The translations under genes and the position numbers were made by a program. Positions 1 to 64,000 of a stretch of DNA of 64,000 nt are shown here, piece by piece. The stretch is taken from NCBI RefSeq assembly GCF_026109735.1, contig NZ_CP069620.1, forward strand, positions 1,240,001 to 1,304,000, written 5' to 3'. Numbering within the stretch: position 1 is the first letter of the stretch; the number at the start of each line of letters is the position of its first letter. Source of the stretch: Salinimicrobium tongyeongense (lineage in GTDB: Bacteria; Bacteroidota; Bacteroidia; Flavobacteriales; Flavobacteriaceae). Below the pieces are notes generated by a model. That model saw only the letters and a program-made list of their open reading frames with translations. It searched no databases and was not told where the DNA came from.

Positions 1-1053
1 ACCAAGGAACGGGTTCATACCCGATACGAACATGTGGTGCCCCCAAACGATGGTTGAAAGAAAGGCAATTCCCAGAATGGAAGCGATCATCGCACGGTAT
101 CCAAAAATGGGTTTTCTGGAGTTGGTTGCAAGGATCTCTGAAGCGATACCCATGGCAGGAAGAATAACAATGTAAACTTCGGGGTGACCAAGGAACCAAA
201 AAAGGTGTTCAAACAGGATAGGCGACCCACCCTGGTAGTGCAATACTTCACCTCCAATATAGATATCACTTAAGAAGAACGAAGTTCCGAAGCTTCTATC
301 CATGATAAGCATCAAAGCTGCCGATAAGAGTACCGGGAAAGAAACCACCCCAATGATTGCAGTAACAAAAAGTGCCCAGATAGTCAATGGTAAACGGGTC
401 ATAGACATGCCCTTAGTTCTAAGGTTAATGACCGTAACAATATAGTTTAGCGAACCAAGTAGAGACGAAGCAATGAAGATGGCCATAGACACCAGCCAAA
501 GTGTCATTCCCAGCCCCGAACCACCAATAGCCTGTGGCAGTGCACTAAGCGGCGGATAGATAGTCCATCCTGCGGAAGCAGGACCCGACTCAATAAACAA
601 TGAGCTTAGCATGATGACACAGGAAAGGAAGAACAGCCAGTAAGAGAGCATATTCATAAATCCTGAAGCCATATCGCGGGCACCAATTTGAAGCGGAATC
701 AAAAGGTTACTAAAGGTTCCACTAAGCCCCTGTGTAAGTACAAAGAATACCATGATGGTACCGTGAATAGTCACAAGAGCAAGGTAGATCTCCTGGCTCA
801 TAACACCTCCCGGGGCCCATTTTCCTAAAAAGATCTCAAATATTTTAAATGATTCAGACGGCCAGGCAAGCTGCATACGGAAGAAAATGGACATTGCAAT
901 TCCAATAATCCCCATAAAAAGAGCCGTGAAAAGGTATTGCTTTGCAATAACCTTATGATCCATGCTGAATATATATTTCGTAAAGAAATTACCCTCATGG
1001 TGATGATCATCATGAGCGTGTTCATTAACCGGTACGTGTCCTACTGCTGACAT
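1..1053 (-). CDS. coxA: Cytochrome c oxidase subunit I, C-terminus beyond window
   Basis: Catalytic subunit of an aa3-type heme-copper oxidase, an inner-membrane proton pump reducing O2 with electrons from cytochrome c. The reading frame opens at the ATG at 1053 and runs without a stop off the left edge (351 codons visible). Visible signatures are a low-spin heme ligand His in TIHGT near residue 96, the Cu-B/cross-link motif GHPEVY near residue 287 and the Cu-B His-His pair (WGHHMF) near residue 338. The N-terminus is His/Asp rich, as usual in Bacteroidota CoxA. It follows coxB by 21 bases, so it is the distal gene of the act-cox operon. The product is secure; only its end is unseen. Confidence 0.95.
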   Translation of the reverse strand, partial: MSAVGHVPVNEHAHDDHHHEGNFFTKYIFSMDHKVIAKQYLFTALFMGIIGIAMSIFFRMQLAWPSESFKIFEIFLGKWAPGGVMSQEIYLALVTIHGTIMVFFVLTQGLSGTFSNLLIPLQIGARDMASGFMNMLSYWLFFLSCVIMLSSLFIESGPASAGWTIYPPLSALPQAIGGSGLGMTLWLVSMAIFIASSLLGSLNYIVTVINLRTKGMSMTRLPLTIWALFVTAIIGVVSFPVLLSAALMLIMDRSFGTSFFLSDIYIGGEVLHYQGGSPILFEHLFWFLGHPEVYIVILPAMGIASEILATNSRKPIFGYRAMIASILGIAFLSTIVWGHHMFVSGMNPFLG

Positions 1054-1074
1054 ATTTCTTTATTCTTAACTTTA

Positions 1075-2202
1075 TTAATTTTCTACCTGTGCAAGTTCGT
1101 TCCCGCTACTTTGTTCTACCTGCGTGCCTGCAGTTGCTGCTTGCATGGTTTCAGAATACTCCTTTTGTTCTGCCATCCAGGTATTGAATTCTTCTTCGGT
1201 CTCTACAACTACTTTCATTTGCATGTTGTAGTGTGCCACACCACAAATTTTATTACACAACAGGTAATATTCAAATTGCTCATAGTCTCCCAAAGGTTCT
1301 TCCCCCAATGCAGCAAGCTCGGCGCTCTTCTCTCTTCTTATTTCATTAATATATGCGACCTTGTCTCTCATATATTCGGTCTCATTGATCTCATCGGTAG
1401 TTACAGTTGGCGTGAATGAGAACTGAGTGATCATTCCAGGAACCACGTTCATTTGAGCTCTAAAGTGTGGGAAGTATGCAGAGTGCAGCACATCCTGCGA
1501 TCTCATTTTGAACAATACAGGCCTGTTCACCGGAAGGTGGATCTCTGCCGTGATCACATCATCCATTGCATAAGGATCGCTTTCATCAACCCCCATAGTG
1601 TTAGCTCCTTCAATAAAACGAACGTTTGCTTTTCCAAGAACATTATCCTGCCCGGCATAACGTGCCTGCCAGCTAAATTGTTTGGCATAAAGTTCAATGA
1701 CAATAGGGTCATCTTCTTCATCAACATCCATAATATCACTCCAGGTAAACAATCCGTAGATGATCAACCCGGCCAGTACAATTACCGGAATGATGGTCCA
1801 AACAAATTCCAGCTTATCGTTATCGGCAAAGAAAAGTGCTTTCTGCCCTTTTTTACCTTTGTATTTAAAGGCAAAGTAGTGAAGAAGGCCCTGGGTGATC
1901 ACCTGCACAAACATGATCACAGCCATGGTAATCAACAAGAGGTTGTCATAATCGGCTCCATGTTCTGAAGAAGCTGCAGGTAAAGCCCTGTCGCTAAAGT
2001 TCCAGAAGTTGTAAAGCATGAAAAGATAGAATGCGATACCAAAGGCAAGCATTAGGTTCCCCTGAGTTCTGTTATCCTTATCACTTGCGACCTCAGAAGC
2101 ATCGGTGGAACTGGTGTTCCTCGATAATTGAAAGATCCTGGAAAGCTGCCAGATAGTTATCGCAAATAATGCTACTACTATTATGATTAAAAATACTGTC
2201 AT
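1075..2202 (-). CDS. coxB: Cytochrome c oxidase subunit II
   Basis: Carries the Cu-A centre that accepts electrons from cytochrome c and passes them to CoxA. The 375-residue product has hydrophobic segments near 1-22, 48-67, 88-112 and 131-154, then a periplasmic cupredoxin domain. Cu-A ligands are visible as H240 and the motif CNKICGVAHYNM (C316, C320, H324, M327). The spacing from H240 to C316 is 76 residues, about 40 more than in classical CoxB, because of a charged insertion (roughly 268-308). There are more N-terminal helices than the usual two. It sits between actF and coxA in one operon. Confidence 0.94.
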   Translation of the reverse strand: MTVFLIIIVVALFAITIWQLSRIFQLSRNTSSTDASEVASDKDNRTQGNLMLAFGIAFYLFMLYNFWNFSDRALPAASSEHGADYDNLLLITMAVIMFVQVITQGLLHYFAFKYKGKKGQKALFFADNDKLEFVWTIIPVIVLAGLIIYGLFTWSDIMDVDEEDDPIVIELYAKQFSWQARYAGQDNVLGKANVRFIEGANTMGVDESDPYAMDDVITAEIHLPVNRPVLFKMRSQDVLHSAYFPHFRAQMNVVPGMITQFSFTPTVTTDEINETEYMRDKVAYINEIRREKSAELAALGEEPLGDYEQFEYYLLCNKICGVAHYNMQMKVVVETEEEFNTWMAEQKEYSETMQAATAGTQVEQSSGNELAQVEN

Positions 2203-2228
2203 TTTATAGTTTCTCTTTTAACAATCTT

Positions 2229-3620
2229 TTAATAATGATAATGCTCACTCTCCTTGATGAAAGGATTGCCTTTAGCCAGTAATGGTGCTTTTGTTAGGGC
2301 GCTAAATACCACAAAAATAAATAATCCTCCAAAAAATGCGAGCGCACTAAGTTCAGGAATACCAATGAACCATGATTCTCCCACGGTTGCAGGCATTACC
2401 ATCACAAAAATATCCAGATAATGACCCAGTAAGATAACTATTCCGGTCATTACCACAAACCAGTTCACCCTTTTAAAATCGCTGTTCATAAGCAAGAGTA
2501 CAGGGAATAGGAAGTTCACGGCCACCATACCAAAGAATACCAGTCCGTAATCTTCTATACGCGCCACAAAATAGGTAACCTCTTCAGGAATGTTAGAGTA
2601 CCAGATAAGAAGGAATTGTGAGAACCACAGGTAAGTCCAGAAGATACTGATACCAAACATGAACTTCGCAAGATCGTGTATGTGGCTGTCATTAACAAAA
2701 GGAAGATAGCTGCGGGATTTCAGGTATATAGTCACCAATGCAATAACGGTAATTCCTGACACAAACATACTGGAGAATACATACCATCCAAAAAGGGTAC
2801 TAAACCAGTGCGGATCAAGGCTCATAATCCAGTCCCATGACATCATAGATTCAGTAACTATAAAAAATACAAGGAAACCTGCAGATAATTTAAAGTTCTT
2901 CTTGTACCAGGTAATATCTTTAGCATCGTCCTGTCTTCTTGAATTTCTGGTAAGAAGATATCTGAAGAAGGCCCAGCCACCAATGTAAATAGCTGCCCTA
3001 ATCAGGAAAAAGGGAACGTTAAGGTAACCCTGTTTATTCTGAATAATCTCATCGTGCGCTACAACTTCAGGATCCATCCACACAAATAAATGGTTGAGAT
3101 GGAGACCGGAAAGCACCAGTAAAACAAACATAATCACACCACCCGGAAGAAGGTACGCAGTGATCCCTTCCATCACTCTAAAGAGTACAGGCGACCATCC
3201 GGCCTGCGCTGCAAACTGTATGGCGTAAAAAGCCAGCACTCCAAGTGAAATCATAAAAAAGAAGAAAGCAGCAACATATAATGCCGCCCATGGCTTATTC
3301 TGAAGCTGATGTAAAATGTGCTCCAGGTGAACCAATTCAGCATCTTCGGCCATTTTGTGCACTTCTTCATCTGTACGATCGGTTTCTACTTTATGTTCAG
3401 AAGGCACATAATCAAAACCCCTGGCATCATCTTCCAATTCATCTTCAGTTTGCCCGGTTAAAGGCATTTCAACCATTTCTCCATGATCATCATGTGCCAC
3501 AAGCTCCCTCACATCTTCAATAGTAGAAGGAACGGCAATAAATCCGTAGACAAGGCCCAGGAGACCAACAACCATGAGGACAATGGAAAATAATTTTAAT
3601 TTACTGGATAGCGTGTACAT
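2229..3620 (-). CDS. actF: Alternative complex III subunit ActF
   Basis: Integral membrane subunit of alternative complex III (quinol:cytochrome c oxidoreductase), the bc1 replacement in many Bacteroidota. The 463-residue protein has an N-terminal helix, an acidic His/Glu-rich loop (about 35-100) and then about nine further hydrophobic segments. I see no cofactor-binding motif; in this family ActF is a homologue of the quinone-side membrane subunit ActC. The call rests on position between actE and coxB and on the general NrfD-like helix pattern. The gene is intact and spaced 26-27 bases from both neighbours. Confidence 0.88.
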   Translation of the reverse strand: MYTLSSKLKLFSIVLMVVGLLGLVYGFIAVPSTIEDVRELVAHDDHGEMVEMPLTGQTEDELEDDARGFDYVPSEHKVETDRTDEEVHKMAEDAELVHLEHILHQLQNKPWAALYVAAFFFFMISLGVLAFYAIQFAAQAGWSPVLFRVMEGITAYLLPGGVIMFVLLVLSGLHLNHLFVWMDPEVVAHDEIIQNKQGYLNVPFFLIRAAIYIGGWAFFRYLLTRNSRRQDDAKDITWYKKNFKLSAGFLVFFIVTESMMSWDWIMSLDPHWFSTLFGWYVFSSMFVSGITVIALVTIYLKSRSYLPFVNDSHIHDLAKFMFGISIFWTYLWFSQFLLIWYSNIPEEVTYFVARIEDYGLVFFGMVAVNFLFPVLLLMNSDFKRVNWFVVMTGIVILLGHYLDIFVMVMPATVGESWFIGIPELSALAFFGGLFIFVVFSALTKAPLLAKGNPFIKESEHYHY

Positions 3621-3647
3621 ATTATCTAATATCTAATGCTGTTATTC

Positions 3648-4334
3648 TTAGTTTTCGTCAATTGGTTCTCCTTCGGGCTCAGTCTGTTTCACCTCCATTT
3701 GCTGTTCAGCGTTTACCGGCGGCATAAGGTTTGCTTCGGGCTCATTGCCGGGCAGGGAATCAAATGCTCTTTCGGGACCACCTTCAAGCTGGTTTTTGAG
3801 GTTCATCACATAATGATCTATTTTCCAACGTTCTTCTATGGAAGTCTGGGAAGCATAAGATCCCATTGCATTTAATCCATAGTACATTACATGGTAAACA
3901 CTTCCTTCTGTGATCGCTCTCCCCACGTCTGAATAACTTGGAATACCGAGAATCTTCTCGCGTTGCACCAAAATACCTTTTCCGTCCCCCTTGTCACCGT
4001 GGCAAACTGCACAATAGATGGTGTATAAGGCTTTACCTTCAGCCAGGTTATCTTCGGTGTATGGCAGCGGATTCTTCAATTCGGCTTTCGCAGCAGCATA
4101 ACCTTGCGGCGAATTCTCATATTCGTAAGGTTTCCAGCCTCTTGATACTGTTCCCTCTGCGGGAAGTTTAGCTTCCTGTTCATTAACAAAAACTTCGTAA
4201 GCTCCATAAGGTTCATAGCTTACCGTCTCGTACATATTGGGCATATATTGGTAATTGGGCTTGGAGTTCTCCACACAGGAAACCGCAGTTACCGCTAAAA
4301 TGAAAAATATGGATCTTTTAAATAAACTTTTCAT
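3648..4334 (-). CDS. actE: Alternative complex III monoheme cytochrome c subunit ActE
   Basis: Membrane-anchored c-type cytochrome that relays electrons out of alternative complex III. The 228-residue product begins with a lipoprotein signal (LAVTAVSC, lipid-modified C20). One heme site CAVCH (C108, C111, H112) is visible, with a probable distal Met at M157 (NAMGSY). The C-terminal tail is acidic and Glu/Pro rich. It lies 5 bases downstream of actD and upstream of actF, the expected order. Confidence 0.92.
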   Translation of the reverse strand: MKSLFKRSIFFILAVTAVSCVENSKPNYQYMPNMYETVSYEPYGAYEVFVNEQEAKLPAEGTVSRGWKPYEYENSPQGYAAAKAELKNPLPYTEDNLAEGKALYTIYCAVCHGDKGDGKGILVQREKILGIPSYSDVGRAITEGSVYHVMYYGLNAMGSYASQTSIEERWKIDHYVMNLKNQLEGGPERAFDSLPGNEPEANLMPPVNAEQQMEVKQTEPEGEPIDEN

Positions 4335-4339
4335 CGGGT

Positions 4340-4867
4340 TTATTTCTTATCTATTAGTTTAATTTCAGAAGCACCGGTGTTAAATAAAAATCCGGTTAGC
4401 TCCTCTGCATCATGGCTCCCAACTACAACTTCCATCAAAAAATGATCATCTGTGGTTCTAATGTCAGGGTTTTCAGCATTCTTGAACGGCCACAATTTAC
4501 TTCTCATAAAGAAAGTAAATACCATAAGGTGGGCAGCAAAGAACACAGTTAGCTCAAACATAATAGGAACGAAGGAAGGCATGTTCTGGATAAAGCTGAA
4601 ACTTGGTTTTCCACCAATATCCATAGGCCAGTCTTCGATCATTATAAAATTCATCATGGCTACTGCTACCGAAAGGCCAACAATCCCATAAAGAAAAGCC
4701 GTGATCGCCAATCTTGTTGGTGCCAGCCCCATGGCTTTATCGAGCCCGTGTACGGGAAAAGGTGTATATATTTCCCCAATGCTGTAGCGGGCTTCCCTTA
4801 CTTGCCTTACAGCCTGTAAAAGCAAGTCGTCATCTGTATAAAGAGCGTGTATAACTTTAGATGCCAT
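4340..4867 (-). CDS. actD: Alternative complex III subunit ActD (DUF3341)
   Basis: Small membrane subunit of alternative complex III. The 175-residue protein matches the DUF3341 pattern: a soluble N-terminal alpha/beta part beginning with a LYTDDDLLLQAV-type sequence, two transmembrane helices (about 55-77 and 100-120) and a short C-terminal soluble tail. It has no redox cofactor motif, as expected for the family. It sits 2 bases after actC and 5 bases before actE, so translational coupling is likely. Confidence 0.92.
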   Translation of the reverse strand: MASKVIHALYTDDDLLLQAVRQVREARYSIGEIYTPFPVHGLDKAMGLAPTRLAITAFLYGIVGLSVAVAMMNFIMIEDWPMDIGGKPSFSFIQNMPSFVPIMFELTVFFAAHLMVFTFFMRSKLWPFKNAENPDIRTTDDHFLMEVVVGSHDAEELTGFLFNTGASEIKLIDKK

Positions 4868-4869
4868 TC

Positions 4870-6663
4870 TTATTTACTTTTTAGTTCGTTTGCCTGCTGG
4901 TTCCAGTCCCCTCGGTTATCGGCAGTAGGGAAATTCTCTATTACCTTATCAAGAAGGGCGTAATCTTCAAAGCTGAGATTGCTTACCTGTGCATAAGTGT
5001 ATATCCCAACCTGATGTAACCTCTGTTCTACTACAGGACCTACACCATTTAATTTCTGAAGATCATCGGCAGATGCTGTACCCGGGTCAAAAATGCCAAT
5101 TCTGTGCAGCATTTCATCAATCTTATCCCGGTCAACTTCAGAGTTTGTCAATCCTTCGGTATGCGTTGTGGGTTCGTGCTCCCGTTTTGCCTCAAATTCC
5201 CCTCTCTTTATCCAACCTTCAGCCTTATTAACAGCAGGTTCTTTTCCTACAGGGTTTGGGTTTACGTGATCAACATGATCTCCATGTTCCTCCCTTAACT
5301 TCTTATACCTGTCTCCAGAAGCTTTCAGAATAGTTTTCACTTCGGCCTGTGCAATTACAGGGAAAGTTCTCGCATATAAAAGGAACAGTACAAAGAAGAA
5401 GCCGATGGTTCCAATGAAAATCCCGATATCAACGAATGTTGGCGAGAACATGGTCCATGACGAGGGCAGGTAATCTCTGTGCAGTGAGGTCACAATAATT
5501 ACGAATCGCTCAAACCACATCCCTATGTTTACCACAATAGAGATAAAGAAAGAGAACATGATGCTGGTACGCAGTTTCTTGAACCACATGAACTGCGGAG
5601 AAAATACGTTACAGGTCATCATCGCCCAATAAGCCCACGCGTAAGGCCCTGTTGCCCTGTTAAGGAAAGCGTACTGCTCATATTCAACACCAGAGTACCA
5701 TGCCATGAACAGCTCTGTGATATAGGCGACACCTACAATAGAACCGGTGATCATGATAACGATGTTCATAAGCTCAATATGCTGAATGGTAATGTAATCT
5801 TCAAGATGAGACACCTTTCTCATGATGATGAGCAGGGTGTTTACCATGGCAAAACCAGAGAAGATAGCTCCCGCAACAAAGTAAGGGGGGAAGATGGTGG
5901 TGTGCCATCCCGGGATTACCGAAGTAGCAAAGTCAAAAGATACGATAGTGTGTACCGAAAGTACAAGAGGAGTCGCCAAACCGGCCAAAACCAGTGATAC
6001 TTCCTCAAAACGCTGCCAGTCTTTAGCACGGCCGCTCCACCCAAAGCTCAATATTCCGTAAATATGTTTCTGAAAGGGTTTTACAGCACGGTCTCTAATC
6101 ATCGCAAAATCGGGAAGCAATCCTGTCCACCAGAATACTAAGGAAACAGAAAGATAGGTAGAGATTGCGAATACGTCCCACAGTAGCGGAGAGTTAAAGT
6201 TAACCCAGAGAGAACCGAACTGGTTTGGAATTGGCAGCACCCAGTATGCAAGCCATGGGCGCCCCATGTGAATGATTGGGAACAATCCTGCCTGTACAAC
6301 CGAAAAGATGGTCATGGCTTCGGCAGAACGGTTAATTGCCATTCTCCATTTTTGACGGAAAAGTAAAAGAACCGCCGAGATAAGGGTACCGGCGTGACCA
6401 ATACCAACCCACCATACAAAGTTAGTGATATCCCAGGCCCAACCCACGGTCCTGTTCAATCCCCAGGTTCCAATTCCTGTAGAAACGGTATAGATAATAC
6501 AACCTAATCCCCATAGAAAAGCGACAAGTGCAATAGAGAAAACTATCCACCATGATTTGTTAGCTCGTCCTTCAACAGGCGCAGCAACATCGGCCGTAAC
6601 ATCATGATAGGTCTTATCGCCAAGTACTAAAGGCTTTCGAATAGGTGCTTCGTAATGAGACAT
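4870..6663 (-). CDS. actC: Alternative complex III subunit ActC (NrfD-like) with C-terminal helix-hairpin-helix domain
   Basis: Quinol-oxidising membrane subunit of alternative complex III, NrfD/PsrC family, with about ten transmembrane helices in the first 460 residues. After the last helix a soluble extension of about 120 residues follows. Its charged linker leads into a helix-hairpin-helix-like module near 529-579 (LQKLNGVGPVVEQRLHQVGI), the fold of the 'predicted flap endonuclease-1-like 5' DNA nuclease' and DUF4332 type. That module normally binds DNA or mediates protein contacts and is not needed for quinol oxidation, so its role here is unknown. Total length is 597 residues, longer than a bare NrfD subunit. 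Confidence 0.93.
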   Translation of the reverse strand: MSHYEAPIRKPLVLGDKTYHDVTADVAAPVEGRANKSWWIVFSIALVAFLWGLGCIIYTVSTGIGTWGLNRTVGWAWDITNFVWWVGIGHAGTLISAVLLLFRQKWRMAINRSAEAMTIFSVVQAGLFPIIHMGRPWLAYWVLPIPNQFGSLWVNFNSPLLWDVFAISTYLSVSLVFWWTGLLPDFAMIRDRAVKPFQKHIYGILSFGWSGRAKDWQRFEEVSLVLAGLATPLVLSVHTIVSFDFATSVIPGWHTTIFPPYFVAGAIFSGFAMVNTLLIIMRKVSHLEDYITIQHIELMNIVIMITGSIVGVAYITELFMAWYSGVEYEQYAFLNRATGPYAWAYWAMMTCNVFSPQFMWFKKLRTSIMFSFFISIVVNIGMWFERFVIIVTSLHRDYLPSSWTMFSPTFVDIGIFIGTIGFFFVLFLLYARTFPVIAQAEVKTILKASGDRYKKLREEHGDHVDHVNPNPVGKEPAVNKAEGWIKRGEFEAKREHEPTTHTEGLTNSEVDRDKIDEMLHRIGIFDPGTASADDLQKLNGVGPVVEQRLHQVGIYTYAQVSNLSFEDYALLDKVIENFPTADNRGDWNQQANELKSK

Positions 6664-6696
6664 ATGCTTTTTGTAATTAATTCTTTAACTGTTTAT

Positions 6697-9600
6697 TTAT
6701 GCTTCAGATGTATTGCGAACCTTTGTCTGGTACATTACGTTTGGTTTTGTTCCCACATATTCCAGCGCATGGTACATACGGTCATCTTCACTCAATGCTG
6801 CAATTTTACTGGATTCATCATTCACATCTCCAAACACGATAGCTCCTTTGTCACAGGCTGCCGAACAGGCCGTTTGGAACTCTCCATCCTCAATCGCACG
6901 GCCTTCACGCTTAGCATCAAGAATAGTCTTTTGTGTACGCTGAATACAGAAAGAACATTTTTCCATAACACCTCTCGAACGAACGGTAACGTCTGGGTTC
7001 AACACCATACGGCCAAGGTCGTTGTTCATGTTATAATCAAACTCGTCATTCTTGTTGTAAAGGAACCAGTTGAACCTTCTCACTTTGTAAGGACAGTTGT
7101 TTGCACAGTAACGGGTACCAACACATCTATTGTAGATCATTTGGTTCTGCCCCTGGCGCCCGTGCATAGTTGCAGCTACAGGACATACAGTTTCACACGG
7201 AGCATGGTTACAGTGCTGGCAAAGCATTGGCTGGAACACAACCTGAGGGTTATCTGAAGCTACTTCCATCTCTCCAAACTGAGAAAGAGAATCGCCAAGA
7301 CCACTCATATTTTCCTTCTTCTCAACATCCTGCTCAAAACTTTCTTCAGAAGAGTAATAACGGTCAATACGCAACCAGTGCATATCGCGGTACTTTCTCA
7401 CTTCTTCTTTCCCAACAACAGGAACATTGTTCTCGGCGTGACATGCAATCACACAAGCCCCACAACCTGTACAGGCATTAAGATCAATAGACATCTTGAA
7501 GTGATGCCCTACCGAACGGTCAAAACCATCCCAAAGATCAACATCTGGTGAAGTCACCGGAGTCTCAACGTGGTTAAGGGAAACTTCAGGCATGTGGTTC
7601 CACACATGAGAATCTTGTGTGTTAAAGATCTCAAGCGTAGTTTCTTTAATAATATCGTTCCTACCCATTAGAGTAGTATGCAGCTGCAAACATGCAAATT
7701 CATGCACTCCCGCAGCTTTTTCTATAGTAACCTGCTGGTGAGATTTAAAATCTTTGTAAAGCGGATAAGCATTCACACCAACCTGCATCTCCTTTTGTAT
7801 GCCTTCTTTTTTACCATAACCCAGGGCAAGGGAAACCACTCCCTTAGCCTGACCCGGCTGAATGAACACAGGCACTTTTTCAAGCACAGTATCCCCAACT
7901 TTCAGATTGACGTAGTTTCCATTAAGAGCCCCGTTGGCTACGTGTTCATTTTCAAGCCCAAGCGCTTCGGCATCGGCTCGTGAAATTTTAAGGTAGTTAT
8001 CCCATGAAGCACGGGTAATTGGATCGGGCAGTTCCTGCAGCCATGGGTTGTTAGCCTGATTTCCCGATCCTAAAGCCACAGAAGTGTACAGCTCGAGTTC
8101 AAGCCCCTCCCCCTGCGCCGCAGAGAGATTTCTAACAGCTGCGCTCTCGTCAAAAGATACTGAGGTCGGTGCTTGATCGGCTCCCACCTGGGTAGCAAAA
8201 GGAGAAGTTCCTTCAAAAACCCCGTCGTGAAGCGCATCAATCCAGGAACCGGCACCCATAGCACCTTCCCAGGTCTGTTTTAGATAATCTGCGTATGATG
8301 TATTGTTATCGGTCCATCTTAGAAGTACATCCTGGAACTGACTTGTATCAAAAAGAGGTCTGATGGTTGGCTGCATCAAACCAAACTTTTGAGTGGTAAA
8401 CTCAACATCACCCCAACTTTCAAGATAATGTGGCGTTGCAGCTACGTAATTAGAAAGAAGTGCGGTCTCGTCGTTCTTCATCGAGAAAGTGACTTTTAAG
8501 TCTACCTTAGACATCCCTTCCACAAATTCATCGGCGAACGGCAGGCTGTAAGCAGGATTAACACCGGCCACAAGCAGAGCCCCCACCTGTCCGGCTTTCA
8601 TATCGGCCACCAGTTGTTTTACTGCGGCAGTATTACCCTGGCGCAACATTCTTGGACTGGCAGTATCCATCACCCCACTTCCAAGAGCTTCATTTATTGA
8701 AAGCGCAAGTGCCTGTGCGTCAACATCAGGAATACCTGTTACCACCACAGCTCCGTTTCCGGCTTTACGCAATTGCCTTGCAGCTTTTACAAGTGCATCG
8801 TCAATATGCGCAGGCAGGTTACTTGTAGAAGCACCCCCAGTTACATACCCATGAAGTGCCGCAAGAGCTGCCTTCTGTTGAGAAAGGGTTAAGCTTATCC
8901 TTCTATCGGCATTGGCCCCACTAAGAGTAAAATTAGATTCAAACTGTACGTGCCTTGACATTTTTCCATTCTTCGGAATACGCCCTTTTGCATAAGCAGC
9001 ATCGTAGCCACCACCTGCCCAGTCTCCAAGGAAGTCGGCTCCAATAGAAACAATCACTTCCGCTTTGGCAAAATCGTAATTTGGAAGCGCCCTACGCCCG
9101 TAACGAGCCTGAAAAGCTTCAAGCGCGGCATCTTCAGAAACAGCATCATACACAACGTGCCTCACATTCCCATACTTCTGTGAAAACTCGCTGATCAATT
9201 TAGAAGTAGATGGGCTGGCAAAAGTTTGCGTCAACAGAACAATCTCTCCATTCACGCTGTTAAGCTTCTCCTTCACCTCCCGGTCAAACTGCTCCCAGGA
9301 AACCACTTCTCCATTAGCCAATGGCCTTTGCAGCCTTTTGTTATCATATAAAGAAAGTACAGATGCATGCACCCTGGCATTTGCACCTGTAGTTCCCATG
9401 GTATTCTGCTCTATTTTAATAGGACGACCTTCGCGTGTCTTTACAAGGACACTTGAAAAATCAAATCCATCAGCCATAGTAGTAGCATAATAATTAGCTA
9501 CCCCGGGCACAATCCTTTCCGGCTGCACCACATAAGGAATAGACTTCATTACCGGACCCTCACAGGCAGCAAGGGAAGCCGCTGCAGTACTAAAACCAAC

Positions 9601-9774
9601 GTACTTCAAAAAGTCTCTCCTGGAAGTAGTTGATCCTTCAAGAGTCTCTTTGTTACCCAAAAATTCATCTGTAGGGATCTCTTCTACAAATTCCTTTTGG
9701 CTGTGCGTCTCAACAATTGAGCTGGATTCCTTCAGCTCTTCAACACTTTTCCAGTATTTCTTGTTTGATGACAT
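6697..9774 (-). CDS. actB: Alternative complex III iron-sulfur subunit ActB (molybdopterin-oxidoreductase-like)
   Basis: Large peripheral subunit of alternative complex III, a natural fusion of a molybdopterin-oxidoreductase-like domain (about 80-720) and an FeS ferredoxin-like domain (about 740-980). The N-terminus shows a twin-arginine motif SRRDFLKY (R52, R53) followed by LAAC at 68-71, so Tat export with lipid anchoring at C71 is plausible. Four cysteine groups are visible: CTGCGACVIAC, CQHCNHAPCETVC, CVGTRYCANNC and CSFC...CSAAC. Known ActB proteins do not bind molybdenum cofactor and I see no catalytic cysteine for it. The product is 1025 residues. Confidence 0.95.
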   Translation of the reverse strand: MSSNKKYWKSVEELKESSSIVETHSQKEFVEEIPTDEFLGNKETLEGSTTSRRDFLKYVGFSTAAASLAACEGPVMKSIPYVVQPERIVPGVANYYATTMADGFDFSSVLVKTREGRPIKIEQNTMGTTGANARVHASVLSLYDNKRLQRPLANGEVVSWEQFDREVKEKLNSVNGEIVLLTQTFASPSTSKLISEFSQKYGNVRHVVYDAVSEDAALEAFQARYGRRALPNYDFAKAEVIVSIGADFLGDWAGGGYDAAYAKGRIPKNGKMSRHVQFESNFTLSGANADRRISLTLSQQKAALAALHGYVTGGASTSNLPAHIDDALVKAARQLRKAGNGAVVVTGIPDVDAQALALSINEALGSGVMDTASPRMLRQGNTAAVKQLVADMKAGQVGALLVAGVNPAYSLPFADEFVEGMSKVDLKVTFSMKNDETALLSNYVAATPHYLESWGDVEFTTQKFGLMQPTIRPLFDTSQFQDVLLRWTDNNTSYADYLKQTWEGAMGAGSWIDALHDGVFEGTSPFATQVGADQAPTSVSFDESAAVRNLSAAQGEGLELELYTSVALGSGNQANNPWLQELPDPITRASWDNYLKISRADAEALGLENEHVANGALNGNYVNLKVGDTVLEKVPVFIQPGQAKGVVSLALGYGKKEGIQKEMQVGVNAYPLYKDFKSHQQVTIEKAAGVHEFACLQLHTTLMGRNDIIKETTLEIFNTQDSHVWNHMPEVSLNHVETPVTSPDVDLWDGFDRSVGHHFKMSIDLNACTGCGACVIACHAENNVPVVGKEEVRKYRDMHWLRIDRYYSSEESFEQDVEKKENMSGLGDSLSQFGEMEVASDNPQVVFQPMLCQHCNHAPCETVCPVAATMHGRQGQNQMIYNRCVGTRYCANNCPYKVRRFNWFLYNKNDEFDYNMNNDLGRMVLNPDVTVRSRGVMEKCSFCIQRTQKTILDAKREGRAIEDGEFQTACSAACDKGAIVFGDVNDESSKIAALSEDDRMYHALEYVGTKPNVMYQTKVRNTSEA

Positions 9775-9796
9775 ATGCTTACTTTCTACTTTTTAA

Positions 9797-11176
9797 TTAA
9801 TAATGGCACTTGGCACATTCAATTCCACCCATTTGGGCAACAGTTAATTCCTCTACCCCATATTTTTTGGAAAGCTCTTCATGAACTTTCTCGTAATATT
9901 CATTTCCGGCAGTACGAACATTTGTCTCTCGGTGACAGTTCACACACCACCCCATGGTAAGAGGTGCATTTTGATACATAATTTCCATTTCCTCAACAGG
10001 ACCGTGACAGGTTTGACAGGCTATACCACCCACTTCTACGTGCTGAGAGTGGTTGAAGTACGCAAAATCGGGAAGGTTGTGGATCCTGATCCATTTTACC
10101 GGCTCAGTTTCTCCGGTGTAGGCTTGTTGAGATACATCCCAGCCCACGGCATCATATAGTTTTGCAATCTCACCGTCGTAGAACTCTTTAGAGTATTCTT
10201 CAGTAGCCGTAGCTTCAGCCACTTCGCTGATAGATTTATGACAGTTCATACACACATTCAGGGAAGGTATACCTGAAGTCTTGGACACCCTGGCCGAACT
10301 GTGACAGAACTTACATTCTATCTGGTTCTCCCCGGCGTGAATCCTGTGCGAGAAATGAATAGGCTGAATTGGCTGATACCCCTGGTCAACCCCCACCTGC
10401 ATCAAATAACCATAAGCAAAATAAGAACCTACCAGCACAAGGAATACCGCAGTGACAATCACCAAAAACTGGTTTTCCACAAAAGCTTTCCAAACCGGCT
10501 TAGCCCTTTTCTCCCTTACCGGAAGCTCAACTCCACTAGCCTCAGCAAATCTCCTTAATGTCTTGTTCACCAGATAAAGGATCACAAGCAGCATTAAAAG
10601 CACAAAGGCAAGAATTCCAAGGAGGATATCTGTTGACACTCCACCGCCTCCCTGCGCGGCATCAGCGCCTGCTGCCGTTCCGGCCTGTTGCTCCTGAGGC
10701 ACAGCCTTGGGCGCATTTACATAAGCAAGAATATTATCTATATCACTATCGCTTAACTGCGGAAAAGGAGGCATCGCCACCTGATTGTATTCGTTAAAGA
10801 TTTCAACCGCCTGCTCATCTCCAGATGCGATCAAAGCCTGGGAATTTTTAATCCAGCTGTGCAGCCACTCCGTATCCCTTCTTTCGCCTACACCCCTAAG
10901 CGCAGGCCCAATAGAGTTCCCGTCAAGTTTATGACAGGCGGCACACAAAGTGTTAAAAAGCTCTTTCCCTGCAGCTTCATCCCCACCCGAAGTTGGCGCT
11001 TCAACATTAGATTCCTGCGGCCCCTGAACAGTCTCCTGCCTGTCGGCTTCGTCTGTAGAGAGCGGTGAATCCTGAGGTGTGTCCTGAGCTAAAAGGAGAG
11101 TATTAAAAGAGAAAAACAGGGATACACTAAAAAATACTATTCGAGCTGCTGAATGGCGGTATTTCACCTTTTTCAT
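9797..11176 (-). CDS. actA: Alternative complex III multiheme cytochrome ActA fused to an N-terminal monoheme cytochrome c
   Basis: Cytochrome subunit of alternative complex III. The 459-residue protein has a signal/anchor near 11-30, a monoheme class I cytochrome domain (CAACH, C78-H82; MPPFP near 135), transmembrane helices near 184-205 and 237-258, then five CxxCH sites: CKFCH (288), CMNCH (309), CQTCH (387), CVNCH (411) and CAKCH (454, right at the C-terminus). The last five are the canonical pentaheme ActA; the first is an extra fused domain. It is the first gene of the operon, with a good -7 promoter motif about 93 bases upstream. Confidence 0.94.
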   Translation of the reverse strand: MKKVKYRHSAARIVFFSVSLFFSFNTLLLAQDTPQDSPLSTDEADRQETVQGPQESNVEAPTSGGDEAAGKELFNTLCAACHKLDGNSIGPALRGVGERRDTEWLHSWIKNSQALIASGDEQAVEIFNEYNQVAMPPFPQLSDSDIDNILAYVNAPKAVPQEQQAGTAAGADAAQGGGGVSTDILLGILAFVLLMLLVILYLVNKTLRRFAEASGVELPVREKRAKPVWKAFVENQFLVIVTAVFLVLVGSYFAYGYLMQVGVDQGYQPIQPIHFSHRIHAGENQIECKFCHSSARVSKTSGIPSLNVCMNCHKSISEVAEATATEEYSKEFYDGEIAKLYDAVGWDVSQQAYTGETEPVKWIRIHNLPDFAYFNHSQHVEVGGIACQTCHGPVEEMEIMYQNAPLTMGWCVNCHRETNVRTAGNEYYEKVHEELSKKYGVEELTVAQMGGIECAKCHY

Positions 11177-11268
11177 ATTATAAGTTGAATTAACGTCTTA
11201 TTTGGTACGGTTTTTAGTGTAATTAAAACGTGATTATTGTCATGTTTTAGTCACTAAAAATTTACCGA

Positions 11269-11276
11269 CAAAAGTA
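11269..11276 (-). promoter_or_regulatory. Putative flavobacterial -7 promoter element of the act-cox operon
   Basis: On the minus strand the bases read TACTTTTG, an exact match to the Bacteroidota -7 consensus TAnnTTTG. It lies in the divergent intergenic region upstream of actA and faces it. I did not find an unambiguous -33 TTG at ideal spacing. Confidence 0.5.
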
Positions 11277-11362
11277 ATACTTAAGTTCGATTTGAAAGGA
11301 CAGCTAAATAATTTATAACTGTTCTAAATAAGTGTTAACAGCCGAATCGATACAGAAAGTTA

Positions 11363-11370
11363 TACTTTTG
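11363..11370 (+). promoter_or_regulatory. Putative flavobacterial -7 promoter element of the SPOR gene
   Basis: TACTTTTG matches TAnnTTTG and ends 22 bases before the ATG at 11393. It is divergent from the act promoter about 90 bases away. Confidence 0.5.
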
Positions 11371-11392
11371 TATTTCAGAAAAGTAATGAAAA

Positions 11393-11779
11393 ATGTTCAG
11401 GAAAAATAAAATAGCCATAACTACCGCCCTCATAATTGGCGCAATAGCAAATACAATCGCCCAGGAAGGGCAGGTAAGCATTCAACAAGACGAAACTATT
11501 CCCGCGCTTTTAGAGCAAAAATCTGAAATGGTACAAGATGGGGTTATTGGCGAACGCTATAGAATACAACTGTTTTCGGGTGATAACAACCAGGCCAGTA
11601 AGGTCATAAAAGAATACCGGGCCCTTTTCCCCCACTGGTCTTCGACCATAGTTTTTGAAACTCCCAATTACAAGGTATGGATAGGAAATTTCAGGAACAG
11701 CCTTGAAGCCGACAGAGCCTTGCTCGAAATCAAAAAGTCGTTCCCGGCAGCCTTCAGGTTTAGGCCAGAGAAAAGATAG
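11393..11779 (+). CDS. Secreted SPOR-domain protein
   Basis: The 128-residue product has a signal peptide (about 1-23, cleavage near IAQ-EG) and a C-terminal SPOR-like repeat (about 50-125). The features are GERYRIQLFSGDN, a predicted strand-helix-strand pattern and the closing WIGNF...LLEIKKSFPAAF. SPOR domains bind denuded peptidoglycan glycan strands at division sites, so the protein probably acts in the periplasm on cell-wall or division tasks. The start is fixed by the promoter motif 22 bases upstream. A terminator follows, so it is monocistronic. Confidence 0.82.
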   Translation: MFRKNKIAITTALIIGAIANTIAQEGQVSIQQDETIPALLEQKSEMVQDGVIGERYRIQLFSGDNNQASKVIKEYRALFPHWSSTIVFETPNYKVWIGNFRNSLEADRALLEIKKSFPAAFRFRPEKR

Positions 11780-11808
11780 CTTTCAGTTTCAGCAAAAAGT
11801 TTAACATA

Positions 11809-11838
11809 TAGCAACTCAAACGGGTTGCTATTTTTTTT
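11809..11838 (+). terminator. Rho-independent terminator after the SPOR gene
   Basis: The stem AGCAAC/GTTGCT encloses a short loop and is followed by a run of eight T. Confidence 0.8.
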
Positions 11839-11992
11839 CAGAACAATAAAAAAGAATAGCCCCCAAGTTTTCTTCTACGGAAAAGGAAATTTTTGAGCTG
11901 CGATCTTGCAGCCTTTCAAAACCCTCTAATGCTGAAGTTTTTTCTGAAAAGAACCAGCGAGTTTACCTGCCAGATAAATCGGTTTGTGCTAT

Positions 11993-12214
11993 TTATTCTT
12001 TTCCAACAGGATGGTCTTCGTACCAGTCGTCAAAAGTTTTATTTGTAGAATACTTATCGGTAAGCACTTTGTAAACCGTGAAAAGCCACCACGCCTGCCC
12101 CAAGAGCACAGTAAAGAAAACTGCATTATAAGGAAGGTTGTAAAACACCATAACGGCGACCAATGCCAGAAGAAGGCTGGTGATAACCACATAAAAGTGT
12201 GCTGAAAGCTTCAT
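11993..12214 (-). CDS. Small two-helix membrane protein, unknown function
   Basis: A 73-residue protein with two hydrophobic helices (about 7-27 and 29-50) and a polar acidic tail (FDDWYEDHPVGKE). I recognise no family. It is in the same orientation as, and downstream of, the NorB-like membrane protein and nitric oxide reductase, so it may be an accessory of that block, but the 51-base gap and absence of a motif leave this as inference. The start ATG at 12214 gives a protein that begins directly with a short polar head and a helix, which supports it. Confidence 0.6.
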   Translation of the reverse strand: MKLSAHFYVVITSLLLALVAVMVFYNLPYNAVFFTVLLGQAWWLFTVYKVLTDKYSTNKTFDDWYEDHPVGKE

Positions 12215-12265
12215 AGCCTCAATTTAGCAAAGAGCACAGGCACACCCAGTTAAGACTTTACTAAA

Positions 12266-13486
12266 TCATTCATATTTAGCAGAAGTTTGACTTTTTGTTA
12301 AGGCATTTATTAAAAGTAGCGCCCCTGCCGAAAATGGCAAAAAGAGACTGCAATATGCCAGCACCCGAAAGTAGTCTTTAAAAAGCGCCATTTCCTGCCA
12401 GGTGACCAGGCCTTTGTAAAAGATAAGAGTTTCGGTGGCCAAAAAAGCCAAAAAGTACAGCCAGAAAACCCACTTTGGAAGTCTTAGAAGCCGGTGATGA
12501 GCGAGAAAGGCAAAGAGACAAACCGTCACCACCCCCAGAAAGACCCAGTGCAGGTAGCCTATAACGAAATCGGGGAAACTAAAGGCGAGCTTCGCAAACC
12601 AGGGCAAGGCCGAGAACAGCTGCAAAATGAGCTTAAGAATTAGGGCCAGGCCTGCTATTTTAAGCAGCAGCTTCAAAAATGGGGAAAACTGAAGTTGATT
12701 CCAGTAAGGCGCAAGCATCTTCCAGAACTTCACGAAAGCCGTAATTTGAAAAACTGCCCCGGCACCACCTAGCACGTAAAAGGCCCAGTGCGGCTCTACC
12801 CAAAGCACGGAAAGGAAAAAGCTGAGGATCACCGCCAGATTGATTTGCCAGAAGAAGCTTTTAAAATGCCCTTTTTGAGGCCTCAGATTTTGTTGCTCCA
12901 TAAAGTAAAAGAGAATTCCCAGGAGCGCGAGAATGAACCAGGCATTGTATTGAAAATGCAGGTAATAATAGATCGCCATCTTGTACCAGATGCTCGCACT
13001 GCCCGTAGTGGCCATAATCCCGCCTAAAGCCCAGGGGCCAATACTCGAAAAAACCATGTACCAGAGCGCAGCTTTAATAAGCCTGAAAGAATAGATGGAC
13101 TTATACTGTGGAGGCGTCTTTTTCAGGATGAACCAGGCCATAAAATAGGAGGCAAAAAGAAAAAGTGTAGAAAAAGTGATGGAAAAAAGAGCGTATCCGG
13201 TGAAGGGAAAGCTGAGCATCATTCCTATTAATGTCACCTGCGTAAACCAGAAGATCCGTTTATAAATTCTTCCGAAGCCAGCTTCAGCAAAATACATTTT
13301 ATAGATCATGGTGGTAAGGGCAATATAAACCCAGCCCAACAGGGCAATGTGGGAATGCGAGTGCACCACGTACCGAAAATTGGCAGGAATAGGGATTACA
13401 AAAAAGAACCGCAGGAACGTTCCCAGCAGCCCCACAAGAAAAAAATAGCCAAGGGCAATATTGGTGTGCTTCTTTAAACTGATCAT
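12266..13486 (-). CDS. Polytopic membrane protein resembling heme-copper oxidase subunit I (NorB-like), unknown function
   Basis: A 406-residue protein with about eleven or twelve transmembrane helices. Helix 2 carries HSHSHIALLGW, reminiscent of the heme-binding helix of heme-copper oxidases and NO reductases, and further His residues occur in YYYLHFQYNAWF and IGYLHWVFLG. It lacks the HPEVY and HH metal centre of true oxidases. It lies directly downstream of the quinol NO reductase gene with a strong hairpin between, so it may act in NO metabolism or heme insertion. The function is not established from sequence. Confidence 0.65.
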   Translation of the reverse strand: MISLKKHTNIALGYFFLVGLLGTFLRFFFVIPIPANFRYVVHSHSHIALLGWVYIALTTMIYKMYFAEAGFGRIYKRIFWFTQVTLIGMMLSFPFTGYALFSITFSTLFLFASYFMAWFILKKTPPQYKSIYSFRLIKAALWYMVFSSIGPWALGGIMATTGSASIWYKMAIYYYLHFQYNAWFILALLGILFYFMEQQNLRPQKGHFKSFFWQINLAVILSFFLSVLWVEPHWAFYVLGGAGAVFQITAFVKFWKMLAPYWNQLQFSPFLKLLLKIAGLALILKLILQLFSALPWFAKLAFSFPDFVIGYLHWVFLGVVTVCLFAFLAHHRLLRLPKWVFWLYFLAFLATETLIFYKGLVTWQEMALFKDYFRVLAYCSLFLPFSAGALLLINALTKSQTSAKYE

Positions 13487-13507
13487 TTTTTAAAAATAGG
13501 AAAAAGG

Positions 13508-13574
13508 GAGGAGGCAAAAAACCGCATTTTTGACACTCCTGTTTCCTGGAGCGATGCCAGCTTTTTGCCTCCTC
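13508..13574 (-). terminator. Long inverted repeat, probable terminator after norB
   Basis: GAGGAGGCAAAAA at 13508-13520 and its perfect 13-base complement at 13562-13574 flank a 41-base loop. On the minus strand the second arm is followed by CCC and then TTTTT, so termination or attenuation between norB and the next gene is likely. Confidence 0.55.
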
Positions 13575-13580
13575 TGTATT

Positions 13581-15860
13581 TTAAGCTTCCTGGTATTCTT
13601 TTTCGAGGGTTTTCTTCTTATCCTTCGGCAGCTTTTTACGGCTGTCAAGACTAAATACAAACCACACGAAGGCGAAAAGCCCTATTGCAAATATGGTATC
13701 CCCAATAGCCCTCAACCAGCGCAGGGTATCCATTCCCGGTTGCTGCATGAAATCGGCAGAACGCGCGTACCACATTCCTTCGTTCACGCTGGCCACTGTT
13801 TGGAGCAGGCCTATAGGAAGGATGCTTAGCAGCACCATAAGAATAAGCCCTATATTTATTGACCAGAAAGAGAAGCTCAAAAGTTTATCATTCCACACCT
13901 GCACTCTAAAGAGGCTTCTCAACACGAACAACATAAGCCCGATTCCCAGGAACCCGTACACCCCAAAAAGGGCGGTGTGCGCGTGAACTGCGGTGGTGTT
14001 AAGCCCCTGCATATAGTAAAGTGCAATTGGAGGGTTGATGATAAACCCGAAGATGCCCGCCCCCAAAAAGTTCCAGAAGGCCACGGCAATAAGGCAGTAA
14101 ATAGGCCATTTGTAATCTTTAAGCCAGGCAGTAGCTCTTGAGAGCTGGTAGTTCTCATATACTTCGTAACCAATCAATACCAGCGGCACAACTTCAAGTG
14201 CACTAAAAGTAGCTCCCAAAGCCATCACTGCAGTTGGGGTCCCACTAAAATAGAGGTGGTGAAAAGTTCCCAAAATACCTCCTGAAAGGAAAATTACGGT
14301 TGCTAAAAGCACACTTAAAGTAGCAGTTTTTGTACGCAATAACCCTAGCCTTACAAAAAGGAAGGCAGAGACGACGGTTGCAAACACTTCAAAGAAACCT
14401 TCTACCCAAAGGTGAACCACCCACCAGCGCCAGTACTCGGCGATTGCAAGGTTGGTTTGACGCCCCCACATGAGACCTGCCCCGTAGAACAAGGCAATTG
14501 CTGCCGATGAAACCAGGAACATAATAAGCAGGTTTCTTTCTGAAGTTCGCTGTTTAATCACAGGAATGAGCGGCCTCACCATTAATGCCAGCCAAACGAA
14601 CAAACCGACAAAAAGAAAAATTTGCCAGAACCTTCCAAGGTCTACATACTCATACCCCTGGTGCCCGAACCAGAAGTTTTCGGCCAGTCCGAGTTTTTGC
14701 ATAATTCCCATCCATTGTCCGGCCATAGAACCAAAGACAATGATTAGCAGGCAAACAAAAAGGAAATTCACCCCCAGTTTCTGGAATTTCGGATCTTTCC
14801 CTGAAACAGCAGGTGCAATGTAAAGCCCCGTTCCCAGCCATGCGGTGGCAATCCACAGGATACCCAGCTGCACGTGCCAGGTCCTTGAAATGGAATAAGG
14901 GAGAATATCGGCGAGATCAAGGCCATAGAAGCCGTCGCCCTCTACCCCGTAATGGGCGGTCACTACCCCAAAGGTCACCTGAATAAGGATAAGAACACAT
15001 ACTATCCACATGTACTTTTTCACGGCAAGCATTGAAGGAGTAATGGTTTGATCCATTAGCGGATCTTTTACCGGTCTTTCAAGCTCCTCCTCTTCCTTCA
15101 TTTTAGCGTGATAGAAGACCATGATCCCTATTCCTATAAGCAGGAGGATGATACTAAAACCTGTCCAGATTAGAAGGTCTCCGGTAGCTTTGTTACCCAC
15201 CAAGTCATCTGGCGGCCAGTTGTGGGTATAGGAAACTTCACTTCCGGGCCTTTCGGTAACTGTTGCCCAGGTAGCCCAGAAAAAGAAGCCCGCCATCTGG
15301 TGCATTCTCTCATCGTCTTTAATAGAGTTCTTCGGAATGGCATAGAAGTTCCTGAGTTCATCAAGTTCAGGATTCTCCATAAAGAGGCCACTATAGTAAT
15401 CGCTAAGATGTGCAACGGCTTTGGCGCGCATGGGAGAGATGGTGATTATATCACTGGCTTCATCATAGGTGTTCTCTCTTAATTCAAGCTGAAGCCTTCT
15501 CTCAAGCAGGGCCTGTTTCTCACTTTCAAGATTATCATAGGCCACAGCGTAATCTTCCTGAGACCACTCATTCAGAATAAAAAGGGCTTCTCTATGCAGC
15601 CAGTCTGCAGTCCAGTCGGGCGCCTGGTAGGCACCGTGACCCCATATGGAGCCCACTTCCTGGCCACCCATACTCTGCCACACATTTTGCCCATCTTTAA
15701 TATCCTGCCCATCAAAGACCACTTCGCCTTCGGTAGTGACAATTTTTGCAGGCATTGGGGGTGCTTTTTGATAGATCTCAAAGCCGTAATAACCCAGAAT
15801 AGCAAAGGATACAGAGATGACTAGCAGGAAAGCGATCCATAATTTTCTTTCTTTACTCAT
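13581..15860 (-). CDS. norB: Quinol-dependent nitric oxide reductase (qNOR)
   Basis: Reduces 2 NO to N2O using quinol, in the cytoplasmic membrane. The 759-residue length is that of the single-subunit quinol type, where an N-terminal periplasmic cytochrome-c-like domain lacking heme (about 35-220) is fused to a NorB core. Core signatures are HLWVEGFFEVFATVV (FeB-site His and catalytic Glu, about 480-495), FHHLYFSGTP (FeB His pair, about 530) and VHAHTALFGVYGF (heme ligands, about 620). Downstream of ric in the same orientation, it forms an NO detoxification or partial denitrification block. No nitrite or N2O reductase gene is visible nearby. Confidence 0.93.
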   Translation of the reverse strand: MSKERKLWIAFLLVISVSFAILGYYGFEIYQKAPPMPAKIVTTEGEVVFDGQDIKDGQNVWQSMGGQEVGSIWGHGAYQAPDWTADWLHREALFILNEWSQEDYAVAYDNLESEKQALLERRLQLELRENTYDEASDIITISPMRAKAVAHLSDYYSGLFMENPELDELRNFYAIPKNSIKDDERMHQMAGFFFWATWATVTERPGSEVSYTHNWPPDDLVGNKATGDLLIWTGFSIILLLIGIGIMVFYHAKMKEEEELERPVKDPLMDQTITPSMLAVKKYMWIVCVLILIQVTFGVVTAHYGVEGDGFYGLDLADILPYSISRTWHVQLGILWIATAWLGTGLYIAPAVSGKDPKFQKLGVNFLFVCLLIIVFGSMAGQWMGIMQKLGLAENFWFGHQGYEYVDLGRFWQIFLFVGLFVWLALMVRPLIPVIKQRTSERNLLIMFLVSSAAIALFYGAGLMWGRQTNLAIAEYWRWWVVHLWVEGFFEVFATVVSAFLFVRLGLLRTKTATLSVLLATVIFLSGGILGTFHHLYFSGTPTAVMALGATFSALEVVPLVLIGYEVYENYQLSRATAWLKDYKWPIYCLIAVAFWNFLGAGIFGFIINPPIALYYMQGLNTTAVHAHTALFGVYGFLGIGLMLFVLRSLFRVQVWNDKLLSFSFWSINIGLILMVLLSILPIGLLQTVASVNEGMWYARSADFMQQPGMDTLRWLRAIGDTIFAIGLFAFVWFVFSLDSRKKLPKDKKKTLEKEYQEA

Positions 15861-15877
15861 TATTTACATCATTAAAA

Positions 15878-15916
15878 GCCGAAAATGAACACTGATCAAA
15901 GCCTTTCAGTTTCGGC
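15878..15916 (-). terminator. Hairpin between ric and norB
   Basis: The perfect arms GCCGAAA/TTTCGGC close a 25-base loop that can pair further internally. On the minus strand the hairpin is followed by TTTT. It could terminate ric transcription or be a regulatory site upstream of norB. Confidence 0.45.
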
Positions 15917-15944
15917 AGGATTAAGGGATTTTTATTTCTAATTT

Positions 15945-16679
15945 TTACTGGTTTGAACGCAATTCTTTTTCAAGCAAAAGGGATTTTGGGAACAGGATGT
16001 TATTTTCGAGATGCACGTGTTGATGAAGGTCCTGCTCAAATTCTTCAAGCTTGGCGAAGAATGCCCTATAGGTATTGCAGGCGCCCTGGGGCGGGGTGTA
16101 GTTATTGCTAAGCCTGGCAATTCTTCTAAGTAGTTCACCGGCATCTTCGTGTTCAGTCTCCATCATTTTGATAGGGTTATCTACACTCCCAAATTGAGCC
16201 GGGGGCAATTCAATATTATCTTTTTTGGCCTTCATCATTTTCTTGATGAACGGGAAGAGGATCAATTCTTCTTTTTTGAGATGGGCACTCAGCTCTCCGG
16301 CCACTTCTTTAACCAGTTCTTTTATTTCGAGAAGCTCGGTGTAGTGAGAACCGTGCACCTGCGCCACTCTCTCCGAATATTGAAGCAATAGCGGAATATT
16401 CTCTTCTACATAACTGTGATGCACATTAATTATGTGATCTGTAAGAAAATCGAGCTCCCATTTATTGTAATTGACAGCTCTTGAATCTGATTGATCTACA
16501 TTTAGCAGGTCCTGGCTCAACAGCCTGTAATCAACGCTGTATTTTTCGCAGGCTTTTTCGAGGCTTATCCCTCCACCGCAGCAAAAATCGATTCCGTATT
16601 TCTTAAAGATGTGGGCAGTTTTGATGTTTTCGGTCACCATTTCTGCAACTGTTTTACTTTGTAGATTTTCCATGATCAT
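15945..16679 (-). CDS. ric: Ric/YtfE/ScdA family di-iron protein (repair of iron centres)
   Basis: Cytoplasmic di-iron protein of the RIC family, which repairs FeS clusters damaged by NO or oxidative stress. The 244-residue product has the N-terminal ScdA domain (DUF542) with its DFCCGGG motif near residue 32. A hemerythrin-like four-helix domain follows (about 85-240) with His/Glu iron ligands such as HHSY, HGSHYTE, HLKKEELILFP and HVHLENNILFP. It is next to the quinol NO reductase, fitting a nitrosative-stress role. A perfect palindrome lies 82 bases upstream of its start. An alternative in-frame ATG two codons downstream is possible. Confidence 0.93.
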   Translation of the reverse strand: MIMENLQSKTVAEMVTENIKTAHIFKKYGIDFCCGGGISLEKACEKYSVDYRLLSQDLLNVDQSDSRAVNYNKWELDFLTDHIINVHHSYVEENIPLLLQYSERVAQVHGSHYTELLEIKELVKEVAGELSAHLKKEELILFPFIKKMMKAKKDNIELPPAQFGSVDNPIKMMETEHEDAGELLRRIARLSNNYTPPQGACNTYRAFFAKLEEFEQDLHQHVHLENNILFPKSLLLEKELRSNQ

Positions 16680-16760
16680 AATATTTAGATTAACAGGAGT
16701 TTAATTTTGAGCTACAAAGATGATGGAATATGGAAGGGCCATTTATGAGATGAGTCATAA

Positions 16761-16776
16761 AGGACAAATTTGTCCT
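16761..16776. promoter_or_regulatory. Perfect 16-base palindrome upstream of ric, putative operator
   Basis: AGGACAAATTTGTCCT is fully self-complementary and sits 82 bases upstream of the ric start, in the ric-usp intergenic region. Its length and symmetry suit a dimeric regulator; the Crp/Fnr-type regulator encoded at 17775-18827 is one candidate. The link is inference. Confidence 0.5.
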
Positions 16777-16797
16777 ATTAATTAGTGTTAAAAATAA

Positions 16798-16825
16798 TTG
16801 GCACCTCCAAAATTGAAGGTGCCAA
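16798..16825 (-). terminator. Terminator of the usp gene
   Basis: The stem TTGGCACCT/AGGTGCCAA has a short loop and is followed on the minus strand by ATTATTTTT. It lies 42 bases beyond the usp stop codon. Confidence 0.75.
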
Positions 16826-16866
16826 CTACAAAAACAAACTAAATAATACTAATCTAAAACAAACTA

Positions 16867-17679
16867 CTAACCATGCAAAACCAGTAATGGCAACTGGTTT
16901 ATAAAAGGTATATTCTCATTTTCCTCGTTGCGCAAAAACTTTTGGCAGAGGTTGAGATTTTTTGCCGCCAGCACAATCATATCTACATCGCGGTTGGCAA
17001 CAAGGATTTTTTTCGGGTTTTGATCTCTTGAAGTGTAATAGGTTTGCAGCACCGGAATTCTTGGCGAAAAGGAATCCTGAAGAAATTCGCGGTTCTCTAT
17101 TTGCTCGGCCGAAGGTTCCATTTCATTGCTAAAGATCTCAAGGATCTTCACATTGGCTTTTGAAAGGGAAGCGAGATTGAGCAGGGTACGCAACACCTTA
17201 CTGCCATAATGTATCTTATAATCTGTAGGGAAAAGGATCTTCTTGTGCTCTTTAAAAGAAGCATGTTCAGAAATGGCCAGCACAGGACATTTCACTTTCA
17301 TCATCACATCAGAAGTATTTTTACCAATAACAACACCTTCCTTATTGGTTTTCCCTTTGGTTCCCATAAGGATGAGGTCTATCTGCTTTTCCTGAACTTT
17401 AGCCCTTACAGCATTGATAAGGTAATCGGCCTTGAAACAAACTTTATAGTGATGTTCGGGATTGGTGCGTATGCTTTCCAGCCAGTTGATGAGCCTGTCA
17501 AAATTCTCCTTAACTTCAGAGGACATAGACATGTATCCAGTCGTCATCTTATCTGCCGGGACCGGGAATACATTCAGCAAATGAAAATTGCAGGGAGTAT
17601 CCTTAAAGAACTGCAACGCATATGCTGCAGCATTCCTGCTATTTTCAGAAAAATCGGTAGGCAATAGGATATTCATCAT
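16867..17679 (-). CDS. Universal stress protein, two UspA domains
   Basis: A cytoplasmic stress protein of 270 residues made of two tandem Usp folds (about 1-140 and 145-270). The first has the opening strand MNILLPTDFSENSRNA and a nucleotide-loop-like GTKGKTNKEGVVIGKNT. The second (KKILFPTDY) is degenerate and lacks a clear ATP loop. Such proteins modulate survival under anaerobic, energy or oxidative stress. It is separated from the upstream response-regulator gene by 95 bases and followed by its own terminator. A cluster of Usp, NO reductase and Crp-type regulator suggests a low-oxygen or NO response. Confidence 0.9.
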   Translation of the reverse strand: MMNILLPTDFSENSRNAAAYALQFFKDTPCNFHLLNVFPVPADKMTTGYMSMSSEVKENFDRLINWLESIRTNPEHHYKVCFKADYLINAVRAKVQEKQIDLILMGTKGKTNKEGVVIGKNTSDVMMKVKCPVLAISEHASFKEHKKILFPTDYKIHYGSKVLRTLLNLASLSKANVKILEIFSNEMEPSAEQIENREFLQDSFSPRIPVLQTYYTSRDQNPKKILVANRDVDMIVLAAKNLNLCQKFLRNEENENIPFINQLPLLVLHG

Positions 17680-17774
17680 CAGTCACATCTATTTACCCGG
17701 CAAAAATATGCAGGAAGACAGGCTGAAAAAATGATGAACATCAGTTATTGAATCATTCTAGGAAATTAGCAGGA

Positions 17775-18827
17775 TCAACTAATCTTTTTAAGCGCCTCTA
17801 CGTTGAGCAATTTTATATTGCGGCCTTCAATTTCGAGCAGGCCTTCCTTTTTAAAATCGGAAAGCGTACGGATAAGTGTTTCTGAAGCCATGCCCGCCAC
17901 ACTGGCAAGGTCGCTCCTGGAAATCCTGATGCTTTGGGTAGGATGCCTCCTGATTTTTTGAGAAAACAACAGGATAGTGCGCGCCGCTTTTTTTCTCACC
18001 GACCCGTAAGCCATTTCGAGCAGCTGCTCTTTGATGCCGGCAATATTATCTCCCATCACGTCTATTAACTCGAGGGTAATATTACTGTTTTTCATCAGGA
18101 TATTCTTCAGCTCTTCTTTAGAAACCGCATACACACGGGTTTCTTCCATGGCTGTGGCATATTCGCTATAAGCATCGCTCTTTTTGAAGGAAGTATTCCC
18201 AAAGAAATCCCCTTCTTTATAGATAGAGGTAATGAGCTCCTTTCCGTATTCATCCATACGGTGGCTTTTCACCACGCCTTTATCAACAAAGAAGAAATGG
18301 TTCCCCAATTTTCCTTCTTCATAGATGGTTTCGCCGGCTTTAAAAGTCTGCTGTTCGTACTTTTTAACCTCTTCCCTAAGCTCCTGCAGGGAATTGATCT
18401 TTTGTTGTGGCTCGGCAGGGGCAGCAGGTTTTGCGTTCTCCTGGAGCTTGCTCAAAATTGCCATTTTTGCCAGGCGGCTTTCTATGGCACTAATAAGCTC
18501 TTCTTCTTCGAAAGGCTTGGTAAGGTAATCATCGGCCCCAAGGTCCATTCCGCGGCGAATATCTTTATGTTCTGTTTTTGCTGAAAGAAATATAAACGGG
18601 ATGTGGCGGGTTTGCGGGTCATCGGCAAGGGCCTGAAGCACTCCGTAACCATCCATCTCGGGCATCATAATATCACAAACGATAATATCGGGCAGCTCCT
18701 GCCGTGCCACCTCAAGGCCAGAGCGGCCGTTTGCTGCCGTGAGCACATCATATTCTGCCAGCTCGAGTAATTCGGCTGTGTTTTCCCGTACTACGGTATC
18801 ATCTTCTATAAACAATACTTTTTTCAT
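17775..18827 (-). CDS. Response regulator with receiver and Crp/Fnr-type output domains
   Basis: A DNA-binding regulator of 350 residues. An N-terminal receiver (1-120; acidic pocket E8 D9 D10, phosphoacceptor D52 in CDIMMPEMDG, K104) is joined by a linker to a cyclic-nucleotide-binding-like beta-roll (about 155-265) and a Crp-type winged helix-turn-helix (about 280-345). The recognition region reads RSDLASVAGMASETLIRTLSDF. There are no Fnr-type N-terminal cysteines, so sensing is probably by phosphorylation. Its start overlaps the stop of the kinase gene by 4 bases (ATGA), indicating a cognate pair. Nearby usp and NO genes are plausible targets. Confidence 0.92.
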   Translation of the reverse strand: MKKVLFIEDDTVVRENTAELLELAEYDVLTAANGRSGLEVARQELPDIIVCDIMMPEMDGYGVLQALADDPQTRHIPFIFLSAKTEHKDIRRGMDLGADDYLTKPFEEEELISAIESRLAKMAILSKLQENAKPAAPAEPQQKINSLQELREEVKKYEQQTFKAGETIYEEGKLGNHFFFVDKGVVKSHRMDEYGKELITSIYKEGDFFGNTSFKKSDAYSEYATAMEETRVYAVSKEELKNILMKNSNITLELIDVMGDNIAGIKEQLLEMAYGSVRKKAARTILLFSQKIRRHPTQSIRISRSDLASVAGMASETLIRTLSDFKKEGLLEIEGRNIKLLNVEALKKIS

Positions 18828-20094
18828 TCTTTCACTATAGGTAATTCTACAATAAACTGAGTTCCGGAGTTTTCTTCACTACTAAAACTAATAGTGCCCC
18901 CCAGGTTTTCGAGATGTACTTTTGCTATGTTGAGCCCAATTCCCGTTCCCTGATTCAAAAGGGCATTTTCGGCCCTGAAATATCGCTCAAAGATATGTTT
19001 TTGATCTTTAGCAGGAATCCCCATTCCTTCATCGGTCACAATAAACCTGATTTTCTTTGCTTCAACCTCTATTTCAAACTTGATAAGGGTATCTTCGGGA
19101 GAGTATTTAATGGCGTTGCTCAAGAGGTTTGACAGTACCAGTTCCAGGATTTTCTCGTCCTGGTGCAGCACAATATTGTCAATATCGCGGGTGTACTCAA
19201 TGTTTTGACCGCTCTTTAAAGTGACATTTGCGTTGTAAACCACCTCGTTCACCACCTTGCTAAGGCTAAAACTGGTGAATTTGTAGTTCACCTTCCCGCT
19301 CTCCAGCCTTTCAATTGAAAGAAAGTCGTTAAGGATGTTATCGAGGTAGTGTACCTTGCTTTTTATGGTATTGAGGTGTTTTTCCCTTTTGTCCTGCTGC
19401 TCTTCGAGTTTGTATTTCCCGGCCAGCACCACCGAGGTGAGAATCCCGCTTAACGGAGTCTTGAATTCATGTGATACTAAAGAAAGGAATTTGGTCTTTA
19501 GCTCGTTGAGCTCTTTTTCTTTCTGAAGAGCTGTTTTAATACGGTTTTCGGCCTCCTTGCGGCGTTTTATTTCCAGTTCAAGGCTTTTATTGGCATTTTG
19601 CAGCTTCTGAATACTCTCTTCGAGCTCTTTCGTCCTCACCTTGATCTTGCCTTCAAGCTCATTGTTGAGTTCTGTAATTTGACGTTGCGCCTCTTTTCTT
19701 ACCGAAATATCTATGATAAGGGACATTACATACCGCTCCTCCCCGATTTGGAACGGGTTAAGACCGGCTTCTACCGGGAACTCATCGCCATTCTTTTTCA
19801 CACCGTACAGGTCACGGCCATGACCCATTTGCCTTTTTTCGCTATCCTTTAGAAAACCTTTAAAATGAGTGGGATGGGCAGACCGGTATTTGGGGGGATA
19901 AGCAGGTTCAAAGGCTTCCCTTTCAACTCTCCTTTGGTGTACCCAAACATATTATCGGCAGCCAGGTTGCTGCTCACAATGTTTTGATTGGTATCAACAA
20001 CTATAATTCCTTCTGATGCAGCTTCAAAAAGTACGTTGAATACATTTTGGTCTGTCTCAAATTTTTCCAGGTGCTTATCTTCGGCAGTGCTCAA
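18824..20094 (-). CDS. PAS-domain sensor histidine kinase, frameshifted in this sequence
   Basis: Sensor kinase partner of the downstream regulator. Two frames make up the gene: 19849-20094 encodes the first 81 residues (start of a PAS domain, AASEGIIVVDTNQNIV), and 18824-19828 encodes the rest of PAS, a coiled coil, HisKA (SLVSHEFKTPLSGI) and HATPase_c (NLLSNAIKYSP, DEGMGIP, GTGIGLNIAK). Adding one base to the G6 run at 19892-19897 restores LIPPKYRSAHPTHFKGFLKD, the standard PAS continuation, and a 423-residue protein. No transmembrane segment is visible, so sensing is cytoplasmic. A sequencing error is the likeliest cause of the break. Confidence 0.85.
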
Positions 20095-20198
20095 TACCCG
20101 TCTTTTTTAAGTGAAGGTCAAATTTAAACATTTTAGAATAACTCAGGCTTTAAACATAAGACAAACCAAAAATGCCATTTTTGAAAGGTGTAAAATCA

Positions 20199-20237
20199 AA
20201 AGGATCCGGAGGGAAAAATTTCCCCTCCGGATCCTTT
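20199..20237 (-). terminator. Strong hairpin terminator, probably bidirectional
   Basis: AAAGGATCCGGAGGGAAA pairs with a complementary arm carrying one extra base and an almost absent loop. T-rich sequence (TTTTGATTTT) follows on the minus strand. It ends the small gene at 20296-20508 upstream of the kinase. Confidence 0.75.
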
Positions 20238-20295
20238 GTTGCAGGTCTACAGTCAACAACATCATGCATTCAATCGGGCACCTGTAAAACCACAA

Positions 20296-20508
20296 CTATG
20301 CTGCGTGCTCCTCTTCGGGAGAGACATAGTCTTTATCGGCCGGCAGAAGCCGGCTTGCAAGTTTGGTAACCCCCATGGCTATAAGCACGGCGGTAATCAC
20401 AAAAAGCAGGAATTTCACCATGAGATTATCCTCCAGCACATTGCTGTAAAAAGTGAGAATAATCTCTATAGCCAAAAATGCTAATTGAAAACTTGCCTTT
20501 AAAATCAT
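20296..20508 (-). CDS. Small two-helix membrane protein, unknown function
   Basis: A 70-residue protein with hydrophobic segments at about 5-20 and 30-50 and an acidic C-terminus (ADKDYVSPEEEHAA). I recognise no family. A strong terminator follows 59 bases later, which supports it being a real monocistronic gene. It lies between a usp gene and the two-component pair. Confidence 0.6.
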   Translation of the reverse strand: MILKASFQLAFLAIEIILTFYSNVLEDNLMVKFLLFVITAVLIAMGVTKLASRLLPADKDYVSPEEEHAA

Positions 20509-20826
20509 ATAAAAAGAATATGCGGTAAAGATACGTCTGTAGCAAATTATTTTAAGCCTATTTTTCAGCTTTGACGCAAATTTAACGTATGGCTTTCAAT
20601 TGCTTAACGCAAACGAGTGCGCAGCTTCAGTCCTAAAATTGAAAAATACTGAAGCAAGAACCCGCACCGCAATGTGGGCTTCAGGATCATCTGTTAATTT
20701 ACTGGCTTCGGCATTACTTAAAAAGCTGCCAAAAAAGCTATTCAGAAGAAAAACCTTCCGCAGAAATCTTAAAAATCAAAAGCAAAAACTTAGGCACGTA
20801 CCTCTCAAAAAAGGCAGTTCAAAATG
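20509..20826. other. Intergenic stretch without a convincing gene
   Basis: About 318 bases between the small membrane protein and the second usp. A plus-strand frame (20600-20869) exists but is Lys/Arg-rich, lacks family features and overlaps the end of usp. I see no RNA gene or repeat beyond one copy of a TCAAAATGCTATTTTTCG-like near-palindrome near 20818-20835. Confidence 0.5.
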
Positions 20827-21663
20827 CTATTTTTCGAGCCTGAAGGTGATCACCGGGCTGTTTGCATGATTCACCAGGTCTTCGCTAATGCTGCCATTAA
20901 AAAAATGCGAAAGGCCTTTGCGACCATGAGTGGCGATCCCCATAAGATCGGCCTTCATCTTTTTAGAGAAATTAAGGATCCCCTGCTCTACGGAATCATC
21001 GTTGAACACATGAAATTCATAGTTGCTGAAATCTATGCCTTCCAGGTACTTCTTGAGTTTGGTATCGCATTCATTTGAAGTTACAAATTCATTGGCGGTG
21101 TTGATATAAACCAGATGCAGGCGGGCCTGGAACAACTGCGCCAGTTCCACCACTTTTTTAAGGGCTTCCCTTCCTGTAGCTTCGAGGTTTGTGGCAAAAA
21201 CAAAATCCTTAACATCAAATGAGGCATGGTCATTTTTTACCACCAATACAGGGATATTGGATTTGCGCACCACTTTCTCGGTGTTTGAACCAATGAACAT
21301 TTCTTTTAAGCCCGAAGCGCCCTGTGAACCCATTACTATAAAATCGCAATGGTGTTTCTCACTGGCTTCAAGAATCCCGTCAAATGCTTTATTGATTTCT
21401 ACGATATCCTGCACTTCCAGGCCTTTGAGGTAGGGCCGGGAAAGCAGGTCGTCAAACCTCTTTTTTGCAAGTTTCATAAAGTATATGGCCTCGGGCAAAT
21501 CGTTGGAACGTGTCTCGCCCACCGGGTTCACCATGTCTACCGGCAACTCTATTAAATGCAAAAGGTAGATTTGCGCATTAAATTTTTTAGCGAGCTGGGC
21601 GGCAACTTTTAAGGCATTTTCTGCCTGCTCCGAAAAATCGGTCGGCACAAGGATTGTTTTCAT
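20827..21663 (-). CDS. Universal stress protein, two UspA domains
   Basis: A 278-residue tandem Usp protein. Domain one (MKTILVPTDFSEQAENALKVA) contains the ATP-binding loop GSQGASGLKEMFIGSNTE near 128-145. Domain two also retains a loop, GIATHGRKGLSHFFNGSISED near 245-265, so this paralogue looks more complete than the one at 16867-17679. It probably binds ATP and acts in stress survival. It is transcribed away from rimP-nusA-infB, with about 170 bases between. Confidence 0.92.
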   Translation of the reverse strand: MKTILVPTDFSEQAENALKVAAQLAKKFNAQIYLLHLIELPVDMVNPVGETRSNDLPEAIYFMKLAKKRFDDLLSRPYLKGLEVQDIVEINKAFDGILEASEKHHCDFIVMGSQGASGLKEMFIGSNTEKVVRKSNIPVLVVKNDHASFDVKDFVFATNLEATGREALKKVVELAQLFQARLHLVYINTANEFVTSNECDTKLKKYLEGIDFSNYEFHVFNDDSVEQGILNFSKKMKADLMGIATHGRKGLSHFFNGSISEDLVNHANSPVITFRLEK

Positions 21664-21728
21664 AGCTAATTGTAAATAGGTAAGGTTGATTTAGTTATAA
21701 AACTACAAATATTTTTTCATTCTAATTC

Positions 21729-21762
21729 TTGTTTTCGTTCTACAAAAATATTACTATATTTG
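21729..21762 (+). promoter_or_regulatory. Putative promoter of the rimP-nusA-infB operon
   Basis: TATATTTG at 21755-21762 matches the -7 motif TAnnTTTG, with a TTG at 21729-21731 as a possible -33 element. The rimP start follows 70 bases downstream. Confidence 0.55.
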
Positions 21763-21831
21763 CACCGTTGAAGCGAAAAAAAGAACAACGAGGGGACAAA
21801 AAGTCCCCTCTTTTTATAGCCGAACCCGCGA

Positions 21832-22296
21832 ATGTTACGAGAGAAAGTAGAAAAATTACTGCAGGAAGCTTTCGAAGAAAATAATTCATTATTTTTAATT
21901 GAGCTCAACGTTAACGACTCAAACCATATCACGGTCATTATTGATGGTGATAAAGGAGTGTCTGTAAATGATTGTATTGCGGTAAGCCGCAAGATTGAAC
22001 ATAACCTTGATCGCGAAGAACAGGATTTTTCACTGGACGTTTCCTCGGCAGGGGTCTCCAGCCCCCTGGAAATGCCGCGGCAGTACCAGAAAAATATTGG
22101 AAGAACTCTAGCGGTGACTACAACTAAAGGAGAAAAGATCGAGGGCGAACTTACCTCTTTTGAGGATGAAAAGATTACGCTCAAGTGGAAGGCCAGGGAG
22201 CCTAAACCTGTGGGTAAAGGAAAAGTGACCGTAAATAAAGAAGCTGTCTTGTCTTTGGAGGATGTGAAAGAGGCAAAGGTGGTAATAACATTTTAA
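21832..22296 (+). CDS. rimP: Ribosome maturation factor RimP
   Basis: Needed for maturation of the 30S ribosomal subunit. The 154-residue protein matches the family: an N-terminal alpha/beta domain ([38 protein letters not shown], quoted in parts: the [12 protein letters not shown] segment is diagnostic), [12 protein letters not shown] near 70, and a C-terminal SH3-like barrel. It is the first gene of the conserved rimP-nusA-infB operon, with nusA 12 bases downstream. Confidence 0.95.
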
Positions 22297-22308
22297 CAGA
22301 CATAGGAT

Positions 22309-23553
22309 ATGGAAAATATCGCGTTGATAGATTCGTTTTCAGAATTTAAGGATGATAAGTCTATAGATAAGCCAACTTTAATGGCAATTCTTGAAGAGGT
22401 ATTGCGTAGTGCGCTTAAAAAGAAGTACGGAGAAGACGATAACTTTGACATCATTGTGAACCCCGATAAAGGGGATCTTGAGATTTGGAGAAACCGTGTG
22501 GTGGTGGCCGATGGAGAAGTAGAAGATCCAAACCAGGAAATTTCTCTTACCGAAGCCCGCAAAATTGAACCCGATTTTGAAGTTGGGGAAGATGTTTCTG
22601 AAGAAGTGAAGTTGATCGACCTTGGGCGTCGTTCCATTCTTTCTTTGCGCCAAAACCTTATTTCTAAAGTTCACGAACACGATAACACCAATATCTACAA
22701 GCACTTTAAAGAGCTTGAAGGAGAGATCTATACTGCCGAAGTTCACCACATTCGCCACCGTGCAATTATCCTGCTGGACGATGAAGGCAACGAGATCATT
22801 CTTCCTAAAGACCGCCAGATCCCTTCAGATTTCTTCAGAAAAGGAGAAAATGTGAGAGGAATTATTGAAAGCGTGGAATTAAAAGGAAATAAGCCTGCCA
22901 TTATTATGTCAAGAACTTCTCCCTTATTTTTGGAGAAACTTTTTGAGCAGGAAATTCCTGAAGTGTTCGACGGGCTCATTAACGTGAAGAAAGTGGTGAG
23001 AATCCCGGGAGAAAAAGCAAAAGTAGCTGTAGACTCCTACGACGATCGCATTGACCCGGTGGGTGCCTGTGTGGGGATGAAAGGGTCAAGAATCCACAGT
23101 ATTGTTCGTGAATTGGGGAATGAAAACATTGACGTGATCAATTTCACGACCAACAACCAGTTGTTAATTACCCGCGCCTTGAGCCCGGCTAAGATCACTT
23201 CCCTTAAGATAGACGAAGAGAACAAGCGGGCCGAAGTGATGTTAAAACCCGAAGAAGTCTCAAAAGCAATTGGACGTGGCGGGCATAACATAAGATTGGC
23301 AGGACAATTGACAGGTTATGAAATAGACGTGTTTAGAGAAGGCGTTGAAGAAGATGTTGAATTAAGAGAATTTGCAGATGAAATTGATGCATGGGTCATC
23401 GAAGAATTTGCTAAAATTGGGCTTGATACAGCAAAAAGTATATTAGAACAGGATGTAGATGATCTTGTCAAAAGAACCGATCTTGAAGAAGAGACCATAC
23501 GTGATGTGATGAAGGTTCTTAGAGAAGAATTTGAAGAAGAGAACAAAAGTTAA
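22309..23553 (+). CDS. nusA: Transcription termination/antitermination factor NusA
   Basis: Binds RNA polymerase and nascent RNA to control pausing, termination and antitermination. The 414 residues contain the N-terminal polymerase-binding domain (1-130), an S1 RNA-binding domain (about 135-205) and tandem KH domains (about 230-385; VGACVGMKGSRIHSIVREL and KAIGRGGHNIRLAGQLTGY). A short acidic tail replaces the C-terminal repeats of enterobacterial NusA, which is usual in Bacteroidota. It lies between rimP and infB. Confidence 0.96.
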   Translation: MENIALIDSFSEFKDDKSIDKPTLMAILEEVLRSALKKKYGEDDNFDIIVNPDKGDLEIWRNRVVVADGEVEDPNQEISLTEARKIEPDFEVGEDVSEEVKLIDLGRRSILSLRQNLISKVHEHDNTNIYKHFKELEGEIYTAEVHHIRHRAIILLDDEGNEIILPKDRQIPSDFFRKGENVRGIIESVELKGNKPAIIMSRTSPLFLEKLFEQEIPEVFDGLINVKKVVRIPGEKAKVAVDSYDDRIDPVGACVGMKGSRIHSIVRELGNENIDVINFTTNNQLLITRALSPAKITSLKIDEENKRAEVMLKPEEVSKAIGRGGHNIRLAGQLTGYEIDVFREGVEEDVELREFADEIDAWVIEEFAKIGLDTAKSILEQDVDDLVKRTDLEEETIRDVMKVLREEFEEENKS

Positions 23554-23584
23554 GAATAAAAGAGGTTAATTTAGAGGGCAATTT

Positions 23585-26371
23585 ATGGCTGAAGCGAAGA
23601 CAATGCGATTAAATAAAGTGTTACGCGAATTCAACATTTCGTTGGATCGTGCCGTGGAATTTCTGAATTCCCAGGGCCACGAAATAGAGGCGCGTCCCAC
23701 TACAAAGATTTCGGGAGAGATATATCAGGTGCTTTCTGATGAGTTCCAGACCGACAAAAGTAAGAAGGTAGAGGCGAAAGAAGTTGGAGAAGAAAAGCGC
23801 AAGGAGAAAGAGAGCCTTCGTCTTGAAAGGGAGAAGGAACAGGAAGAAAAGCGCCGGCAGGAGGAGAAGCAGGAGGTTATACGAGCCAAGTCAAACCTGG
23901 AAGGCCCAAAACAGGTAGGCAAAATAGATCTCGATAAGCCAAAATCCACTTCTTCGGAAAAACCCGAACCTAAGGCAGAAGAGACCAAAGCGCCTGAACA
24001 GCCACAGGCCAAAGCTCCTGAAGCTAAAGAACCGGAAGCTCCAAAGCCCACAAAACCGGAAGCCGAAGCCCCAAAACCTGAAGCCAAACCCGAAACTCCA
24101 AAACCTGCAGAAAAAGAAGCCGCGGCTCCAAAACAGCAGGAACAAAAACCTAAAGAGGAAGAGCGTCCTAAGAAGGAGGCTGCGCCTGAAGCTTCAGAAG
24201 AAAAGGCAGAAGAATCTTCTACCCTCGCCACAAAATATCAAAAACTAAGCGGCCCTAATTTTACAGGTGAGAAAATTGACCTTTCTCAGTTCAAGAAACC
24301 CGCAAAGAAGAAAGACGATAAAGATAAAAAAGCTGAAGACGATAAAGACAAGCGCAAAAAACGCCGTCGCCGTATAAGCAAAGATGTGAAAGGCTCACCA
24401 GGACAGGGTGGAGCCGGAGCAAAATCTAAATCTGGAGGAAAGCGCACCCGCCCGGTAACCAAAGAAGAGCCAAGCGAGGAAGAAGTACAAAAACAAGTGC
24501 GGGAAACCCTTGAAAAACTTCAGGGGAAATCCGGCAAAGGCCGTGGTGCGAAATACCGAAGAAATAAAAGGGATACTCACCGTCAAAGGACCGAAGACGC
24601 CCAGCTTGAAGAAGAGAACAAGGTATTGAAGGTAACCGAATTTGTTACCGTAAGCGAAGTTGCTACGATGATGGATGTGCCGGTGACCCAAATTATTTCC
24701 GCGTGTATGTCACTCGGAATGATGGTGACCATGAACCAGCGCCTCGACGCCGAAACGCTTTCAATAGTTGCCGAAGAATTTGACTATGAAGTAGAATTTG
24801 TTACAGCCGATATTGACGAGCCTAAAGAAGTAGTGCCCGAAAACCCTGAAGATCTTATTCCGCGAGCCCCAATTGTGACCGTAATGGGACACGTTGACCA
24901 CGGGAAGACTTCCCTGCTTGATTACATTCGTAAGGAGAATGTAATTGCCGGTGAAAGCGGAGGGATCACGCAGCACATTGGTGCCTATGGCGTGAACCTG
25001 GAAAATGGTCAAAAAATAACATTTTTGGATACTCCGGGTCACGAAGCCTTTACCGCAATGCGGGCACGGGGTGCACAGGTAACCGACCTTGCTATTATTG
25101 TGGTGGCAGCAGATGATGATGTGATGCCACAAACAAAAGAAGCGATCTCTCATGCACAGGCGGCAGGGGTTCCAATTGTATTTGCCATAAATAAAGTGGA
25201 TTTACCAACGGCAAACCCCGAAAAAATAAAAGAAAAGCTGGCAGGAATGAACCTTCTTGTTGAAGACTGGGGTGGAAAGGTGCAGTCGCATGACATTTCG
25301 GCCAAAACAGGACTGGGTGTTAAAGAACTTCTTGAAAAAGTGCTTCTTGAAGCCGAAATTCTTGAGCTACAGGCCAACCCTGACAAGCTTGCCAACGGTA
25401 CTGTAGTTGAAGCCTACCTAGATAAAGGCAGAGGCTATGTCTCTACTATCCTCGTACAGGCTGGTACACTTAGAATTGGAGATTATGTACTCGCCGGAAG
25501 ACATAGCGGTAAGGTAAAAGCCATGCAGGATGAGCGCGGAAAAGATGTAAAAGAAGCAGGCCCTTCAACGCCGGTTTCCATCCTTGGGCTTGACGGTGCC
25601 CCACAGGCAGGTGACAAGTTTAAGGTGATGACCGATGAGCGCGAAGCCAAAGATATTGCAGCAAAACGAACCCAGTTACAACGTGAGCAGTCTGTAAGGA
25701 CTCAGCGCCACATTACACTTGATGAGATTGGACGTCGTATTGCACTTGGAGACTTTAAAGAACTCAACATTATTCTTAAAGGTGACGTTGATGGATCTGT
25801 AGAAGCGCTTACCGATTCGTTCCAGAAGCTTTCTACTGAAGAGATCCAGGTGAACATTATACATAAAGGAGTAGGTGCCATTACCGAAAGTGATGTGTTG
25901 CTTGCTTCAGCTTCCGACGCAATTATTATCGGATTTAATGTGAGGCCTGCCGGAAATGCACGTACAGTAGCCGAAAAAGAAGAAATAGATATCAGAACAT
26001 ATTCTATTATCTATGACGCTATAAACGACCTTAAAGATGCCATGGAAGGTATGCTTTCTCCTGTGATGAAAGAAGAGGTTACCGGTAACGCAGAGATCAG
26101 GGAGATCTTTAAAGTATCCAAGATTGGCAGTATTGCCGGTTGTATGGTTACTGACGGAAAGATCTACAGAAACTCCCAAATCAGGCTTATCCGCGATGGC
26201 GTGGTAGTTTATACCGGCGAACTCGCCTCTTTGAAACGTTTTAAAGATGACGTGAAGGAAGTTTCTAAAGGTTACGACTGTGGATTGCAGATCAAGAACT
26301 ACAACGACATTCATGAAGGCGATGTGATTGAAGCCTTCCAGGAAGTAGCCGTGAAGAAAAAACTGAAGTAA
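23585..26371 (+). CDS. infB: Translation initiation factor IF-2
   Basis: GTPase that positions initiator tRNA on the ribosome. The 928-residue protein has an N-terminal IF2_N helix domain (about 1-55), a long low-complexity Lys/Glu/Pro/Ala linker (about 60-340) and the conserved G domain with G1 GHVDHGKT (about 434), G3 DTPGHEAF and G4 NKVD. Domains II-IV follow. The repetitive [14 protein letters not shown] tract in the linker is typical of the family and evolves fast. It is the last gene of the operon and is followed by a terminator. Confidence 0.97.
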
Positions 26372-26390
26372 AGTTTAGATACAGAAAATG

Positions 26391-26420
26391 AAAAGGCTGC
26401 CCTTCGAGGCAGCCTTTTTT
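26391..26420 (+). terminator. Rho-independent terminator after infB
   Basis: The stem AAGGCTGCC/GGCAGCCTT has a seven-base loop and a run of seven T, 20 bases after the infB stop. Confidence 0.9.
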
Positions 26421-26527
26421 TATGGAAGGTTTTATATAATCTTCCTTCTAATTAGCACAATATCATTCCGAATCATTTTTGTCCGGGAAAAGAGTCAAGA
26501 CCGTTTCGCCTATCTAAGGGCAGGCTG

Positions 26528-26683
26528 CAGGAGCCAGGGCCAAAGAATTTACACAATAAGCTTATTAACAGCGGCCTCCAGTTATATTTTACAGATTAAG
26601 TCTATTATTTATTCAGAAACTGAAAACTGCCCTTATACCTATAAATGGCTGTATTATTAGCGAATTCTTGGCCTTAGCTCCAG
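26528..26683. repeat. Imperfect terminal inverted repeats in the infB downstream spacer (MITE-like remnant?)
   Basis: The spacer from 26421 to 26799 contains no convincing gene. Within it CAGGAGCCAGGGCCAAAGAATT (first 20 bases are at 26528-26547) is an imperfect inverse of the sequence at 26663-26683. The two ends enclose about 110 bases. The layout resembles a decayed miniature inverted-repeat element, but there is no visible target duplication. Confidence 0.35.
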
Positions 26684-26799
26684 TTCTATTTATTTAACCC
26701 AACAACTCTATTTGTATTTACAGGTCTTTTTTCCAGGTTTAATTTATTTTTAGGTTCGAGCTAAAGCTCCATCAAATAACTCCTCACCTACAAACTAAC

Positions 26800-27153
26800 T
26801 CATGAAGCAAGTTGTTTCTCTATTCTCTGCAGCAGTTCATCAACATCAAAAGGCTTGGCGATAAAATCATCGGCACCCTCGGTCCTGCTTATATCGGCAT
26901 GGGCAGACATAAGAACCACAGGAATACCCCTGGTTTCTGCACTCCCCTTCAGCGCTCTGCAAAGATCTACACCATTGCCATCGGGCAGCATAATATCAAG
27001 CAGGAACAGGTTGGGAACTTTTTCAGGAACGGTTTTATAAAAAGCTCTTGCTGTGGGAAATGTCTTCACCACATACTGCTGACTTTCCAAAAGAAATTCT
27101 AACAGCTCCCTAATCCCATCGTCATCCTCTACAATAAATATCTCTTTCATCAC
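26800..27153 (-). CDS. Single-domain response regulator
   Basis: A stand-alone receiver of 117 residues without an output domain. Visible residues are the acidic pair in VEDDDGIRELL, the phosphoacceptor Asp in LFLLDIMLPDGNG (about 54), and Lys in FIAKPFDVDEL (about 101). It probably acts by protein contacts or as a phosphate relay for the kinase encoded 31 bases upstream. The pair is separate from the REC-Crp system at 17.8-20.1 kb. Confidence 0.9.
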   Translation of the reverse strand: MMKEIFIVEDDDGIRELLEFLLESQQYVVKTFPTARAFYKTVPEKVPNLFLLDIMLPDGNGVDLCRALKGSAETRGIPVVLMSAHADISRTEGADDFIAKPFDVDELLQRIEKQLAS

Positions 27154-27184
27154 AACTTTTTTAATCAGGAATAATTAATACTTC

Positions 27185-29212
27185 CTATATGCATTTACTT
27201 TTTTTTAAATTTTGAACTGCCAGTGGCAGAATAAGGGAGAATTCAGATCCCTTTCCATATTCGCTGTTCACTTCAATCTTTCCGCCGTGCCTGTCAATGA
27301 TTTGTTTGGTAAGGTACAGGCCGAGCCCGAGGCCACTTATACCCTGGGTCTCTTCGGCCCTGTAGAAGCGCGTAAAGAGCTGTCTACGCTGCTCCCCGGT
27401 TAGCCCTATTCCCATATCCCGAACCTTCACCACCACATTCTCTCCAACCACCTCTAGCTCAACGAAGATCTCATCGGCTTTTGGGGAGTATTTAATCGCA
27501 TTGGTCATTAGGTTGAGAATCGCCTGCTCTATTCTTTGTCTGTCGCCTTCAATAATGACTGAATCATTCCACAGCTTCTCGGTGACCCGGTGAGACTGCG
27601 AAGAGTAAGAAAAGGTCTCAATGATCTCCTTCAGCATCTCACGGATATCAAAAACCTCAAGATTGAAATTGAGCTGACCAGATTCTATTCTCGACATGTT
27701 TAACAGGTCTTCCACAAGGGTGTTCAGTTTATCAACCTGGCATAAAGATTTATCAAGAAATAACTGAGAGATCTTATCGGCTTTCTTTTTTGACAGCACC
27801 TGCAAATATCCTTTAATAGTGGTAAGCGGTGTCTTTAATTCGTGGCTGGCCAGTGCAATGAACTCATCTTTCTTTTCACTTAAAGATTTTACCTGCTCAA
27901 AGAGCCTTGAATTATCTAAAGAAACTGCGGCCTGGGCAGCGATGTTGAGCACCAGCAGTTCATGTTCGGCTGTAAATTTCCCGGCTTCAGGATGACCGTA
28001 TAACAATCCGCCAATAACATTTCCATTTTTTGAGATTACCGGGATAGCCAGGTAACTCACCACTGAAAAATGCCCTTTTGGCATGCCTTTGTAAGGTGCA
28101 TTTTTTCCGAAGTCCTTATGTTTGGTAATATCGTCAACCCTCACCACTTTCCTGTCCCTGAAGGTGGGCAGGAACAAATCTGTATGCCGCGGCATGGCCA
28201 TGTGGTCAAAGATCTCCCTGGGAGCACCCGAAAGCGTGAACAGCTGAAAGGTGTTGCCCCTGTCATCGAGATTATTGTAGAAAAAAGCTCCAAATGCCGC
28301 CCCTGTAAGCTTGGTGGTGGCATCGGTTACCCGCTGCAGTATTCCCTGCACATCTAAATTTTCCGAAATACTTTTTCCTACCGTATTCAGCGTTTCCAGG
28401 TTGCGAATATATTTCTCCATTGCCGCCTGGGATTCAAGCCGGGCCGTAATATCACGGGCCACTTTGGAAGCACCAACTATATTTCCTGCGGAATCTTTTA
28501 CTGGGGAAACGGTAATAGAAACCGGAATCTCTCTACCCGATTTATGCCTTCGGATGGTTTCAAAATGGTCAATTTTTATTCCCCTCTTGATCTTGTCTAG
28601 AATCACATCTTCTTCGCTAAGGCGCTCCTCCGGAATTAATAGGGTTATAGACCGCCCCACCACTTCTTCTTCGGTGTACCCAAAGATCTCCTGCGCCCCC
28701 CTGTTCCAGCTCGCGATGATGCCCTGTAAGTTCTTACTCACTATTGCGTCATCTGAAGATTGCACTATAGCCGAAAGGGTTTCTTTTTTGATATGATCCC
28801 GCTTTTGATCGGTAATATCTACCAGTGTACTGTGCACCCCCTCTAACCGGCCATCTTTTGCAAAGATAGGTTTGGGGAAAACCAGCAAGAATTTGGAAGA
28901 ACCGTCGGGACATTCAATTCTAATCTCGCTACCCTCCTCCCGAGATCCCTTTTTTAGCACCTTTGCAATCGGGATTTCTTCCAAAGGCATAGGTTTACCA
29001 TCGGGGTAAAATATTTTCCAGGAACCACACCAGTACTCTTTGCCCAGGCTGGGGGTCCTTCCCCACAACTTTACGGCTGCTTTATTGAAATAGGTGAGCT
29101 TACCTTCTGCATCACATAAATAATTAGCAACGGGGGAGTCTTCAAGCAGCTGCCTGAACTCCACACCCAATACTCCCGGACCACCTATCTCGGGTTCATC
29201 ATTGCTTTGCAT
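27185..29212 (-). CDS. PAS/GAF sensor histidine kinase
   Basis: A soluble multi-domain kinase. From the ATG at 29212 it is 675 residues; an upstream TTG at 29287 would add 25. Order of domains: PAS near 25-130 (EDSPVANYLCDAEGKL), PAS near 145-270 (AIVQSSDDAIVSKNLQGI), GAF near 285-425, HisKA with phosphoacceptor His in ALASHELKTPLTTIKG (about 450), and HATPase_c (NLMTNAIKYSP, DMGIGL, GLGLGLYLTKQI). No transmembrane helix or signal peptide. It is followed by the single-domain response regulator in the same direction. Confidence 0.9.
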   Translation of the reverse strand: MQSNDEPEIGGPGVLGVEFRQLLEDSPVANYLCDAEGKLTYFNKAAVKLWGRTPSLGKEYWCGSWKIFYPDGKPMPLEEIPIAKVLKKGSREEGSEIRIECPDGSSKFLLVFPKPIFAKDGRLEGVHSTLVDITDQKRDHIKKETLSAIVQSSDDAIVSKNLQGIIASWNRGAQEIFGYTEEEVVGRSITLLIPEERLSEEDVILDKIKRGIKIDHFETIRRHKSGREIPVSITVSPVKDSAGNIVGASKVARDITARLESQAAMEKYIRNLETLNTVGKSISENLDVQGILQRVTDATTKLTGAAFGAFFYNNLDDRGNTFQLFTLSGAPREIFDHMAMPRHTDLFLPTFRDRKVVRVDDITKHKDFGKNAPYKGMPKGHFSVVSYLAIPVISKNGNVIGGLLYGHPEAGKFTAEHELLVLNIAAQAAVSLDNSRLFEQVKSLSEKKDEFIALASHELKTPLTTIKGYLQVLSKKKADKISQLFLDKSLCQVDKLNTLVEDLLNMSRIESGQLNFNLEVFDIREMLKEIIETFSYSSQSHRVTEKLWNDSVIIEGDRQRIEQAILNLMTNAIKYSPKADEIFVELEVVGENVVVKVRDMGIGLTGEQRRQLFTRFYRAEETQGISGLGLGLYLTKQIIDRHGGKIEVNSEYGKGSEFSLILPLAVQNLKKSKCI

Positions 29213-29389
29213 CTTTCTCGTGTTTTCTAGGGCGCCAAAAAAGGAGTTTTGGATTATAATCTTTGAATTAAGAAAATTCCTTATCAAAAATTAAAGATAA
29301 GTCTTACAGGCAATAATAAATGCTTAAAACGCAACCTTATAATTCCTTTAACACGATTCCCGGCCCTGCAGGAGATTTGAAAGGCCCTA

Positions 29390-29553
29390 AAAACAAAAAA
29401 GCCCTTCCCAAAAAAGGGAAAAGCTTCTCATTGGTTTACTTCTAAACCCAGGTAAGTCAAAGACTTACCACAAACAACACAACTAACGTTTACTGCGAAA
29501 AAAAGCTCCCCGTATTTGAGGAGCTTCTTTGCAATTTGCGGTCTGGACGAGAC
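29390..29553. repeat. Left attachment repeat of the genomic island (164 bp)
   Basis: Identical over 164 bases to 48430-48593. It ends with 15 bases that correspond to the 3' end of tRNA-Asp, followed (reading the minus strand) by the tRNA terminator hairpins, but the rest of the tRNA is absent here. This is the att copy left on the far side after integration. It includes the perfect inverted repeat GGTAAGTC-AAA-GACTTACC at 29451-29469. No gene lies between 29288 and 29644. Confidence 0.93.
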
Positions 29554-29644
29554 AGAACAGTATTTCATTAACCAAGTCATTCCCAACCAATTACAAGCAA
29601 AACCATAGAAAGGGTCCCTTTATTGTAATAAAAATCCACTAATT

Positions 29645-32530
29645 CTAAGGTTTAACAGTGATTTCTTTTATTAAATCTACAATTTTCTGTGTACTGAATT
29701 GAGTCTTAAAATTGATTTTAACATTCCCACCAAAAAACTTCTCTGCATGTTTTATTTTTTGCTTCTCTTCATCTCTCAGGCGATCTTTTCCAGAAACATC
29801 TTTAGTTTCAATTATAAAATGTAGCTTTTTTTCACCATTGTTTAGATGGAGGACATAGGCAAAATCGGGGGAGTAACTTTTTCCCCCAGCTACAGGAATT
29901 TTAATGGAATTTTTGGGAATCTTAGTGAAGACTACTACTTCTTCAATTGGAGATTCAATATTTTCCTTTTCTAGTTCAGAGTCATAATATAATTCGTCGA
30001 AAAAGTAGTCTTTATTAACAGGCAAATCAGAATATTTCACTCCAACATCTGAGGCGGAAATTTCTTTTAAAACCTCTCCTTCACTATTAGTAATTTTTGT
30101 CGGGTGAATAGTATTTGAAACTTTCATATACTCAATGCTGAACTTATCTACGGCATTGTACATCAAGAAATTATTAAAGTTTTGTTTTATAAGTCTTACT
30201 GTGGAATTATTCAGATACTTATTAATCTCAATTTCCGAAGCAATTAAAGCCTCATGAATAGTCTTAATGTTGAGATTTGTTGATCCTGCCAATTCCAATA
30301 AAAACTCACTATAATCCATAGTTGAAATAGGTGTAATATCTTCATCAAGGATAGAAATTTCATCTGATGAAATTGCTTGGTCATCTTTTATTTCAATTTT
30401 AGATCTACGCTCTCTTATTCCTTCTACAGAAAAATTTGCTTTCTGTTCTATAAAAAATTCCGTCAACAGTTTTTTAAATTGAGACTCTTCATGAAATTTA
30501 TACTCCAAAATCACTTTTTCATTGAGTTTTTCCCACAACTCCTTTAAGTCCTGATATTTTTCTGTTCTAATTTTCAGTCTCTTGTTTGATTCCGTAGATT
30601 TTCTAATTTTATTCGAACCTACTCCTTGAAAGATTAAGGGATATTTGTTTTTTATATATATAAATCCTCCCTCTTTAAATTTATTTGTTCTTGTTACAAC
30701 ATTATCTTGGTCAAGTAAATCCAGTAGTTCATCTTCACTAGTCTCATACAAATCACAGATTTTTTTTATCATTTCACCAGAAAGTTTCTCTGGTACTTCT
30801 TCTGCGGATATTGCTCCAGATTTATAATTGATTTCATTAACAAGATGATCAATAAAATCGCTTTCTGTAAAGTCTACAAAATAGTTAAGAAAGAATTGCT
30901 CATCCTTTACCCTATTACCATATTCATTTACTGGTAAACGTAAACCTCGTCCTACTTCTTGCAATTTTGAGATCTCGCTTCCACTACTTCTTAATTTACA
31001 AATCTGAAATACATTAGGATTATCCCAACCTTCTCTTAAGGTCCACTTTGAGAATATAAATCGTCTTGGATTACCCAAATCAAGCATGGCTTGTTTGTTA
31101 TGCAAAATTTCATCCACCTGCTGGCTTATATCATCTTCTTTGTTTGAATCCTTCCCTTTTTTATCTACCGCAAAATATCCTCCATGAGTTCGAGAAATAG
31201 CCTTTAAAGATTTTTCTAAATAGCTCCTATAGAACAAGTTTTTTTCATCCTTTAGTAAGTGCCTTATTTCAGCTTCCACTAATCGTTCTAAAGTCTTTTT
31301 AATATATCCATCTTCCTTCCTATATTCTTCTATATTATCTATGAAAAACAGAGTTAGAGGCTTTATCTTAACATCTCTCGTCAATAGCGCTTTCTCTATT
31401 AGGAAATGATTCTTCACAGCCTTCTGAATCATTGTCTCCTGTACAGTTTGTGCATAGGAATAAGGGTTTATTTTATCACCCTTTTTCATTTCTAGACCAT
31501 TTGATAATTCCACTTTACTCTTGCTAAGATTCTCAATTATCAAATCGATCATTTCGGAATGAACTTTTTGAAGGCTTTCTTTCCTACTTAATTTCACCCT
31601 TTGTTTTTTACCATTTTCTATTAATTCAAAAGTAGCTTCTTTACCATCAGTATTTATTAACCTTACCAATGCATTTTTCCCACTTTCAAACTCTGTAATG
31701 TGACCTATAACACCTTTAACCAAGTTATTATTGAAAGAGTCCACTGCAGACAGTGTGTAAATAAGATTTTCATATTCCTGAAAAGTTGCCCCATATCTAA
31801 GAATAAATTGAGGTCCCATTTTTTGAATATTTCCCCACGTCTTATTGACTTGGGAAAATTTGTGAGGTTCATCAATAATTACAAAAGGCTTAACGGCAGA
31901 TATTCCTTTAAATGGTACGGTATATTCATCGAAGAGACCCTTATCATAACTCTTCTGCATCGTATCAGAATTAATCATACCAGTATTAATTATCATTACC
32001 TGGATTTTTGAGTGTTCAAAGTCACCAGAAGAAACGAAGGAACTAACGGCAGGAGGCATATTTGATTTTCTCTTTTGAGATCCTTTAATACTCTCGACCT
32101 TATGCAATCTTATAGTTTTTCCATATTGCTCTTTAAAATGTTGACGAGAAGTGTCAGATTTTATGAAATCTATGGCCCCTGCTTTTATGGATAAAGTTGG
32201 AACTACAACTATAAATTTGAAAATCCCGAAATGTTTGTTCATTTCAAAAATTGTCTTGACATAGGTATAGGTTTTTCCTGTACCTGTCTCCATCATAATG
32301 TCTAAAATATTACTCTGACCACTTGGCAGTTCTTTAATCCCATTGTGACCCTGAATTAACCTTAGGTTTTCACTATATCTCATTCCCGTTTTATGATTGA
32401 AAACAGGATTGATGAAATTTTTATTTACTCCTGAAGATTTCTGTATCTCTAGATGATTAAAAACAGCTAGAGTACTTTCTACTGCCTGAGTCTGATGCTG
32501 AAGATTCTTTTCAAAATTAAATCCCTTCAT
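29645..32530 (-). CDS. res: Type III restriction enzyme, Res subunit
   Basis: ATP-dependent endonuclease/translocase that cuts DNA when two unmodified sites meet. The 961 residues include Walker A METGTGKTYTYV near 80-90, the superfamily 2 Walker B as IDEPH near 213, helicase motif VI region (LQEVGRGLRLPV), and a C-terminal PD-(D/E)xK-type nuclease (SPDFAYVL...FIIETKD, about 895-925). It starts 1 base from the stop of mod. The gene is intact, so with mod it should form a working system. DEPH instead of DEAH is seen in type III Res proteins. Confidence 0.92.
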   Translation of the reverse strand: MKGFNFEKNLQHQTQAVESTLAVFNHLEIQKSSGVNKNFINPVFNHKTGMRYSENLRLIQGHNGIKELPSGQSNILDIMMETGTGKTYTYVKTIFEMNKHFGIFKFIVVVPTLSIKAGAIDFIKSDTSRQHFKEQYGKTIRLHKVESIKGSQKRKSNMPPAVSSFVSSGDFEHSKIQVMIINTGMINSDTMQKSYDKGLFDEYTVPFKGISAVKPFVIIDEPHKFSQVNKTWGNIQKMGPQFILRYGATFQEYENLIYTLSAVDSFNNNLVKGVIGHITEFESGKNALVRLINTDGKEATFELIENGKKQRVKLSRKESLQKVHSEMIDLIIENLSKSKVELSNGLEMKKGDKINPYSYAQTVQETMIQKAVKNHFLIEKALLTRDVKIKPLTLFFIDNIEEYRKEDGYIKKTLERLVEAEIRHLLKDEKNLFYRSYLEKSLKAISRTHGGYFAVDKKGKDSNKEDDISQQVDEILHNKQAMLDLGNPRRFIFSKWTLREGWDNPNVFQICKLRSSGSEISKLQEVGRGLRLPVNEYGNRVKDEQFFLNYFVDFTESDFIDHLVNEINYKSGAISAEEVPEKLSGEMIKKICDLYETSEDELLDLLDQDNVVTRTNKFKEGGFIYIKNKYPLIFQGVGSNKIRKSTESNKRLKIRTEKYQDLKELWEKLNEKVILEYKFHEESQFKKLLTEFFIEQKANFSVEGIRERRSKIEIKDDQAISSDEISILDEDITPISTMDYSEFLLELAGSTNLNIKTIHEALIASEIEINKYLNNSTVRLIKQNFNNFLMYNAVDKFSIEYMKVSNTIHPTKITNSEGEVLKEISASDVGVKYSDLPVNKDYFFDELYYDSELEKENIESPIEEVVVFTKIPKNSIKIPVAGGKSYSPDFAYVLHLNNGEKKLHFIIETKDVSGKDRLRDEEKQKIKHAEKFFGGNVKINFKTQFSTQKIVDLIKEITVKP

Positions 32531-32531
32531 T

Positions 32532-34688
32532 TTAATACCTGATTATGAAGTCAATATCAATATTCTTCTTATTAGAATAAGTCTTTATATTTTCCGCGAT
32601 CTCTCGTAGATTTTTACTTTCGAAGTGATAACCAAAAGCAACAATTGAGGTAGGATTAAATTTTTTATTAGTGTCAATTTCTTCAAGCAAAGCTTTTAAA
32701 TTAATGGTTTTAAATCCTTTATTAACTAAGTACAATCTTTTTTCCGTAAAGTAGGAAATGTAATTCCCTAACAAGATTTCCTCCAGTTCATTTGTTAATG
32801 CAATTCCATCATATGTTTTCCATGTTGTAAGCAATGCTTTTAAATCCTCATCAACTAATTTTTTTTCATCAAATAATTTCGTTTGAGCTTCTAGTTTCTC
32901 TGCTTTCAAATTGTAGTCCTCCCAAACAGGAAAAGTTTCAAAAATTTTTAGCCCTAAATCCATTTCAGACAAATCTCTTGCCTTGCTTTCTGGAATTTCA
33001 ACGGTATGCTTCTTACCACAGAATTCACATAATTCTTTTTTTGAACTTGAAGGCTTATCCACATTCTCTTTTTCTATCCTTTTTGCTGACCTGATCAACC
33101 TTTCTTTGGTAATATCAAATATTGTCGGTGTTTTTACACTCAGTTTATTTTTAGCAAAATCGTATGCTGCCTTATCTTTCTTTGGGTCAATAATTTCTGG
33201 TAGTTGCACTAAAATATATTTTCTATTTCCACCATCATTTGCATTTAACTCCATTACTGCATCTCCAGTAGTTCCTGATCCTGCAAAAAAATCTAAAACA
33301 ATAAAGTCTTTATCTGGTATTAAACTAATTATATATTTAATTAAATTCCTGTTTTTAGGATTACTGAAGACCCCACTAACTCCTAAAAGATCGGCTAATT
33401 GGGTGGTTCCATCATTAGTGGAAAACTTTAATATGCTTCTACTATTTGTGGTATCATCATATGTAACATAAAATTTTCCATCTATAGACTCAACATTTTC
33501 TGAAGGAATAAAATTTCTTTTATTTACAGTATATCCGTTTTTAGTTTTTTTGATAATAATCTTTGCGCTATCCTTTGTGAATTTTGGCAACTCCCATGTC
33601 CATGCTCCCAACTTTCCACGAACCTTTGGAGGTCTGATTTTAATATAACCTCTTTCTAAAAGATCAATATTATCTTCATAAACTTCTTCCTCATTATTCG
33701 AAGTCTTGGCTAATTCAATATTATAATCTTGAATTCCCTGAAAATCTTTTGTTTCAGGATTATAATAAACAGTGTAGCCTAAATTATGTCGCTTATTCAA
33801 TGTACCTCCGTCTCCTCTAGTAGTAATAGGATCTTTAATTTCAAAAAACTTGTCTTCTTCTTTGAAAACTTCTTTTGTGACAACTTTTTTTCTTTCTAAT
33901 GATGCTTTAATATCTGTTGCTGATATATATTGTGTTTCTTTCCTATAACAGATCAAATATTCATGGTTCTTTTGAACATTAGTAGTATCATTTTTAGAAT
34001 TAAGTTTATTATGAACAATTTGAGCAATAAAATTTTCCTCACCAAAAACAGTATCCATTAACACGCGAAGTTGGGCAACTTCATTATCATCAATAGATAC
34101 AAAAATGACCCCATCCTCATCCAATAATTGTCTTGCAATGTATAAACGAGGATACATAAAAGTTAACCATGCAGAATGAGAGTTACTATTGCTCTGAGTA
34201 AAATCTAATATCCTCTTGGCTTTTTCTTCATCAATACCAGCCAATTCTTTTAATTCATCTACTGTAAACTTTCGGTTATCTTTATAAACAAAACCATCAC
34301 TCCCAGTATTATAGGGGGGATCAATATATATTAGTCTAATAGCTTCATTATAGGCATTTGATAAGTGTTTTAGTACCTCAAGATTATCTCCCTTAATTAA
34401 TAAATTCTGAGAATCCTTATTGCCCTCTTTATTATTAAAGGCTTCATCCTCTTTCAATAACGTGGTTGGATCGTTAGTAGCTAAAATCTGAGCATAGGAT
34501 TTCCCCAGCCAATCTAGAGTGTAACTTTCCACTGAAAAGTCTACTTCATTCTCTGCAATTTCTTGTTTAAACTTTTCAATATCGAAAGTTCCAGTTTTGG
34601 TAAAACATTGTCCGAAATATTTTTTCAGGATTTCAATATTATTTGGGATTGATTCTGTTAGGTTAGATCTATTCTCTTCGTTGCCCAT
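32532..34688 (-). CDS. mod: Type III DNA methyltransferase, Mod subunit (adenine-N6)
   Basis: Recognises the target sequence and methylates adenine for the type III system. The 718-residue protein has beta-class order: DPPYNTG (motif IV, residues 123-129) precedes the SAM-binding motif LDFFAGSGTTGD (465-476). The region between them (about 220-440) is the presumed target-recognition domain. A CxxC-H element (CEFCGKKH) occurs near 555. The first gene of the mod-res operon, transcribed divergently from the helicase gene. The SerAsn-rich string near 165 (TQSNSNSHS) is not a simple repeat, so no phase-variable tract is evident. Confidence 0.93.
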   Translation of the reverse strand: MGNEENRSNLTESIPNNIEILKKYFGQCFTKTGTFDIEKFKQEIAENEVDFSVESYTLDWLGKSYAQILATNDPTTLLKEDEAFNNKEGNKDSQNLLIKGDNLEVLKHLSNAYNEAIRLIYIDPPYNTGSDGFVYKDNRKFTVDELKELAGIDEEKAKRILDFTQSNSNSHSAWLTFMYPRLYIARQLLDEDGVIFVSIDDNEVAQLRVLMDTVFGEENFIAQIVHNKLNSKNDTTNVQKNHEYLICYRKETQYISATDIKASLERKKVVTKEVFKEEDKFFEIKDPITTRGDGGTLNKRHNLGYTVYYNPETKDFQGIQDYNIELAKTSNNEEEVYEDNIDLLERGYIKIRPPKVRGKLGAWTWELPKFTKDSAKIIIKKTKNGYTVNKRNFIPSENVESIDGKFYVTYDDTTNSRSILKFSTNDGTTQLADLLGVSGVFSNPKNRNLIKYIISLIPDKDFIVLDFFAGSGTTGDAVMELNANDGGNRKYILVQLPEIIDPKKDKAAYDFAKNKLSVKTPTIFDITKERLIRSAKRIEKENVDKPSSSKKELCEFCGKKHTVEIPESKARDLSEMDLGLKIFETFPVWEDYNLKAEKLEAQTKLFDEKKLVDEDLKALLTTWKTYDGIALTNELEEILLGNYISYFTEKRLYLVNKGFKTINLKALLEEIDTNKKFNPTSIVAFGYHFESKNLREIAENIKTYSNKKNIDIDFIIRY

Positions 34689-34815
34689 AATTATAAATTA
34701 TCTCAGTTTTAAAGGTACTACACTTCTCTAAAGCGCCAATTTAAAGTTCATATTAACCTTGAATTGTAGTAGGAGTTCATTTACAAATTAAAGAGTTATT
34801 ACCTTCTCTTACTAA

Positions 34816-34823
34816 TAATTTTG
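34816..34823 (+). promoter_or_regulatory. Putative -7 promoter element of the island helicase gene
   Basis: TAATTTTG matches TAnnTTTG and ends 29 bases before the ATG at 34853. This supports that ATG over the upstream TTG at 34829, which would start only 6 bases after the element. Confidence 0.45.
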
Positions 34824-34852
34824 CGAAATTGCCGCCTATATTTTTTCAGAGA

Positions 34853-36496
34853 ATGACTTCAAAAAGCCCCGTAGAAATACCCATAAAAAAATACATTTCA
34901 GAAGAGAAGGAATTTATTTTAGCCTTTATTGAAGAAAACAGAAGAGTTCTTCTTAATGCTAGTCCAGGTAGTGGTAAAACTACCTTCTTTGCCAATCTCT
35001 GTATCACCCACCTACAAAATAAAAAAAAAGGAAGAATAATTTTCTGTAGCCCTTACCTAATCATTCAAGGCCAATTCAAAAGAGCATTAGAAAAGAAAAA
35101 TATCAATGTTGATCTTGAATTAAATGCAGCCTCTAGAAGAAAGCAACTTCTCCCTCAAGATAAAATTATTACTACCACATACAAAAGCTTAAGATTAATT
35201 GAAGAGGATCTCCACTCCAATGATTTATTAATAATTGATGAAGCGCACTCACTCCTTTATAGTTATAAAAAGGAAGGCAAGAGAGACTTTTTTGTAAAAG
35301 CAATTCAATCTCTATATAAAACTTCAGCTAAAATGGTCTTAATGACAGGCACTCCTTACCACGGCATTACGAAGTTACTTTCCCTTTCGGAACTGAGAGT
35401 TGTAAGAAGTGAAATAAAAGCCAGAGTTAAAGTTGATTATTCAAACACAAAATATTTGGCGGTAGCTTTGTCTTTTGCGGAGAACTGTCTTATGCAATAC
35501 GGTAAGGAAAAATTAAATGTGATATACATAAGAAACACTAAAAAATGTGATTCCATAAAAAGTGCTATTGAGGATAATTTCAAGTGCAAAGCTTTTGTAT
35601 TGACATCTAAGAGAAAACAAACAGCAGTTTATAAAACTCTAGAAAAAGAATCTTTTATTCAAAAAGATTACCAATTTTTAATTACTACCAATGTCATTAG
35701 CACTGGCGCCAATATACTCAATGACAATATTGGAAAGGCTTTAATGATAGATGAGTTCAATCCAACAGAAATAAAACAATTCTCTAAAAGGTTCCGCAAG
35801 AAACCTGATATAGAAATTGAAATTGTAAACAAAAATTATCTTAAGAATGAAAGACCTGTAGAAGAGGTTAGACAGGAATTAATAGAGGAAAGAAATCATC
35901 AAAGGTTTTTCTATCAGAGACTTTTAGATGCTATAAAAATTTTTTACACAGGGGAGGAAAACTTATTCAAGTTTGACAGAAATTTTCATAATGAAACCTT
36001 TATTGGATCTCCAGTTCAGTTGTTAGAAAGCACAATAGAAAGATTGGTTATTCAGGAAGCTTATTTTGTAGAGCAAATATCCTACACCTTCAATACCCCA
36101 ATAGAATTGGTAAAGGCATTAAATAAACATGATGATGTAACCTCAGTTCTAACTGAATCCATAGATGACAACCCCCAACAAATAGATGACGGAATTTATA
36201 AACAATTGGATGAATTAAAGTACCAGTCTATTGTTTCAGATTTTATTGTGCGTCAGGATAATTATTTTCAAGCTCTCCTTCACTATTTCACCTCAATTAA
36301 GGATGCTTATGAAAAATGGAAGTTAGAAGATTTCTTGAAAGCTAGAAGAAATATTCAGAATATTAAAAAGAAAGATCTTGACAAAGAAATTTTAGAAATA
36401 ATTTCACAGTTTGATTTTATTTCCCGAATACTATATCCTTTATACACGGTAGATGAATTTATACAAGACATTCCAAAGAGTCTCTACTTGAAATAG
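34853..36496 (+). CDS. Superfamily 2 DEAD/DEAH helicase, origin-binding-protein-like
   Basis: A 547-residue helicase. Motifs: Walker A ASPGSGKTTFF near 35-46, motif Ia SPYLIIQ, motif II IDEAH near 129, motif III LMTGTP near 165, and a C-terminal helicase half with TTNVISTGANI and an arginine-rich motif VI (KQFSKRFRKKPDIEIE). The compact layout recalls replication origin-binding type helicases of phages and mobile elements. It stands upstream of an IS481 insertion and opposite mod. It could serve island replication, or defence, given the neighbouring restriction genes; I cannot decide from sequence. Confidence 0.8.
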   Translation: MTSKSPVEIPIKKYISEEKEFILAFIEENRRVLLNASPGSGKTTFFANLCITHLQNKKKGRIIFCSPYLIIQGQFKRALEKKNINVDLELNAASRRKQLLPQDKIITTTYKSLRLIEEDLHSNDLLIIDEAHSLLYSYKKEGKRDFFVKAIQSLYKTSAKMVLMTGTPYHGITKLLSLSELRVVRSEIKARVKVDYSNTKYLAVALSFAENCLMQYGKEKLNVIYIRNTKKCDSIKSAIEDNFKCKAFVLTSKRKQTAVYKTLEKESFIQKDYQFLITTNVISTGANILNDNIGKALMIDEFNPTEIKQFSKRFRKKPDIEIEIVNKNYLKNERPVEEVRQELIEERNHQRFFYQRLLDAIKIFYTGEENLFKFDRNFHNETFIGSPVQLLESTIERLVIQEAYFVEQISYTFNTPIELVKALNKHDDVTSVLTESIDDNPQQIDDGIYKQLDELKYQSIVSDFIVRQDNYFQALLHYFTSIKDAYEKWKLEDFLKARRNIQNIKKKDLDKEILEIISQFDFISRILYPLYTVDEFIQDIPKSLYLK

Positions 36497-36509
36497 ACAC
36501 GATAAAATC

Positions 36510-37781
36510 TGACAGTTAAGGATTATATTTAAAGAGTTGAAACAAAAAACATTAACCCTTAAAACTGTCAGAATGAATACAGAAGCAAAGGTAATTAAAT
36601 CTAAAGTAGGTTTATTACAGTTAGCAGAACAATTAGGAAACGTGTCCCAGGCTTGTAAACTCTTTGGTTATAGCAGGGATAGTTTTTACCGCTTTAAAGA
36701 ACTTTATGACCAGGGAGGTGAGTTAGCACTACGAGAGCTCAATAGAAGAAGGCCAAATCTTAAGAATAGGATTGAAGAAGAAACAGAAAAAGCAGCAATC
36801 CAGATTGCTTTTGATTATCCTGCTTTTGGACAACTTCGCGCTTCCAATGAACTCAAAAAGAAAGGAATTTTTATCTCACCAGCAGGTGTTCGATGTGTAT
36901 GGTTACGCAATGATCTGGAGACTTTTAAAAAAAGGCTGAAGTACTTAGAAGCCAGAATGGCCCAGGATGGACTGGTGTTGACTGATGCTCAACTAAATGC
37001 CTTGGAGAAAGCGAAAGAAGAAAAGAAAGCCCATGGAGAAATAGAAACCCACCACCCCGGCTATCTTGGAGCTCAGGATACCTATTATGTAGGAACCATC
37101 AAAGGAGTTGGAAGAATCTATCAGCAAACATTCATTGACACGTATTGCAAAGTAGCCCATGCTAAACTTTATGATCGTAAAAATGCTCTTGTAGCTGCTG
37201 ATATGCTAAATGATCGGGTGTTACCCTTCTACGAAGAGCAAGACCTGCGACTTTTAAGAATATTAAGCGATAGAGGCACAGAATTCTGTGGCCATAGAGA
37301 GCACCACGAATATCAACTTTACCTGGCTATCGAGGATATAGATCATACAAAGACCAAGGCTAAAAGCCCGCAAACCAACGGAATCTGTGAACGCTTCCAC
37401 AGGACGATTCAGGATGAGTTTTACGCCATTACCTTTAGGAAAAAGATCTACACCTCCATAGAGGAGATACAAGCTGATCTGGATGATTGGTTAAACTACT
37501 ATAACAATGAAAGAACCCACTCCGGAAAACATTGTTTTGGAAAAACTCCGATGCAAACTTTGCTCGACAGCAAACATTTGGCTGATGAAAAAATGCTGGA
37601 TTTACAATCGGAAAAACTCGTACCTTTATTAAAGGCAGGTAAAGCGGAAACAGGCTCTGGTGGAGACCAACCTGTCAGGAATAACTTGCCTGACGACTGG
37701 AATGGTCAAGGGGCTCCAAACGAGCCCCTAAATCAGGTTTATTCCAAAAGTCAAAATGCCTAAAAAAACTCTTAACTGTCA
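36510..37781 (+). mobile_element. IS481-type insertion sequence
   Basis: About 1,272 bases ending in terminal inverted repeats TGACAGTTAAG (36510-36520) and CTTAACTGTCA (37771-37781). It contains one DDE transposase gene. I find no convincing target duplication: the left flank ends ...GATAAAATC and the right begins GACGAGATC. This suggests an adjacent deletion or later rearrangement. The element lies directly after the helicase stop codon and removes the start of the next frame. Confidence 0.85.
36573..37763 (+). CDS. IS481-family transposase
   Basis: DDE transposase of 396 residues. N-terminal helix-turn-helix region (LAEQLGNVSQACKLFGYSRDSFYRFKEL, first part near 15-40) followed by an rve-type RNase H fold. 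Catalytic acids fit QDTYYVGTI/FIDTYCKVAHAKL, ILSDRGTEFCG and TNGICERFHRTIQDEFY. The ATG at 36573 is preferred; an in-frame TTG at 36537 would add 12 residues. The gene is intact, so the element may still be active. Confidence 0.93.
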   Translation: MNTEAKVIKSKVGLLQLAEQLGNVSQACKLFGYSRDSFYRFKELYDQGGELALRELNRRRPNLKNRIEEETEKAAIQIAFDYPAFGQLRASNELKKKGIFISPAGVRCVWLRNDLETFKKRLKYLEARMAQDGLVLTDAQLNALEKAKEEKKAHGEIETHHPGYLGAQDTYYVGTIKGVGRIYQQTFIDTYCKVAHAKLYDRKNALVAADMLNDRVLPFYEEQDLRLLRILSDRGTEFCGHREHHEYQLYLAIEDIDHTKTKAKSPQTNGICERFHRTIQDEFYAITFRKKIYTSIEEIQADLDDWLNYYNNERTHSGKHCFGKTPMQTLLDSKHLADEKMLDLQSEKLVPLLKAGKAETGSGGDQPVRNNLPDDWNGQGAPNEPLNQVYSKSQNA

Positions 37782-38489
37782 GACGAGATCGGAGCTATTA
37801 CACTCTACTTTATAAAAACCACTCCCACTAATAAAAGAAAATCCACTTTAATATCTCTTCATATTAATGATCTCTTTAGACGTTACCTGGAACTAGATTA
37901 TCACCAATATCCTTTACACCCCCCTTCATTAAAAAGAAAAAAAAATATTAACCCGTTAACTCTAAGGGAAGATGCAGTTACTTCCTCCACCCTTAATCTT
38001 GTCATCAAAACATACTCCTTTTTAACCTCCTATGACTATATTAATTATGAGGTTTTAAATAAATACCTCCTCGATGCTGAGCTTAAATTTCCGCTAAAAT
38101 CAAGTTTTATTTTAGATGAAATAGAAATTGAATTACCATCAAAAGAGGTTATTAATTATAAAAAGAACTTGCTAATAGGCCTTGTAAATGGCCTTTTTTA
38201 TATCAATCCTAATCAGAAGTATAGAACGGATCCTAAAGGAAATAGAAAAGCTACATATATGTTTGAACTAAATTTGCCAGATATTAATGAAGCTAAAACA
38301 AAACTTCAGAAGAAAGAAAGAAAAGTTATTCATGACCAACAAGAAAAATTGGATTTTCAATTAGCTACTCGACGGTTCAGTTATCCAAAATTGAATCCAT
38401 CCCCTAGATTTATCACTTCTAAAGACTTAATACTCCATAAACTTTTGGATGATGAATATTACTATTTAATAGAGGATATAGAAAATTAG
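37782..38489 (+). pseudogene. 5'-truncated island gene cut by IS481, unknown function
   Basis: An open frame begins inside the right IS end and continues for about 235 codons, from DEIGAITLYFIKTTPTNKRK to the stop at 38487-38489. There is no start codon before the IS, so the original start was lost. An internal ATG (38169) gives a 106-residue remnant. I recognise no family; the protein is Lys/Leu/Tyr rich, soluble and ends in LHKLLDDEYYYLIEDIEN. It does not join in frame to the helicase, which has its own stop before the IS. By position it belonged to the helicase operon. Confidence 0.65.
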
Positions 38490-38497
38490 AATCTTCA

Positions 38498-38556
38498 TGC
38501 AGATTTATCCCCTATATGTTATATATAGAAATTTCTCTAAATGAGATAAATCTGCA
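38498..38556. repeat. Perfect 12-base inverted repeat with AT-rich spacer
   Basis: TGCAGATTTATC at 38498-38509 is repeated inverted as GATAAATCTGCA at 38545-38556, around 35 bases of very AT-rich DNA. It follows the truncated gene. It may be its terminator, a regulator site or part of an island replication origin. Confidence 0.5.
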
Positions 38557-38618
38557 CAGATTCTTGCAATTGCACGTTTTCAGTGGTTTTGATTATTAGG
38601 AGTAAACCATCTCAAAAG

Positions 38619-39971
38619 GACACTATCCCGTAAAGTGTGTAAGTTTAAATAAAGGGGTTTGACTTTTTATCTAAAGTTGAACCCTTTCTTCGTATATAGT
38701 CAAGAACTGATTGAGGACGATTCCCCAGTTTCTAATAGGCACTGACCATTTTTTGGTTGCTTCCCTCAGAGCCAAATATACAGATTTCATTACAGCATCA
38801 TCGGTTGGGAAGGATAATTTGTTTTTAGTGTACTTTCTGATCTTCCCGTTCAGATTCTCAATAAGATTGGTGGTATAAATAATTCGTCTGATCTCCAGCG
38901 GGAATTCATAAAAGACGGTAAGGTCTTCCCAGTTGTCTCTCCAGCTTTTTATTGCATAAGAATATTTGGAGTTCCATTTGTTAGCAAAATCCTCTAGAGC
39001 AGCTTCTGCGGCTTGTTTAGTAGGTGCATCATAAATGAGCTTCATGTCTTTGGTAAAGGCTTTTTTATCTTTCCAAACTACATATCTACAGGCATTTCTG
39101 ATCTGGTGCACTACACAAATTTGGGTTTTAGACTGTGGAAAAACATTTTTGATGGTATCGGTAAATCCATTGAGGTTATCGGTAGCAGTGATTAAAATGT
39201 CCTCAACTCCCCGAGCTTTCATATCTGTCAATACGCTCATCCAGAAGGCTGCAGATTCATTCTTTCCAAGCCAAAGACCAAGAACTTCCTTTTTACCATC
39301 TCTTTTGAGACCTACAGCTATATAAATCGTCTTGTTGACTACTTTGGAGTTCTCTCGTACTTTAAAGACGATTCCGTCCATCCAGACAATCAAATAAACG
39401 GGCTCTAAAGGACGATTTTGCCAGGCAACGATATCATTGCTGATTCGGTCTGTAATTCGGGAGATAGTAGAAGTAGAGACATCAAAGCCATACACCTCAG
39501 AGATTTGTTCTTCAATATCACTATTGCTCATTCCCTTGGCATACAGCGATACAATGACATTTTCGATGCCATCAATCATGTTCTGCCGCTTGGGAACGAT
39601 CATAGGATTAAAGGATCCATCCCGGTCCCGGGGAACCTTTACAGTGTCTTCACCAAAAGAACTCCGAACCTTCTTTTTAGTATAGCCATTCCTGGTATTT
39701 CCAGATCCAGACTTCTGGTGCTTATCATAATCCAAATGGCCATCCAGTTCACCTTCAAGCATTTTCTCCAATCCACGTTTTTGAAGTTGCTTGAGAAAAC
39801 TACTAAGTTCTTCTCCTGATTTAAACTGTTTTAAAAACTCATCATCGAATAGATCTTCTTTTTTCATTACTGTGTAAATATTAGTGCCTGGAATTTGCAG
39901 GCAAGGTTAAAAAAATATGGGCGTTCGCAAACCCCCATATTTTCTACTTACACATTTTTTGAGATAGTCCC
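38619..39971 (-). mobile_element. IS256-family insertion sequence with 8-bp target duplication
   Basis: An element of 1,353 bases. Its ends are imperfect inverted repeats of about 26 bases: GACACTATCCCGTAAAGTGT at the left pairs with the inverse of the right end (GGGACTATCTCAAAAAATGT), both continuing GTAAGT. It is flanked by the perfect 8-bp duplication CTCAAAAG (38611-38618 and 39972-39979). Eight to nine bases is the IS256-family norm. Clean duplication and an intact transposase imply recent arrival. Confidence 0.93.
38671..39867 (-). CDS. IS256-family (mutator-type) transposase
   Basis: A 398-residue Transposase_mut protein. Catalytic triad candidates: the Asp in [10 protein letters not shown], the Asp in TATDNLNGF and the Glu in [14 protein letters not shown]. 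The family signature [20 protein letters not shown]-type N-terminus (about 80-100) and [13 protein letters not shown] are present. The gene is full length without frame breaks and sits within matched terminal repeats. Confidence 0.95.
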
Positions 39972-40035
39972 CTCAAAAGCTTGGTTATCCAAAATACAGC
40001 ATAAACTCCTTTTTTCTTATTATTATATAGCTCTT

Positions 40036-40287
40036 TCAATCATCCAATATTTCAAAATGATAATAGAAATATGCTCGCCCTCCTACAATAAAAACAGTAG
40101 TGAGATTAGACGTAACCTTAACTGCCTCAACCACAACTTCTTCTCCCTCCTTTAAATGCCCGATATTTTGCTTTACAAGCACTTTAAAAGGACAGAATAG
40201 GAGTTTCAGCAGGTTGTTCCAAGTCACTATATATAATGCAGTAGGCGAGCTATATTTCAAAATTTCTGCTAATTGCTTCTCATTCAT
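40036..40287 (-). CDS. Hypothetical protein in the DUF3871 module
   Basis: An 83-residue soluble protein without signal peptide. An N-terminal helix (MNEKQLAEILKYSSP) is followed by alternating hydrophobic/polar segments that suggest a small beta-rich fold (VVVEAVKVTSNLTTVFIVGG). I recognise no family. It is 23 bases downstream of the DUF3871 gene in the same direction and likely belongs to the same operon, whose promoter lies upstream of 42651. Confidence 0.6.
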   Translation of the reverse strand: MNEKQLAEILKYSSPTALYIVTWNNLLKLLFCPFKVLVKQNIGHLKEGEEVVVEAVKVTSNLTTVFIVGGRAYFYYHFEILDD

Positions 40288-40310
40288 TTTTACTCAAAAC
40301 AGCTATAATA

Positions 40311-41294
40311 TTAATTATGAAGGAACCAGTTTCTAGCCCCACTTTGAAGGGAATTAACGAGGTTGTTGGTTAACTCGTATGCATTTACAGATCTTTCAAA
40401 ATTGTTATCAATGTAGGAGCTCTTGTTAGCTTCCGTGAAGAGATTATACAGCCTCCACAGATTAATAGAACCATCATCACTCCGCTTAAAATTTGGGCAG
40501 GAATAATAATTCTTTACAACTGTATTGATCTGTCCATCATTTAAGCTTACTGGAAATAATCTTTTCTGCTCAGATTTATCCATAAACTGGAACATTCTAA
40601 GCTTGCCAATAAAATGAGCAAATTGCTCCTCTGTGAGGAGGTACCTGCTCATCCTCTCCATTAATCCTAAATGATGCTCTCGGTCGTATTGTTGTAACAA
40701 GTCCTCTACAGCAAATGAGAGCTGGTTAACATCAGTAACTTTAATCTGATCAGCCAATCCATCCGTACTTATACAGAGGTTGGTACAAACCATATTTTTG
40801 AAGCCAATGAAAACTTTGAACTTCTCAGGACTTTTTTTACTGAATAGGTTCTCTTGGTTATAAGCTCTCACACCTCCAATGGTCAAGGCAAGCCTATTAC
40901 CATTTACATTTTCTACTACCTCAGGTATCTCCATCACAAAAGCACACCTTTCATAATAAAGAGTTTTTTCATGCTCTAGTAATTCCTTTGCAGGTTTTCC
41001 TATAGCAGAAGGAATTCTCCCCTTTATTAAATGGGAGATCCTTATGTCTGGTTCAGATACTTGAAATTCTGGGAAAAGATCCTGTGCTATCTCCCTGGTC
41101 TTTTGCACAAACTGATAATGACTGATTGTACTTTCATTATCCTTGGCAAATACAGGAATTATACAGTCTTTCCTCAAATGTTCAAGAGTTACTTGTTTTG
41201 TATTTGCTTCAATAAAATTTCTGTTCGTATTTGATACTATTTCTTCCCCACCTACTATTTGATTTTGTAGGGGGCTATTCACTACTAACTCCAT
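40311..41294 (-). CDS. DUF3871 family protein
   Basis: A 327-residue soluble protein that I match to DUF3871 from its general content (HISHYQFVQ-like start of the conserved region, PDIRISHLIKGRIPSA, YYERCAFVMEIPEV, NLCISTDG). The family occurs on Bacteroidota mobile elements and resembles DUF932-type phage and plasmid proteins; no biochemical role is established that I know of. Its start overlaps the ATPase stop by 20 bases, showing tight coupling. Confidence 0.75.
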   Translation of the reverse strand: MELVVNSPLQNQIVGGEEIVSNTNRNFIEANTKQVTLEHLRKDCIIPVFAKDNESTISHYQFVQKTREIAQDLFPEFQVSEPDIRISHLIKGRIPSAIGKPAKELLEHEKTLYYERCAFVMEIPEVVENVNGNRLALTIGGVRAYNQENLFSKKSPEKFKVFIGFKNMVCTNLCISTDGLADQIKVTDVNQLSFAVEDLLQQYDREHHLGLMERMSRYLLTEEQFAHFIGKLRMFQFMDKSEQKRLFPVSLNDGQINTVVKNYYSCPNFKRSDDGSINLWRLYNLFTEANKSSYIDNNFERSVNAYELTNNLVNSLQSGARNWFLHN

Positions 41295-42192
41295 TTTCTA
41301 TAATTTTTGATTGTTCAACTTTTCTTTCTTCTATTACCTGAGAATTAGCATTCTCTATTACTGTTTTCCTCTGCATAATCAGCGGGTATATTTCCTTTGA
41401 CAAAGCAGGATACTTCTCATAGATGTGCTTAAGACCACCTAAATGATGACAGTTTGAAATTTCTTTTTTCACTTTTTCAAGTGATACACCTTCTGTACAC
41501 CATGTCTTTAGTTTTTTACCTGTTGAAGCATTTATGATGAATTCAGGTTTATCCATAAAAAGCCCTGTTCTGTCCTTAGATGCGTTCACGAGATGGTTAT
41601 CATTGATTAGCTCAAAATTGACTGTTAATTCATATTCATAGCCTTCTCTTGTAATTTCTTTGGTACCCAGCTTCATTACCTTAGTCTTACCGTTCATATC
41701 CCTATCCAAGGAGTAATCTACCTTTCTCCTAGTGGTTGTGATAATATGTGCATTGGATTGTAAGAGAGCATCTACAAAAGAATTATGATGTGGAGTAACC
41801 TTAGCCCAGTCTTGAAATCTGCCGCCTAGTTGCTCATGCATTTCCAAGCAACCACCTTTCCCACTCCATTCGTGTGAAATAGAATCAATGATAATTACCT
41901 CCATGGTTGCAGCTTCGCAGACTTTAATTGCTTCTATATATCGCTGTGGAGAATATGGTTCTTCAAGAGTTAGAACATTAAAACCTCCTAAGTGAGAATA
42001 GAGGCTGGCAGAATTATTTTCAGTATCAATAACAGCTACTTTTCCCCAGTCTTGAGTTATACCGTAGGCAAGTAGTAGAGCTGAATATGTCTTCCCATAA
42101 CCACTGGGTCCACTTAAGCCAATTCGCAGTTTAACTTGGCTTCTTTGCGCTTGTTGTAGTTTCATATATTCGATTAGATTATTTATTGTCAT
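41275..42192 (-). CDS. AAA/RecA-like ATPase of a mobile-element replication or recombination module
   Basis: A 305-residue ATPase with Walker A SGPSGYGKT (about 27-35), then LLAYGITQDWGKVAVIDTEN and Walker B EVIIIDSIS near 100. The layout is that of phage nucleotide-binding proteins such as Sak4-type recombinases or the AAA_24 group, small RecA-fold ATPases that cooperate with single-strand-binding proteins. It is followed with overlap by DUF3871 and preceded by a small gene, so the three may form an island recombination/replication set. Specific function is inference. Confidence 0.78.
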   Translation of the reverse strand: MTINNLIEYMKLQQAQRSQVKLRIGLSGPSGYGKTYSALLLAYGITQDWGKVAVIDTENNSASLYSHLGGFNVLTLEEPYSPQRYIEAIKVCEAATMEVIIIDSISHEWSGKGGCLEMHEQLGGRFQDWAKVTPHHNSFVDALLQSNAHIITTTRRKVDYSLDRDMNGKTKVMKLGTKEITREGYEYELTVNFELINDNHLVNASKDRTGLFMDKPEFIINASTGKKLKTWCTEGVSLEKVKKEISNCHHLGGLKHIYEKYPALSKEIYPLIMQRKTVIENANSQVIEERKVEQSKIIENGVSSE

Positions 42193-42230
42193 TGAATTAA
42201 TTAGTTAGGATCAATGACAGGATTAGACAT

Positions 42231-42259
42231 AAAAAAAGGGCTCCTATTTCTAGAAACCC
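42231..42259 (-). terminator. Terminator between the small 42283-42651 gene and the ATPase gene
   Basis: On the minus strand the stem GGGTTTCTA/TAGGAGCCC, with wobble pairs and a GAAA loop, is followed by seven T. It may only attenuate, since the genes on both sides look co-directional. Confidence 0.6.
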
Positions 42260-42282
42260 TCTTTTCTTAATTAGATCACTCT

Positions 42283-42651
42283 TTAAATGACCGATTCAAT
42301 TTCTTCTACATTTTTAGAGATAATTTCCTCCCTTTCGTTTTCTTCAGCATCCTTTTCATCAGTAAAATATCTGTTCCTGGATGTATGAGTGCTAATTTCT
42401 CCTGTAGATGGATCTGCATATTCGTAAGGTTCAACTTCAACCCTTTTAATCAGACCAGGCATTTTAGTACCTATTAGTTCTTTACAAGTCCTTTCATCAA
42501 AAGTGCTTGACACTAGAGCCGTTTTAGCTGTAAAGTATACATTGTTAGTCTCTTTACTTTTTACTGCTTCTAAACCTCCTTGCACAACCAGAGAATGAAA
42601 GGTTTTACCATCCTCATTTTCAAATGATTTAAAATCCACAATTGTTACCAT
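42283..42651 (-). CDS. Small hypothetical protein of the ATPase/DUF3871 module
   Basis: A 122-residue soluble protein with a strand-rich first half (VTIVDFKSFENEDGKTFHSLVVQGG) and an acidic C-terminal tail (DEKDAEENEREEIISKNVEE). The strand pattern followed by an acidic tail recalls single-strand DNA-binding proteins, and the position before a RecA-like ATPase fits that idea. I recognise no family, so it remains inference. Confidence 0.65.
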   Translation of the reverse strand: MVTIVDFKSFENEDGKTFHSLVVQGGLEAVKSKETNNVYFTAKTALVSSTFDERTCKELIGTKMPGLIKRVEVEPYEYADPSTGEISTHTSRNRYFTDEKDAEENEREEIISKNVEEIESVI

Positions 42652-42895
42652 GGTAATTTCAATTTTTAGAATTATACATTAATTTTTGAGGACATTCCCT
42701 CAAGATCTAAGGGGAGTCGGTTGACCTTTAGGTTTTAAAAAGTAAAAAGCCATTCCTTAAAAAACTACGGGAGCTTCTAAGCAATGGCTGAGGAATCTTT
42801 GGGCGGTGCGGGGGGTATGCCCAATTTAAAAATCTAAGGGGTAGGTATTATAGATTAAAGCACTCTTTCACTGAAAATTTTAAAAATTTAAAAAT
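42652..42895. other. Structured non-coding block, possible origin or small RNA
   Basis: Contains direct repeats ATCTAAGGGG (42705-42714 and 42832-42841), a 7-base inverted repeat AGCCATT/AATGGCT (42748-42754, 42783-42789) and an unusually GC-rich stretch at 42801-42822 whose ends GGGC/GCCC can pair. It stands out in an otherwise AT-rich island and lies upstream of the replication-like genes. No protein gene is visible in it. Confidence 0.4.
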
Positions 42896-43399
42896 TTATA
42901 ATCCATCGAAACTTTGTATTTTATTCAATTCATTAATGGCTGGGTACAATCGGTTAAAGAGTAAGCCATAATTAATTTCGTTGTTAAAAATTACCATCTC
43001 CTTTGGGTAAAGACTAATACAAGTAATTGTCGATGAGTTGGTTCTATATCTAATTAAAGTTCCATTAGATGTTCCGTACTTTTGGCTTACTCCATAAATT
43101 TTGGAGAGTCCGTTATGAAGGTGTTCACTGTAGTCACTTTTTACAAATATTAGTTTATTATTGAGAAAAATTAGGTGAACATCTGAGAGAATCAGATCTT
43201 TTGTGATTCTGACAAATTCACGCACAAGAGTGTAGTGTGTATTTGGTTCATTTTCTATTGAAATTTTAGGATGTACAATTCGATTCACCTCTTGAACTGT
43301 CATCCCCAATTGAAGGCTTCCGAATCCTTTTAATAACTTTTCTTGAGAAGAAACTAGAGAAGTTACAAGAATTAAGCTTAAAGTAATAAGGTATTTCAT
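42896..43399 (-). CDS. Secreted hypothetical protein
   Basis: A 167-residue protein with a signal peptide (about 1-18, LVTSLVSSQEK). The mature part begins KGFGSLQLGMTVQEVNRIVHP, which resembles the start of bacterial SmpA/BamE-like or 'GMT' small secreted domains (GSLQLGMT-hydrophobic-E-V). I cannot assign a function. It is 17 bases downstream of a lipoprotein gene in the same direction, so the pair is probably co-transcribed. Confidence 0.7.
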   Translation of the reverse strand: MKYLITLSLILVTSLVSSQEKLLKGFGSLQLGMTVQEVNRIVHPKISIENEPNTHYTLVREFVRITKDLILSDVHLIFLNNKLIFVKSDYSEHLHNGLSKIYGVSQKYGTSNGTLIRYRTNSSTITCISLYPKEMVIFNNEINYGLLFNRLYPAINELNKIQSFDGL

Positions 43400-43416
43400 A
43401 ATTGGATTTTTTTCAG

Positions 43417-43992
43417 TTAAAGAACCTTCTTTATCGTATTATCCGAGAATTTCATTCCTAAAATTTGGGCAGTAGAATTAGGATTTATTTCAAGAAATTT
43501 CCAGATTTTACCATTATCTAAGGAGATTCCTAAAATTTTGTCTCCAGTAGTATGTTTTTCCATTCCATACTCCATATCAAGAAAAATTTCAACCGTATAA
43601 ATCAATTTATTCCCCTCATTGACTTTGTGAACAATTTCACCTACCCTAGTACTGTATGTCACATTATTCTCCCTCGCCATTGCTTTGAGCCGCTTTACAG
43701 GTTCATTAAAGAGACTAATTACCATTTCCTTACTATAATTATTTCCATGTTGATTTTTCAGATAAGTGAAGGTGTCTGAGTAAATAAATTCCAAAACTTT
43801 TTCTGGATTTGAATCTTCACCATGCAAGGCATGATTGTATTCTCCTAATTGAGTCTTTAGATTTTTTTCAACATTAGATGGTATTTTAGCAGATGCATGG
43901 GAAAGTTGTCCTATCTCAGGATTTGTAGAACCATTCTGTTGACATGAGGTAATGAATAAAAGAAGAGCTGCCAAATAAATCACATTTTTCAT
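43417..43992 (-). CDS. Lipoprotein, possibly NTF2-like, unknown function
   Basis: A 191-residue predicted lipoprotein: LLFITSC gives lipid-modified C17. The body (PEKVLEFIYSDTFTYLKNQHG, then VEIFLDMEYGMEKHTTGDKILGISLDNGKIWKFLEIN, cited as separate parts) has the helix-then-curved-sheet pattern of SnoaL/NTF2-like domains, often with the phrase 'DNGKIWKFLEIN' near the end. Upstream of the secreted protein at 42896 and downstream of a tiny lipoprotein gene. Confidence 0.7.
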   Translation of the reverse strand: MKNVIYLAALLLFITSCQQNGSTNPEIGQLSHASAKIPSNVEKNLKTQLGEYNHALHGEDSNPEKVLEFIYSDTFTYLKNQHGNNYSKEMVISLFNEPVKRLKAMARENNVTYSTRVGEIVHKVNEGNKLIYTVEIFLDMEYGMEKHTTGDKILGISLDNGKIWKFLEINPNSTAQILGMKFSDNTIKKVL

Positions 43993-44026
43993 AAGAGTTA
44001 TGGTTTTGGTTAGTAAAAATTAAAGT

Positions 44027-44182
44027 CTATTTCTTTTTAGAAGAGTCAAATGCATATCCAATTAAACCCAGAATAAAAGTTCCGACCATTACATAGGACA
44101 TTCTTTTTATATCTGTTTCTATCCATGAACAACTTGTGAAAAAGGACATACTTGAACTGAACATTAAAATTTTGTACTTCAT
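44027..44182 (-). CDS. Very small lipoprotein-like membrane peptide
   Basis: A 51-residue frame, MKYKILMFSSSMSFFTSCSW... ending in SSKKK. FFTSC resembles a lipobox (C18) and a second hydrophobic helix lies at about 31-45 (VMVGTFILGLIGYAF). It starts 76 bases from the divergent XRE gene and is co-directional with the two secreted proteins that follow, so it may head that operon. I recognise no family. Confidence 0.5.
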   Translation of the reverse strand: MKYKILMFSSSMSFFTSCSWIETDIKRMSYVMVGTFILGLIGYAFDSSKKK

Positions 44183-44207
44183 TATTAAAAAAATTAAAAG
44201 TTAAAAA

Positions 44208-44223
44208 TAGGCAAATATGCCTA
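44208..44223. promoter_or_regulatory. Palindrome TAGGCA-AATA-TGCCTA between divergent genes, putative operator
   Basis: Perfect 6-base arms around AATA, located between the small lipoprotein gene (minus) and the XRE regulator (plus). A second imperfect palindrome, CCACGAATTTTAACCCGTGG, overlaps the XRE start at 44242-44261. Both are natural candidates for binding by the XRE protein. Confidence 0.5.
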
Positions 44224-44257
44224 TAAAGTTGTGTTGATCCTCCACGAATTTTAACCC

Positions 44258-44485
44258 GTGGAATATTTAAGTGAAAAGGATTTTCTATTAGCATTTGGTA
44301 AAAATTTGCGCAGAATAAGAAGAGCTCAGGGTTTTACACAAGCACAACTAGCCAATGATATTGGCGTAGAAATCTCCCAAATCAGTAGAATTGAGAGAGG
44401 AATAATAAATACATCTGTAGGGAATGTAAATGCTATCTCTTCAGCTTTACGTGTAGATATTAAGGACCTATTTGATCTTTCTTAA
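44258..44485 (+). CDS. XRE-family transcriptional regulator
   Basis: A 75-residue DNA-binding protein that is almost entirely one Cro/CI helix-turn-helix (about 12-68): LRRIRRAQGFTQAQLANDIG then VEISQISRIERG as recognition helix and SALRVDIKDLFDLS at the end. It starts with GTG; I see no in-frame ATG. It is divergent from the secreted-protein operon and probably controls it and itself through the two palindromes upstream. Confidence 0.88.
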   Translation: MEYLSEKDFLLAFGKNLRRIRRAQGFTQAQLANDIGVEISQISRIERGIINTSVGNVNAISSALRVDIKDLFDLS

Positions 44486-44859
44486 TCCACTAAAAATCTA
44501 TAATAATGTTCCCCTTCCCCATCCAGAGAAGGCTCAATAACATCTATAATTTCTATTTTTTCTTGGTAGGGTATTCTTATTGTAGTTGGGAATTTTCCGT
44601 CTCTGGTGACACATAGAAATATAGTATCCTCCCCAGCAGATCCCTTTAAAAATTCTGAGGTAACCTGCTGAATCCTTAAAACATATAAATCCTTTCCCTC
44701 GGGGGTCTCAGTTATTATCTGCACTTCTGATTCTGAAAATGTAATTGTGCGGTTAATATCCTCAATTATTCCAGAAGGTAAGTGTTGTGTATAAGGTGAA
44801 GTATAAGTTTGGGAGACACATATTATAGGAAGCATTAAAAGTAACAGAGGCAATTTCAT
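44482..44859 (-). CDS. Secreted hypothetical protein
   Basis: A 125-residue product with a signal peptide (about 1-16, LMLPIICVSQ) and a beta-rich mature domain rich in Thr/Ile/Glu. I recognise no family. Its stop overlaps the XRE stop by 4 bases in convergent orientation, and it lies upstream of the unknown two-gene cassette in the opposite direction. Confidence 0.65.
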   Translation of the reverse strand: MKLPLLLLMLPIICVSQTYTSPYTQHLPSGIIEDINRTITFSESEVQIITETPEGKDLYVLRIQQVTSEFLKGSAGEDTIFLCVTRDGKFPTTIRIPYQEKIEIIDVIEPSLDGEGEHYYRFLVD

Positions 44860-44980
44860 AGCTTACTGTATTTCAAGAGAAAGATATTAAATTTTTAAAT
44901 AATTTTAAAAATAAATAGATTTTTATAGCTCTATTACAAAAACAGTATATTGTGGATGCTAAATTTTTAGATAATATCAA

Positions 44981-45904
44981 ATGGCAAAAAAGAAAAAAAA
45001 GATTGAATTCTTTCAGCTCTCCCTAGTGAAAATGAGTGGTAAAAAAAGCTCTGTAGCTTTTCAGGATTTACTTACTTCTCCAGAAGTAGTAAACAGACCA
45101 ATTAGCTTTAAAGGAAAAGACTTAGAATTAAAGATTTTCATAAGCAATAGCCACTACGTTCTTGGCATGTTGGAAACAAGTCGGAGCAGCAATCTTCCTC
45201 CTAAGAAGGATACAGTAGCCAAAAAGATGTCAAAATTAGGTTTAAAAAATGAGGAAGGATTAGCCTATGGAAATGTTTTTCTTTATGACATTAAACGCCA
45301 AATATTCATGTACGAAAGCAATAAATTTGGAAGTTATTTAGATCATTTTGTTACCTACATCTATTCGGCTTTAAAAGAAAGCCAGAGCAAGTACTACAAA
45401 GCATTTAGAATAAAGTTAGATGTCGTATTGACTTCTAATGAGTATCAGCGAATTCTTAATTTTGACTTTCACAAATCAGTTGAGGTTCAAATTGCTCAGC
45501 CAAGTAAAATGATGAAGGATATTAGTCATAAGAATGGGGCTCTTTACAATGTGTGTAAATCAGGAAAAGAATTAGAGTCTGGTCGCGTCTTTGCCAAGTT
45601 TGAGGTTGAAGCAAAACGTACCGCCAAAAGCTTATCCTCTAAAACTATAAGAGAAGTTTTGCAGGACGTCAGTTCATTACTTAAAAAAAGATCAGGTGAA
45701 AATGTTCAAAAAGTAACAGTTACAGGGTATGAAAATGACCTTAAAAAACTAAAAAAACTAGACCTTATAGCAAATCGTTATTATCAAGAAATGACATTAG
45801 ATGAACCACGGGAGAATCATGATCTATTAGAGAAGCAAAGAACCGATGAAATGAAGAGAATTTACAAAGATTGCCAAAATGATCTGAAAGAAATTTTTGG
45901 ATAA
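44981..45904 (+). CDS. Soluble protein of unknown function, first gene of an unrecognised two-gene cassette
   Basis: A 307-residue soluble protein with a Lys-rich start (MAKKKKKIEFFQLSLVKMSG), central mixed alpha/beta region (about 90-190) and Lys/Glu-rich C-terminal coiled-coil-like part (KLKKLDLIANRYYQEM). The opening 'KKIEFFQL' resembles the start of short uncharacterised DUF6731-like proteins seen with phage-defence genes, but I cannot verify membership. It is followed after 6 bases by a four-helix membrane protein in the same direction, with a terminator after that. The unit lies in island cargo space near the integrase. Confidence 0.7.
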   Translation: MAKKKKKIEFFQLSLVKMSGKKSSVAFQDLLTSPEVVNRPISFKGKDLELKIFISNSHYVLGMLETSRSSNLPPKKDTVAKKMSKLGLKNEEGLAYGNVFLYDIKRQIFMYESNKFGSYLDHFVTYIYSALKESQSKYYKAFRIKLDVVLTSNEYQRILNFDFHKSVEVQIAQPSKMMKDISHKNGALYNVCKSGKELESGRVFAKFEVEAKRTAKSLSSKTIREVLQDVSSLLKKRSGENVQKVTVTGYENDLKKLKKLDLIANRYYQEMTLDEPRENHDLLEKQRTDEMKRIYKDCQNDLKEIFG

Positions 45905-45910
45905 TATAAC

Positions 45911-46369
45911 ATGAACAAAACTTTGGGATATTGGTTAGAAATTTTGGCAACCTATGGTTTAGGAATTGCAGCATTTGCTTTTAGTATTTTGTTTTGGGAA
46001 AATTTAAAATTCTTAGATGATGCCACTTTTCTAGACAAGGTAATTTCTATTTCCTCAACCCTTTTTGGGTTTTTACTAGCAGTCTTAGCCTTGATTATAC
46101 AAAGTAACAGCTCTACGATTGAAGGAATGAAACAGCACGGTAGTTTCGTAAGATTAATTCGTCTCAACAAAATGACAGTTACCTTAGCCATTATCACTAG
46201 CTTCTACTCTCTGATTCTTCTGTTAGGTCTTGAAATTATTCGGGAAAAAAGTTGTGAAGTACTTATTTTCATGACTTCAGTAAATCTTGGATTATTTACC
46301 ATGGTACTTGCCAATACGCTCCTATTCACTTTGGTATTCTATAGGATAATTATGTCAGATTACCAATAA
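45911..46369 (+). CDS. Four-helix membrane protein, second gene of the unrecognised cassette (putative effector)
   Basis: A 152-residue membrane protein with four helices: about 10-28, 43-65, 88-108 and 115-140. The stretch ISSTLFGFLLAVLALIIQS followed by a short soluble loop (GMKQHGSFVRLIRLN) is a motif style common in small membrane effectors of conflict systems. I recognise no family. The 6-base gap to the upstream gene implies translation coupling, hence a two-component module of soluble sensor or regulator plus membrane effector; that reading is inference. Confidence 0.7.
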   Translation: MNKTLGYWLEILATYGLGIAAFAFSILFWENLKFLDDATFLDKVISISSTLFGFLLAVLALIIQSNSSTIEGMKQHGSFVRLIRLNKMTVTLAIITSFYSLILLLGLEIIREKSCEVLIFMTSVNLGLFTMVLANTLLFTLVFYRIIMSDYQ

Positions 46370-46383
46370 CTTACAGAAGGAGA

Positions 46384-46407
46384 CATCCTGCCTGGAGAGA
46401 CAGGATG
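46384..46407 (+). terminator. Hairpin terminator of the two-gene cassette
   Basis: The arms CATCCTG/CAGGATG enclose a 10-base loop. The T-tract behind (CTCTATTTAATT) is weak. It closes the 44981-46369 unit 15 bases after the stop and before the oppositely oriented integrase gene. Confidence 0.55.
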
Positions 46408-46440
46408 CTCTATTTAATTACCACTAGGAAACATTTACCA

Positions 46441-47637
46441 CTATATAAGTTTGTTTGCCAGTTTTGACATTTCTTCATCAACCTTTTCTTCTAAAATTGC
46501 GCCATAGTGAGCTTGTGTTATTCCAATTCTGGAATGCCCTAAAAGCTTACTGACAATTTCCATTGGCACATCATTTAGAAGCAGCACAGTGGTCGCAAAA
46601 GTCTTTCTGGCTATATGGTGAGTCAGATTGATTCTGATCCTACACAGAACAGCTATTTCCTTGAGGTAAGCATTGAAGTGAGCATTAGATCTGACAGGTA
46701 AAACCTTATCCTCCTTCAATTGCCCTTTATACTTATCCAGTAGTTTCTGAGCCACAGGAAGTAGAGGAATGGATATAGATTTTCCAGTTTTCTGCCTTTT
46801 CATCTTTATCCAGTCTCTACCGTCTTTACCTTTTAGTATATGACTACTCCGAAGATTACTCATTTCCTTAAAAGCTAAACCTGTGTAACAGCAGAATACA
46901 AAGCAGTCTCTTACCTCTTCTAACCTCTTATTCCCTAACTCTTTATTTTGTAGCTGGGAAAGTTCAGTCTTGGTAAGATAAACTACCTCCTTTTTAGCTG
47001 GCTTAGGTTTATGCATCAGAAAAGGGTTTTTATCTAAATAATCTTGAGCCACAGCGAAATTGATCATCTTCTTAAATCTCTGAAGAGTTTTATTTATGGT
47101 ACTTTGCTGCATCTCCTTTTCTGTCTTGAGGTAGTATTCAAAGTCCTTAATAAACTGGTATTTCAGCTTTTCAAGCTTCATGTCTCTCTGTTGAAATTTC
47201 CATTTAATAAATGCCTGAAGATGAGTTTTTGTATTCTCAAATTTTTGCCATGAAACTTCCTTAATATCCTTTCCTATCAACTTCTTATAGTAGTCATTAT
47301 GCTCATCATAAGCAGAAATTACACCTAATTCCTGTTTAGTCTCCTCTCCTTTGAACTTTTTGTAGATATCATCTACATCAAAGGAATTTTGATGAATTTG
47401 GAGCATTAAAAAAGCCTGACCAAGTTGTTGCTTAATCAGGCTCATTTGTTTGTTCACATATTCTGAATTTTCTGCCTTCTTCAGAACCTTTTGTTTTTCT
47501 CTATCCCAATAATCAGGGTTGATATACAGTCCTGTAGAGAATTGCTTTCGTGATTTTTCATAGGTAATTCTGCAAATGACAGGAGTTAAACCTGCCTTAT
47601 TAAGCTTTTGCTTCTTGATTAAAAATAATGTTTTCAT
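46441..47637 (-). CDS. int: Tyrosine recombinase (island integrase), Arg I replaced
   Basis: Site-specific recombinase that integrates and excises the island. The 398 residues comprise an arm-type DNA-binding domain (about 1-95; FSTGLYINPDYWD), a SAM-like core-binding domain (about 105-205) and the catalytic domain (about 215-398). Visible catalytic residues: Lys near 286 (RQKTGKSISIPL), H341-x-x-R344 (HHIARKTFATT), H368 (GHSRI) and the nucleophile Y378 (AHYGA). The first catalytic Arg, normally TGLR, is Ala in TGLAFKEM (A255), a change known from the CTnDOT-type Bacteroidota integrases. It is 942 bases from the tRNA-Asp junction. Confidence 0.93.
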   Translation of the reverse strand: MKTLFLIKKQKLNKAGLTPVICRITYEKSRKQFSTGLYINPDYWDREKQKVLKKAENSEYVNKQMSLIKQQLGQAFLMLQIHQNSFDVDDIYKKFKGEETKQELGVISAYDEHNDYYKKLIGKDIKEVSWQKFENTKTHLQAFIKWKFQQRDMKLEKLKYQFIKDFEYYLKTEKEMQQSTINKTLQRFKKMINFAVAQDYLDKNPFLMHKPKPAKKEVVYLTKTELSQLQNKELGNKRLEEVRDCFVFCCYTGLAFKEMSNLRSSHILKGKDGRDWIKMKRQKTGKSISIPLLPVAQKLLDKYKGQLKEDKVLPVRSNAHFNAYLKEIAVLCRIRINLTHHIARKTFATTVLLLNDVPMEIVSKLLGHSRIGITQAHYGAILEEKVDEEMSKLANKLI

Positions 47638-47700
47638 ATGTAGTTGGTTTTAAAGGTTATTATATATTTTACAGGTATTTAAATCAAATGAGACCTATAC

Positions 47701-48318
47701 ATGAGCTGGTACAAAATTCTAGGAGCATTGGCTGCCGTCGCAACAATTCTTACGCTTCTCTTTACTTTTTTTAATGAACCCAACCCTGTTGAAGGGATTC
47801 AGATAAATGATGAAGTAGAAATCTCTGGAGGTAATTTTGCAGCAAGAGATAATATTTTCTATTATACAAGCACAAATACAGATAATTCAGAATATATCAA
47901 GCTTCTCCAACATCGGTTTAAGGCAATAGAAGATAATTTACCTAAACATTATGATCATGCTGATGTGCAGAGCTTTTTGGTTAAATTAAAAGATCTTCAT
48001 GAGCAGCATATCAAAGCTTTAAAACAAGAGGAAATGATTTTAGCTCATGAAATCTTAGGTCAAATTAGTCGCCTGTCTTTTGATTTGGAAGTTGAGGAAA
48101 GAATTTTAAAAGAAAAGAAAGCGCAACAAGAGGAAGGATATGAAATCAAATATGAAAGAGGACAACCTGTCCCCGTTACTAACGACTTGATAGGTTTTTT
48201 AATTAATGAGTATGCACATGGAGAATTTAAGCCTCATTCACGGTACGAACCTATGCCCTCTCCATATCAAAAAGCCTATAACAAGGGATTTACCTCTCAT
48301 AGCTTTTTAATGAATTAA
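47701..48318 (+). CDS. Membrane-anchored coiled-coil protein of unknown function
   Basis: A 205-residue protein with one N-terminal transmembrane helix (about 5-24), a short beta segment INDEVEISGGNFAARDNIFYYT (about 36-57, given here as adjoining parts INDEVEISGG and NFAARDNIFYY) that resembles the 'GGD/GRD' spacer strands found next to NLR-like or effector domains, and a long Glu/Lys helix (about 65-150). I recognise no family. It lies between the integrase and the right att repeat, a usual place for cargo. Confidence 0.65.
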   Translation: MSWYKILGALAAVATILTLLFTFFNEPNPVEGIQINDEVEISGGNFAARDNIFYYTSTNTDNSEYIKLLQHRFKAIEDNLPKHYDHADVQSFLVKLKDLHEQHIKALKQEEMILAHEILGQISRLSFDLEVEERILKEKKAQQEEGYEIKYERGQPVPVTNDLIGFLINEYAHGEFKPHSRYEPMPSPYQKAYNKGFTSHSFLMN

Positions 48319-48429
48319 TTCCTTGAAAGGGTCCCTTTTAATTTGTACAGGGGTCCCTTAAAAGGTCCCTTTTTTTAGATATACTTTGATAAAATAAGAG
48401 ATGTAGGAAGAAAGAAATGAAATAGGCAT
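48319..48429. repeat. Cluster of three GGTCCCTT direct repeats beside the right att, putative integrase arm sites
   Basis: Copies: GGGTCCCTTTT at 48329-48339, GGGTCCCTT at 48351-48359 and GGTCCCTTTTTTT at 48364-48376. A further GGGTCCCTTT copy lies 59 bases inside the left att end at 29612-29621. Placement inside both island ends, in the same orientation, suits arm-type binding sites of a tyrosine integrase. The last copy with its T-run may also terminate the 47701 gene. Confidence 0.5.
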
Positions 48430-48593
48430 AAAACAAAAAAGCCCTTCCCAAAAAAGGGAAAAGCTTCTCATTGGTTTACTTCTAAACCCAGGTAAGTCAA
48501 AGACTTACCACAAACAACACAACTAACGTTTACTGCGAAAAAAAGCTCCCCGTATTTGAGGAGCTTCTTTGCAATTTGCGGTCTGGACGAGAC
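48430..48593. repeat. Right attachment repeat of the genomic island (164 bp)
   Basis: Identical to 29390-29553. It covers the last 15 bases of tRNA-Asp and 149 bases downstream, including two terminator-like hairpins (48438-48470, 48538-48566) and the perfect inverted repeat GGTAAGTC-AAA-GACTTACC (48491-48509). Confidence 0.93.
48538..48566 (-). terminator. Terminator of tRNA-Asp
   Basis: On the minus strand AAGCTCC pairs with GGAGCTT and is followed by seven T. A duplicate exists in the left att repeat at 29498-29526. Confidence 0.75.
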
Positions 48594-48652
48594 TCGAACT
48601 CGCGACCCCCTGCGTGACAGGCAGGTATTCTAACCAACTGAACTACCAGACC
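48579..48652 (-). tRNA. tRNA-Asp (anticodon GTC)
   Basis: A 74-base cloverleaf read on the minus strand. The acceptor stem GGTCTGG pairs with CCAGACC and discriminator G follows. The anticodon arm is CCTGC-CTGTCAC-GCAGG, giving anticodon GTC for aspartate. The T arm is GCGAG-TTCGAGT-CTCGT. CCA is not encoded. The gene is the integration site of the neighbouring island, whose att repeat starts at tRNA position 60 and restores an intact 3' end. Confidence 0.97.
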
Positions 48653-48737
48653 GTTGCTTTATTGCGAGGGCAAATATACAGCACATTTTCAATTCCACAA
48701 ACGTTTTTTAAAATATTTTGAAAGTATTTTTCTGGGC

Positions 48738-49667
48738 TCAAACAAACTTCTGTCGCTCAACCAAATAGGTGAGCAAAATTTTTTCAAAACTCTCATTTAT
48801 ATCAGCCTCTACATACTTGATCCCGTATTGGGCGCACTTCAGCTTAAGTCGGTTAAAATAGCCTTTCACCTCTTCAAAATAGCTATCTTTCACATTATCA
48901 GCATAAAGGTCAATTTTCTCTCCGGTTTCCACATCTGTGAAACGATGCGGCTCTTCGCCAAAATTAAAATCAAATTCCTTCTGCTTATCCAAAACATGAA
49001 ATAAAACCAGCTCATGCTTGTTATATTTGAGATGCCTCAAGGCTTCAAACAGCTTCTCTTCCTCCACCTCATCCTGGAACATGTCAGAAAAGAAAAATAT
49101 CAGGGACCGCCTTTTCAATTTCTCGGCGATTTGGTGAAGATAGGTGTAGGTAGAGGTTCTGTTTTTACTTTTTGGGCGGCCAAGGGCCTCTTCCAGCACG
49201 TGCAGCAACATACGGCGGTGCCTGTCACCCCCTTTTTCAGGTGCGTAATATTCATAGGTATCGCTGTAAATACTGAGCCCTACGGAATCCCGCTGCTTTT
49301 TGAGGATTTGCATGAGGCAGGCCGAAGCAAGGGCGGTAAAACCAATTTTATTGAGGTCCTGGAGGCTCTGACGGCTTTTTCCAGGAAAATGCATCGAAGC
49401 AGAATTGTCAATGATCAAATGACACCTCAGGTTGGTCTCTTCTTCATAGCGGCGGGTAAAGAGCTTATCGGTCTTTGCAAACAGCTTCCAGTCGATGTGC
49501 CTGGTACTTTCGCCCGGGTTGTAAACCTTGTGTTCGGCAAATTCTGAAGAATAGCCGTGAAAAGGGCTTTTATGAAGCCCCGAAATGAACCCCTCCACCA
49601 CCTGCCTGGCCAGCAACTCAAGATTCACAAATTTACCCGAATGATGTAACTCCTGCTCTAACTGCAT
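48738..49667 (-). CDS. DUF58 domain protein (von Willebrand A-like)
   Basis: A 309-residue protein of the DUF58 family, commonly encoded with a MoxR ATPase and BatA-type membrane proteins and thought to take part in MoxR-dependent stress or assembly functions. DUF58 signature HIDWKLFAKTDKLFTRRYEEE (about 78-98, cited as HIDWKLFAKTDKLFTRRY) is followed by the metal-site-like LIIDNSASM (about 105) and the VWA-like fold. No transmembrane helix. The usual partner genes are not in this window on the visible side; the gene is alone between tRNA-Asp and trxA. Confidence 0.88.
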   Translation of the reverse strand: MQLEQELHHSGKFVNLELLARQVVEGFISGLHKSPFHGYSSEFAEHKVYNPGESTRHIDWKLFAKTDKLFTRRYEEETNLRCHLIIDNSASMHFPGKSRQSLQDLNKIGFTALASACLMQILKKQRDSVGLSIYSDTYEYYAPEKGGDRHRRMLLHVLEEALGRPKSKNRTSTYTYLHQIAEKLKRRSLIFFFSDMFQDEVEEEKLFEALRHLKYNKHELVLFHVLDKQKEFDFNFGEEPHRFTDVETGEKIDLYADNVKDSYFEEVKGYFNRLKLKCAQYGIKYVEADINESFEKILLTYLVERQKFV

Positions 49668-49711
49668 TTCCTGAAATTTATTCCCAAGGTACAGAATTTA
49701 AGGCATAAAAA

Positions 49712-49733
49712 AATCCGGGAAAAAACCCCGGAT
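49712..49733 (-). terminator. Terminator of trxA
   Basis: On the minus strand ATCCGGGG-TTTTT-CCCGGAT forms a tight hairpin followed by seven T, 26 bases after the trxA stop. Confidence 0.88.
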
Positions 49734-49759
49734 CTCTTTATATCTAAACACGACAGGTA

Positions 49760-50077
49760 CTATAAAAGCTGATCGAGTGCTTCGGCATAAGTGTTCTTAG
49801 GTGCAACCCCTACCTGTCTTCCCACTACTTCTCCATTTTTGAAGATCAAAACAGTAGGAATGTTACGCACGCCATACTTAGCAGCAAACTCCTGGTTGGC
49901 ATCTACGTCAAGCTTTCCAACTACTGCTTTTCCTTCATATTCCTTGCTTATATCGTCAATGATAGGACCTACCATTCTACATGGGCCGCACCATGCTGCC
50001 CAAAAATCTACCATTACAGGTTTGTCGCTCTTTAGTACTTTCTCTTCAAAAGTAGCATCAGTTATTTCTAAAGCCAT
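49760..50077 (-). CDS. trxA: Thioredoxin
   Basis: Small cytoplasmic disulfide reductase of 105 residues. The active site is WCGPC (about 29-33) in VDFWAAWCGPCRMVGP, and the cis-Pro loop is RNIPTVLIFKNGEVV. Length and motifs match TrxA closely. It is monocistronic: a -7 promoter motif lies upstream and a terminator downstream. Confidence 0.96.
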   Translation of the reverse strand: MALEITDATFEEKVLKSDKPVMVDFWAAWCGPCRMVGPIIDDISKEYEGKAVVGKLDVDANQEFAAKYGVRNIPTVLIFKNGEVVGRQVGVAPKNTYAEALDQLL

Positions 50078-50110
50078 ATTTCTCGTTTTAGTTCATTGTT
50101 CTACTATAGA

Positions 50111-50118
50111 CAAAAATA
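50111..50118 (-). promoter_or_regulatory. Putative -7 promoter element of trxA
   Basis: On the minus strand TATTTTTG fits TAnnTTTG, 33 bases upstream of the trxA ATG. The rest of the 50078-50387 spacer shows nothing further that I can name. Confidence 0.45.
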
Positions 50119-50387
50119 GTCAAAATAATAAGGAATCCTTACATTAAGAAAATCAGATTTACCTATCTGCTCATTGTCACCCCCTATAAAAAGCCATTTC
50201 AGACGCTCATAAATGTAGGAAAAAACTTTCATTGATTTCTCCGGTTCAGCCCTTCATCTGGTAATTAAGATCTTAAACGTTTTATCTGAAATCTGAATAA
50301 CCAGCATTTAAGATTTCATTATCTTTAATACATAAGTAATTAAAAATCAGCGCTTATTCGTATAACTTTACCCTAAAAAACATTGCC

Positions 50388-50531
50388 ATGTCTGCACTCT
50401 CTCACCTCTGGAAAGAACAAACGGAAGGCTTTTCATTTGTTCAGAAAATTATCATCGGAACTATCCTGACTTTCATTCTAGCTACAGCTATTTTTGCGCT
50501 TTTCCTGGTTTACCTGGAATTAACCAGATAA
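50388..50531 (+). CDS. Small single-helix membrane protein (47 residues), unknown function
   Basis: MSALSHLWKEQTEGFSFVQK is followed by one strongly hydrophobic helix (about 20-44) and ends in LELTR. The frame has a clear ATG, hydrophobic helix and a strong hairpin terminator about 65 bases behind, which makes it a credible small gene. No family recognised. Confidence 0.55.
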   Translation: MSALSHLWKEQTEGFSFVQKIIIGTILTFILATAIFALFLVYLELTR

Positions 50532-50595
50532 GCTGAAGCTCAACTGAAGTTTCACCATGCAAACAACACTTTTTTGTGGTAGCAATATTTATAGA

Positions 50596-50628
50596 ATACT
50601 CTCCAAAAATGGCATTTTTGGAGAGTAT
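50596..50628 (+). terminator. Long hairpin terminator between the small membrane protein and dnaE, probably bidirectional
   Basis: ATACTCTCCAAAAATG pairs perfectly with CATTTTTGGAGAGTAT around a single-base centre and is followed by a T-run on the plus strand. It ends 7 bases from the dnaE stop, so it can serve both converging genes. The core CAAAAATGGCATTTTTG belongs to a recurrent palindromic motif in this window. Confidence 0.75.
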
Positions 50629-50635
50629 TTTTTCT

Positions 50636-53600
50636 TTAATTCAGTTTGTAAAGCACCTGTTGCTCTTCCAGTGCATTGAGCAGTTCCTGCGAGATCCTCA
50701 CTTTCTGCTTACGGCTGGGCATGTGCAGTTTGATCCTTTCCTTCATCTCATACACCACAAAATTCAGGCGGTTATCCCCGCTGTGATTTCTGAAAATATC
50801 AAAAAGAGCATCGATCTTATCCTCCTGAAGTTCATCTATATTCAGCTGAATAGTGAGCTTTTTGGCATAATTCTCCATTACATCGTGAAGCAACTGAATA
50901 TTGTTGAACTGCAACCTAGGGTCGCCTTTTCTGCCGGTTTCCCTGTTCGGAAATCCTTCCCGAATAAACACCTTCGCATGAATAAAGGAATTTGGAACAA
51001 GAAAATGCCTGTATTTTAGATATTCTTCCTTGAACATCCTAAACTCGTAAGAGTCTGAATAATCTTCTACAATAAAGCTGGCCCAGCCCTGCCCCTGTTT
51101 ATTCACTCTATGCTGAACGTCGCTTATCACGCCTCCAAAAGTGAGCTCTTTATTGACTGCTTCCTCCAGGTTCTGGAAATCGGCTAAAACGGCATTACAG
51201 AAGTACTTTAATTCGGTCTTAAAGTCATCGAGAGGATGTCCTGAAATATAAATCCCCACAACTTCCCGCTCGCGCTTGAGTTTTTCCATGGTTCCCCATT
51301 CTTCACAGGGCGGCACCACGGGTTCGGGAATTTGTACTTCGCTGGTATCCCCAAAAAGGCTTACCTGCGCCGAATTTTCATTCTCCTGGTACTTGGCTGC
51401 ATACTTCACCACCTTTTCAAGAAAGGTAATGCCATCGCCTTCATCATGGAAGTACTGGGCCCTGTGCGTGTCACCAAAGCTGTCAAAACCTCCGGCCAAA
51501 GCCAGGTTCTCAAAAGCCTTTTTATTGGCCGCCCTTAAATCTATTCGTTTGGCCATGTCAAAGATTGAGCGGTAATGCCCCTTCTCTTTCCTGTTCTCAA
51601 CAATAGTAGCCACAGCCCCTGCGCCCACACCTTTAATAGCCCCCATTCCAAAACGCACCGCGTTCTCTTTATTAACAGAGAATTTGTAATAAGATTCATT
51701 CACATCGGGGCCAAGTACATTCAGCTTCATTCGCTTACATTCTTCCATGAAGAAGGTCACCTGCTTAATGTCGTTCATATTATTGGAAAGCACCGCCGCC
51801 ATATATTCTGCCGGGTAATGGGCTTTTAAATATGCAGTTTGGTACGCGATCCAGGCATAGCAGGTAGAATGCGATTTATTGAAGGCATAAGAGGCAAAGG
51901 CTTCCCAGTCTTTCCAGATCTTTTCAAGCACTTCCCGCGGATGCCCGTTTTTCTCCCCCCGTCAAGGAACTTCGGTTTTAGTTCTTCCAGGAGTGAAAAT
52001 ATTTTTTTACCCATGGCTTTCCGAAGAACATCGGCTTCACCTTTGGTAAAGCTGGCGAGCTTTTGCGACAGCAACATCACCTGCTCCTGGTATACCGTGA
52101 TTCCGTAGGTTTCTTTAAGATATTCCTCCATCGCCGGCAGGTCATAGACAATCTCTTCATCCCCGTGTTTACGCGCAATGAAACTTGGGATATATTCCAT
52201 AGGCCCGGGCCTGTACAGGGCGTTCATAGCAATAAGATCATCAAAGACCGTAGGTTTGAGATCTTTCATGTGCTTTTGCATGCCCGGAGATTCGTACTGG
52301 AAGATCCCCACTGTTTCTCCACGCTGGAAGAGCTCGTAGGTCTTTTCATCGTCCAGCGGAAAACTATCGGGGTCGAGATCAATATCGTGCCGACCTTTAA
52401 CGATCTTCACGGTATCCTTAATAAGCGTAAGGGTTTTGAGGCCCAGGAAATCCATTTTTAGGAGTCCGGCGCTCTCAACTACCGAGTTGTCAAACTGGGT
52501 TACGTAAAGCTCTGAATCTTTAGCAACCGCCACCGGTACGAAATTGGTAATATCGCTGGGTGTAATGATCACCCCGCAGGCATGGATCCCTGTATTTCTA
52601 ACCGAGCCTTCCAGAATCCTCGCCTGGTTCACCGTTTGCGCCTCCAGGTCGTCTCCTTCAGAAATATTTAAAAGCTCATTGATCTTGTCAACCTCCTCAC
52701 TCCTGAAATTACTCCTGATGGCCTTCTCATCCATCCCAAAAATCTTACCCAGCTTGGTGTTGGGAATGAGTTTGGCAATCCTGTCGGCTTCATTTAAAGG
52801 AAGGTCGAGCACCCGGGCCGTATCCCGAATGGAAGACTTGGCAGCCATGGTACCATAGGTAATGATCTGCGCCACCTGATTTGCCCCGTATTTCTTGATC
52901 ACGTAATCCATCACCCTGCTTCGGCCTTCATCATCAAAGTCGATATCAATATCGGGCATACTTACACGATCGGGATTCAGGAACCTCTCAAAAAGCAGGT
53001 CGTACTTAATAGGATCAATATTGGTAATTCCCAGGCAGTAAGCTACCGCACTACCTGCCGCCGATCCACGTCCCGGCCCTACCGAAACATCCATATTACG
53101 GGCTTCCCTGATGAAATCTTCTACAATAAGGAAGTAACCGGGATAACCTGTATTCTCAATTACGGATAACTCAAAATCAAGCCGCTCCTTAATAGATGGT
53201 GTGATCTCTCCATACCGGGCCTTTGCTCCTTCATAGGTGATGTGCTTTAAGTAAGCATTCTCCCCTCTCTTCCCGCCATCTTCGGCGTCTTCGGCCACCA
53301 CAAATTCTTCAGGAATGGTAAAGGCAGGAAGTAAAACATCCCTTGCCAGCTCATAAGGCTCTATTTTATCTACAACTTCCTGGACATTTGAAATAGCTTC
53401 CGGCAGGTCTTTAAAAAGCGATTTCATCTCATCACCGCTCTTGAAGTAATATTCGTTATTGGGAAGTCCGTAACGATAGCCTCGGCCTCGGCCAATAGGC
53501 GTCGCCTGCTTTTCGCCATCCTTTACACATAGTAAAATATCATGGGCATTGGCATCTTCCTGCTCACAGTAATAGGTATTATTAGTAGCGACCAACTTGA

Positions 53601-55017
53601 CGTCATGTTTCTTCGCCAGTTCTACCAAAACAGGGTTCACCCTGTTCTCGTCTTCCTGGTTATGGCGCATAAGCTCTATATACAGGTCTTCCCCAAACTG
53701 CTCCTTCCACCAGAGCAGAGCTTCTTCTGCCTGATTTTCCCCTACATTCAATATTTTCCCAGGCACTTCCCCATAGAGGTTCCCGGTAAGGGCAATCACA
53801 TCCTCCTTATACTGCATAATTACCTCGCGGTCAATCCGCGGCACGTAATAAAACCCTTCAGTATAGGCAATAGAAGACATTTTGGCCAGGTTGTGGTAAC
53901 CCTTTTTATTCCTGGCCAGCAGCACCACCTGGTACCCGTTATCCTTCCGGCTCTTGTCTTTGCGGTTCTCACACACAAAGAACTCGCAACCCACAATAGC
54001 TTTGAGCTCGCGTGCTGTGGCAGGCTCGTTATTTTCGGCGGCGGCAGCATTTTTAGCTTTTACACCTTTGTTATAGGCGCCAACTTCTTTTACAAAATGA
54101 AATGCGCCCATCATATTAGCGTGATCTGTAAGTGCTACGGCCGGCATATTCTGCTTTGCCGCGGCGTTTACGAGATCTTTAATGCTAATGGTAGACTGCA
54201 AAATAGAAAACTGGCTGTGGTTATGAAGATGAGAAAAGGCAACTTCATCAAGCTTTTCAAGGTTTTCCTCTATTTCTGCGGAAGAAATTTCAGTCCCTTC
54301 TTTCTTCTGAAGCCTTTTCCTAATCTCTTCGGAAGCCTTCTTCAGATTGATGTGCTTTAACCCAATCAGCTGAATTGGCTGCGGATTAGCTTCTGAAAAA
54401 TTCTCGAAATAATCGGGCTTTACATCCAGTTCTTCCGAAGTAAATACCCTTTTCCTGATGAGCTCCAGGAAACAGCGGGTGGTAGCTTCCACATCGGCAG
54501 TTGCATTGTGGGCTTCAGCAAAAGGCTCATGAAAAAGAAATTCATGCAGCTCGGTAAGGGTTGGCAGTTTAAATTTACCTCCCCTACCGCCGGGAATACA
54601 GCAAAGCTGGGCAGTAACTTCGGTACAGGTATCAAGCACCGGCAGGCTCGTCAGGTTATTTTCCATCTGCAGCCGATGGAATTCGGCTCCCATGATATTA
54701 ACATCAAAACCTACATTTTGACCCACCACAAACTTAGAGCGCGAAAGGGCTATATTGAACTTCTCCAACACCTCCTGCAGGCTCACACCCTGCTCTGTTG
54801 CTAATTCGGTTGAGATCCCGTGTACCTTTTCGGCATCATAGGGAATATTAAAACCTTCGGGCTGTACCAGATAATCCTGATGTTCAACTACCCTCCCCAT
54901 GTCATCGTGCAACTGCCAGGCAATTTGTATACAGCGCGGCCAGTTGTCGCTATCGGTAAGCGGGGCATCCCAGCGCTTGGGAAGACCCGTGGTTTCAGTA
55001 TCAAAAATAAGGTACAT
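50636..55017 (-). CDS. dnaE: DNA polymerase III alpha subunit with fused DnaQ-like exonuclease, frameshifted in this sequence
   Basis: Replicative polymerase. Two frames: 51826-55017 encodes an N-terminal DEDD exonuclease (MYLIFDTETTGLP, VGQNVGFDVNIMG, HNATADVEAT), a PHP domain (HLHNHSQFSILQS) and the palm with PDIDIDFDDEGR. 50636-51931 encodes the rest (NKSHSTCYAWIAYQTAYLKA, HhH and OB fold). One base added to the C6 run at 51955-51960 restores FLDGGEKNGHPREVLEKIWKDW (shown as FLDGGEKNGHPREVLEKIW) and a 1,460-residue protein. As the gene is essential and conserved on both sides of the break, sequencing error is the best explanation. The fused exonuclease is typical of Bacteroidota DnaE. Confidence 0.93.
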
Positions 55018-55181
55018 AAAATAATATTTTAGAGGCTTTTAGGCTGATTACTAGCACCAACCAAAGCATTTGAAGCAATTTTCGAATTGGTAAAAGTAAA
55101 GATAAATGAACGTAATCTCAGGGAAAGTTTTCAGGAATTATTAACGAAAGGGCCGTGCCAGAAATGCCATTTTTGATACAT

Positions 55182-55208
55182 AAAAAAACCCGGCACTTGG
55201 CCCGGGCT
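55182..55208 (-). terminator. Terminator of the ferritin-like gene
   Basis: On the minus strand a CCCGG/CCGGG stem with GCCAAGTG loop is followed by seven T. It lies 25 bases after the stop codon at 55233. Confidence 0.82.
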
Positions 55209-55232
55209 TTCTATCTACATTCTAAAAATTTA

Positions 55233-55682
55233 CTAATCAAAAGCTTCCTCCAGGTCTTTCACCTGTTTAAATGTCCGCTCTATGGCATTGCGCTGTTTAA
55301 TGAGGAGGTTTGCCGTAGAAGGCGCAAAGCCGTCTTCTTTGATGATCTTATTGTAATCTTCTACAGCCACTTTTTCACCCCTAACCACTTCTTCCAGGAT
55401 TTCTTCTTCCTTATCTGCACTAAAAGCAGCTTTTAAATCCATCCAGGCGTGGTGGGCCTTACCGCTCATACTTGTTCCTTTATCGGGAGATTCCCCCAGG
55501 TTCTTGATTTCGGTTTTTAGTTCATGCCCAAAATCATAACGCTCTTTTGCCTTGGCTTCAAAAAAATCTTTCAGCCGTGGGTTTTTAACATCTTCTGCTG
55601 CTTTTTGAAAGCCTTTTTCAGAATCATAATTTTTTTCCAGCAGTTCATTTAGTTTTGACGCAAGTTCTTTGGTTGTGGCCAT
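55233..55682 (-). CDS. DUF2383/PA2169-type four-helix-bundle protein
   Basis: A 149-residue ferritin-like four-helix protein. It begins MATTKELASKLNELLEKNYD with repeated helix heptads: EKGFQKAAEDVKNPRLKDFF, KAKERYDFGHELKTEIKNLG, VVRGEKVAVEDYNKIIKED. Proteins of this family are usually stress-induced and of unsettled biochemical role. The ATG at 55682 is preferred; an upstream start would add 20 unsupported residues (MFILILEQKKKLL...). It is monocistronic with a terminator downstream. Confidence 0.85.
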   Translation of the reverse strand: MATTKELASKLNELLEKNYDSEKGFQKAAEDVKNPRLKDFFEAKAKERYDFGHELKTEIKNLGESPDKGTSMSGKAHHAWMDLKAAFSADKEEEILEEVVRGEKVAVEDYNKIIKEDGFAPSTANLLIKQRNAIERTFKQVKDLEEAFD

Positions 55683-55868
55683 TTCTATTTCTTTTTTATT
55701 TGTTAGCAATTTCTTTTTCTGCTCTAATATAAGAATGAACAAAGCACGTAACCTAATGTTTAACAGGGTTTAGCACTCCTTAACTTTGTTTAAAAATGCT
55801 ATTTTTGAAGGGTAGGGAGCATGAAATATTTTTTTCCTAACCACCTCATATACAAGAAAAAATAATAG

Positions 55869-55876
55869 TATCTTTG
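55869..55876 (+). promoter_or_regulatory. Putative -7 promoter element of rpsP-rimM
   Basis: TATCTTTG fits TAnnTTTG and lies 47 bases upstream of the rpsP ATG. Confidence 0.55.
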
Positions 55877-55922
55877 CCCCCTCATTAATAACCGGGGTCG
55901 GGAACCCCACAAATTAATTTTT

Positions 55923-56492
55923 ATGCCTGTAAAGATTAGATTACAAAGACACGGTAAAAAAGGAAAGCCTTTTTTCTGGATCGTTGCTGCGGATTCACGC
56001 GCAAAAAGAGATGGTAAATTTCTTGAAAAATTAGGAATTTATAATCCAACTACTAACCCTGCTACTATTGACATTGATGTAGACAGCTCTGTAAAATGGT
56101 TACAGAATGGTGCACAGCCAACAGATACTGCAAGGGCTATCCTTTCTTACAAAGGAGTACTTCTTAAAAATCACCTTGCCGGTGGTGTAAGAAAAGGTGC
56201 TTTGACCGAAGAACAAGCAGAGGAGAAATTCAACGCATGGGTATCGGAAAAAGAAGGCAAAGTTGAAGCTAAAAAAGAGAATTTGAGCAAAGAGCAGGAA
56301 GCTGCTAAAGCTAAAGCTCTTGAGGCTGAAAAAGAAGTTAACGCTAAGCGCGAGGCCGAAGCTGCTGCCGCTGCACAACCTGAAGTTGAGGAGAATGCTG
56401 AAGACCAGGAAGCTGCTGCTGCAAATGAAGTAGACGATGCTACCGCTGCCGAAGCAAATGCTGAAGAAAAACAGGACCAGGCAGGTTCTTAA
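55923..56492 (+). CDS. rpsP: 30S ribosomal protein S16 with long C-terminal extension
   Basis: Small-subunit ribosomal protein. The S16 domain is residues 1 to about 80 ([42 protein letters not shown]). The remaining 105 or so residues are an Ala/Glu/Lys-rich, predicted disordered or helical extension ([20 protein letters not shown], ...EEKQDQAGS). Bacteroidota S16 proteins often carry such tails, but most S16 proteins end near residue 90. rimM follows 18 bases downstream, the conserved order. Confidence 0.95.
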
Positions 56493-56510
56493 TTTTTCCC
56501 TCTAACGAAC

Positions 56511-57035
56511 ATGACAAAAGAAGAGTGTTTCTATCTTGGCAGAATCGTTAGTAAATTCAGTTTTAAGGGAGAGGTATTGATCAAACTCGATACCGATGAA
56601 CCCGAAAGTTATTTAGAAATGGAATCAGTTTTTGTCGAATATGACAATAATCTGGTTCCATTTTTTATTGAAAGAAGTTCGCTGCAAAAAAGCAACCTTC
56701 TGCGGGTAAAATTTGAAGAAGTAGATTCTGAAGAAGACGCCGAAGATCTAATGAAATGCGACCTCTACTTACCCCTTAGCCTCCTGCCCGAACTCGATGA
56801 AGATCAGTTCTACTTTCATGAAGTCATCGGCTTTACCGTAGAAGACCTAAATTACGGAGTGGTTGGCACCCTTACAGGAGTGAACGACACCACCTCACAA
56901 GCCCTTTTTGAAGTAGAAAAAGACGGCAAACAGATCCTCATCCCAATGAACGACGAGTTTCTTCAGAAAGTGGATAAGAAGAACAAAAAGATTATCGTTG
57001 AGACACCGGAGGGACTTATTGATCTTTATCTTTAG
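56511..57035 (+). CDS. rimM: 16S rRNA processing protein RimM
   Basis: Ribosome assembly factor that binds S19 and helps 30S maturation. The 174-residue protein has an N-terminal RimM domain (YLGRIVSKFSFKGEVLIKLDTDEP, cited as GRIVSKFSFKGEVLIK) and a C-terminal PRC-barrel (FYFHEVIGFTVED...IPMNDEFLQKVD). It is in an operon with rpsP. Confidence 0.95.
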   Translation: MTKEECFYLGRIVSKFSFKGEVLIKLDTDEPESYLEMESVFVEYDNNLVPFFIERSSLQKSNLLRVKFEEVDSEEDAEDLMKCDLYLPLSLLPELDEDQFYFHEVIGFTVEDLNYGVVGTLTGVNDTTSQALFEVEKDGKQILIPMNDEFLQKVDKKNKKIIVETPEGLIDLYL

Positions 57036-57044
57036 GAAAATCAC

Positions 57045-57558
57045 AAGCACCAAATTCCAAATTACAATCGGAAGAAAATCTGGAGCAAAAAAAATAAGGT
57101 TCTAAAAAAGGCATTTTTTGCTAACTTTAAGTATGAAACCTTATAACCTGGAAGAAAGAACTTTTGAATTTGCAAGACAATGCAGGTTATTGGTTTCAAA
57201 GCTTTCCAAAACAATTTCAAATATTGAAGACGGAAAGCAACTTATAAGATCGTCGGGATCTGTAGGTGCGAATTACATTGAGGCTAATGAGAAACTGGGG
57301 GACAAAGATTTTTCTTTCCGTTTAAAAATTGCCAGAAAGGAAGCTAAAGAATCTGCCTACTGGCTACGCCTGCTACAGGCTGCAAATCCAACTCTTGAAT
57401 CAGAAATAGAAGGAATCATAAATGAAGCGCAGGAGCTTCGGAAAATATTATCTGCTATAATTAATAAATCATAATTTAATATTTGGCCCTCTTGGGATTT
57501 GGTACTTTCAAATAATATCTTACTCCTTTTGGAATTTGGTGCTTGGAATTTGGTGCTT
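57045..57558. repeat. Inverted repeats flanking the four-helix-bundle gene
   Basis: AAGCACCAAATTCCAA at 57045-57060 recurs inverted as TTGGAATTTGGTGCTT at 57529-57544 and again at 57543-57558, with a degenerate third copy (GGGATTTGGTACTTT) near 57494-57508. The repeats bracket the 57133-57474 gene and no other. This may be a small mobile or gene-cassette-like unit. Confidence 0.55.
57133..57474 (+). CDS. Four-helix bundle protein (S23/23S rRNA intervening-sequence type)
   Basis: A 113-residue helical protein of the 'four helix bundle protein' family: MKPYNLEERTFEFARQCRLL, IRSSGSVGANYIEANEKLGD, FSFRLKIARKEAKESAYWLRLL. Such genes are found in 23S rRNA intervening sequences and scattered as solitary genes in Bacteroidota; no function is established. 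The ATG at 57133 is preferred over an upstream TTG. It lies between matched inverted repeats, separated from rimM and trmN6. Confidence 0.85.
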   Translation: MKPYNLEERTFEFARQCRLLVSKLSKTISNIEDGKQLIRSSGSVGANYIEANEKLGDKDFSFRLKIARKEAKESAYWLRLLQAANPTLESEIEGIINEAQELRKILSAIINKS

Positions 57559-57587
57559 ATCTTGCGATGCTAAAACTATGATCTGCA

Positions 57588-58319
57588 ATGGAAGGTTTCC
57601 GGTTTAAACAATTCACAGTTCAGCAGGATAAATGCGCGATGAAAATCGGTACCGACGGGGTGCTGCTGGGAGCCTGGGCTTCTTTAGCGCACCAGCCGTT
57701 TTCTATCCTGGATATTGGCACCGGCACGGGGGTTATTGCCTTGATGCTGGCGCAACGCTGTAACGCCGAACTTATTGATGCCCTTGAAATAGACGAGGAC
57801 GCCTACGAGCAGGCAGTTGATAATTTTGAGAACAGCCACTGGGGCGACCGGCTCTTTTGCTACCATGCCGCCTTTGATGAGTTTGTGGCAGAGATGCAGG
57901 AAGAAGGCATGGAAGAAGAGGAAAAATATGATCTCATTATTTCCAATCCCCCGTTTTATTCGGCCGATTATTCTTCGGGAGATGCAAAGCGCGACCAGGC
58001 GAGATTTGCAGAAGCACTTCCGTTTGACGAACTTCTGGAAGGAGTTTCCCTACTCCTCTCAAAAAGGGGAATATTCAGTGTCATTATTCCTTATACTGAA
58101 GAAGAAAAATTCCGCTACCTGGCAGCTGACTACGGACTATTTCCGCAGCGCATCACCCACGTAAAAGGTACTCCTGAAAGTGAGCTGAAAAGAAGTCTGC
58201 TGGAATTGTCATTTTTGGAAGGTAAGCCGGAAGTTGATGAGCTTATTATAGAAACCGCCAGGCACCAATACACTCCGGAGTACATTGAACTGGTAAAGGA
58301 ATTTTATTTGAAGATGTAG
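57588..58319 (+). CDS. trmN6: tRNA1(Val) (adenine(37)-N6)-methyltransferase
   Basis: SAM-dependent methyltransferase of 243 residues acting on A37 of tRNA-Val. Visible motifs are the SAM-binding DIGTGTGVIALMLAQR (about 43-58), acidic loop ALEIDEDAYEQA, and the adenine-N6 catalytic motif NPPFY near 122. The N-terminal FKQFTVQQDKCAMKIGTDGVLLGAWA-type region (cited as QDKCAMKIGTDGVLLGAW) is diagnostic for TrmN6/YfiC. Confidence 0.93.
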   Translation: MEGFRFKQFTVQQDKCAMKIGTDGVLLGAWASLAHQPFSILDIGTGTGVIALMLAQRCNAELIDALEIDEDAYEQAVDNFENSHWGDRLFCYHAAFDEFVAEMQEEGMEEEEKYDLIISNPPFYSADYSSGDAKRDQARFAEALPFDELLEGVSLLLSKRGIFSVIIPYTEEEKFRYLAADYGLFPQRITHVKGTPESELKRSLLELSFLEGKPEVDELIIETARHQYTPEYIELVKEFYLKM

Positions 58320-58345
58320 GAAATAACTACAATAATTTGCAGCGA

Positions 58346-58486
58346 TTAATCTCTGTTCTTAACTTCCTGTTGTGCCTTTTTTTCTTCTGAAATTTCGATG
58401 ACAGGACCAGCAATTGCTATTTCTTTTCCTGAAGACTCATTACACCCGGTGACCAAGACCAGGAGCAGTACAAGGAATACATTCAT
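58346..58486 (-). CDS. Small lipoprotein (46 residues), unknown function
   Basis: MNVFLVLLLVLVTGCNESSG has a hydrophobic signal and lipobox VTGC (C15), followed by a short charged tail ending VKNRD. It is transcribed against both neighbours in a 339-base spacer. The lipobox makes it credible, but no family is recognised. Confidence 0.5.
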   Translation of the reverse strand: MNVFLVLLLVLVTGCNESSGKEIAIAGPVIEISEEKKAQQEVKNRD

Positions 58487-58657
58487 TTATAGTATTTATT
58501 TTGCCTGAACAAGAAAAAAAAACTTCGGGAGCTCGGACTCATTAATATTTTTAGTGCTTCAAACCCTGGAAGGGATGAAATATCCTCAGACCTAACAGGT
58601 TTTTATGGTCTTTCTGCGTAAATTTACTTTTCCAGACAAAAACTTAAACTACCAACA

Positions 58658-59836
58658 ATGAAAGCAGACCAATTCCAGGCGCCCGATTATTATAATCTTG
58701 ACGACCTTCTTAGTGATGAACATAAAATGGTACGTGACGCTGCCCGGGAATGGGTGAAGCGTGAGGTTTCTCCCATTATAGAAGAGGCCGCTCAAAAAGC
58801 CGAATTTCCGAAGCAGTTAATCAACGGCCTTGCCGACATTGGCGCATTTGGCCCATATATTCCCGAAGAATATGGAGGTGCCGGCCTGGATCAAATTTCC
58901 TACGGATTGATTATGCAGGAAATTGAAAGAGGTGACAGCGGGGTGCGCTCTACAGCTTCAGTACAGTCTTCTTTGGTGATGTACCCAATCTTTAAATACG
59001 GAACCGAAGAACAAAAGAAGAAGTATCTTCCAAAGCTGGCTTCGGGAGAAATGATGGGCTGCTTTGGCCTAACCGAACCGGATCACGGTTCCAATCCCGG
59101 CGGCATGACTACAAATTTTAAAGATAAGGGCGATCACTACCTGCTTAACGGTGCAAAAATGTGGATCTCCAATGCTCCTTTTGCCGATATCGCTATTGTA
59201 TGGGCAAAAAACGAGGAAGGCCGCATCCACGGACTCATTGTAGAACGCGGGATGGAAGGCTTCACCACACCCGAAACTCACAACAAATGGTCTCTCCGTG
59301 CCAGTGCCACGGGGGAACTGGTCTTTAACAACGTGAAAGTTCCTAAAGAAAACCTGATGCCCGAAAAAAGCGGATTGGGCGCACCTCTTGGCTGCCTGGA
59401 CTCTGCCCGCTATGGAATTGCCTGGGGTGCTATTGGCGCTGCCATGGATTGTTATGACACCGCTTTGCGTTATGCAAAGGAACGGGAACAGTTTGGGAAG
59501 CCTATTGCAGGTTTCCAGCTACAACAAAAGAAACTGGCCGAGATGATCACCGAGATCACCAAAGCCCAGTTACTTGCATGGAGACTGGGAGTGATGAGAA
59601 ACGAAGGCACTGCCACCTCAGCACAAATCTCTATGGCAAAAAGGAATAATGTTGAAATGGCCATCAATATCGCCCGGGAAGCCAGGCAGATTTTAGGAGG
59701 AATGGGAATTATAGGCGAATACAGCATCATGCGGCACTCCATGAACCTGGAAAGTGTGATCACTTATGAAGGCACTCACGATATCCACCTCTTAATTACA
59801 GGGGCAGATATTACAGGAATTCCTGCATTTCAGTAA
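58658..59836 (+). CDS. gcdH: Acyl-CoA dehydrogenase, glutaryl-CoA dehydrogenase type
   Basis: FAD-dependent dehydrogenase of 392 residues. Signatures: CFGLTEPDHGSNPGGM near 130, WISNAPFADIAIVWAK near 170, RYGIAWGAIGAAMDCYDTAL near 250, REQFGKPIAGFQLQQKKLAEM near 275, and the C-terminal YEGTHDIHLLITGADITGIPAF where the catalytic Glu sits in YEGTHD (about 372). This set is characteristic of glutaryl-CoA dehydrogenase (lysine and tryptophan breakdown). Substrate assignment is by family resemblance. Confidence 0.85.
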   Translation: MKADQFQAPDYYNLDDLLSDEHKMVRDAAREWVKREVSPIIEEAAQKAEFPKQLINGLADIGAFGPYIPEEYGGAGLDQISYGLIMQEIERGDSGVRSTASVQSSLVMYPIFKYGTEEQKKKYLPKLASGEMMGCFGLTEPDHGSNPGGMTTNFKDKGDHYLLNGAKMWISNAPFADIAIVWAKNEEGRIHGLIVERGMEGFTTPETHNKWSLRASATGELVFNNVKVPKENLMPEKSGLGAPLGCLDSARYGIAWGAIGAAMDCYDTALRYAKEREQFGKPIAGFQLQQKKLAEMITEITKAQLLAWRLGVMRNEGTATSAQISMAKRNNVEMAINIAREARQILGGMGIIGEYSIMRHSMNLESVITYEGTHDIHLLITGADITGIPAFQ

Positions 59837-59844
59837 AAAGAAAA

Positions 59845-59875
59845 GACCTCACAGGTTTTAGAAACCTGTGAGGTC
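59845..59875 (+). terminator. Terminator after gcdH
   Basis: GACCTCACAGGTTT pairs with AAACCTGTGAGGTC around TAG. The T-run is weak on either strand, but position 9 bases after the stop supports it. Confidence 0.65.
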
Positions 59876-59885
59876 TACCCCAAAT

Positions 59886-60050
59886 TTAAATATCTAAATC
59901 AAAACAGGGGCAACGTTTACAACGCTTGCCCTTTTTATATTTCTCGCAGCATTCGGTTTTTAATTCCACAGGTTTTTTCGCGATCACCCCATCCAGCTTG
60001 AGATAATCTTTGGACTTGGGGGAGTAGAAAACGATTACATTTAAAATCAT
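59886..60050 (-). CDS. Small cysteine-rich cytoplasmic protein
   Basis: A 54-residue product starting MILNVIVFYSPKSKDYLKLD and ending with a Cys/Lys cluster TECCEKYKKGKRCKRCPCFD, five cysteines in the last 20 residues. The arrangement suggests metal binding. The ATG at 60050 is preferred; 12 more residues could be added upstream. I recognise no named family, though short proteins like this are seen next to core genes of Flavobacteriaceae. Confidence 0.6.
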   Translation of the reverse strand: MILNVIVFYSPKSKDYLKLDGVIAKKPVELKTECCEKYKKGKRCKRCPCFDLDI

Positions 60051-60106
60051 GCTGACTGCGAATTGCTTACCTGTCAAAAAAGGCAAAAATCACACCCTTT
60101 TTTAAC

Positions 60107-60445
60107 TCAGTCTGCGTTAAAGGGGGCAATCTTTATCTCTAGCCCCTCCAGTTCCTTTTCAATAGGAATCTGACAGCTTAGACGACTATTTTCCTGAACA
60201 AAAAAAGCCTGATCTAACATATCTTCTTCTTCATAAGATTTTTCGGGCAAGAGGTGCTCTTTGTTGAGCATATAGCACTGGCAGGAGGCACACATGGCCA
60301 TCCCCCCGCAAATACCAACAGTTCCTTCGGGGGCAAGCTCATGAAGGCGAATTACCTCCATAAGGTTCATATTCATATCGGTAGGTGCGTCAACCACGTG
60401 AGCTTCTCCTTCGCGGTCGATAACGGTGATTTTAATATCTGACAT
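60107..60445 (-). CDS. 2Fe-2S ferredoxin (adrenodoxin type)
   Basis: A 112-residue electron carrier. Cluster ligands are C46, C52 and C55 (GICGGMAMCASCQC) and C91 (LSCQIP), the spacing of [2Fe-2S] adrenodoxin or putidaredoxin-like proteins. It is next to a ferredoxin-NADP reductase gene, 70 bases away, making an electron-transfer pair likely; nifU and mrp downstream of the same direction supply FeS clusters. Confidence 0.92.
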   Translation of the reverse strand: MSDIKITVIDREGEAHVVDAPTDMNMNLMEVIRLHELAPEGTVGICGGMAMCASCQCYMLNKEHLLPEKSYEEEDMLDQAFFVQENSRLSCQIPIEKELEGLEIKIAPFNAD

Positions 60446-60459
60446 TTGTCAATTATAAA

Positions 60460-60488
60460 ACCTAACAGGTTTCAAGAACCTGTTAGGT
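60460..60488 (-). terminator. Terminator between the ferredoxin reductase and ferredoxin genes
   Basis: ACCTAACAGGTT pairs with AACCTGTTAGGT around CAAGA-like loop, with TTTTATAATT following on the minus strand. Its arms are nearly the same as those of the hairpin at 59845-59875 and the half-copy near 58589-58602. Confidence 0.7.
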
Positions 60489-60515
60489 CTGGTTTTAAAC
60501 TTTGGTTAAAATTAT

Positions 60516-61577
60516 TTAATTTATACTTTTCACAACCTCTCTCTTGGCTTCCTTCTTACTGCCGTCAAACCCATTCACCCCGCTTACGGTGGTGTATTTC
60601 ATCACATATTTCTTATCGGGAAATATTTTTTGATAGGCACTCTGGCACATAATGGCCGCTTCATGGAAACCGCACAAAATGAGCTTTAGCTTCCCCGGAT
60701 AGGTATTTACATCTCCAATGGCATAAATCCCCGGAATATTGGTTTGATAATCGTAGCTGTTGTCAACTTTGATCGCGTTTTTCTCAATCTCAAGCCCCCA
60801 GTTGGCAATAGGGCCTAACTTTGGGGAAAGTCCGAAGAGCGGAATGAAATAATCGGTTTCTTTGATCTCTTCTTCGGAAGCGTCTCCTTTGTGGCGGATC
60901 ACTACTGAATCCAAGCTTTCTTCCCCCTGCAGCCCAACTACTTCAGCTTCAGTAATGAGGTTGATTTTTCCTATTTTTGAGAGTTCAGAAACTTTCTCTA
61001 CAGAATCTAATGCCCCGCGGAATTCATTTCTTCTGTGAACCAGGGAAACTTCCGAAGCAACTTCAGAAAGATAAATGGCCCAGTCTAAAGCTGAGTCTCC
61101 CCCTCCCGCAATTACCACCCGTTTGTCACGGTAATCTTCGGGTTCTTTGATCATATACGCAACCCCGTTGTTCTCATACTTTGCAATATTAGGAATGGGA
61201 GGCTTTCGCGGCTCGAAACTTCCCAAACCACCGGCGATTACCACTACCGGGGCCTGATGTTGTGTACCTTCACTGGTAGTGACGATAAAAGAACCATCAT
61301 CCAGCTTCTCTATGGTTTCTGCCCTTTCCCCCAGGGTGAATCCCGGCTCAAACGGGCGGATCTGCTCCATAAGATTATCTACAAGATCTCCCGCCAGTAC
61401 TTCGGGAAAAGCCGGAATATCATAGATAGGCTTTTTAGGATAGATCTCTGAACACTGCCCTCCCGGCTGTGGAAGGGCGTCTATAAGGTGACATTTTAAT
61501 TTTAATAATCCTGCTTCAAATACGGCGAAAAGACCAGTTGGCCCGGCACCGATGATCAACATATCTGTTTTAATCAT
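60516..61577 (-). CDS. Thioredoxin reductase-like ferredoxin--NADP reductase
   Basis: A flavoprotein of 353 residues. FAD-binding GxGxxG at the N-terminus (IIGAGPTGLFAVFEAG), NADPH-binding VVIAGGGDSALDWAIYL near 165 and the second FAD motif GIYAIGDVNTYPGKLKLILCG near 285 (cited as GIYAIGDVNTYPGKLK). It lacks the CxxC of thioredoxin reductase and matches YumC-type ferredoxin reductases. Located with a 2Fe-2S ferredoxin and FeS assembly genes. Confidence 0.92.
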   Translation of the reverse strand: MIKTDMLIIGAGPTGLFAVFEAGLLKLKCHLIDALPQPGGQCSEIYPKKPIYDIPAFPEVLAGDLVDNLMEQIRPFEPGFTLGERAETIEKLDDGSFIVTTSEGTQHQAPVVVIAGGLGSFEPRKPPIPNIAKYENNGVAYMIKEPEDYRDKRVVIAGGGDSALDWAIYLSEVASEVSLVHRRNEFRGALDSVEKVSELSKIGKINLITEAEVVGLQGEESLDSVVIRHKGDASEEEIKETDYFIPLFGLSPKLGPIANWGLEIEKNAIKVDNSYDYQTNIPGIYAIGDVNTYPGKLKLILCGFHEAAIMCQSAYQKIFPDKKYVMKYTTVSGVNGFDGSKKEAKREVVKSIN

Positions 61578-61607
61578 TACTTCTTGTTTTGTGAATTGCC
61601 GAAAATG

Positions 61608-61853
61608 TTATTTTTCAATATTCAGCACCTTTTCAATTTGAGGTACATAGCGTTTAATGGTCATTTCAACACCCGATTTTAAAGTCATGGTGTTTACGCT
61701 ACAGCCCACACAGGCTCCCTGCAGCTGCACTTTTACCAGCCGGTCATCATCTTCAATACTAATGAGGGAAATGTCTCCCCCGTCATTCCTAAGGAAAGGC
61801 CTTATTTCTTCAAGGGCCCTCTCTACGTTCAACCTAACTTCTTCGCTTGTCAT
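61608..61853 (-). CDS. nfuA: NifU-type FeS cluster carrier protein
   Basis: A stand-alone NifU C-terminal domain of 81 residues. The signature is GGDISLISIEDDDRLVKVQL, GACVGCSVNTMTLK with cysteines C48 and C51 that hold a [4Fe-4S] cluster between two monomers. It overlaps or abuts mrp (2 bases apart), another FeS carrier, so the two are co-transcribed. The symbol is assigned by family. Confidence 0.93.
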   Translation of the reverse strand: MTSEEVRLNVERALEEIRPFLRNDGGDISLISIEDDDRLVKVQLQGACVGCSVNTMTLKSGVEMTIKRYVPQIEKVLNIEK

Positions 61854-61855
61854 GA

Positions 61856-62982
61856 CTATTTTTTAACTGCACTACAGCCAGCCATAGTGGTGATTTTTAT
61901 TGCTTCGGTAGGAGGTAAACTGCTGTTGCGGTTCACCGTTTCCTGCACTACATTTTGTGTGAGCAGCTCTAAAGCTTTAGATAGCGGCGTGTTGTCCTGC
62001 AATGCGGCAGGATGGCCTATATCCCCGGCCTCCCTGATGCTTTGCACCAAAGGCAACTGCCCTAAAAACGGCACCTGCAAATCTTCGGCCAAAAGTTTAG
62101 CTCCTTCCCTTCCAAAAATGTAATATTTGTTATCGGGTAATTCTTCCGGCGTGAAATAGGCCATATTCTCAATGATCCCCAAAACAGGAACGTTGATGGA
62201 TTCCTGCTGAAACATTGCCACTCCTTTACGGGCATCGGCAAGAGCCACGTTTTGAGGCGTACTCACCACAACAGCGCCGGTTAAAGGTAATGATTGCATG
62301 ATGGAAAGATGAATATCCCCGGTTCCCGGAGGCAGGTCTACCAGCAGGAAGTCGAGTTCCCCCAGGCTGCATCAAAGATCATCTGGTTCAAAGCTTTTGC
62401 TGCCATGGGCCCCCTCCAGATTACCGCCTGATTTGGCTGAGTAAAGAATCCAATGGAGAGCAGCTTCACCCCGTGGTTTTCAATAGGTTTCATTTTAGAC
62501 TTTCCGTCCACATTCACAGACAGTGGCTTTTCGGTTTGCACGTCGAACATCATGGGCATAGACGGCCCGTAAATATCGGCGTCAAGAAGACCCACTTTAA
62601 ATCCCATTTTTGCGAGGTTTACGGCCAGGTTGGCTGTTACGGTAGATTTACCTACCCCGCCTTTTCCTGAAGCTACCGCCACCACATTCTTGATCCCGGG
62701 AATAGATTTTCCCTTGATCTCCGTTTTTTCGGGTGCCTGAACCTTAATATTCACCTTCACCTTGGCCTTTTGGTGTACGTGTTCATGAATAGCCTTCATC
62801 ACATCTACCTCTGCCCGCTTTTTTATGTGAAGCGCCGGAGTGCTAAGCAGCAGGTCTACCACCACCTCATCTCCAAAGGTCATAATGTTCTGAACCGCAC
62901 CACTCTCTACCATATTTTTACCTTCCCCTGAAACAGAAATAGTTTCAAGGGCATTTAATATATCCTTACGATTAAGTTTCAT
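61856..62982 (-). CDS. mrp: Mrp/ApbC-type iron-sulfur cluster carrier ATPase, frameshifted in this sequence
   Basis: P-loop ATPase that carries FeS clusters. 62338-62982 encodes the DUF59 domain and the deviant Walker A ASGKGGVGKSTVTANLA (about 105), continuing to AAWG. 61856-62299 encodes the rest (GAVVVSTPQNVALADARKG, ENMAYF). Adding one base to the C5 run at 62359-62363 gives [23 protein letters not shown], the conserved Mrp sequence, and a protein of 375 residues. The break is probably a sequencing error. Confidence 0.92.
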
Positions 62983-63115
62983 GCTGTATTTCTTGTAATT
63001 TCTGAACCTTATGTAGATTCATTCTAAATGCAAATATAAGCTGAAAAGCTAAGATAACGAAGTTATCACCCATATTTAAGGATCAATAAAATCAATACAA
63101 AAATAGCTTAAATTT

Positions 63116-63445
63116 TTACTGAAGTTCTGCGGAAGGATCCCAGAAATACTTCTGAAAATCAACGATTTTGTCATTTACCACCTGTACGCCTTCAGCTTCG
63201 AGCATCTGCTCCATTACACGCGTACCCGGAAAATGGTGCTTCCCTGTAAGCAGGCCGTTTCTATTGACCACGCGGTGCGCCGGAATACCTTCCGTTTTTG
63301 AAGCATTGTTCATGGCCCAACCCACCATTCGCGCACTGCCTTTTGTTCCCAAAAAAGCCGCAATGGCACCATAGCTGGTCACCCGCCCTTCAGGGATAAG
63401 TTTTACCACTTCATAAACCTTTTCAAAAAAAGAAATTTCAGCCAT
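63116..63445 (-). CDS. Alkyltransferase-like protein (MGMT fold, no active-site Cys)
   Basis: A 109-residue MGMT-fold protein. In true O6-alkylguanine DNA alkyltransferases the motif is PCHR; here it is IPAHRVVNRNG (A56), so no alkyl transfer is possible. The family of such ATL proteins (YbaZ, Atl1) binds alkylated DNA and recruits nucleotide excision repair. Helix-turn-helix-like YGAIAAFLGTKGSARMVGWA (cited as its parts) is present. It overlaps the LysE gene end by one base. Confidence 0.9.
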   Translation of the reverse strand: MAEISFFEKVYEVVKLIPEGRVTSYGAIAAFLGTKGSARMVGWAMNNASKTEGIPAHRVVNRNGLLTGKHHFPGTRVMEQMLEAEGVQVVNDKIVDFQKYFWDPSAELQ

Positions 63446-64000
63446 TACTGCATATAGATCCTAATGAAGGTGATGATCAGCAAGACCAGCATAAGCGCCG
63501 CCATGAAGTAGTTGGAATACTTTACAAAGAAAGTGCCCTCAGCCTCAATTTTTGTAAAAAACAGGGCGTAGAAGTAAAGCGTTGTAAAAGTTCCCATAGA
63601 AGCCGCCAGCACAAAAGCCGAATTGTTAAGCGGATGGTATTCAAAATCCCCATTTACGTTGAGCGCAGCAGCAAGTGCCACAAAAAACGGAATGGGAAAA
63701 ATATTAAGCGCCCCAATCATCATTCCCTTGAGCACACTTTTTATTCCCGAAGTGGGGTTTACCTCTACCTCCTTCTTCTTTCGCTGTGCCATAACCAGAA
63801 AGTAGAACATCATGATCAAAAAGATCACCAGCCCGGCACGCAAAAGCACGTTGTTGATATAAGCGTTATCAAAGATATAGCGAGCCAGCATTACCGCAAT
63901 GGTAGCCTGCAACAGCACGATCAAAGATGCGCCAATGGCCATATAGATGCCGTTCTTTTTACCTCTTTTTACACAGGTTTTGGCAACACTCATATTCACA
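63445..64000 (-). CDS. LysE family transporter, N-terminus beyond window
   Basis: Polytopic membrane protein of the LysE/RhtB amino-acid exporter family. The visible 184 residues show about five helices (21-41, 50-68, 85-112, 125-147, 160-182) and start with NMSVAKTCVKRGKKNGIYMAIG, which in this family follows an N-terminal GLLN-like segment. The frame continues past the right edge, so the true start is not seen. A GTG at 63999 is in frame but unlikely to be the real start. Confidence 0.8.
   Translation of the reverse strand, partial: VNMSVAKTCVKRGKKNGIYMAIGASLIVLLQATIAVMLARYIFDNAYINNVLLRAGLVIFLIMMFYFLVMAQRKKKEVEVNPTSGIKSVLKGMMIGALNIFPIPFFVALAAALNVNGDFEYHPLNNSAFVLAASMGTFTTLYFYALFFTKIEAEGTFFVKYSNYFMAALMLVLLIITFIRIYMQ

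Follow-up and report, generated by a model that had tools for sequence, protein, structure and literature searches.

Repeats inside both ends of a Salinimicrobium tongyeongense genomic island as probable arm-type sites of its tyrosine integrase

A short repeat located just inside both ends of a genomic island raises the question of which protein it serves, and whether it could represent the arm-type sites at which integrases of the lambda type dock. The window, i.e. the whole 64,000-nucleotide stretch of DNA analysed here (G000:C1:1240001-1304000), belongs to a genome assembled as a single contig of 3.51 Mb. It includes an island of ~19 kb, bounded by two identical 164-bp repeats.

The repeat in its island

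The left att repeat is positioned at 29390-29553. The right one (48430-48593) is composed of the last 16 bp of tRNA-Asp, a terminator and an RNA-like element, and terminates within the 3' part of the tRNA-Asp (gtc) gene, the integration target (48578-48652, minus strand; ARAGORN and Rfam tRNA match). Between 29000 and 49000, the tRNA alone reached the Rfam gathering score. The empty site was found in a genome of the same genus (G754), with which the joined host flanks of the window align over 399 columns at 88% identity. This alignment spans the tRNA and the stretch downstream of it, which is native there.

The RNA-like element 3' of tRNA-Asp extends over 48430-48525 (minus strand), with a copy in the left att at 29390-29485; because it sits within the att repeat, it is duplicated by the island. 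It starts with the invariant GTTGTGTTGT, followed by hairpins and the terminator, and accompanies 17 of 22 tRNA-Asp loci and none of 72 other tRNAs. Compensatory changes in its 3' hairpin were observed in 6 of 13 pairs. No Rfam family matched the element at gathering score; similarity to the Bacteroides sRNA GibS is weak (23.9 bits, gathering score 115).

Between the att repeats, the segment 40311-42651 is a backbone shared with related islands, comprised of a 305-aa AAA_24 protein (18 of 21 islands), a 122-aa protein (17/21) and DUF3871 (17/21). Cargo at 29645-34688 resembles a type III restriction-modification pair (ResIII/RE_endonuc and N6_N4_Mtase/T3RM_EcoP15I_C). Two transposase-like genes, at 36537-37763 and 38671-39867, are related to rve_3 and the Mutator-family Transposase_mut.

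The repeat GGTCCCTT is present at 29613-29620, 48330-48337, 48352-48359 and 48364-48371, always on the plus strand; neither strand of the window has a further copy. Its placement agrees with what an earlier note on this DNA had described: counted inwards from the right att, three copies occupy about 54-101 bp, and the fourth is 59 bp in from the left att, while the 164-bp repeat itself is devoid of GGTCCCTT. The same note had the three right-hand copies in direct order. All four are indeed on one strand, yet the order can hardly be judged from the window alone, because both 29609-29621 and 48326-48338 come close to being palindromes (AAAGGGTCCCTTT).

Read towards the integrase, on the minus strand, the proximal repeats were delimited by sequence and by triplet calling as putative arm-type sites s1 (AGGGACCTTT, 48361-48370), s2 (AGGGACCCCT, 48349-48358; the same site exists in locus L059) and s3 (AGGGACCCTT, 48327-48336), with distances of 12 bp from s1 to s2 and 22 bp from s2 to s3. 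Of the sequence up to 130 bp from the distal core, the putative distal site, also AGGGACCCTT (29610-29619, minus strand), resembles the island's proximal sites most closely (p = 0.004 relative to windows taken from this island). It is a single site, with no second one 12 bp away. Sites in the window are followed by T runs. Like lambda-type arm sites, they are internal to the element, flank the core and do not overlap the exchanged core itself.

Abundance does not distinguish the repeat. Its four copies in the window compare with a mean of 1.99 in shuffled sequences, of which 16 of 100 reach four, so there is no enrichment. A motif frequency equal to chance had been proposed earlier as evidence against arm sites, and by that check the count would have read as chance; what is unusual about GGTCCCTT is its clustering and position. 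The entire genome holds 37 copies on both strands (286 for the reversed, uncomplemented control pattern), a density that does not explain why one end of the island has three copies in a 42-bp stretch and the opposite end has the fourth.

The island encodes a tyrosine integrase of 398 aa (46441-47637, minus strand; Pfam, AlphaFold2, Foldseek). Its domains, all above curated Pfam cut-offs, are ordered as in integrases of the IntCTnDOT type: arm-binding (Arm-DNA-bind_5, PF17293), SAM-like core-binding (Phage_int_SAM_5, PF13102) and catalytic (Phage_integrase, PF00589). Residues 1-92, encoded at 47362-47637 (minus strand), make up the arm-binding segment, delimited by Pfam, AlphaFold2 and the covariation of residues 8, 21 and 32 with the sites. 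The AlphaFold2 model (mean pLDDT 86.9, pTM 0.55) predicts for this segment a three-stranded sheet (residues 2-7, 18-26 and 29-39) and a helix (58-81), placing residues 21 and 32 within strands 2 and 3 and residue 8 directly after strand 1. The best Foldseek matches are the Tn1549 and lambda integrases, at modest query-normalised TM-scores of 0.38-0.46 in the top rows.

Residues K283, H341, R344, H368 and Y378 are invariant in 50 integrase members, and we take them to be the catalytic Lys, His, Arg and His and the Tyr nucleophile. Each of the 50 aligned members has Ala, Pro or Gly at residue 255, the position at which other tyrosine recombinases have the first catalytic Arg. The CTnDOT integrase likewise is not known to have this Arg. 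An ORF of 205 aa (47701-48318, plus strand; ORF listing) separates the arm triplet from the integrase in the window and is missing there in loci L059 and L057. It has no Pfam match and no relative among the other loci examined.

Related islands and covariation with the arm-binding domain

Related loci were collected by one scan of genome contigs (22 loci), with more obtained from 397 genomes of the family, 395 of the order and 12 of the genus. Triplets were searched for in 83 loci with integrases at least 42% identical, leaving the two spacings free at 6-30 and 6-40 bp. In this unconstrained scan, the first spacing was 12 bp in 61 of 83 loci and in 8 of 415 randomised sequences. Spacing of 12 bp followed by 18-22 bp was detected in 58 of the 83 loci, against none of the 415 randomised sequences; the remaining 25 loci are without it. 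A restricted second caller gave a score of at least 19 in 33 of 67 loci and in 0.22% of 2,680 random draws. Several copies at fixed spacing are thus kept in relatives, as is characteristic of arm-type sites. Among more distant integrases (35-41% identity), there was mostly no convincing triplet.

The repeat sequence itself varies by island (AGGGACC, AGGTACC, AGGTGTAC and AGGTTACC) and is nearly constant within any one of them. Over the five variable bases, the mismatch between s2 and s3 averages 0.041 within a locus and 0.512 between loci (63 loci). Repeats in the gap between tRNA and integrase of relatives include GGTACC, GGTGCCCC, GGTGTCCC, AGGTGCGC, AGGTCACC and AGGTATACC, among others. Locus L059 (S. 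catena, integrase 83% identical) carries the repeat sequence of the window, and L057 (82%) carries GGTACC. The search near att sites of related islands suggested in the earlier note therefore recovered a triplet at the same place and spacing, although not the same motif, since the sequence differs between islands. Judged on the best calls, the third repeat is inverted in L040 and L071 only; the script penalised inverted calls, and the weakest calls are unconvincing.

This diversity, absent from the earlier note like the link to the arm-binding domain described below, allowed sites to be compared with integrase domains. Filters on call score, direct third site and protein length, plus removal by hand of L063, L069 and L077 for doubtful register or G-rich sites, reduced the 83 loci to 63. 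At 90% redundancy 60 loci were retained, and a stricter register filter, which dropped L139, L058, L084, L076, L085, L091, L099 and L015, left 55. In the 63 loci, distances among sites correlate with those among arm-binding domains (Mantel r 0.19, p 0.001), and weakly with those among core-binding (0.07, p 0.02) and catalytic domains (0.07, p 0.04). Partial Mantel tests retained the arm-binding correlation given the catalytic domain (0.17, p 0.002) and gave 0.02 (p 0.35) for the catalytic domain given the arm-binding one. The five top single columns (32, 8, 13, 21 and 33; 63 loci) all belong to the arm-binding domain, as do 14 of the top 20, while this domain accounts for 88 of the 383 columns tested.

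The strongest association links residue 32 with base 4 (z 11 in the 60 non-redundant loci). Of the 18 loci with Asp or Glu at residue 32, 17 have G at base 4, a base that none of the 37 others has there (55 loci); the sole exception among the 18 is L068 (D32, A4). On a tree built without the arm-binding domain, 16 of whose 52 inner branches were starred, 8-9 of 9 independent pairs agree and none opposes (p 0.004-0.008). Among the eight loci dropped for register, L015 follows the rule (D32, G4), six have neither D/E nor G4, and L099 breaks it as called (E32), with a register that looks shifted. Fresh loci were also inspected: of 61 new ones, 57 had upstream sequence, ten reached at least 42% identity and six passed the filter. 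All ten were from viral contigs, genomes of the class giving none at that identity. The rule is obeyed in all six (three with and three without).

At base 3, the window and L059 combine Lys 8 with G, and L057 combines Ile 8 with T. For bases 5 and 6, 8 and 7 of the 12 top columns, respectively, fall outside the arm-binding domain. Because many columns outside that domain rank equally there, only the residue 32/base 4 association is claimed firmly. We infer from it that Asp or Glu at residue 32 reads the C opposite G at base 4. More generally, covariation indicates, if indirectly, that the sites are recognised by the N-terminal domain of their cognate integrase.

Cassette exchange, far ends and alternative readings

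A direct view of how sites and domain change together is offered by loci L068 and L120, which share a tRNA-Arg target. Their integrases are 96% identical over residues 100-395 and 35% over residues 1-20. At the DNA level, identity is 99% across the tRNA and for about 50 bp past it; then follows a block of ~290 bp, about half identical, comprising the arm triplet and the first ~45 codons, after which identity returns to about 96%. Two sharp edges were seen in this pair only, the pairs L135/L138 and L129/L131 having a sharp downstream edge alone. Among the 13 listed pairs at least 85% identical outside the arm-binding domain, four have a common s3 core (arm-binding identity 0.78-1.00) and nine differ in it (0.61-0.80). 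By further inference, the arm sites together with the neighbouring 5' part of the integrase gene may form an exchangeable cassette. Its exchange would let arm specificity change quickly, with the tRNA target and the catalytic domain staying the same. As far as the sequences allow, docking specificity is very probably modular and fast-switching, changing together with the domain that reads it and, at least once, through the swap of a single small block.

For the far ends of the islands, 61 loci with a tRNA and at least 8 kb downstream were considered; in 21 of them the end of the tRNA recurs as a repeat. In 13 of these 21 islands, a GG pair with 12-bp spacing lies no more than 130 bp from the distal core, whereas 126 of 3,976 control windows from the same islands hold such a pair. 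A weak test, matching to the island's own proximal sites, reached p <= 0.05 for six of the 21 islands (combined p 1.1e-4). Distal and proximal sites are the same in the window and in L069; L057 has GGGACC distally and GGTACC proximally. Many relatives carry at the far end a conserved AGGCATAC pair which does not follow proximal switching. A distal pair with A/CGGCATAC occurs in 10 of the 21 islands, and the island's own s2/s3 differ from it in nine of those ten. A conserved distal class of this kind is not predicted by a simple arm-site model; it could belong to a second protein, or be a generic site left in place when the linked cassette is swapped. The conserved distal pair type AGGCATACTTTTAGGCATACC was recorded together with differing proximal sites in L158, L161, L163, L164, L166, L171, L157, L066, L073 and L088.

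We consider it highly probable that the island's tyrosine integrase binds these repeats as its arm-type sites. The arm-site reading proposed at the outset draws its support from comparison, namely the spacing and place of the sites in relatives and their covariation with the arm-binding domain. In the excised circle, the tRNA-Asp core would have three sites on its integrase side, spaced by 12 and 22 bp and beginning about 207 bp from the end of the tRNA, and a single site about 60 bp away on its opposite side. The N-terminal domain would grip the arm sites while the other two domains hold the core. Such bridging of arm and core would make recombination element-specific and directional, as in lambda.

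Other explanations have to be measured against the same data. Chance or low-complexity repeats, such as remains of terminators, would accord with the unremarkable raw count and with the T runs in the window, but spacing preserved in 58 loci of differing sequence and in no randomised one, together with covariation with a protein domain, makes this explanation extremely improbable. Somewhat less remote, though still very unlikely, is that the triplet is purely an operator, at which the integrase or another regulator represses the integrase promoter with no role in recombination. Many relatives have about 25-70 bp between the end of the triplet and the start of the integrase gene, and arm sites of the KplE1 integrase IntS overlap and repress the int promoter (PMC2951348); a double role is likely. 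Nine loci have more than 400 bp between tRNA and integrase, and a score of at least 27 (0.6% of 700 random draws) was required for a convincing triplet. In six of them, including the window, the triplet stays within 300 bp of the tRNA (124-207 bp); only in L034, with its single triplet-like call, is it within 300 bp of the integrase. Moreover, sites of the same build are found kilobases away at the other island end. Autoregulation of the integrase is nevertheless a likely second role of arm-type sites, as in KplE1, because the triplet adjoins the integrase start in most relatives.

Possible, if rather doubtful, is a division of labour in which the AGGCATAC distal pair and similar s1 sites are bound by a different, non-diversifying protein (an excisionase or host factor), the diversified arm-binding domain reading s2 and s3 only. 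It would account for the A/CGGCATAC pairs that disregard the island's own s2/s3, and for base 3 being C in s1 of 19 of 60 loci and in s3 of 4. The AGGCATAC pair, on the other hand, has the frame of an arm site (AGG, 12-bp spacing, same strand), and distal and proximal sites are identical in the window and L069. Perfect tracking of the pair was seen for no protein; the candidate tried, an HTH-like ORF of 81 aa, was present in 9 of 12 against 3 of 9 cases and was not decisive.

Taking the sites as arm-type, we put forward tentatively that arm specificity serves as an identity tag of the island. Islands at the same tRNA, with nearly the same catalytic domain, would exchange a short cassette, made up of the triplet and the adjacent codons that specify the DNA-reading sheet, and islands residing together or in tandem would thereby leave each other's ends unprocessed. 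Switching would be frequent, and a residue-base code (residue 32 with base 4, 8 with bases 3-5, 21 with base 5) might predict arm sites from the protein. On the tree of the rest of the integrase, G at base 4 is unclustered (15 changes, shuffled mean 14.5), which this proposal would attribute to a trait that switches so often. Two tandem pairs with unlike arms, in G241 and G755, speak for it, and the conserved distal AGGCATAC pairs that do not switch speak against it. In G755, a second att without integrase (L203, 1500-1800) has AGGGACC arms and lies behind an island with GTACCCC arms, a tandem-island remnant. Identical tandem islands with identical arms stand at a tRNA on one viral contig (L214 and L216), contrary to strict incompatibility.

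Footprinting usually reveals arm sites in single elements. In the family studied here, they can be read off the sequences of many members, along with part of a recognition code, and simple residue swaps could thereby test how such sites are recognised and how they evolve. Exchange of arm specificity as a cassette, if it occurs, would help to explain how many similar islands can use one tRNA gene without cross-recombining, and would offer ready-made orthogonal integrase/attachment-site pairs for work in Bacteroidota.

Comparison with known systems

The order of arm-binding, core-binding and catalytic domains is common to lambda-type integrases and the CTnDOT/NBU1 group of Bacteroidota. In IntCTnDOT integrases, such an arm-binding domain has been shown biochemically to contact subterminal arm sites (PMC8138268). 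The comparison concerns domains; the site sequences studied here differ between islands and switch with the arm-binding domain. In the KplE1 prophage, arm sites located between the tRNA and intS overlap the int promoter and mediate negative autoregulation (PMC2951348), while in the window the 205-aa ORF intervenes between arms and integrase. The 10K genomic island of Riemerella anatipestifer (Flavobacteriia) is of a similar type, with a tRNA-Arg target, an IntN1-like integrase, 53-bp att repeats and both integration and excision shown (PMC6764341). The main text of that report is without the word "arm", and arm sites were not examined there. A literature search, with subscription papers largely beyond reach, yielded no account of arm-site/arm-domain covariation in Bacteroidota.

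A close precedent comes from Cluster K mycobacteriophages (CrimD, Anaya, Adephagia and Pixie), in which putative arm sites and two N-terminal integrase residues differ together between near relatives. Pixie combines a pair of arm sites flanking one side with three in direct orientation on the opposite side, and CrimD has a terminator between core and arm (PMC3203893). That case concerns four K1 phages and a shift of one base, in a different phylum and a different integrase family; the present one concerns about 60 loci, a tree-tested residue-base association and a block exchange. Close as the Cluster K prior art is, what is new here is the scale, the residue-base association tested by tree and fresh loci, and the exchange of a block.
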